Shown in pieces: positions 1-20,613 of a DNA stretch of 20,613 bases. The notes under the pieces were generated by a model. It ran no database searches. It worked only from the letters and a program-made list of their open reading frames with translations, and had not been told where the DNA came from. The DNA is from a bacterium (lineage in GTDB: Bacteria > BMS3Abin14): assembly GCA_029210545.1 (NCBI GenBank), contig JARGFV010000039.1:1-20613 (forward strand). Direction: 5' to 3'. The stretch's first letter is position 1. The number at the start of each line of letters is the position of its first letter. Made by a program: the position numbers and the translations under genes.

Positions 1-40
1 TTCAAGAAAAGACCCAAAAAAGGGCTTTCCGAAAAACCTA

Positions 41-76
41 TAGCAGCGTGTCAAGAGGTTTTCCGACACGCTGCTA
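41..76 (-). repeat. hairpin repeat, family 2 (GCAGCGTGTC stem)
   Basis: A perfect 12-bp inverted repeat, TAGCAGCGTGTC (41-52) and GACACGCTGCTA (65-76), encloses a 12-nt loop. Read on the - strand, it matches the hairpin at 10758-10787, including the loop motif GGAAAACC. Similarity continues past the stem into a TTTTTCGGAAA-like stretch around 27-38. It lies upstream of hemC. There is no long T tract on the hemC side, so I call it a dispersed repeat rather than a terminator. Confidence 0.7.
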
Positions 77-122
77 GTGAGCCGCTTTTGCATTCTTCGC
101 GTTATAAGCTTTTGACTGTTTC

Positions 123-150
123 TTGGATTTTGGATCTTAGATCTTGGACT
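123..150. repeat. four degenerate 7-bp repeats upstream of hemC
   Basis: The stretch divides exactly into TTGGATT, TTGGATC, TTAGATC and TTGGACT. It lies 37 bp before the hemC start, inside its leader. Other runs with a 7-bp period but a different unit occur at 1131-1172, 2489-2509, 17469-17573 and 20408-20456. Function is unknown. Confidence 0.6.
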
Positions 151-186
151 AACGAAAAAAATAAGAAATTCAACAGGAGGCTTTAA

Positions 187-1122
187 TTGAACAACACCAT
201 TCGCATCGGCACCCGGGGAAGCCAGCTGGCGCTGTGGCAGGCGAACTGGGTCAAGGAACAGTTGATCCGCCATCACCCCAACCTGGACGTCCAGATCCGG
301 ACCATCAAGACCACCGGGGACAAGATCCTGGACGTGCCCCTGGCGAAAGTCGGCGGCAAGGGCCTTTTCGTCAAGGAGATCGAGGAGGCGCTGCTGGACA
401 AGTCGGTGGACCTCGCCGTCCACAGCATGAAGGACGTCCCCACCGAGCTGCCTGAGGGCCTGGGCATCGTCGCCGTTTCCAGGCGCGAGGACCCGCGGGA
501 CGCCGTTCTCGGGAGCGCAGACACCCCCATCCTCGAACTGCCCGAGGGGGCGAAGATCGGCACCAGCAGCCTGCGCCGCCAGGCCCAGCTGTTAGCCGCC
601 CGCCCGGACTTCGTCATCCAGCCGCTGCGGGGCAACATCAACACCCGCCTGAGGAAACTCAAGGAGGGGATGTACGACGCCATCATCCTGGCCATGGCCG
701 GCGTGAGCCGCCTGGGCTGGGAGAACGAAGTCACCGAGGTCATCGATCCCGACATCATGCTTCCGGCCATCGGCCAGGGCGCCCTTGGCATCGAGGCACG
801 GCTGGCCGACAAGACCACCCTGGACCGGATCGCTTTCTTCAACGATGACGCCACCAGTTCGTGCGTCACCGCCGAGCGGGCCTTCCTTCACCGCCTCGAG
901 GGAGGATGCCAGGTCCCCATCGCCGCCCACGCCGTTCGGGAGGGCGACAAGGTGGCCCTCACCGGTCTCGTGGCCAGCGTGGACGGCAGGCGGATCATCA
1001 GGGATACCGACCGGGGCCCGGCCGCCGACGCGGCCAAGCTCGGAAGCTCGCTGGCCGGCCGGATCCTCGAGGCCGGGGGCAGGGAGATCCTGGAAGAGGT
1101 TTATTGCAGGGAAATGAAATAA
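187..1122 (+). CDS. hemC: hydroxymethylbilane synthase (porphobilinogen deaminase)
   Basis: The cytoplasmic enzyme joins four porphobilinogen molecules into the linear tetrapyrrole hydroxymethylbilane, the step before HemD. The 311-residue length is typical. Visible family landmarks are GTRGSQLALWQA near residues 8-19 (R10, S12), VGGKGLFVKE near 55-64, HSMKDVP at 79-85 with the catalytic Asp as D83, GTSSLRRQAQL near 125-135, RGNINTRL near 148-155, and EGGCQVP, where C241 should carry the dipyrromethane cofactor. The start is a TTG at 187, supported by AGGAGG at 175-180 with 6-nt spacing; no better ATG precedes the GTRGS motif. hemD follows on the same strand but 546 bp away across a repeat-rich spacer, so tight co-translation is unlikely. 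Confidence 0.97.
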   Translation: MNNTIRIGTRGSQLALWQANWVKEQLIRHHPNLDVQIRTIKTTGDKILDVPLAKVGGKGLFVKEIEEALLDKSVDLAVHSMKDVPTELPEGLGIVAVSRREDPRDAVLGSADTPILELPEGAKIGTSSLRRQAQLLAARPDFVIQPLRGNINTRLRKLKEGMYDAIILAMAGVSRLGWENEVTEVIDPDIMLPAIGQGALGIEARLADKTTLDRIAFFNDDATSSCVTAERAFLHRLEGGCQVPIAAHAVREGDKVALTGLVASVDGRRIIRDTDRGPAADAAKLGSSLAGRILEAGGREILEEVYCREMK

Positions 1123-1130
1123 TTAACCGG

Positions 1131-1172
1131 TGTCTGGTATCTGGAAAGAGCAGAATCCAGGAGCCAGGAGAA
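1131..1172. repeat. degenerate 7-bp-periodic run after hemC
   Basis: From 1131 the sequence reads in 7-base steps: TGTCTGG, TATCTGG, AAAGAGC, AGAATCC, AGGAGCC, AGGAGAA. The first two units and the last two are clearly related; the middle two are weak. It begins 9 bp after the hemC stop. Confidence 0.45.
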
Positions 1173-1173
1173 A

Positions 1174-1213
1174 AGCCTGTGTCGGGGTGATCACCCCTTT
1201 GGCGTGACAGGCT
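1174..1213 (+). terminator. nested inverted repeat after hemC, possible weak terminator
   Basis: The 14-bp palindrome GGGGTGATCACCCC (1184-1197) is followed by TTT. It sits inside an outer inverted repeat, AGCCTGT (1174-1180) and ACAGGCT (1207-1213). Its place 50 bp after the hemC stop fits a 3' end, but the T run is only three bases, so termination is uncertain. Confidence 0.3.
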
Positions 1214-1250
1214 GTGTTTCGGAGTGTCGGCGTAAAACATTATGAACACG

Positions 1251-1290
1251 ATTGTCATCGCGAGTTGAACCTGGACGAAGCGATCTCAGG
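1251..1290. repeat. degenerate GTCATYGCGAG...GAAGCGATCTC dispersed repeat
   Basis: The stretch contains TTGTCATCGCGAG and, after a short interval, GACGAAGCGATCTC. This matches, from memory, the widespread intergenic repeat GTCATTGCGAG...GAAGCAATCTC found in many environmental bacterial genomes. There is only one copy here, so the assignment depends on that recollection. Confidence 0.4.
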
Positions 1291-1310
1291 TAATTAAGCT
1301 GAAAGGCAAA

Positions 1311-1455
1311 GCTTTAACGCAGAGTTACGCGGAGGCGGCTCTCTGGTAGGCCGCACAATCCGCAGAGTTTCGCAGTAAAGAAATGAATAAGGTTTAACTG
1401 CGGTCCCCTGCGGTGGCGCCTGGGAAGTGGCGCCCTCCGCGGCCCTCCGCGTTCC
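1311..1455. repeat. GCAGAG / GCGGAGG-type low-complexity intergenic repeat
   Basis: The first half carries ACGCAGAGTTACGCGGAG and CCGCAGAGTTTCGCAG. The second half carries complementary forms, CTGCGGTCCCCTGCGGT and CTCCGCGGCCCTCCGCG, so the two halves are roughly inverted. Short related text (CACAGAGTTACACAGAG) appears at 10513-10529. I see no reading frame with family character. It abuts copy 1 of the five-hairpin element. Confidence 0.4.
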
Positions 1456-1459
1456 AGCT

Positions 1460-1637
1460 TTGATGGACTCGCAAAAAGTCCATCAAAGCGCCCCGCGCGG
1501 GGCGCCCAAATCAATGACCCGTCCCGCAAGTCATTAATTTGCGGGATAAGTCATTGATTTGTAAGGAAAGGGAAAACGACGCTTTTCCCTTTCCGTGGAG
1601 CGAAAAGTCCCGGATTGGACTTTTTGCGACCCTGTCA
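1460..1637 (+). repeat. five-hairpin element, copy 1 (full length)
   Basis: Consecutive inverted repeats are: A, CTTTGATGGACT (1458-1469) with AGTCCATCAAAG (1477-1488); B, an 18-bp GC palindrome at 1488-1505; C, CAAATCAATGAC (1507-1518) with GTCATTGATTTG (1550-1561), enclosing an inner CCCGCAA/TTGCGGG stem; D, GGAAAGGGAAAA (1565-1576) with TTTTCCCTTTCC (1583-1594); E, AAAAGTCC (1603-1610) with GGACTTTT (1617-1624). The outer segments TCGCAAAAAGTCCA (1469-1482) and TGGACTTTTTGCGA (1616-1629) are also perfect complements. It ends 31 bp before the hemD start. Other copies are at 2536-2714, 6087-6161 (partial), 10850-11020 and 20511-20613. There is no open frame and no consistent target-site duplication. 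Confidence 0.92.
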
Positions 1638-1668
1638 GCTTTAGATGCTGTGGAAACAGGAAAGGGTT

Positions 1669-2472
1669 ATGAAAAACCCGAGCGGAAATCTGCCCCTCGA
1701 TGGGATCAGAGTGCTGGTGACGCGGGCCTGGTCCCAGTCCGCTGACATGGTCAGCAGGCTCGAATCGAAGGGCGCGCGGGTCCGGGTGGTCCCCGCGGTG
1801 CACATGGAGCCGGAAGCCGACCCTGCAGGGATAAGACAGGCCCTGAGCGACCCCGGCGGCGCCGATCACCTCCTTTTCACTTCGGTCAACGGGGTGGAAT
1901 TCTTCCTGAAATTCCTGGAAAATGAACGGGCAGGATCCGGGGCGCACATTGGTGACCTGCCCCCGGCAATGTGCGTGGGATCGAAAACCGCCCTGGCCTG
2001 GGAAAGAGCCGGCGGGAAGGTGTCCCTGGTGCCGGAGCGGTACACGGCCCAGGGCCTCCTGGAGATGCTCCCTTCTGACCTTTCGGGGCAGCGTTTTTTA
2101 CTGTTCAGGCCCCGGGAGGTGACGACTCCCCTGGGTGAGCTGATCGAGGCCCGGGGGGGCATTGTGCGGGAGGTTATCCTTTATCGCACGGTGGTTCCCG
2201 AAGAGGGGGCCGCCGCGTTAAAAACAGCGCTGGCCGAAGGGCTGGACGTGGTCACCTTCGCCAGCCCCTCGGCGGTAAAAGGAACGGTAGAGCTGCTGGG
2301 GAAAGTGGAAGGTGAAAAGTGGAAAAAGATCTTAGACCTGCCGGCTCTGTGTATCGGGCCAACGACTGCTGAGGCTGCCCGTGAGGCCGGGTTCACCAAC
2401 ATCCATTTCCCCGCCGAGCACACCGGCGGGGGAATGGTCGAAATGCTTACCAGACTGCTTGGTAGCAGCTGA
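1669..2472 (+). CDS. hemD: uroporphyrinogen-III synthase
   Basis: This enzyme closes hydroxymethylbilane into uroporphyrinogen III while inverting ring D. The family diverges strongly, but the alternating two-lobe pattern is visible: VLVTRAWSQ near the N-terminus, LLFTSVNGVEFFL, VGSKTALAWERAGG, LLFRPREVTTPLGELIEARGG, VTFASPSAVKGTVELL, CIGPTTAEAAREAGF and a final HTGGGMVEML helix. I chose ATG 1669 (267 aa) because AGGAAAGGG at 1658-1666 provides a Shine-Dalgarno site; an in-frame ATG at 1645 would add eight residues but lies nearer the hairpin element and lacks a good site. There is no fused methyltransferase (CobA) domain. Its position after hemC supports the call. Confidence 0.9.
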   Translation: MKNPSGNLPLDGIRVLVTRAWSQSADMVSRLESKGARVRVVPAVHMEPEADPAGIRQALSDPGGADHLLFTSVNGVEFFLKFLENERAGSGAHIGDLPPAMCVGSKTALAWERAGGKVSLVPERYTAQGLLEMLPSDLSGQRFLLFRPREVTTPLGELIEARGGIVREVILYRTVVPEEGAAALKTALAEGLDVVTFASPSAVKGTVELLGKVEGEKWKKILDLPALCIGPTTAEAAREAGFTNIHFPAEHTGGGMVEMLTRLLGSS

Positions 2473-2488
2473 AAAGGAGAGCGAAGCG

Positions 2489-2531
2489 CAAAGAACGAAG
2501 AACGAAGTGGGAGCTTTTCCTTCGCACTTCG
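2489..2531. repeat. short heptamer run and small hairpin after hemD
   Basis: CAAAGAA, CGAAGAA and CGAAGTG (2489-2509) are three related 7-mers. CGAAGTG (2503-2509) also pairs with CACTTCG (2525-2531) across a 15-nt loop. The structure ends 4 bp before hairpin element copy 2 begins. Confidence 0.4.
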
Positions 2532-2535
2532 AACT

Positions 2536-2714
2536 TTGATGGACTCGCAAATAGTCCATCAACGCACCCCGCGCGGGGTGCCCAAATCAATGACCCGTCC
2601 CGCAAGTCATTAATTTGCGGGATAAGTCATTGATTTGTAAGGAAAGGGAAAACGACGCTTTTCCCTTTCCGTGGAGCGAAAAGTCCCGGATTGGACTTTT
2701 TGCGACCCTGTCAA
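2536..2714 (+). repeat. five-hairpin element, copy 2 (full length)
   Basis: Nearly identical to copy 1 from stem C to the end, with informative differences upstream. Palindrome B (2564-2581) reads GCACCCCGCGCGGGGTGC, where a G-to-A change in the left arm is matched by a C-to-T change in the right arm. The loop-side base of stem A also differs (CGCAAAT). Like copy 1 it has the long form of stem C with the inner CCCGCAA/TTGCGGG pair. It lies between hemD and pilB, ending 257 bp before the pilB start. Confidence 0.92.
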
Positions 2715-2782
2715 AGACAAATGGGAATGGCACTATAAGCATCATGAATCAGGCGGGGTTGAGCTATTCCGGAAACAGACAT

Positions 2783-2890
2783 GGAATCCAGGCTCAGCCG
2801 GATTCCGTGTTCCTGAGCTTGCCTTCCGCAGGCAGGGGGGAACCATACCCGAAATCCGGACCTAAAAAAAAGCATCGGAGGATTTCGGGT
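2783..2890 (+). other. two inverted repeats in the pilB upstream region
   Basis: GGAATCC (2783-2789) pairs with GGATTCC (2800-2806) around a 10-nt loop. ACCCGAAATCC (2847-2857) pairs perfectly with GGATTTCGGGT (2880-2890) around a 22-nt loop containing an A8 run. The second lies 4 bp before a TTGACA hexamer. These could be operator-like or simply dispersed repeats. Apart from element copy 2, this hairpin pair and the putative promoter, the 499-bp hemD-pilB spacer shows nothing else. Confidence 0.4.
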
Positions 2891-2894
2891 GAAC

Positions 2895-2923
2895 TTGACA
2901 AAACCCTTCACTGTCAATAGCCT
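2895..2923 (+). promoter_or_regulatory. possible sigma70-type promoter for pilB
   Basis: TTGACA (2895-2900) is a consensus -35 hexamer, followed after 17 bp by TAGCCT (2918-2923), a poor -10 match. TTGACA and TGTCAA (2912-2917) also form a small inverted repeat. It lies 49 bp upstream of the pilB start. The weak -10 keeps confidence low. Confidence 0.3.
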
Positions 2924-2971
2924 GTAGGTTGATCATTTCACACAGTTATAACTACGGGGAGTGAGACCGAT

Positions 2972-4762
2972 ATGGCAGCAGCGCGTCTGGGCGAGATGCT
3001 CGTCAAAGCCAAGATCATTTCCGAGGATCAGCTCAAGCAGGCCCTCGAGGAGCAGAGCAAGTCCGGGGGCCGTCTGGGGTACAACCTGGCCAAGCTGAAC
3101 ATCCTGGAAGAGGCGGAGATAGTTTCCTTCCTTAGCAAACAGTACGGTGTCCCCTCCATCAACCTGGTGGATTTCGAGGTTGACCCGGGCATCATCAAGC
3201 TCATCCCGGGAAAGACGGCCAAGAAGTACCAGCTGGTGCCCATCAGCCGCACGGGAGGTACCCTGACCCTGGCCATGGCCGATCCCACCAATGTCTTTGC
3301 CCTTGACGACATCAAGTTCATGACCGGCTACAATGTGGAGCCGGTGGTGGCATCCGAGACCGCCATCGAGGACGCCATCATGAAGTACTACGAGAGCGGC
3401 GGGTTCGGGTCAGGGAAGGCCGACATCTCCGGGGCTGACTACTCCCTGGAAGGAATGGACGATGGCGGGTTCGCCGGTGAGATGGAGATCGGGGACATGG
3501 TGGATGTCGACGAGTTCGATACCCTGGTCAAGGGCGCCGTGGACGACGTGGAGGTTATCGAGGACACATCCGACGACGTGCTCAGCGGGGATGTGGAAGC
3601 CCCCATCATCAAGCTGGTCAACGGTCTTCTTGTGCGCGCCTACAAGATGAAGGTCAGCGATGTCCACATCGAACCGTACGAGAAGGTCATGCGGGTCCGT
3701 TACAGGCTGGACGGGGTGTGCAAAACCATGATGAATCTCCCTCTGAAGATCCGGAACGCCGTGCTCTCGAGGGTCAAGATCATGTCCAAGCTGGACATCG
3801 CCGAGCGCCGCCTGCCCCAGGACGGCAGGATCAAGATGAAGCTCGGGCGCCGGGCCGAGATCGATTTCCGTGTTTCGGTCCTTCCCACCCTGTTCGGAGA
3901 AAAGATCGTCCTCAGGCTCCTGGACAAGGCCAACCTGCAGCTGGACATGACCAAACTCGGCTTCGAGGAGGCGGCCCTGGCCGATTTCAAGGAGGCGATC
4001 CATAAACCGTTCGGGATGGTCCTGGTCACCGGCCCTACCGGAAGCGGCAAGACCACGACCCTTTACTCCGCTCTGGCTGACCTCAATACCGACGACGTGA
4101 ACATCATGACGGCCGAGGACCCGGTGGAGTTCAACCTCATGGGGATCAACCAGGTCCAGATGCACGACGAGATCGGTTTGAACTTCGCCGCCTCACTGCG
4201 TTCTTTCCTGAGGCAGGACCCCGACATCATCCTGGTTGGGGAGATCCGGGACTACGAGACGGCTGAGATCGGGATCAAGGCGGCCCTTACGGGCCACATG
4301 GTTCTTTCGACCCTCCACACAAACGACGCCCCGGCCACGATCAACCGTCTCCTCAACATGGGAGTGGAGCCCTTCCTGGTGGCCTCGGCGGTGATCATGG
4401 TCGTGGCACAGCGCCTTGCCCGCAAGGTATGCGAGAACTGCAAACAGGTGGTGGACGTGCCTATCGCCGCCCTCGTCGACGTAGGGTTCAAGGAGGAGGA
4501 GGCCGGGACCATCACCTGTTACAAGGGGGAAGGATGCAGCACCTGCGGAGGCACAGGGTATAAAGGGCGCGTGGCTCTTTACGAGGTCATGGTGGTCTCC
4601 GACCAGGTCAAGGAGATCATTCTCCAGGGGGGGACCACCTTTGAGATCAAGGCTGCGGCTATCGAGGGCGGCATGAAGTCCCTGCGCCAGAGCGGTCTTC
4701 AGAAGATCAAGGAAGGGGTGACCACCATCGAGGAGATCCTCAGGGTCACCTTCGGAGACTAG
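2972..4762 (+). CDS. pilB: type IV pilus assembly (extension) ATPase PilB
   Basis: Hexameric cytoplasmic ATPase that powers pilus extension at the PilC platform. Residues 1-140 form a GspE/MshEN-type N-terminal domain, beginning RLGEMLVKAKIISEDQL. An acidic linker (about 145-205) leads to the ATPase core: Walker A GPTGSGKT at 354-361, the Asp box around AEDPVEF (381-387), Walker B-like DPDIILVGEIRD (416-427) and the His box TGHMVLSTLHTN (440-451). Four cysteines, C487, C490, C522 and C525, form the tetracysteine zinc site typical of PilB/GspE and absent from PilT. The 596-residue length is normal. ATG 2972 is preceded by GGGGAG at 2957-2962. With pilT, pilC, pilS and pilR downstream, the pilus role is better supported than a type II secretion GspE. 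Confidence 0.96.
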   Translation: MAAARLGEMLVKAKIISEDQLKQALEEQSKSGGRLGYNLAKLNILEEAEIVSFLSKQYGVPSINLVDFEVDPGIIKLIPGKTAKKYQLVPISRTGGTLTLAMADPTNVFALDDIKFMTGYNVEPVVASETAIEDAIMKYYESGGFGSGKADISGADYSLEGMDDGGFAGEMEIGDMVDVDEFDTLVKGAVDDVEVIEDTSDDVLSGDVEAPIIKLVNGLLVRAYKMKVSDVHIEPYEKVMRVRYRLDGVCKTMMNLPLKIRNAVLSRVKIMSKLDIAERRLPQDGRIKMKLGRRAEIDFRVSVLPTLFGEKIVLRLLDKANLQLDMTKLGFEEAALADFKEAIHKPFGMVLVTGPTGSGKTTTLYSALADLNTDDVNIMTAEDPVEFNLMGINQVQMHDEIGLNFAASLRSFLRQDPDIILVGEIRDYETAEIGIKAALTGHMVLSTLHTNDAPATINRLLNMGVEPFLVASAVIMVVAQRLARKVCENCKQVVDVPIAALVDVGFKEEEAGTITCYKGEGCSTCGGTGYKGRVALYEVMVVSDQVKEIILQGGTTFEIKAAAIEGGMKSLRQSGLQKIKEGVTTIEEILRVTFGD

Positions 4763-4896
4763 AATCCAGGATACTCTCATAGAAAATCAACGGGGATCCC
4801 GGATTGTGTATGTAGACCAGACAAAAACAGATTAGACACCGAAAATCGGATTCTGGAAAATTAAATCAAAGGCACGGAATGTTTCCGGCCGAATAG

Positions 4897-4937
4897 CTTT
4901 TAGCAGCGCCCCGGATTTGCTGAGTCGCTGTTAAAAG
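4897..4937 (+). promoter_or_regulatory. hairpin in the pilT leader
   Basis: CTTTTAGCAGCG (4897-4908) and CGCTGTTAAAAG (4926-4937) are complementary at 11 of 12 positions, the exception being a G-T pair, around a 17-nt loop. The right arm ends at the GGGG of the pilT Shine-Dalgarno site (4937-4942), 9 bp before the ATG. Folding in mRNA could affect access to that site; this is inference. Confidence 0.4.
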
Positions 4938-4946
4938 GGGGAAAGC

Positions 4947-6074
4947 ATGAACAAACCCGATACCAGCGGAGTGCCACTGGGTGTTGACTCCCAGGAAGTG
5001 CCCGGCATCCACCAGTTGCTGAAGTTTATGGTGGACAACAAGGCCAGCGACCTGCACATCACCCCCGGAACGCCGCCGCAGCTGCGGATCGACGGCGCGT
5101 TAAGGCCTATCAACGTCCCCACCCTGGCGCCCCCGGACACCAAGAAGATCGCCTACAGCCTGCTCACGGATGCCCAGAAACACGTTTTCGAGGAGGACAA
5201 GGAACTTGACTTTTCCTTCGGGGTCAAGGGGCTGTCCCGGTTCCGCGCCAACGTTTTCCAGACGAGGGGATCTGTAGGGATCGCCATCCGGACCATCCCC
5301 TTCGAGATCATGTCCTTCGATAGCCTGGGTCTGCCCAAGGTGGTTGAAGAGCTCAACAAGCGGCCCAAGGGCCTCGTTCTGGTCACCGGGCCAACGGGAA
5401 GCGGCAAGTCCACGACCCTTGCCGCCATGGTCGACAGGATCAACTCCACCCGGCACGAGCACATCATCACCATCGAGGACCCCATCGAGTTCCTTCATCC
5501 CCACAAAAGCTGCGTGGTCAACCAGCGGGAGGTCGGGGCCGACACCTCCACCTTCAAGAGGGCCCTCAAGTCGATCCTCCGGCAGGACCCCGACATCGTC
5601 CTCATCGGCGAGATGCGGGATCTGGAGACCATCGAAGCGGCCCTTTCCGTGGCCGAGACGGGACACCTGGTGTTCGGCACCCTGCACACGAACAACTGTG
5701 TCCAGACCATCAACAGGATCCTGGACGTCTTTCCGCCCTACCAGCAGCCCCAGATCAGGGCCCAGCTGTCCTTCGTGCTGGAGGGAGTCCTGTCCCAGAC
5801 CCTGATTCCCAAAAAAGGCGGGGGACGCTGTCTTGCACTCGAAGTCATGGTGCCCAACGCGGCCATCAGGAACCTCATCCGCGAAGACAAGGTCCACCAG
5901 ATCTACTCCATCATGCAGGTGGGGCAGACCAAGTTCGGCATGCAAACCATGAACCAGTCCCTCCTGGAACTCTATCTCAAAGGGACGATCCCCGTGGAAG
6001 AGGTTCTGGGGAGGACCACCAACCCTGAAGAGATGCGTCAGATGCTGACGCAGGCCGGGGTCAGTATCGGGTAA
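4947..6074 (+). CDS. pilT: type IV pilus retraction ATPase PilT
   Basis: Cytoplasmic hexameric motor that depolymerises the pilus and drives twitching. The 375 residues start with a PAS-like N-terminal domain (SDLHITPGTPPQLRIDG, about 34-50). The RecA-like core has Walker A GPTGSGKS at 148-155, IEDPIEF near 176-182, DPDIVLIGEMRD (214-225) and a His-box region, TGHLVFGTLHTNN. The retraction-ATPase signature AIRNLIRE is at 316-323, which separates PilT from PilB. There are no zinc cysteine pairs. ATG 4947 follows GGGGGAAA at 4937-4944. It lies 184 bp after pilB in a spacer with a leader hairpin but no convincing promoter. Common variants of the His-box tail read LHTNSA..TIDRI; here it is LHTNNCVQTINRI. 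Confidence 0.96.
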   Translation: MNKPDTSGVPLGVDSQEVPGIHQLLKFMVDNKASDLHITPGTPPQLRIDGALRPINVPTLAPPDTKKIAYSLLTDAQKHVFEEDKELDFSFGVKGLSRFRANVFQTRGSVGIAIRTIPFEIMSFDSLGLPKVVEELNKRPKGLVLVTGPTGSGKSTTLAAMVDRINSTRHEHIITIEDPIEFLHPHKSCVVNQREVGADTSTFKRALKSILRQDPDIVLIGEMRDLETIEAALSVAETGHLVFGTLHTNNCVQTINRILDVFPPYQQPQIRAQLSFVLEGVLSQTLIPKKGGGRCLALEVMVPNAAIRNLIREDKVHQIYSIMQVGQTKFGMQTMNQSLLELYLKGTIPVEEVLGRTTNPEEMRQMLTQAGVSIG

Positions 6075-6086
6075 CGGTCCAGCTAC

Positions 6087-6161
6087 GAGGAAAGGGAAAA
6101 CGACGCTTTTCCCTTTCCGTTGAGCAAAAAGTCCCGCCCGGACTTTTCGCGATGCTATCAA
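6087..6161 (+). repeat. five-hairpin element, copy 3 (3' part only)
   Basis: Only stems D and E remain. D, GGAAAGGGAAAA / TTTTCCCTTTCC with loop CGACGC, is identical to copies 1 and 2. E is AAAAGTCC / GGACTTTT with a shorter loop (CGCCC). The end reads GATGCTATCAA where copy 2 has GACCCTGTCAA. It fills most of the pilT-pilC spacer and stops 22 bp before the pilC start, so it is probably transcribed as part of the pilC leader. Stems A to C are absent. Confidence 0.85.
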
Positions 6162-6182
6162 GATCAATCGGGGAGGAAGTCC

Positions 6183-7391
6183 ATGCCTGAGTTCAATTGG
6201 GAAGCCAAGACCGCCAAAGGTGAAGTCAAGAAGGGCACCATGGAGGCCGTGAGCCCGGACGCCGTTCACGCGGCGCTGAGGCGCCAGGGACTGAACCCTT
6301 CCAAGGTCAAGGCCAAACCCAAGGAGATCAAGATCAGCATCCCGGGCTTCAAGGAGAAGGTCAAGGAGCGGGACATCGTCATCTTTACCCGCCAGTTCGC
6401 CACGATGATCGATGCCGGGCTTCCCCTGGTCCAGTGCCTCGAGATCCTTTCCAGCCAGGCCGAAAACAAGACCCTGGGCAAAGCGCTGGATACCGTCCAG
6501 AGTGACGTTGAGGGCGGTTCGGCCTACGCCGAGGCTCTCGGGCGCCACCCCAAGATCTTCGATGAACTTTATGTGAACATGGTTGCCGCCGGGGAGGCCG
6601 GGGGTATCCTGGACACCATCCTTTCCAGGCTGGCCGCCTATATTGAAAAGGCGATGGCCCTCAAGAAGAAGGTCAAGTCAGCCATGGTATACCCCATCAC
6701 CATCCTGATTGTGGCCGTTGGCGTGGTGGCCCTCCTCATGGTGTTCGTTATCCCCAAGTTCGCCGACATGTTCACCGGCATGGGCGGTGAGCTGCCCGCG
6801 TTGACCCAGCTCGTCATCGACATGAGCAATTTCGCGTCGAGCTACAAGATGCTCATCTTCATCGGCGGTTTTTTCGTCTTCAGCGCCCTCTTCAAGAGGT
6901 ATTACGCTACCGTCAGCGGGAAACGGCGCATGGACGGTGTTTTCCTGAGAGCCCCCATCGTAGGCCCCCTCATCCGTAAGGTGGCGGTGGCAAAGTTCAC
7001 ACGGACCCTGGGAACCATGCTCTCTTCCGGAGTGCCCCTTTTAGACGCCCTGGATATCTGTGCACGGACGGCGGGGAACAAGGTCGTGGAGGAGGCTGTG
7101 TACTTCACCCGGGACAGCATCAGCGAGGGCAAGACCATTGCTGAACCGCTGGAAGAGTCGGGGGTCTTTCCCCCCATGGTGGTACAGATGATCAGCGTCG
7201 GGGAGGCCACCGGCGCCCTGGACGCCATGCTCAGCAAGATCGCGGACTTTTACGACGAAGAGGTGGACACCGCGGTCGAGGCCCTCACATCCCTGATGGA
7301 GCCGATAATGATGGTGTTCCTGGGCGGGGCCATCGGGTTCGTGGTCATCGCCATGTACCTCCCGATCTTCAAGATGGCCACCCTCGGGTAG
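6183..7391 (+). CDS. pilC: type IV pilus inner-membrane platform protein PilC
   Basis: Polytopic inner-membrane protein that couples the PilB and PilT motors to pilin insertion and removal. Two GspF/T2SF repeats are evident. The first (about 65-190) begins IVIFTRQFATMIDAGLPL with VAAGEAGGILD. The second (about 268-390) begins VAKFTRTLGTMLSSGVPL with ISVGEATGALD. Hydrophobic segments lie near 169-193, 222-238 and 372-395. ATG 6183 (402 aa) is preferred: GGGGAGGAAG lies just upstream, and the product begins MPEFNWEAKTAKGEVKKG as family members do. The frame stays open upstream to 6120, but that part lies inside hairpin element copy 3 and is not family-like. Confidence 0.96.
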   Translation: MPEFNWEAKTAKGEVKKGTMEAVSPDAVHAALRRQGLNPSKVKAKPKEIKISIPGFKEKVKERDIVIFTRQFATMIDAGLPLVQCLEILSSQAENKTLGKALDTVQSDVEGGSAYAEALGRHPKIFDELYVNMVAAGEAGGILDTILSRLAAYIEKAMALKKKVKSAMVYPITILIVAVGVVALLMVFVIPKFADMFTGMGGELPALTQLVIDMSNFASSYKMLIFIGGFFVFSALFKRYYATVSGKRRMDGVFLRAPIVGPLIRKVAVAKFTRTLGTMLSSGVPLLDALDICARTAGNKVVEEAVYFTRDSISEGKTIAEPLEESGVFPPMVVQMISVGEATGALDAMLSKIADFYDEEVDTAVEALTSLMEPIMMVFLGGAIGFVVIAMYLPIFKMATLG

Positions 7392-7410
7392 CCCCGGCTC
7401 CCCCACCTTG

Positions 7411-9081
7411 ATGTCACCGGGTACCGGCAGTCCCCTGTTCAGACACTCCCAGGAACTGCCCCTGCTCCTGAAGATCCTCATGGTCTTCAGGGTTGCTACC
7501 GTCACCCTCTTCCTGGGCGGTGCGGTGGTCATCCAGCTCAAGGGCAGCCAGGCGCTGTTCTTCGCTCCCCTCTTCACCATCTACCTGCTCGTCGTCGGCG
7601 TCTACCTCCTGACCATCCTCTTCGCCACCATTTTCAACCAGGTGGAGAACCTGCCCCGGTTCGCCGCTTACCAGGTGGGCGTCGATCTCCTCATTTACAC
7701 CTTCGTGGTTTTCCTCACGGGAGGGCACAGCAGCCCCTTCCCCTTCCTTTTCCTGTTCTCCATCCTGTGGGCCGCCCTGGCCCTTCATGGCGGGGGCTAC
7801 TGGACCGCCTCGGTTTCCTCCATCCTTTACGGCGGTGTCGTGGACCTGCAGTACTACAGTCTGGTCATGCCCCCCCAGGCGGCGGAACTGGCCGACCTGC
7901 TCCTGGTCAACCCGTGGGACATCATGGGGCGGGTATTCATGCACATCACCGCCTTCTTCGCGGTGGCTTTCCTCGGACACATGATCAGCCACCGCTACCG
8001 CGCGGCCCGGGAGGAACTTTCAGAAAAAACGGTGGACCTGGAAAAGCTCAGGACCCTCAGCGATGTCGTGTTCGAGAGCATCACCAGCGGCATCGCTGTC
8101 CTGGACAGGGAAGGCGCCATCCGGTCCATGAACTCGGCAGCTGAAAAGATGCTGAGCCTGGAAGGCAGGATGACCCGCACGGGAAGGCGGCCGAAGGACG
8201 TATTCTCGGGGATCCCCATCCAGGACCTGCTGCAAAGGGCGTCCGCGGGGAGGGTCGACCGGTGGGAGGGGAGTTTCACCGATGAGGAGGATGAGGACCG
8301 TGTTCTGGGCCTTTCCATCTCCCCCCTCAAGGAACCTGAGAAGGGGTTCGTCGTTATCTTCCAGGATCTGACCGAACTCCGGGAGATGGAGGGCAAGCTC
8401 AGGGTGTCGGATAAACTTTCCGCTATTGGAAGGATGGCCGCCAGCATTGCCCACGAGGTCCGGAACCCCCTGGCCTCCATGAGTGGATCGATCCAGATCC
8501 TGAAAAAGGACCTGGACCTTCACGGTGAGGATCTGCGCCTCATGGATATCGTGCTCAAGGAGACACAGCGTCTCAACGACCTTTTAGGGAACTTCCTGGA
8601 TTACGCCCGCCCACCCTCCCCACGGTTCGAGGATGTCGATCTGAGGGATATCGTCTCAGACACGGTGAACTTCCTGGACCCGGTGGTCACCGCGGGCGAG
8701 ATTTCCCTTGAAACCGACCTCCCTGCCGAGCCGGTGATCCTGTCCCTTGACGTTTCCCAGATGCGGCAGATCCTCATGAACCTTGTAAAGAACGCGGCCG
8801 ACGCCGTCTCCAGGGGAGGCCGGATCACGGTGTCCGTGGTCAGGGACGATAACGGGGGCGGCAGCGTCCTGGCCGTGAGCGACGACGGACCGGGCATCCC
8901 CGACGAGGTCCTGCCCGAGATCTTCGAGCCGTTCAAGACCACCAAGGATCACGGCACCGGGCTCGGGCTTGCCATCGTCTACCAGTTGGTGCAGATTCAT
9001 AAGGGTACGATCGATGTGCGCACCGAAGAAGGCAGGGGAACCACCGTGTCCGTTAACCTGCCGCCGTGGAGGTCCCATTGA
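7411..9081 (+). CDS. pilS: membrane sensor histidine kinase PilS
   Basis: Partner kinase of PilR; in known systems PilS senses inner-membrane pilin and controls PilR phosphorylation. The N-terminal ~190 residues contain about six hydrophobic helices with little periplasmic sequence, as in PilS. A PAS-like domain (about 215-320) is followed by HisKA with the H-box ASIAHEVRNPLASM (phospho-acceptor H348), the N-box NLVKNAADAV and G-boxes DDGPGIP and GTGLGLAI. The length is about 556 residues. The start is uncertain: adjacent TTG (7408) and ATG (7411) codons lie 16-19 bp after the pilC stop and no clear Shine-Dalgarno site is seen, so coupling to pilC translation is possible. It overlaps pilR by 4 bp. 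Confidence 0.93.
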   Translation: MSPGTGSPLFRHSQELPLLLKILMVFRVATVTLFLGGAVVIQLKGSQALFFAPLFTIYLLVVGVYLLTILFATIFNQVENLPRFAAYQVGVDLLIYTFVVFLTGGHSSPFPFLFLFSILWAALALHGGGYWTASVSSILYGGVVDLQYYSLVMPPQAAELADLLLVNPWDIMGRVFMHITAFFAVAFLGHMISHRYRAAREELSEKTVDLEKLRTLSDVVFESITSGIAVLDREGAIRSMNSAAEKMLSLEGRMTRTGRRPKDVFSGIPIQDLLQRASAGRVDRWEGSFTDEEDEDRVLGLSISPLKEPEKGFVVIFQDLTELREMEGKLRVSDKLSAIGRMAASIAHEVRNPLASMSGSIQILKKDLDLHGEDLRLMDIVLKETQRLNDLLGNFLDYARPPSPRFEDVDLRDIVSDTVNFLDPVVTAGEISLETDLPAEPVILSLDVSQMRQILMNLVKNAADAVSRGGRITVSVVRDDNGGGSVLAVSDDGPGIPDEVLPEIFEPFKTTKDHGTGLGLAIVYQLVQIHKGTIDVRTEEGRGTTVSVNLPPWRSH

Positions 9082-10469
9082 GCCTGAAGGGCAAGGGGAA
9101 GATCCTCATCGTGGACGACGAGCGCTCCATGAGGGAGATGCTGGAGATCTTCCTCAGGCGTGAGGGGTATGCCGTTGCCGGCAGCGCCAACGCGGCCGGC
9201 GCCCTGGCGGCCATGGCCGGCGAAGACTCGTTCGATCTGGTTGTCAGCGACATCAACATGCCTGGCTTGAGCGGCCTGGACCTGCTCAGGGAGGTCCGAA
9301 AAAGTGACTCCGGTATCCCGGTGATCATGATCACCGCTTACGGCTCCCCCGACTCGGCCGTGGAGGCCATGAAACTGGGAGCCGCCGACTACATCACCAA
9401 GCCGTTCCGCATCGAGGAGATCAAGAGCCGGATAAGCGCCGTCATCGAGAGGCGAAAGCTGGCCGAGGAGAACGTTCAGCTCCACCGCCTGCTCCAGGAC
9501 CAGTTCAGCTTCGAGAACATCGTGGGCCGGAGCCCGGGGATGAAGCGGATGTTCGAGGTCATCGAGCGCGTCAGCCCCATGGACAGCACCGTGGTGATCA
9601 CCGGCGCGAGCGGGACAGGCAAGGAACTCATCGCAAGGGCCCTGCACCACCACGGCGCCGGCCGGAAGGGGCCCTTCGTTTCGGTCAACTGCGGGGCCCT
9701 GGTGGAAACCCTCCTGGAAAGCGAGCTGTTCGGGCACAGGAAGGGCTCGTTCACCGGGGCCGACTCCAACCGGCAGGGGCTTTTCGAGACAGCCAGCGGC
9801 GGGACCCTGTTCCTGGACGAGATCACCGAGACCTCCAGCGCCCTGCAGGTCAAGCTGCTGCGGGCCATCCAGGAACGGGAGGTGGTTCCCGTGGGGGGGA
9901 CCTTACCGGTCAAGGTGGACGCGAGGATCATCGTCGCGACCAACAGGGATCTTGCGGGGGAGGTGAAGAAGGGGAATTTCCGTGAGGACCTGTATTACCG
10001 TCTGAACGTCATCCATATCCAGGTCCCGGCACTCAGGGAAAGGCGCGAGGACATCCCGCTCCTGATGGAGCACTTTTTCAAGCGTCTTGCCACGAGGCAG
10101 GGACGGACCCTGGGGTCCGTCGCCCCCGAGGCGATGCGGCATCTCATGGGATACGGTTACCCGGGTAACGTGAGGGAACTGGAAAATATCGTGGAAAGAG
10201 CTGTCGCACTGGCTACAGGGGATGAGCTGACGCCTGATCTCCTTCCTGAGGAGGTCCTGCGGGCGCCGGCTGTCCGGTCCCCGGAGGCTGCGGCCATGGA
10301 CGGGGAAGGGGACCTGGACGCCCGGGTGGCCGATTACGAGAGGCAGCTCATCCTTTCGGCACTCCGGCAGACGGGAGGCAACCGGACCAGGGCGGCCGAG
10401 TTCCTGGGAATCACCTTCCGGTCTCTTCGGTACCGCCTCAAGAAGCTGGGAATGGCGGAGGATGACTGA
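9078..10469 (+). CDS. pilR: sigma54-dependent response regulator PilR
   Basis: NtrC-family activator that normally turns on pilA from a sigma54 promoter. It has a receiver at 7-120 (D13/D14, phospho-acceptor D58, T86, K108), an AAA+ domain at about 145-375 with Walker A GASGTGKE (176-183), Walker B region GGTLFLDEI (241-249) and NVRELEN (364-370), and a Fis-type helix-turn-helix at about 420-458 (GNRTRAAEFLGITFRSLRYRL). The sigma54-contact loop reads GSFTGA (223-228) rather than the usual GAFTGA. I chose TTG 9078, which overlaps the pilS stop as TTGA and has GGAGG at 9068-9072; GTG 9066 is an alternative adding four residues. The pair order pilS-pilR is standard, but no pilA follows. Confidence 0.95.
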   Translation: MSLKGKGKILIVDDERSMREMLEIFLRREGYAVAGSANAAGALAAMAGEDSFDLVVSDINMPGLSGLDLLREVRKSDSGIPVIMITAYGSPDSAVEAMKLGAADYITKPFRIEEIKSRISAVIERRKLAEENVQLHRLLQDQFSFENIVGRSPGMKRMFEVIERVSPMDSTVVITGASGTGKELIARALHHHGAGRKGPFVSVNCGALVETLLESELFGHRKGSFTGADSNRQGLFETASGGTLFLDEITETSSALQVKLLRAIQEREVVPVGGTLPVKVDARIIVATNRDLAGEVKKGNFREDLYYRLNVIHIQVPALRERREDIPLLMEHFFKRLATRQGRTLGSVAPEAMRHLMGYGYPGNVRELENIVERAVALATGDELTPDLLPEEVLRAPAVRSPEAAAMDGEGDLDARVADYERQLILSALRQTGGNRTRAAEFLGITFRSLRYRLKKLGMAEDD

Positions 10470-10572
10470 ATCCAGGGATTAATAACCGACCGGCGCCAGA
10501 TCCTGGATTTCACCACAGAGTTACACAGAGAAAGGCCCGGGCGATCATGTAAGAAAACATGGTGGTCGCCTC

Positions 10573-10639
10573 CCCCTCACCTGAACGTTCAGTCGATTTC
10601 GAAGAAATCCCTCCCCCACCGGGGAAGTCAGGTGAGGGG
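10573..10639. repeat. REP-like inverted repeat CCCCTCACCTGA
   Basis: CCCCTCACCTGA (10573-10584) and TCAGGTGAGGGG (10628-10639) are perfect 12-bp complements enclosing 43 nt that include an additional CCTCCCCCACCGGGG stretch. This resembles the common CCCTCACC...GGTGAGGGG class of dispersed intergenic palindromes. It is the first recognisable structure after pilR. Confidence 0.55.
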
Positions 10640-10660
10640 TGGAATTGATTTCCTCTGCCA

Positions 10661-10742
10661 GCCCTGCCTGTCCACCGTAGCTTCTGTCACCCATAGCCTT
10701 GGCGAAGGGTGATAGCGAAGATGGAAGCTTGTCGAAGGGTGA
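10661..10742. repeat. CTGTCCACCGTAGCTT...GCGAAGGGTGA repeat
   Basis: GGCGAAGGGTGA (10701-10712) and GTCGAAGGGTGA (10731-10742) are direct repeats 30 bp apart, and GTCACCC (10686-10692) is complementary to GGGTGA. CCTGCCTGTCCACCGTAGCTT at the left resembles, from memory, a widespread environmental intergenic repeat. There is no coding frame. Confidence 0.4.
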
Positions 10743-10755
10743 CCTCTGTGTGCTC

Positions 10756-10805
10756 TAGCAGCGTGTCGGAAAACCCTGACACGCTGCGTAAAAGTTTGTC
10801 GGAAC
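10756..10805 (+). repeat. hairpin repeat, family 2, second copy
   Basis: GCAGCGTGTC (10758-10767) pairs with GACACGCTGC (10778-10787) around GGAAAACCCT. It matches the copy at 41-76 in reverse orientation. The adjoining AGTTTGTCGGAAC (10793-10805) is a perfect 13-bp inverted match to 11076-11088, on the far side of hairpin element copy 4. Confidence 0.7.
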
Positions 10806-10849
10806 GACTTTTCTAATGCTTTTTGCCTTCGAATCAACAGGTGATAAAG

Positions 10850-11020
10850 TTGATGGACCCGCAAAAAGTCCATCAACGCGCCCCGCGTGGGGTGCCCAAA
10901 TCAATGACCCGCACCGTAAGTCATTGATTTGTAAGGAAAGGGAAAACGATGCTTTTCCCTTTCCCCAGGACACTAATGAGCCAGGAAAAGTCCCGACTGG
11001 ACTTTTTGCGACTCTATCAA
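10850..11020 (+). repeat. five-hairpin element, copy 4 (short stem-C form)
   Basis: Stem A is TTGATGGAC / GTCCATCAA. Palindrome B (10878-10895) has G on the left and T on the right at the position that is G-C in copies 1 and 5 and A-T in copy 2. Stem C keeps CAAATCAATGAC / GTCATTGATTTG, but its loop is only 11 nt, lacking the inner stem of copies 1 and 2. Stem D has one loop change (CGATGC). About 15 extra bases precede stem E. The copy lies 368 bp before the start of the AMIN gene. Confidence 0.9.
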
Positions 11021-11057
11021 GATTGTAAGTTATAGTTAACACAAGGTATTAAATAAA

Positions 11058-11132
11058 AAAGACTCAAAAAAATATGTTCCGACAAACTCCAGCTAGGAGT
11101 CTGTGCCCTGCCTGTCTAACCAGACAGGCAGG
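11058..11132. repeat. family-2 inverted arm and an 11-bp hairpin
   Basis: AAAGACTCAAAAAA...TTCCGACAAAC (11058-11087) resembles AAAGACCCAAAAAA...TTCCGAAAAAC near 8-37 at the window start. GTTCCGACAAACT (11076-11088) is the inverted partner of 10793-10805. CCTGCCTGTCT (11107-11117) and AGACAGGCAGG (11122-11132) form a perfect 11-bp stem with loop AACC. The reading frame across 11103-11354 has no family character, and I do not call it a gene. Confidence 0.6.
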
Positions 11133-11387
11133 TTCTCCGGCATTACGCCATCCGAAAAAAGTTTAATTATTATAGGGAGTTACAACATTTATGGACGCTG
11201 TTATATCTTGACACCATATAGGCCCCATGTTAATCATAAAAAGATGTACAGGTGCGGTAAAATCGGACCTCGCAAGTGTTTGTCCAGAGAAATCAGTGCG
11301 CCCCCTGACAAGGCGCATGGAAAGATCAGACCCCGGGATCACTTCACCCGGTAGCCTTTGAATTTGATGAGAAAAGGAGCGTGCCGG
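11133..11387 (+). promoter_or_regulatory. AT-rich leader of the AMIN operon, possible promoter
   Basis: This stretch is clearly more AT-rich than the flanking genes and contains TTGACA (11208-11213), a consensus -35. The sequence 17 bp downstream (TAATCA) is a weak -10. It directly precedes the first gene of the four-gene block and follows the repeat cluster, so it is the natural place for the operon promoter. I found no sigma54 GG-N10-GC site in it. Confidence 0.3.
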
Positions 11388-13193
11388 ATGTCCTTTTGGC
11401 GGACAGTCTGTCTTACCGTCCTAACTGCCTGTTTTCTGACCACCTTCACCGTCCGGAGCGCCGAGAGCATCACCGTCAAGCCGGCTGCCTTCGACCGCAT
11501 CGAAGCAAAGGTGCCGCAGGAGGTTATGGCCGGTGAGGAGTTCGAGGTCCAGGTCACTTTCATGGACCGGTTCGGAAACACCATGCCTGAGGGCTGGAAA
11601 CCGGAAGCGCCGGTGAGCCTCACGGTTTCCAAGCCTGCCAGCGTCCTGCCGCCCCTTCTCACCCCGGATAACTACATGCCCGGTTTCAGGTTCCGTGTTT
11701 CAACCGAAAAGATGGGCGGACTCACCATTTTCCTGAAAGACAGTGCGGGTGAGGTCTTGCAGCAGTGGGAGTTGAATATAAGTTCGGGCCGACCTGTCAA
11801 ACTCCTTGCCGATATTCCATCCAGAGCTGAGGTCGGGCAGACGGTCACCTTGACCTTCCAGGCCGTGGATATGCACGGCAACGTGGCTTACGGATATTCG
11901 CCGGAAAGTTCGTCCCTTACCGTTGAAAACCCGGCCCTTCGGGTCGCCGGAAGTGTCAGATCTCTCGGGAAAGGGAATTTCGAGATCCCTGTTGAACTCC
12001 GTTCTGCCGGAGAGCATGCCGTCAGCATCAAGGACCGGAGGAAAAACCTGTCGGGGGATGCCGGCGTCGTCGCCATTGTGCCCGCAGCCCTGGATTCATT
12101 TGAGATCAGCGCGGGTCCGAAGGTTACTGCCGGTGAGAGACTGCCGGTAACCATAAAGGCCATGGACAGGTATGGAAACCTGGTCGCCGACTACGATGCC
12201 CGGTACAAGGGTGTCAGGCTTTACTCGGACGGGGGAGATATCGCCCCTGACCTTGTTACGCCGGCCTCCTTTGACGGCGGGGTGGCTCAAATCCAGATCG
12301 AGATGCGGGCCAGCGGTGATTATTCTATCCAGGTATCCGAGATCCAGAGCAACATCTCGGGAAAGCTCAACCTGACGGTGGTCGCCGGGCAGGTTGAAAA
12401 GGTCCTGGTCAAGACCCCCGATTCGGCGGTCGCAGGCGAACCGTTCGAGATCACTCTCGAGGCGCAGGACCGGTTCGGTAACATCGCCGATGTGCCGACG
12501 GGAAAGGCGGTGTACCTGGAGTCGACCGGTACTGTACCGCTGAGGCCTGACAGGGTGGATGGCGCCCTTTTTACCGGTGGTACCGCTAAGGTCAAGGTCG
12601 TTTACGAAAAAGCCGAGTCTTTCGAGATCAGGGCCTCGATACGGGCGGGGAGTGCCGGTGCCGCCCTGGCCCCGGCTCCCGATCCACGTAAAAAGGAAAA
12701 GGCGGCTGCGGAAAGGGCCAGGGAGGATGCGGTCCAGGCACGCAGGGAAGCGAGGCTCAGGGAAAAGAGGAGTTCTGAAAAGACGCCCGAACCTGCTCCT
12801 GCCCTGAAACCGGCCGTCCCTGCCAAACCTGCTCCTGCTCCGAAACCGGCCGTCCCTGCCAAACCTCTGCGCCCCGGTGTTCTTGATGGACTGGAGGTAA
12901 AGGAGATAAAGGACAGCGCCCAGGTCGTGTTTTCCACTAACGGGATGACCGACTACAACGTCACCACCTCGGCCAAGCTTTCCAGGAAATGGATCGATAT
13001 CGAATTTCCCGACATCAACCCGGAACTGCCTGAACGTATTGCGGGCGGAGAGAACATCGTCGGAGAGGTCTACGTCGAGGAGCTTGGCAACGATCGTGGC
13101 GTTAAGATCTCCATTGAGATCCTGCCGGTCAGGATCGGGTACGACGTTTATCAGGAGGGCAACTCGATCGTCCTCAAGATAACCCGGCAATAA
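11388..13193 (+). CDS. exported protein with four Ig-like repeats and a C-terminal AMIN-like domain
   Basis: The product is predicted to act in the periplasm or at the outer envelope. A signal peptide covers about residues 1-25 (hydrophobic core, then VRSAES); VLTAC at 11-15 could alternatively be a lipobox. Four ~100-residue beta-type repeats each carry a D-x-[FYH]-G-N turn, at 60-64, 161-165, 260-264 and 361-365, preceded by AGE-x-F/L motifs. A charged, Ala-rich then Pro-rich linker (about 429-497) leads to a C-terminal domain (about 498-601) resembling AMIN domains of PilQ and amidases (LDGLEVKEI...WIDIEFPDI). ATG 11388 is chosen because AGGAG is at 11375-11379; TTG 11358 lacks a site. The gene is followed after 22 bp by the receiver/coiled-coil gene. 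It is not a secretin: no secretin domain follows. Confidence 0.75.
   Translation: MSFWRTVCLTVLTACFLTTFTVRSAESITVKPAAFDRIEAKVPQEVMAGEEFEVQVTFMDRFGNTMPEGWKPEAPVSLTVSKPASVLPPLLTPDNYMPGFRFRVSTEKMGGLTIFLKDSAGEVLQQWELNISSGRPVKLLADIPSRAEVGQTVTLTFQAVDMHGNVAYGYSPESSSLTVENPALRVAGSVRSLGKGNFEIPVELRSAGEHAVSIKDRRKNLSGDAGVVAIVPAALDSFEISAGPKVTAGERLPVTIKAMDRYGNLVADYDARYKGVRLYSDGGDIAPDLVTPASFDGGVAQIQIEMRASGDYSIQVSEIQSNISGKLNLTVVAGQVEKVLVKTPDSAVAGEPFEITLEAQDRFGNIADVPTGKAVYLESTGTVPLRPDRVDGALFTGGTAKVKVVYEKAESFEIRASIRAGSAGAALAPAPDPRKKEKAAAERAREDAVQARREARLREKRSSEKTPEPAPALKPAVPAKPAPAPKPAVPAKPLRPGVLDGLEVKEIKDSAQVVFSTNGMTDYNVTTSAKLSRKWIDIEFPDINPELPERIAGGENIVGEVYVEELGNDRGVKISIEILPVRIGYDVYQEGNSIVLKITRQ
12792..12863 (+). 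repeat. two 36-bp tandem repeats in the Pro-rich linker
   Basis: Two adjacent 36-bp units (12792-12827 and 12828-12863) encode PAPALKPAVPAK and PAPAPKPAVPAK. They differ at only two bases. The in-frame unit length means copy-number change would alter linker length without breaking the frame. Confidence 0.85.
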
Positions 13194-13215
13194 TCGAGGC
13201 GGAAACCATACCCCC

Positions 13216-16200
13216 ATGTCTGACCTGCGATTCCTCGTCATCGAGGACGACCTTTTCTATCAAACCTATGTGAACGATCTCTTCGCCGGGACCGGCATAG
13301 ATATCGTCAACGCGAACGATGGAGAGGCCGGGCTTGCGATGGCTGTTGCCGAAAAGCCGGACCTCATCATAACCGACATCGAGATCCCCAAGATCCAGGG
13401 TTTCGTCCTTTTAAAAAACCTCCGGGAAAACCCGGAGACAAAGGATATCCCCGTCATCATGATGTCGGGGAAGGTGGAAAAAGATCTTCTGGAGCGTCAT
13501 TCGAGGCTCAGTACACACGCCGACGGATACCTGTTGAAACCGTTCAGCGGCCAGGATCTTCTCGAACTCATTAAAGGGATCATGGGCTTTGATTTGCAGT
13601 CCGGGGCTGCCGGTCCCGGAGAGGGCTCCTCCGGAGGAGATCATCACGAAAGAAGTACTGATCCGGCGGTCGTAACCGGCCAGCTGAATGGCCAGACAGG
13701 CGGCGAGGCCGCGGCACCAGCGGGCACCGCAGCGTCGGAAACTCCGGCACAAAAGATTCCGGTGGATAAAGCCGCAGGCTCCATGCTGGCCCTTGTGGTG
13801 GACGATTCACAGTATATCCTCGATGTCACTAAAGACTTTCTTAATGAGATGGGGGCCGAGGTGATCGTCGCCTTGGACGGCGAATCCGGTTTCAAACAGG
13901 CGGTGGACACGGTTCCTGACGTCATCCTTCTCGACGTCCAGATGCCAGGGGTCAACGGTTTTGTCGTTTGCGAGAAACTGAAAAAGGATCCCGCTACGGC
14001 CGGAATCCCGGTTATCCTCATGTCGGCTGTCGTGGACGACGAATCTTTCCAGCGGCATTCCAGACTTCGATATCACGCCGACGCCTATCTCCAGAAACCG
14101 TTCATGAAATCGGAACTTCAGGAACTCGTCCTTGGTTTCACCTCGTCGAAGATTACCAGCGCCGCGGGTGTCGAGAGCAAAAAAGGGTTCCTTGTCCCGT
14201 CGGAAGATGAGTGGGCGGCTACGGAAGCCCGACAGCCTGAAAGAGATCGGGAGATACACAGGAAGCTCGTGGAGGAGGTCAAAAAAGCACGGGAGGCCAT
14301 CGAGGCCGCGAAGGAACGTGAGCGGCAGATGTCAGAGGAGCTCGAGGGGGTCCGCCGGGAAAGAGATGGTTTCGAGGAACAGCTGTACCGCGTAAAAGGA
14401 TCCGTCGAGAGTAAGGAAAAGGACCTGACCGATAAGCTGACCCTGACAGCCCGCCGCTACGAGGAATCACGGCTTGAGGTCGAGAGCCTCACGGAAAAGC
14501 TCCGCGTGTTATCGGCCGGTCAGGATGTGACGAGGGATGACACTCAAACAGCCCGCGATCTCCCCGCACTGGAAGGCCAGCTCGCGGAGTTGAAGCGCAG
14601 CCTCGATTCGAGTATCGCTGAAAACGAAAAGCTCAAAGCCCGTCTTGCCGATACCGTAACTGCCGACAAGCTCGCGGCATTGGAGGTTCAGGCCGCGGAA
14701 TACAAGAACAACCTCGATCTGAGTCTCACCGAGAACACACAACTGCGGGCCCATCTCGCTGACACCAGGGAGGTGGATTCACTTAAGGGACAGGTTGATG
14801 ATCTCAGCTCCCGTCTGGAAAGCGCGGCTGCCAGGGCCGATGAACTGGCTGTGCTGAATAAACAGTTAAAGAAGGAGATGGAAGGAGGGAGCGTCGAAGA
14901 CGAGGAGTCGACCCGGCGTCTGCGAGATGCCATGGACCGGGCCCAACAGGCGGACCAGGCGAAAGCCGCCCTGGAAAGAGACCTTGCGGCTGCTGTAGCC
15001 GCCAAAAACGAGATCGAGGAACAGGTTAAAACCCTCCTGGCCGATAACAGGAAAAGCAAGCGGGGCGAAACCGGTCAGGAAAAGCTGGAAACTCTCAGAA
15101 ATGAGAACAAGGGGTTGATGGTCCGCATCTCGGAGGCCGAATCCAAGACCAAGTGGCTTGCCGAAGTGGAAAAGCAGCTTGAAACCGTGCAGAAGGAAGC
15201 CGACGGACTCCGGCAGGAGCTGGAAAGCGCATCCAGGGAAGACGAAAGCGCTGAGCTGGTAACCCTCCGTGAGAAACTGGCTGCCACGATCAGGAGAGCC
15301 GAGAAACTGGAAGCGGATAATACTGAACTTGCCGAGTCCATGTCGGTCGTGGACGAGATCAAGGCCGAAAGGGACGAACTGTCCGAAAAAACCGCCGATC
15401 TCGAGAAGCAGCTGGTCGAGAGCATGAAACTGGCTGCCGAAGAGGCCGGGTCGAGGAAAGCTGCGGCCGAGCGTCTGGAAGGCCTGCTGCAGGAAAAACA
15501 GCTCCTTGAGGCGGACCTCGAGGAGGCCCGGAAGCTGATGGACAAGTCCGACGAGGACGACGACCGTGTCGCTGCGCTCGAGGCGGAACTTGCGGCGGCA
15601 AACAAGCTCAGGGCCCAGAGCGAAAAACAGGTAAAAGAGCTTCGTTCATCGGCAGTCCAGGGCGATGCGAACGCCGGCAGGATCTCGGAACTGGAGGAAT
15701 CCCGGCAGGAATTGGCCGACAGGCTGGGAGAGGTCCAGGATGAACGGGACGAACTGGCAGAAAAGGTAGCTGAACTTTCAGCTGCCCCCTTTAAAGCCGC
15801 GGGAGAAGAAGGCGGGTCGTCCGGCTTCACGGACGACCGGCTCGACCATCTCGAGAAGATACTCAGCAAGACCGTGGCCGAGGCGCAAGCCGCTCTCATG
15901 GAACAGAAGGACCGTGAACTGGCCCTGGAGAGGAGCGTGGAGTCTCTCATGCACTCCCTGGACGAGGAAAGGACCTTTTTCAGGGAGGAGAGGGATAAAT
16001 GGCGGGAACGGGAAAATGAGCTCAAGGACGCCTTCGAAAACGCTCTGAGAGAAAGCCGTCGCATCATGGGTGAGGAGGCCGCGCGTCTTTACCCCATGCA
16101 CATCCCCCGGCAGGCCCGCCCCCTGGAAGTTGTCACGGGTATGAGGAAATACGGAGTCACAGCGGCTCTCGCGGCGGCGGCAGTGGTTCTTTTCCTGTCC

Positions 16201-16905
16201 GGACATTTCATTCTCTCCAGATTTGATGCTCCCCAGGAGAAAACGGCCGTTTCTTCCGGGGGGCAGCAGACCCAACCCGTGACCCGGACGCCGGAACCTC
16301 AGGAAACATCCCGACCGCCCGTACCTTACCTGTCTTCATCAGGTCCCGGTGACAGCTACGAGGAGTTGTGGAGGAGGAACACGGTTCAGTCGGTCTCCGA
16401 GGATATGATGCTCCAGGCCACTTTTCACACGAAGCAGGAGCTCGAGGCGGCCATCAGGTACACAGCCTCCAAGGAGGGGTGGACCAACGAGAGGGTTGCA
16501 AAAGCCATGGGGGACCTGGCCAGCACCTACGATCTGGAGGAGTCCTTCTACGTCACCATTTTCAGCAAGAACCTCAAGGGAGGCTACCCCGGATACGCCG
16601 ACAACTTCGAAAGGCACATCTCCCTGCGAGACGGAACGGGTCATGAAGCCCGGGCTCAACTGCCGGCGGAACTGGAGCGCAGCAAGTTTATCTCAAGCCG
16701 CGTTTCGGCAGCGGGCAAGGAGATGAATCCCGTTTTTCTTTACGAGGTCGGTCTCACGGTCGCCTTCCCGAGAAAAGAGCTCGGATCGTCCCCGCAGGGA
16801 CTTCAGCTGGTCCTGTACGATGTCGGTGCCGTCCCCATGAGAGTCCTCACGTGGGACATGGGTGCCGTCAGTTCCCTTGACCCCGGCCATGAAACAAGCC
16901 CTTGA
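13216..16905 (+). CDS. double-receiver coiled-coil transmembrane protein (FrzS/AglZ-like architecture)
   Basis: I know no exact family for this 1229-residue protein. Receiver 1 (about 4-124) has E10/D11/D12, phospho-acceptor D54, S84 and K108. Receiver 2 (about 190-308) has D196/D197, D240, S270 and K294. Both therefore look competent for phosphorylation. A Gly/Ala/Ser linker joins them. Residues about 345-960 are a long charged coiled coil with an internal 37-residue duplication (449-485 and 486-522). A hydrophobic helix (about 979-1001) is followed by a Thr/Pro-rich stretch and a ~180-residue C-terminal domain I do not recognise, predicted extracytoplasmic. Receivers followed by a coiled coil recall Myxococcus FrzS and AglZ, which localise to poles and control motility, but those lack this membrane anchor. 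ATG 13216 has only a weak site (GAGGCGG). It sits between the AMIN gene and a TPR gene. Confidence 0.85.
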   Translation: MSDLRFLVIEDDLFYQTYVNDLFAGTGIDIVNANDGEAGLAMAVAEKPDLIITDIEIPKIQGFVLLKNLRENPETKDIPVIMMSGKVEKDLLERHSRLSTHADGYLLKPFSGQDLLELIKGIMGFDLQSGAAGPGEGSSGGDHHERSTDPAVVTGQLNGQTGGEAAAPAGTAASETPAQKIPVDKAAGSMLALVVDDSQYILDVTKDFLNEMGAEVIVALDGESGFKQAVDTVPDVILLDVQMPGVNGFVVCEKLKKDPATAGIPVILMSAVVDDESFQRHSRLRYHADAYLQKPFMKSELQELVLGFTSSKITSAAGVESKKGFLVPSEDEWAATEARQPERDREIHRKLVEEVKKAREAIEAAKERERQMSEELEGVRRERDGFEEQLYRVKGSVESKEKDLTDKLTLTARRYEESRLEVESLTEKLRVLSAGQDVTRDDTQTARDLPALEGQLAELKRSLDSSIAENEKLKARLADTVTADKLAALEVQAAEYKNNLDLSLTENTQLRAHLADTREVDSLKGQVDDLSSRLESAAARADELAVLNKQLKKEMEGGSVEDEESTRRLRDAMDRAQQADQAKAALERDLAAAVAAKNEIEEQVKTLLADNRKSKRGETGQEKLETLRNENKGLMVRISEAESKTKWLAEVEKQLETVQKEADGLRQELESASREDESAELVTLREKLAATIRRAEKLEADNTELAESMSVVDEIKAERDELSEKTADLEKQLVESMKLAAEEAGSRKAAAERLEGLLQEKQLLEADLEEARKLMDKSDEDDDRVAALEAELAAANKLRAQSEKQVKELRSSAVQGDANAGRISELEESRQELADRLGEVQDERDELAEKVAELSAAPFKAAGEEGGSSGFTDDRLDHLEKILSKTVAEAQAALMEQKDRELALERSVESLMHSLDEERTFFREERDKWRERENELKDAFENALRESRRIMGEEAARLYPMHIPRQARPLEVVTGMRKYGVTAALAAAAVVLFLSGHFILSRFDAPQEKTAVSSGGQQTQPVTRTPEPQETSRPPVPYLSSSGPGDSYEELWRRNTVQSVSEDMMLQATFHTKQELEAAIRYTASKEGWTNERVAKAMGDLASTYDLEESFYVTIFSKNLKGGYPGYADNFERHISLRDGTGHEARAQLPAELERSKFISSRVSAAGKEMNPVFLYEVGLTVAFPRKELGSSPQGLQLVLYDVGAVPMRVLTWDMGAVSSLDPGHETSP

Positions 16906-16917
16906 AAGGAGAAGTTC

Positions 16918-17466
16918 ATGAAGGTCATCATGCGGCTGCTGCTCATTTGTCTCGCCATCGGTGTCGGTTTTCCCCAGGCGGCTTATCCGGGCGGCGACAA
17001 GGGAAAGGACCCCTACGAAGTCGGGGAAAAATATTTCGCCCAGAACGATCATCGACGGGCCATGACCTATTACAGGAAGGCACTTGGGCAAAACGACGTC
17101 AGGGCCTACTACCGGATGGGGATCATTTTCGAGGATTCGGGAAAGGACAGGGACGCTCTCAGGCATTATCGGCGCTACCTGGAACTTGGAAAACCTGACG
17201 CTCGATGGAACGACGCCGCGGCGAGGGTGAACCGACTCGAAAAGAAGCTCACGGCAGAATCGGCAAGGTCCTCAGTGCTCCTGGAGAGAGGTAAGTCCCT
17301 TTACGCGGAGGGGAAGTACCGTGATGCCGAAAAGGTTCTTCTGGATGCTGCCAGGGAGGACGGTAACAACCCCGAGATCCACTATTATCTTGGAGAGGTG
17401 TACATGGCGTTAGAGGAGTACACCAGGGCGACCACGGAATACAATAAGGCTAAGGAACTTTATTAA
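16918..17466 (+). CDS. exported TPR-repeat protein
   Basis: This small 182-residue protein has an N-terminal signal peptide (MRLLLICLAIGVGFPQAA, cleavage probably near residue 22). The rest is TPR-like helical repeats: one pair at about 32-90 (GEKYFAQNDHRRAMTYYRKAL, then YYRMGIIFEDSGKDRDALRHY) and a second at about 118-180 (GKSLYAEGKYRDAEKVLLDAA, then HYYLGEVYMALEEYTRATTEY). Such proteins are scaffolds; in T4P systems the outer-membrane TPR pilotin PilF/Tgl assembles the secretin, but there is no lipobox here and I cannot assign that role. ATG 16918 has AAAGGAGAA at 16905-16913 and lies 12 bp after the receiver/coiled-coil gene, indicating one operon. Confidence 0.8.
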   Translation: MKVIMRLLLICLAIGVGFPQAAYPGGDKGKDPYEVGEKYFAQNDHRRAMTYYRKALGQNDVRAYYRMGIIFEDSGKDRDALRHYRRYLELGKPDARWNDAAARVNRLEKKLTAESARSSVLLERGKSLYAEGKYRDAEKVLLDAAREDGNNPEIHYYLGEVYMALEEYTRATTEYNKAKELY

Positions 17467-17468
17467 TG

Positions 17469-17573
17469 CAGTCCAAAGTATCAAGTCCCTGGTATCTTCC
17501 ACCGGAATCAGGATACGTAAGATGCCCTTTCGTTCTGGGCTTTGACACGAAACACGAAACCCGAAACCCGAAC
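17469..17573. repeat. 7-bp-periodic spacer between the two TPR genes
   Basis: The spacer reads in 7-base steps. It opens with CAGTCCA, AAGTATC, AAGTCCC, TGGTATC and closes with CACGAAA, CACGAAA, CCCGAAA, CCCGAAC (17546-17573). Units in the middle (17497-17545) are weak. It fills most of the 118-bp gap before the next start codon and contains no good Shine-Dalgarno site. Confidence 0.6.
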
Positions 17574-17584
17574 CTGGTTTTTTG

Positions 17585-19441
17585 ATGGACCAGATAAATT
17601 ATCTTCTTGCACAATTGAGGCGGCAGCCAAACAGGCCTGACCTCCATAACTCCCTGGGGCGCCTGTACCAGCAGCGGGGCGATGTGGGGGACGCTTCCAA
17701 GCATTACCTGGCAGCCGCCAAGATCTTTTCTACCCCTGACAGCCCTTCCAGGAACCTGAACAAGGCCATAGCCATCCTCCGTAAGATGGTAAGGGATTTC
17801 CCGATCCACCATGATTCCTACTACCTGCTGGCCGAGATCCTCGGTGAAATGGATAACCAGGACGAGGTTATTGAGATATACAGCGCCCTTTCGGAGATCT
17901 ACCGGAAAGAGGGCAAACACCTTATGGCGGTATCGGTCTTCGACAAGGTCATCAGTTCCATTCCGGATGACCAGAATGTCTGGATCCGCTTCGCCAACCT
18001 CAACCGGGACGCAGGGATGCCGTTCCACGCCGCGCAGGCCTTTGTCAGGGCAGCCTCTATAGGTCTCGAAACCCGAAAAGGTGAGTTGCCTGCCGGGCTG
18101 GTCCTGGAGGCTCTGCGCCTGGACCCGGAGAACGCGGAAGCCAGGGAACTGATCAAGACACTGGCCGGAAGAGGCCAGACAGGAGCGCAGCAGGAAGAGG
18201 GAATCCTCCTCCTTGCGGAGGAGATCGACAGGGGAGGACAGTTCGAGGCGGCCCTGGACCTGCTGGACCTCCTCAAGGGAACCTCGGTCCAGGACAGGGC
18301 CAAAGAGATGGCGCTACTGATCAGACGTCACTCCGGTATTGATGACAGTTACCAGGACGGTCAGATCGTACGTTCGCCTGAAGTGTCAAGGTTTGCCGGC
18401 ATGAAGGTCCTCGTCGTTGACGATGAGCCGGAGATCGTCCTTCTCCTTGAACAGATCCTCGATTCGGAGGGTTTCAGCGTCCTTACAGCACGTGACGGCC
18501 AGGAAGGCCTCAATATCTACCTCAGGGAGCGTCCGCCCCTGGTCGTCAGCGACGCAATGCTTCCCAAACTCCACGGGTTCGAGCTGTGCGCCAGGATCAA
18601 GGAAGAATCGGACTACACTGCCAGGGTGATGATACTCACGGCGGTATACAAGAAGTATAAATACAAGGGAAAGGTGCAGGCCGAGTACCATGTTGACGAG
18701 TATCTGGATAAACCGTTCCAGATAACCGATTTCCTCCAGGTTTTCCGCAAGATGGCGGAAGGTGCCGTCGAGTACACAGGACCCGGAACTGGCGAGGAAG
18801 AAAAGCCTGTTCAGCCGTCCACCGGGGAGTTGACGGTCCTGGTGGGCAGCGGCATGGACGCGGAGCTTTCAGCCAAAGTGACGGCTTTTTGCGAACGACG
18901 GTCTTTTAAACCTGTCATCACCCACGATTACCGAGCCTTTTTCGATCATCTCAAGAAGGATGCTCCCGACATCCTCCTTATCCGGGACGATATGCCGGGG
19001 ATCGATCCCTTTATGGCCGGCCATATCGTCAGGTCCTGCATGGATCTCGACCACATGACAATGGTCCTCGTTGCCAGGGACAGATCCAGGCTGGATGTGC
19101 CGCAGGTCGAGTTTGACCACCGGGTGGTCGCTCCCATCGACAACAAGGTCCTCGACAACATCATAAACCTGCACAGGTCGGCCAGGGGACAGCAGGAAAA
19201 AACCGTTGTCCGTGAAGCAGGGGTGGACGAAAGCCGCATCGAATCCCTCGTCAGGAGCAAGGTCGCGCAAATCCTCAAAAGTCACAACCAGCTCGAGGAG
19301 TATTACAGCACAAAGGTCCGTGAGCTCGAGGAGGAACTTCGTCAGCTGAAGGAGAAGGGCGGGGCCGAGGTTGTCGGCGGTGAGGGTGTCCCCGATGAGA
19401 CAGGGGGATCCGCCGGAGAGGTGAAGGCCGGCGAAGAATAG
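17585..19441 (+). CDS. TPR response regulator with intact and degenerate receivers
   Basis: The 618-residue protein is predicted cytoplasmic (no signal peptide or membrane segment). Residues 1-260 are TPR-like helices. A receiver at about 272-392 has D279/D280, phospho-acceptor D323 (VVSDAMLPKLHGFE), T352 and K376 and should be functional. A second receiver-like fold (about 415-525) is degenerate: the acidic pair is replaced (LVGSGM), Arg occupies the phospho-acceptor position before DDMPG, and the conserved Lys is replaced in VVAPID. A charged coiled coil (about 548-590) and an acidic Gly/Glu tail end the protein. No DNA-binding or enzymatic output domain is visible, so output is probably by protein contact. 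ATG 17585 is preferred over the adjacent TTG 17582; neither has a strong Shine-Dalgarno site. Confidence 0.85.
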   Translation: MDQINYLLAQLRRQPNRPDLHNSLGRLYQQRGDVGDASKHYLAAAKIFSTPDSPSRNLNKAIAILRKMVRDFPIHHDSYYLLAEILGEMDNQDEVIEIYSALSEIYRKEGKHLMAVSVFDKVISSIPDDQNVWIRFANLNRDAGMPFHAAQAFVRAASIGLETRKGELPAGLVLEALRLDPENAEARELIKTLAGRGQTGAQQEEGILLLAEEIDRGGQFEAALDLLDLLKGTSVQDRAKEMALLIRRHSGIDDSYQDGQIVRSPEVSRFAGMKVLVVDDEPEIVLLLEQILDSEGFSVLTARDGQEGLNIYLRERPPLVVSDAMLPKLHGFELCARIKEESDYTARVMILTAVYKKYKYKGKVQAEYHVDEYLDKPFQITDFLQVFRKMAEGAVEYTGPGTGEEEKPVQPSTGELTVLVGSGMDAELSAKVTAFCERRSFKPVITHDYRAFFDHLKKDAPDILLIRDDMPGIDPFMAGHIVRSCMDLDHMTMVLVARDRSRLDVPQVEFDHRVVAPIDNKVLDNIINLHRSARGQQEKTVVREAGVDESRIESLVRSKVAQILKSHNQLEEYYSTKVRELEEELRQLKEKGGAEVVGGEGVPDETGGSAGEVKAGEE

Positions 19442-19482
19442 CGTAGTCAAAACTTTTAGCGAAGTTCTCAAACCTGAAAGGA

Positions 19483-20376
19483 ATGTTTCTGTTGACTGTA
19501 AAACCATCCGGTAAAGGTGTAGCGAGCATGACAGGGTACGGGCGAGCCACCGGAGAGACACCCTCCGGCCGGGTCACTGTCGAGGTGCGATCCCTCAACC
19601 ACAGGTATCTCGATATGGGTGTCAAAGCCCCCCGTACAGCGATGGTGATCGATTCCGAAATCCGTTCTCTGGTCAGGAAAAAAGTTTCCAGGGGCAAGGT
19701 GGAGATCTTCGTGACCCTGGAGGAGCGGCCCCGTGAATACGCTGTCGATACCGAGAGGGCTCTGGAGATGGCCAAGGCCCTTGAAGGGGTCGCACGAGCC
19801 CTTGGCGATACTGTTCGCCTTGAGCATCTGATCATGGCCGGCGAGATCGTTCCACAGGGGGAATCGGAGTTCGGGGAGGACAGCCTCGCTTCCATCGTCG
19901 ATACGGCGGACATGGCTCTTGACAGCATGGTTGAGCATCGGCTGCGGGAAGGTGCTTCCCTGGCGGTGGATCTCACTGTGAGGATCGACGACCTTTCGCG
20001 TCTCGTTGAAAAGGTGGGTGAGGCAGCCCCGAAGGTCACGGAGAGGACCAGGCAGAACATGCAGCAATTCCTGGATGCACTGGACCTTGGCGAGAAGGTG
20101 GACCCGACGAGACTCGAAGTTGAAGTCGCCCTGGCCGCCCAGAGGTCCGACATCGCCGAAGAGATGACCCGGCTGAGGACGCACATGGATGCTTTCAAGG
20201 AGGCTGTCGCTGCGGGCGGGGTCATCGGCAGGCGGCTGGATTTCCTCGTCCAGGAGATCCAGCGGGAGATCAACACTATCGGCTCGAAATCAGGGCTCCC
20301 GGAGATCTCGGAGGTAGTCGTCGGTTTCAAGACCGACCTGGAAAAGGTCCGGGAACAGGTGCAGAACATTGAGTGA
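19483..20376 (+). CDS. yicC: YicC-family protein (putative endoribonuclease)
   Basis: YicC-family proteins are conserved cytoplasmic proteins; E. coli YicC is reported as an RNase that acts on small RNA. The product has the family N-terminal signature SMTGYGRA followed by VEVRSLNHRYLD, and the C-terminal DUF1732 signature GRRLDFLVQEIQREINTIGSKS. The length, up to 297 residues, is typical. The start is uncertain: ATG 19483 has AAAGGA directly adjacent, which is too close; TTG 19492 would have 9-nt spacing from it; ATG 19528 would begin right at MTGYGRA. The gene follows the TPR response regulator by 41 bp and may be read from the same transcript. The usual partner gmk is not seen in the 237 bp left in the window. 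Confidence 0.93.
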   Translation: MFLLTVKPSGKGVASMTGYGRATGETPSGRVTVEVRSLNHRYLDMGVKAPRTAMVIDSEIRSLVRKKVSRGKVEIFVTLEERPREYAVDTERALEMAKALEGVARALGDTVRLEHLIMAGEIVPQGESEFGEDSLASIVDTADMALDSMVEHRLREGASLAVDLTVRIDDLSRLVEKVGEAAPKVTERTRQNMQQFLDALDLGEKVDPTRLEVEVALAAQRSDIAEEMTRLRTHMDAFKEAVAAGGVIGRRLDFLVQEIQREINTIGSKSGLPEISEVVVGFKTDLEKVREQVQNIE

Positions 20377-20404
20377 TCGCCAGCAAACGGGAAGCGATCA
20401 CTCA
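20370..20404 (+). terminator. hairpin overlapping the yicC stop codon
   Basis: TGAGTGATCGC (20370-20380) and GCGATCACTCA (20394-20404) are perfect 11-bp complements around a 13-nt loop. The left arm contains the yicC stop codon TGA (20374-20376). No T tract follows, so it is a transcript-end structure or attenuator only tentatively. Confidence 0.45.
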
Positions 20405-20407
20405 GAG

Positions 20408-20456
20408 TGCTATGTGCCGGGAGCTGAGAGCTAAGTATTTAGAACATAGTACCTAG
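20408..20456. repeat. seven degenerate 7-bp units after yicC
   Basis: The stretch divides into TGCTATG, TGCCGGG, AGCTGAG, AGCTAAG, TATTTAG, AACATAG and TACCTAG. Every unit ends in G and four of the last five end in AG preceded by T or A. It begins 3 bp after the yicC hairpin. Confidence 0.55.
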
Positions 20457-20510
20457 CCCGCATTATTCATGATGCAAATGAGATGTCAGCTAACTGTGTG
20501 GCAATTAAAG

Positions 20511-20613
20511 TTGATGACTTCGCAAAAAGTCATCAACGCGCCCCGCGCGGGGCGCCCAAATCAATGACCCGCACCGTAAGTCATTGATTTGTGAGGAAAG
20601 GGAAAACGACGCT
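20511..20613 (+). repeat. five-hairpin element, copy 5 (cut by window end)
   Basis: Stem A reads TTGATGACTT / AAGTCATCAA, a perfect 10-bp stem in which both arms differ from copy 1 in a matched way. Palindrome B (20538-20555) is identical to copy 1. Stem C is the short form of copy 4 (loop CCGCACCGTAA). The window ends within the loop of stem D. Orientation is the same as in all other copies. Confidence 0.9.

Follow-up and report, generated by a model that had tools for sequence, protein, structure and literature searches.

The window analysed here, a stretch of 20,613 nucleotides from a bacterial contig (JARGFV010000039.1, assembly GCA_029210545.1), carries an intact open reading frame whose product of 1229 residues combines two N-terminal receiver domains, a long coiled coil, a single membrane helix close to the C-terminus and a terminal domain predicted to be exported. 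The gene, called the scaffold gene below after the reading that we tentatively favour, belongs to a cassette in which genes for an AMIN-like protein, the scaffold, an exported TPR protein (TPR182), a cytoplasmic TPR-receiver protein and yicC follow one another with spacings of 22, 12, 115 and 41 bp, respectively. The pilB-T-C-S-R genes occupy positions 2972-10469, and a gap of 888 bp separates pilR from the cassette. The features discussed below are the following:

11358-13193, forward strand: exported protein with an AMIN-like domain at its C-terminus and Ig-like repeats; 22 bp separate its gene from the scaffold gene downstream
12864-13190, forward strand: AMIN-like domain of the upstream protein (model pLDDT 60; Foldseek TMq 0.61-0.64)
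13216-16905, forward strand: receiver-receiver-coiled coil-membrane-exported domain protein, 1229 aa, ATG start, intact open reading frame
13225-13584, forward strand: receiver 1, residues 4-123, with D11, D12, D54, S84 and K108 and a FrzS-type His95/Tyr105 pair
13786-14139, forward strand: receiver 2, residues 191-308, with D196, D197, D240, S270 and K294 and a FrzS-type His281/Tyr291 pair
14203-15825, forward strand: coiled-coil rod, residues 330-870, differing in length between orthologues and with little sequence conservation
15826-16155, forward strand: juxtamembrane segment, residues 871-980, with 42-65% identity across all compared orthologues
16156-16215, forward strand: single membrane helix, residues 981-1000, predicted N-in/C-out
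16342-16902, forward strand: exported domain, residues 1043-1229, predicted beta-sandwich, carried by 6 of 11 family orthologues and also found in one further phylum
16918-17466, forward strand: exported TPR protein (TPR182), 182 aa, 12 bp downstream of the scaffold gene
17582-19441, forward strand: cytoplasmic TPR-receiver protein, 619 aa; nine relatives have its gene one or two places after the scaffold gene

Neither RNA families nor tRNAs were found in the window. A weakly indicated promoter-like site was noted at 11208-11237, within the 888-bp gap.

Domain layout of the 1229-residue protein

Pfam recognised Response_reg (PF00072) twice in the protein (E 1.3e-41), with no domain besides the two receivers above cut-off. 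The acidic pair, the phospho-Asp, the Ser and the Lys of both receivers are invariant in the nine aligned orthologues, and every readable catalytic residue is kept in two further, partly truncated ones. Both receivers are thus strongly predicted to be phosphorylatable, as their appearance had suggested to the first-pass annotation. The long coiled coil described in the same annotation is borne out by the composition of the region (three prolines in 624 residues, 42% charged residues) and by a heptad periodicity of z = 9.3 relative to shuffled sequences, the rods of all orthologues being likewise heptad-periodic (z 5.4-12.6). The sole hydrophobic segment of the protein lies at residues 981-999 (KD 2.09), in agreement with the single C-terminal helix previously placed at 979-1001, and the helix is kept in 11/11 orthologues. 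The charge flanking it is +2 on the N side and 0 on the C side, and the N-side flank is the more positive in every orthologue, from which an N-in/C-out topology is predicted. This orientation, a strong prediction from sequence, corresponds to the inside-to-outside layout that had been proposed.

Across all comparisons the receivers, the juxtamembrane segment and the exported domain share 42-76% identity, as opposed to 12-30% for the rod. For the three nearest orthologues the figures are 67-76% for the receivers, 62-65% for the juxtamembrane segment and 29-30% for the rod, while the stretch between the second receiver and the membrane ranges from 366 to 659 residues among orthologues. Conserved ends joined by a variable rod suggest that the protein is a spacer-tether, with the receivers serving for docking and switching.

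The C-terminal domain, which the first-pass annotation had been unable to recognise, did not match any known family in Pfam, PDB sequence and profile searches with residues 1043-1229, yet its segment 1043-1221 is 73-74% identical to the same three orthologues. An AlphaFold2 model built from three sequences was of modest quality (pLDDT 65, pTM 0.67) and presented helices packed with sandwich strands. The best Foldseek match of this pLDDT 65 model was 3fjv, a structure of unknown function (E 7e-4, TM 0.52), followed by DUF4426 (3uc2). VIA-align gave the model a Z of 7.8 to 3fjv (rmsd 4.4, 158 aligned) and of 7.2 to 3uc2 (rmsd 3.5, 117 aligned), both below the value of 8 that marks a clear match, and these likenesses may reflect the common sandwich only. 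The exported domain is accordingly described here as a weakly modelled beta-sandwich.

Distribution of the protein and conserved gene neighbourhood

The receiver-receiver-rod-membrane core was found in 11 of the 12 genomes of the bacterial family, the twelfth genome being 73% complete. Six of the family proteins carry the exported domain (genomes G000, G003, G005, G008, G010 and G011), and in the other five (G001, G004, G006, G007 and G009) the chain stops about 37-67 residues past the helix. Outside the family, a profile built on the juxtamembrane segment plus helix gave no convincing match in about 374 genomes (best E 0.006). A profile of the exported domain, run against two largely overlapping samples of about 385 genomes, returned one match, in a genome of another phylum (G158, E 5e-34), and no other convincing match outside the family. 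A wide spread of the exported domain is not supported by these samples, in which only the family and G158 were convincingly matched. The same search gave weak matches in genomes G356 and G269.

On the G158 contig, the end of an Ig/AMIN-type protein is followed by the scaffold gene and then by a gene for a 1033-aa exported TPR protein, so that the order AMIN, scaffold and exported TPR is repeated in a second phylum. The G158 scaffold has two receiver-like domains, a rod, a membrane helix and the exported domain, and its reading frame shifts once within the rod, by assembly error or mutation. Both of its receivers are degenerate, the phospho-Asp being replaced by Ser and by Gly (read by eye), and an architecture maintained with two pseudo-receivers indicates that phosphorylation is not required by it. 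Such observation agrees with the protein being a static tether between cytoplasm and cell wall, with the receivers as mere docking modules and phosphorylation playing no part, and FrzS is indeed known to work without phosphorylation (PMC1974792). The family orthologues, however, retain the catalytic residues of both receivers wherever these are readable, which would be hard to explain without phosphotransfer, and a purely static tether seems to us decidedly improbable.

In relatives the cassette is flanked by rplM-rpsI-argC on one side and by yicC on the other, and in several of them ORFs of the size of gmk and rpoZ and then relA lie beyond yicC (the naming of relA and the ribosomal genes relies on Pfam matches in single genomes, that of gmk and rpoZ on position and size only). 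The TPR-receiver gene lies 3' of the scaffold gene, directly or after TPR182, in nine relatives, that is, in 10 of the 11 family genomes with the protein when the window is counted; it was unseen in G008 only, where the contig is broken by Ns. The AMIN-like gene was found upstream of the scaffold gene in G000, G003, G008, G007, G001 and G158, the AMIN and TPR genes of G008 adjoining the scaffold gene but being broken by N runs. The upstream AMIN-like protein is long, with Ig-like repeats, in the genomes whose scaffold carries the exported domain (G000, G003, G008 and G158) and short in those whose scaffold does not (G001 and G007); G004, G006 and G009 have neither the exported domain nor an AMIN gene beside the scaffold gene. 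The association of the long form with the exported domain, seen in six genomes only, is suggestive. The conserved neighbours of the scaffold are the AMIN-like protein, the exported TPR protein, the TPR-receiver protein and yicC.

The first-pass annotation had placed the protein beside a pilus locus and suggested that it could carry a phospho-signal to the pilus machine. The adjacency holds in the window, where 888 bp separate the cassette from pilBTCSR, but not in the relatives with readable flanks, where no pil genes adjoin the cassette. The pilBTCSR cluster itself is conserved in G004 and G007; in G004 a different gene comes after pilR, and G001 has pilB-pilT followed by other genes. In G008, pilB is about 10 kb from the scaffold gene, on a contig joined by Ns. 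The expected co-occurrence of the full architecture with pil genes is broken by G003, a 99% complete genome with the full architecture in which pilM and pilQ did not reach the cut-off and a pilB orthologue at 85-90% identity was missing. A second PilB/PilT-like set, accompanied by a GspD-like secretin, is retained in this genome, which leaves room for a role with some filament system; in G158 no PilB was found above cut-off. The flanks of the relatives and the case of G003 indicate that the pilus adjacency is particular to the window genome and that the protein need not occur together with a type IVa pilus. As a conserved feature, pilus linkage is rejected, the cassette being located elsewhere in the relatives with readable flanks.

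These data bear on the possibility that the protein is a dedicated type IV pilus regulator, passing a phospho-signal from its receivers through the membrane to periplasmic pilus parts. Such a regulator would suit the position of pilB-T-C-S-R in the window, the presence of a type IVa pilus in most family genomes, the resemblance of the receivers to that of FrzS, itself a pilus regulator, and the AMIN-like partner modelled with the PilQ AMIN fold. It is nevertheless improbable, considering that in other genomes the cassette lies among rplM-rpsI-argC and yicC-relA, that other genes come after pilBTCSR in G004 and after pilB and pilT in G001, and that the architecture occurs in G003 and G158 with the pilus gene absences described above.

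The neighbourhood in G004 raised a different explanation. The genes immediately upstream of the scaffold gene in this genome are cheR, an MCP gene, cheA and cheD, and every family genome encodes one to three CheA proteins. The protein could then be a membrane-held phosphate sink or chemosensory output whose receivers are phosphorylated by CheA. However, the che genes adjoin the scaffold gene in this one genome only, G009 of the same genus having rpsI- and argC-sized ORFs upstream instead, and CheA is common throughout motile bacteria, which makes this explanation very unlikely.

Resemblance to polar proteins and predicted fold of the AMIN-like partner

FrzS and AglZ of Myxococcus xanthus resemble the 1229-aa protein in combining receiver sequence at the N-terminus with a long coiled coil. 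The FrzS receiver contains a hydrogen bond between His92 and the switch residue Tyr102, and neither residue is dispensable for motility or for localisation to the leading pole (PMC1974792). Both receivers of the 1229-aa protein share this pair, with a His exactly ten residues before a Tyr (H95/Y105 and H281/Y291), and most orthologues are alike, receiver 1 of G006 being the exception. The His-x9-Tyr pair occurs in 0/22 other receivers (20 from the genome plus PilR and the TPR-receiver protein; one of the 20, from L002, was only partly pattern-matched), which strengthens the parallel with FrzS and AglZ drawn in the initial annotation. The overall sequence of the receivers is not especially near FrzS, 2gkg ranking below RpaA and PleD, and the pair is therefore best seen as a shared functional feature and as no proof of common descent. 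The parallel extends to the probable partners, since the FrzS receiver binds the TPRs of SgmX (PMC11580455) and a TPR protein is the likely partner of the 1229-aa protein. The differences are also considerable: FrzS and AglZ have one receiver instead of two; the phosphorylation site is degenerate in FrzS, with an Ala (PMC4546325), whereas D54 and D240 are intact here; a membrane anchor and an exported domain are described for neither Myxococcus protein; and the pilus link known in Myxococcus has no conserved counterpart. FrzZ, a polar protein of a chemosensory pathway made of two fused receivers (PMC4546325), shares the tandem receivers but has no rod, membrane helix or exported domain.

A topological parallel comes from Caulobacter crescentus PodJ, in which cytoplasmic coiled coils, one membrane helix and periplasmic TPR and peptidoglycan-binding domains are found in one chain (PMC8980812). 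The 1229-aa protein has the same predicted succession of coiled coil, one helix and C-terminal periplasmic part, a likeness of topology; neither its rod nor its exported domain matched any Pfam family above cut-off. In contrast to PodJ, the TPR and putative wall-binding functions are here distributed over separate exported proteins of the cassette, and two receivers are present where none are described for PodJ.

AMIN domains, which attach to peptidoglycan at the septum and poles, determine where PilQ and AmiC are located (PMC10653833). The corresponding domain of the upstream protein was modelled from one sequence (pLDDT 60), and in Foldseek this model reached TMq 0.61-0.64 to the AMIN chains of AmiC and PilQ, the other rows being below 0.5. 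In the same listing small heat-shock proteins rank above the AMIN chains by E-value, the domain has no Pfam match, and hhalign against AMIN gave a probability of 7.6. The upstream partner may resemble PilQ and AmiC in the predicted fold of its C-terminal domain, and is unlike them in having Ig-like repeats, in lacking a secretin or amidase part and in showing no sequence-level family match. Its AmiC-like modelled fold, together with an Amidase_3 protein and a PBP1a-type gene located upstream on the same strand in G008 (contig broken by N runs), would be consistent with a scaffold for cell division or peptidoglycan remodelling, in which the AMIN and exported domains recognise the septal wall and the receivers couple to a phosphorelay. 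We consider this rather unlikely, given that division and wall genes are not among the conserved neighbours in other genomes and that among the sampled genomes the protein is limited to one family and one other phylum.

A candidate membrane-anchored, phosphorylation-tunable scaffold

The conserved ends, the variable rod and the precedent of PodJ favour a membrane-anchored polarity or septum scaffold tunable by phosphorylation. In its fuller form, which we hold tentatively and at somewhat less than an even chance, the protein would be an inner-membrane, tail-anchored scaffold of the FrzS/PodJ kind, coupling phospho-signals to an AMIN/TPR module associated with peptidoglycan. The invariant catalytic residues of the receivers, their His-x9-Tyr pair and the TPR-receiver gene as a standing neighbour speak for it. 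Against it count the five orthologues devoid of the exported domain, the pseudo-receivers of G158, and the origin of the AMIN assignment and of the exported-domain fold in models of pLDDT 60 and 65, respectively.

In this scaffold the rod would form a long dimer, with the two FrzS-type phosphorylatable receivers docking partners at its cytoplasmic end. Going by gene order and fold, the most likely docking partner would be the TPR-receiver protein encoded next door. Phosphorylation of the receivers by a histidine kinase or CheA would alter docking, while the rod and the conserved juxtamembrane segment would keep the complex membrane-bound. On the outside of the membrane, the exported domain would bind the co-encoded AMIN-like and TPR proteins, as the same lines of evidence suggest, and these would fasten the scaffold to particular peptidoglycan, probably that of the septum or pole. 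In this way the module, probably positioned at the pole or septum, would set the site at which an envelope machine is assembled or does its work, and a conformational signal might cross the membrane along the chain.

A bolder reading, unlikely on present evidence, is that of a phosphorylation-controlled trans-envelope polarity module, its cassette occurring in two phyla, in which phospho-signals are passed outward via the exported domain to the AMIN/TPR proteins of the wall. Response regulators normally act in the cytoplasm, and such a module would represent an inside-to-outside two-component output, with receiver, anchor and exported domain linking a phosphorelay physically and directly to the cell wall. 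Two known designs would be joined in one chain, that of the pole-marking receiver-rod proteins of Myxococcus and that of Caulobacter PodJ, a pole scaffold spanning the membrane, and the genes conserved in the cassette point to candidate partners of the scaffold.

PilB of the window and PilB/PilT-like genes in its family

2972-4762: PilB, matched at its N-terminus by the motif NF053729 (MshE-type cyclic di-GMP binding)

The N-terminal stretch of PilB matched NF053729 with 63.4 bits, against a cut-off of 38, and this match in the sequence suggests that the pilus motor PilB itself may be under c-di-GMP control. A second PilB/PilT-like set lies close to a GspD-like secretin in most genomes of the family (contigs G000:C17 and G003:C8, and their counterparts), with G003 lacking the type IVa pilus core yet having this second set.

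Gene neighbourhood of the scaffold

17582-19441: TPR-receiver protein, whose receiver is canonical and whose C-terminal stretch is charged

The TPR-receiver protein is 44-62% identical across nine relatives, its gene having the scaffold nearby in every case. In G004 only (loci L028/L069), argC-rpsI-rplM is replaced by cheR-MCP-cheA-cheD, which directly precedes the scaffold.

Assembly-affected loci

The G008 assembly (locus L020) is a single-contig MAG whose pieces are joined by N runs, so its long-range gene order is unreliable; such runs cut both genes adjoining the scaffold, the AMIN-like one upstream and that of the 182-aa exported TPR protein downstream. In G158, from another phylum, the scaffold gene (L068) presents a single reading-frame change inside the rod, at about 5900-6000; either the assembly of this MAG is wrong here or the gene is broken.
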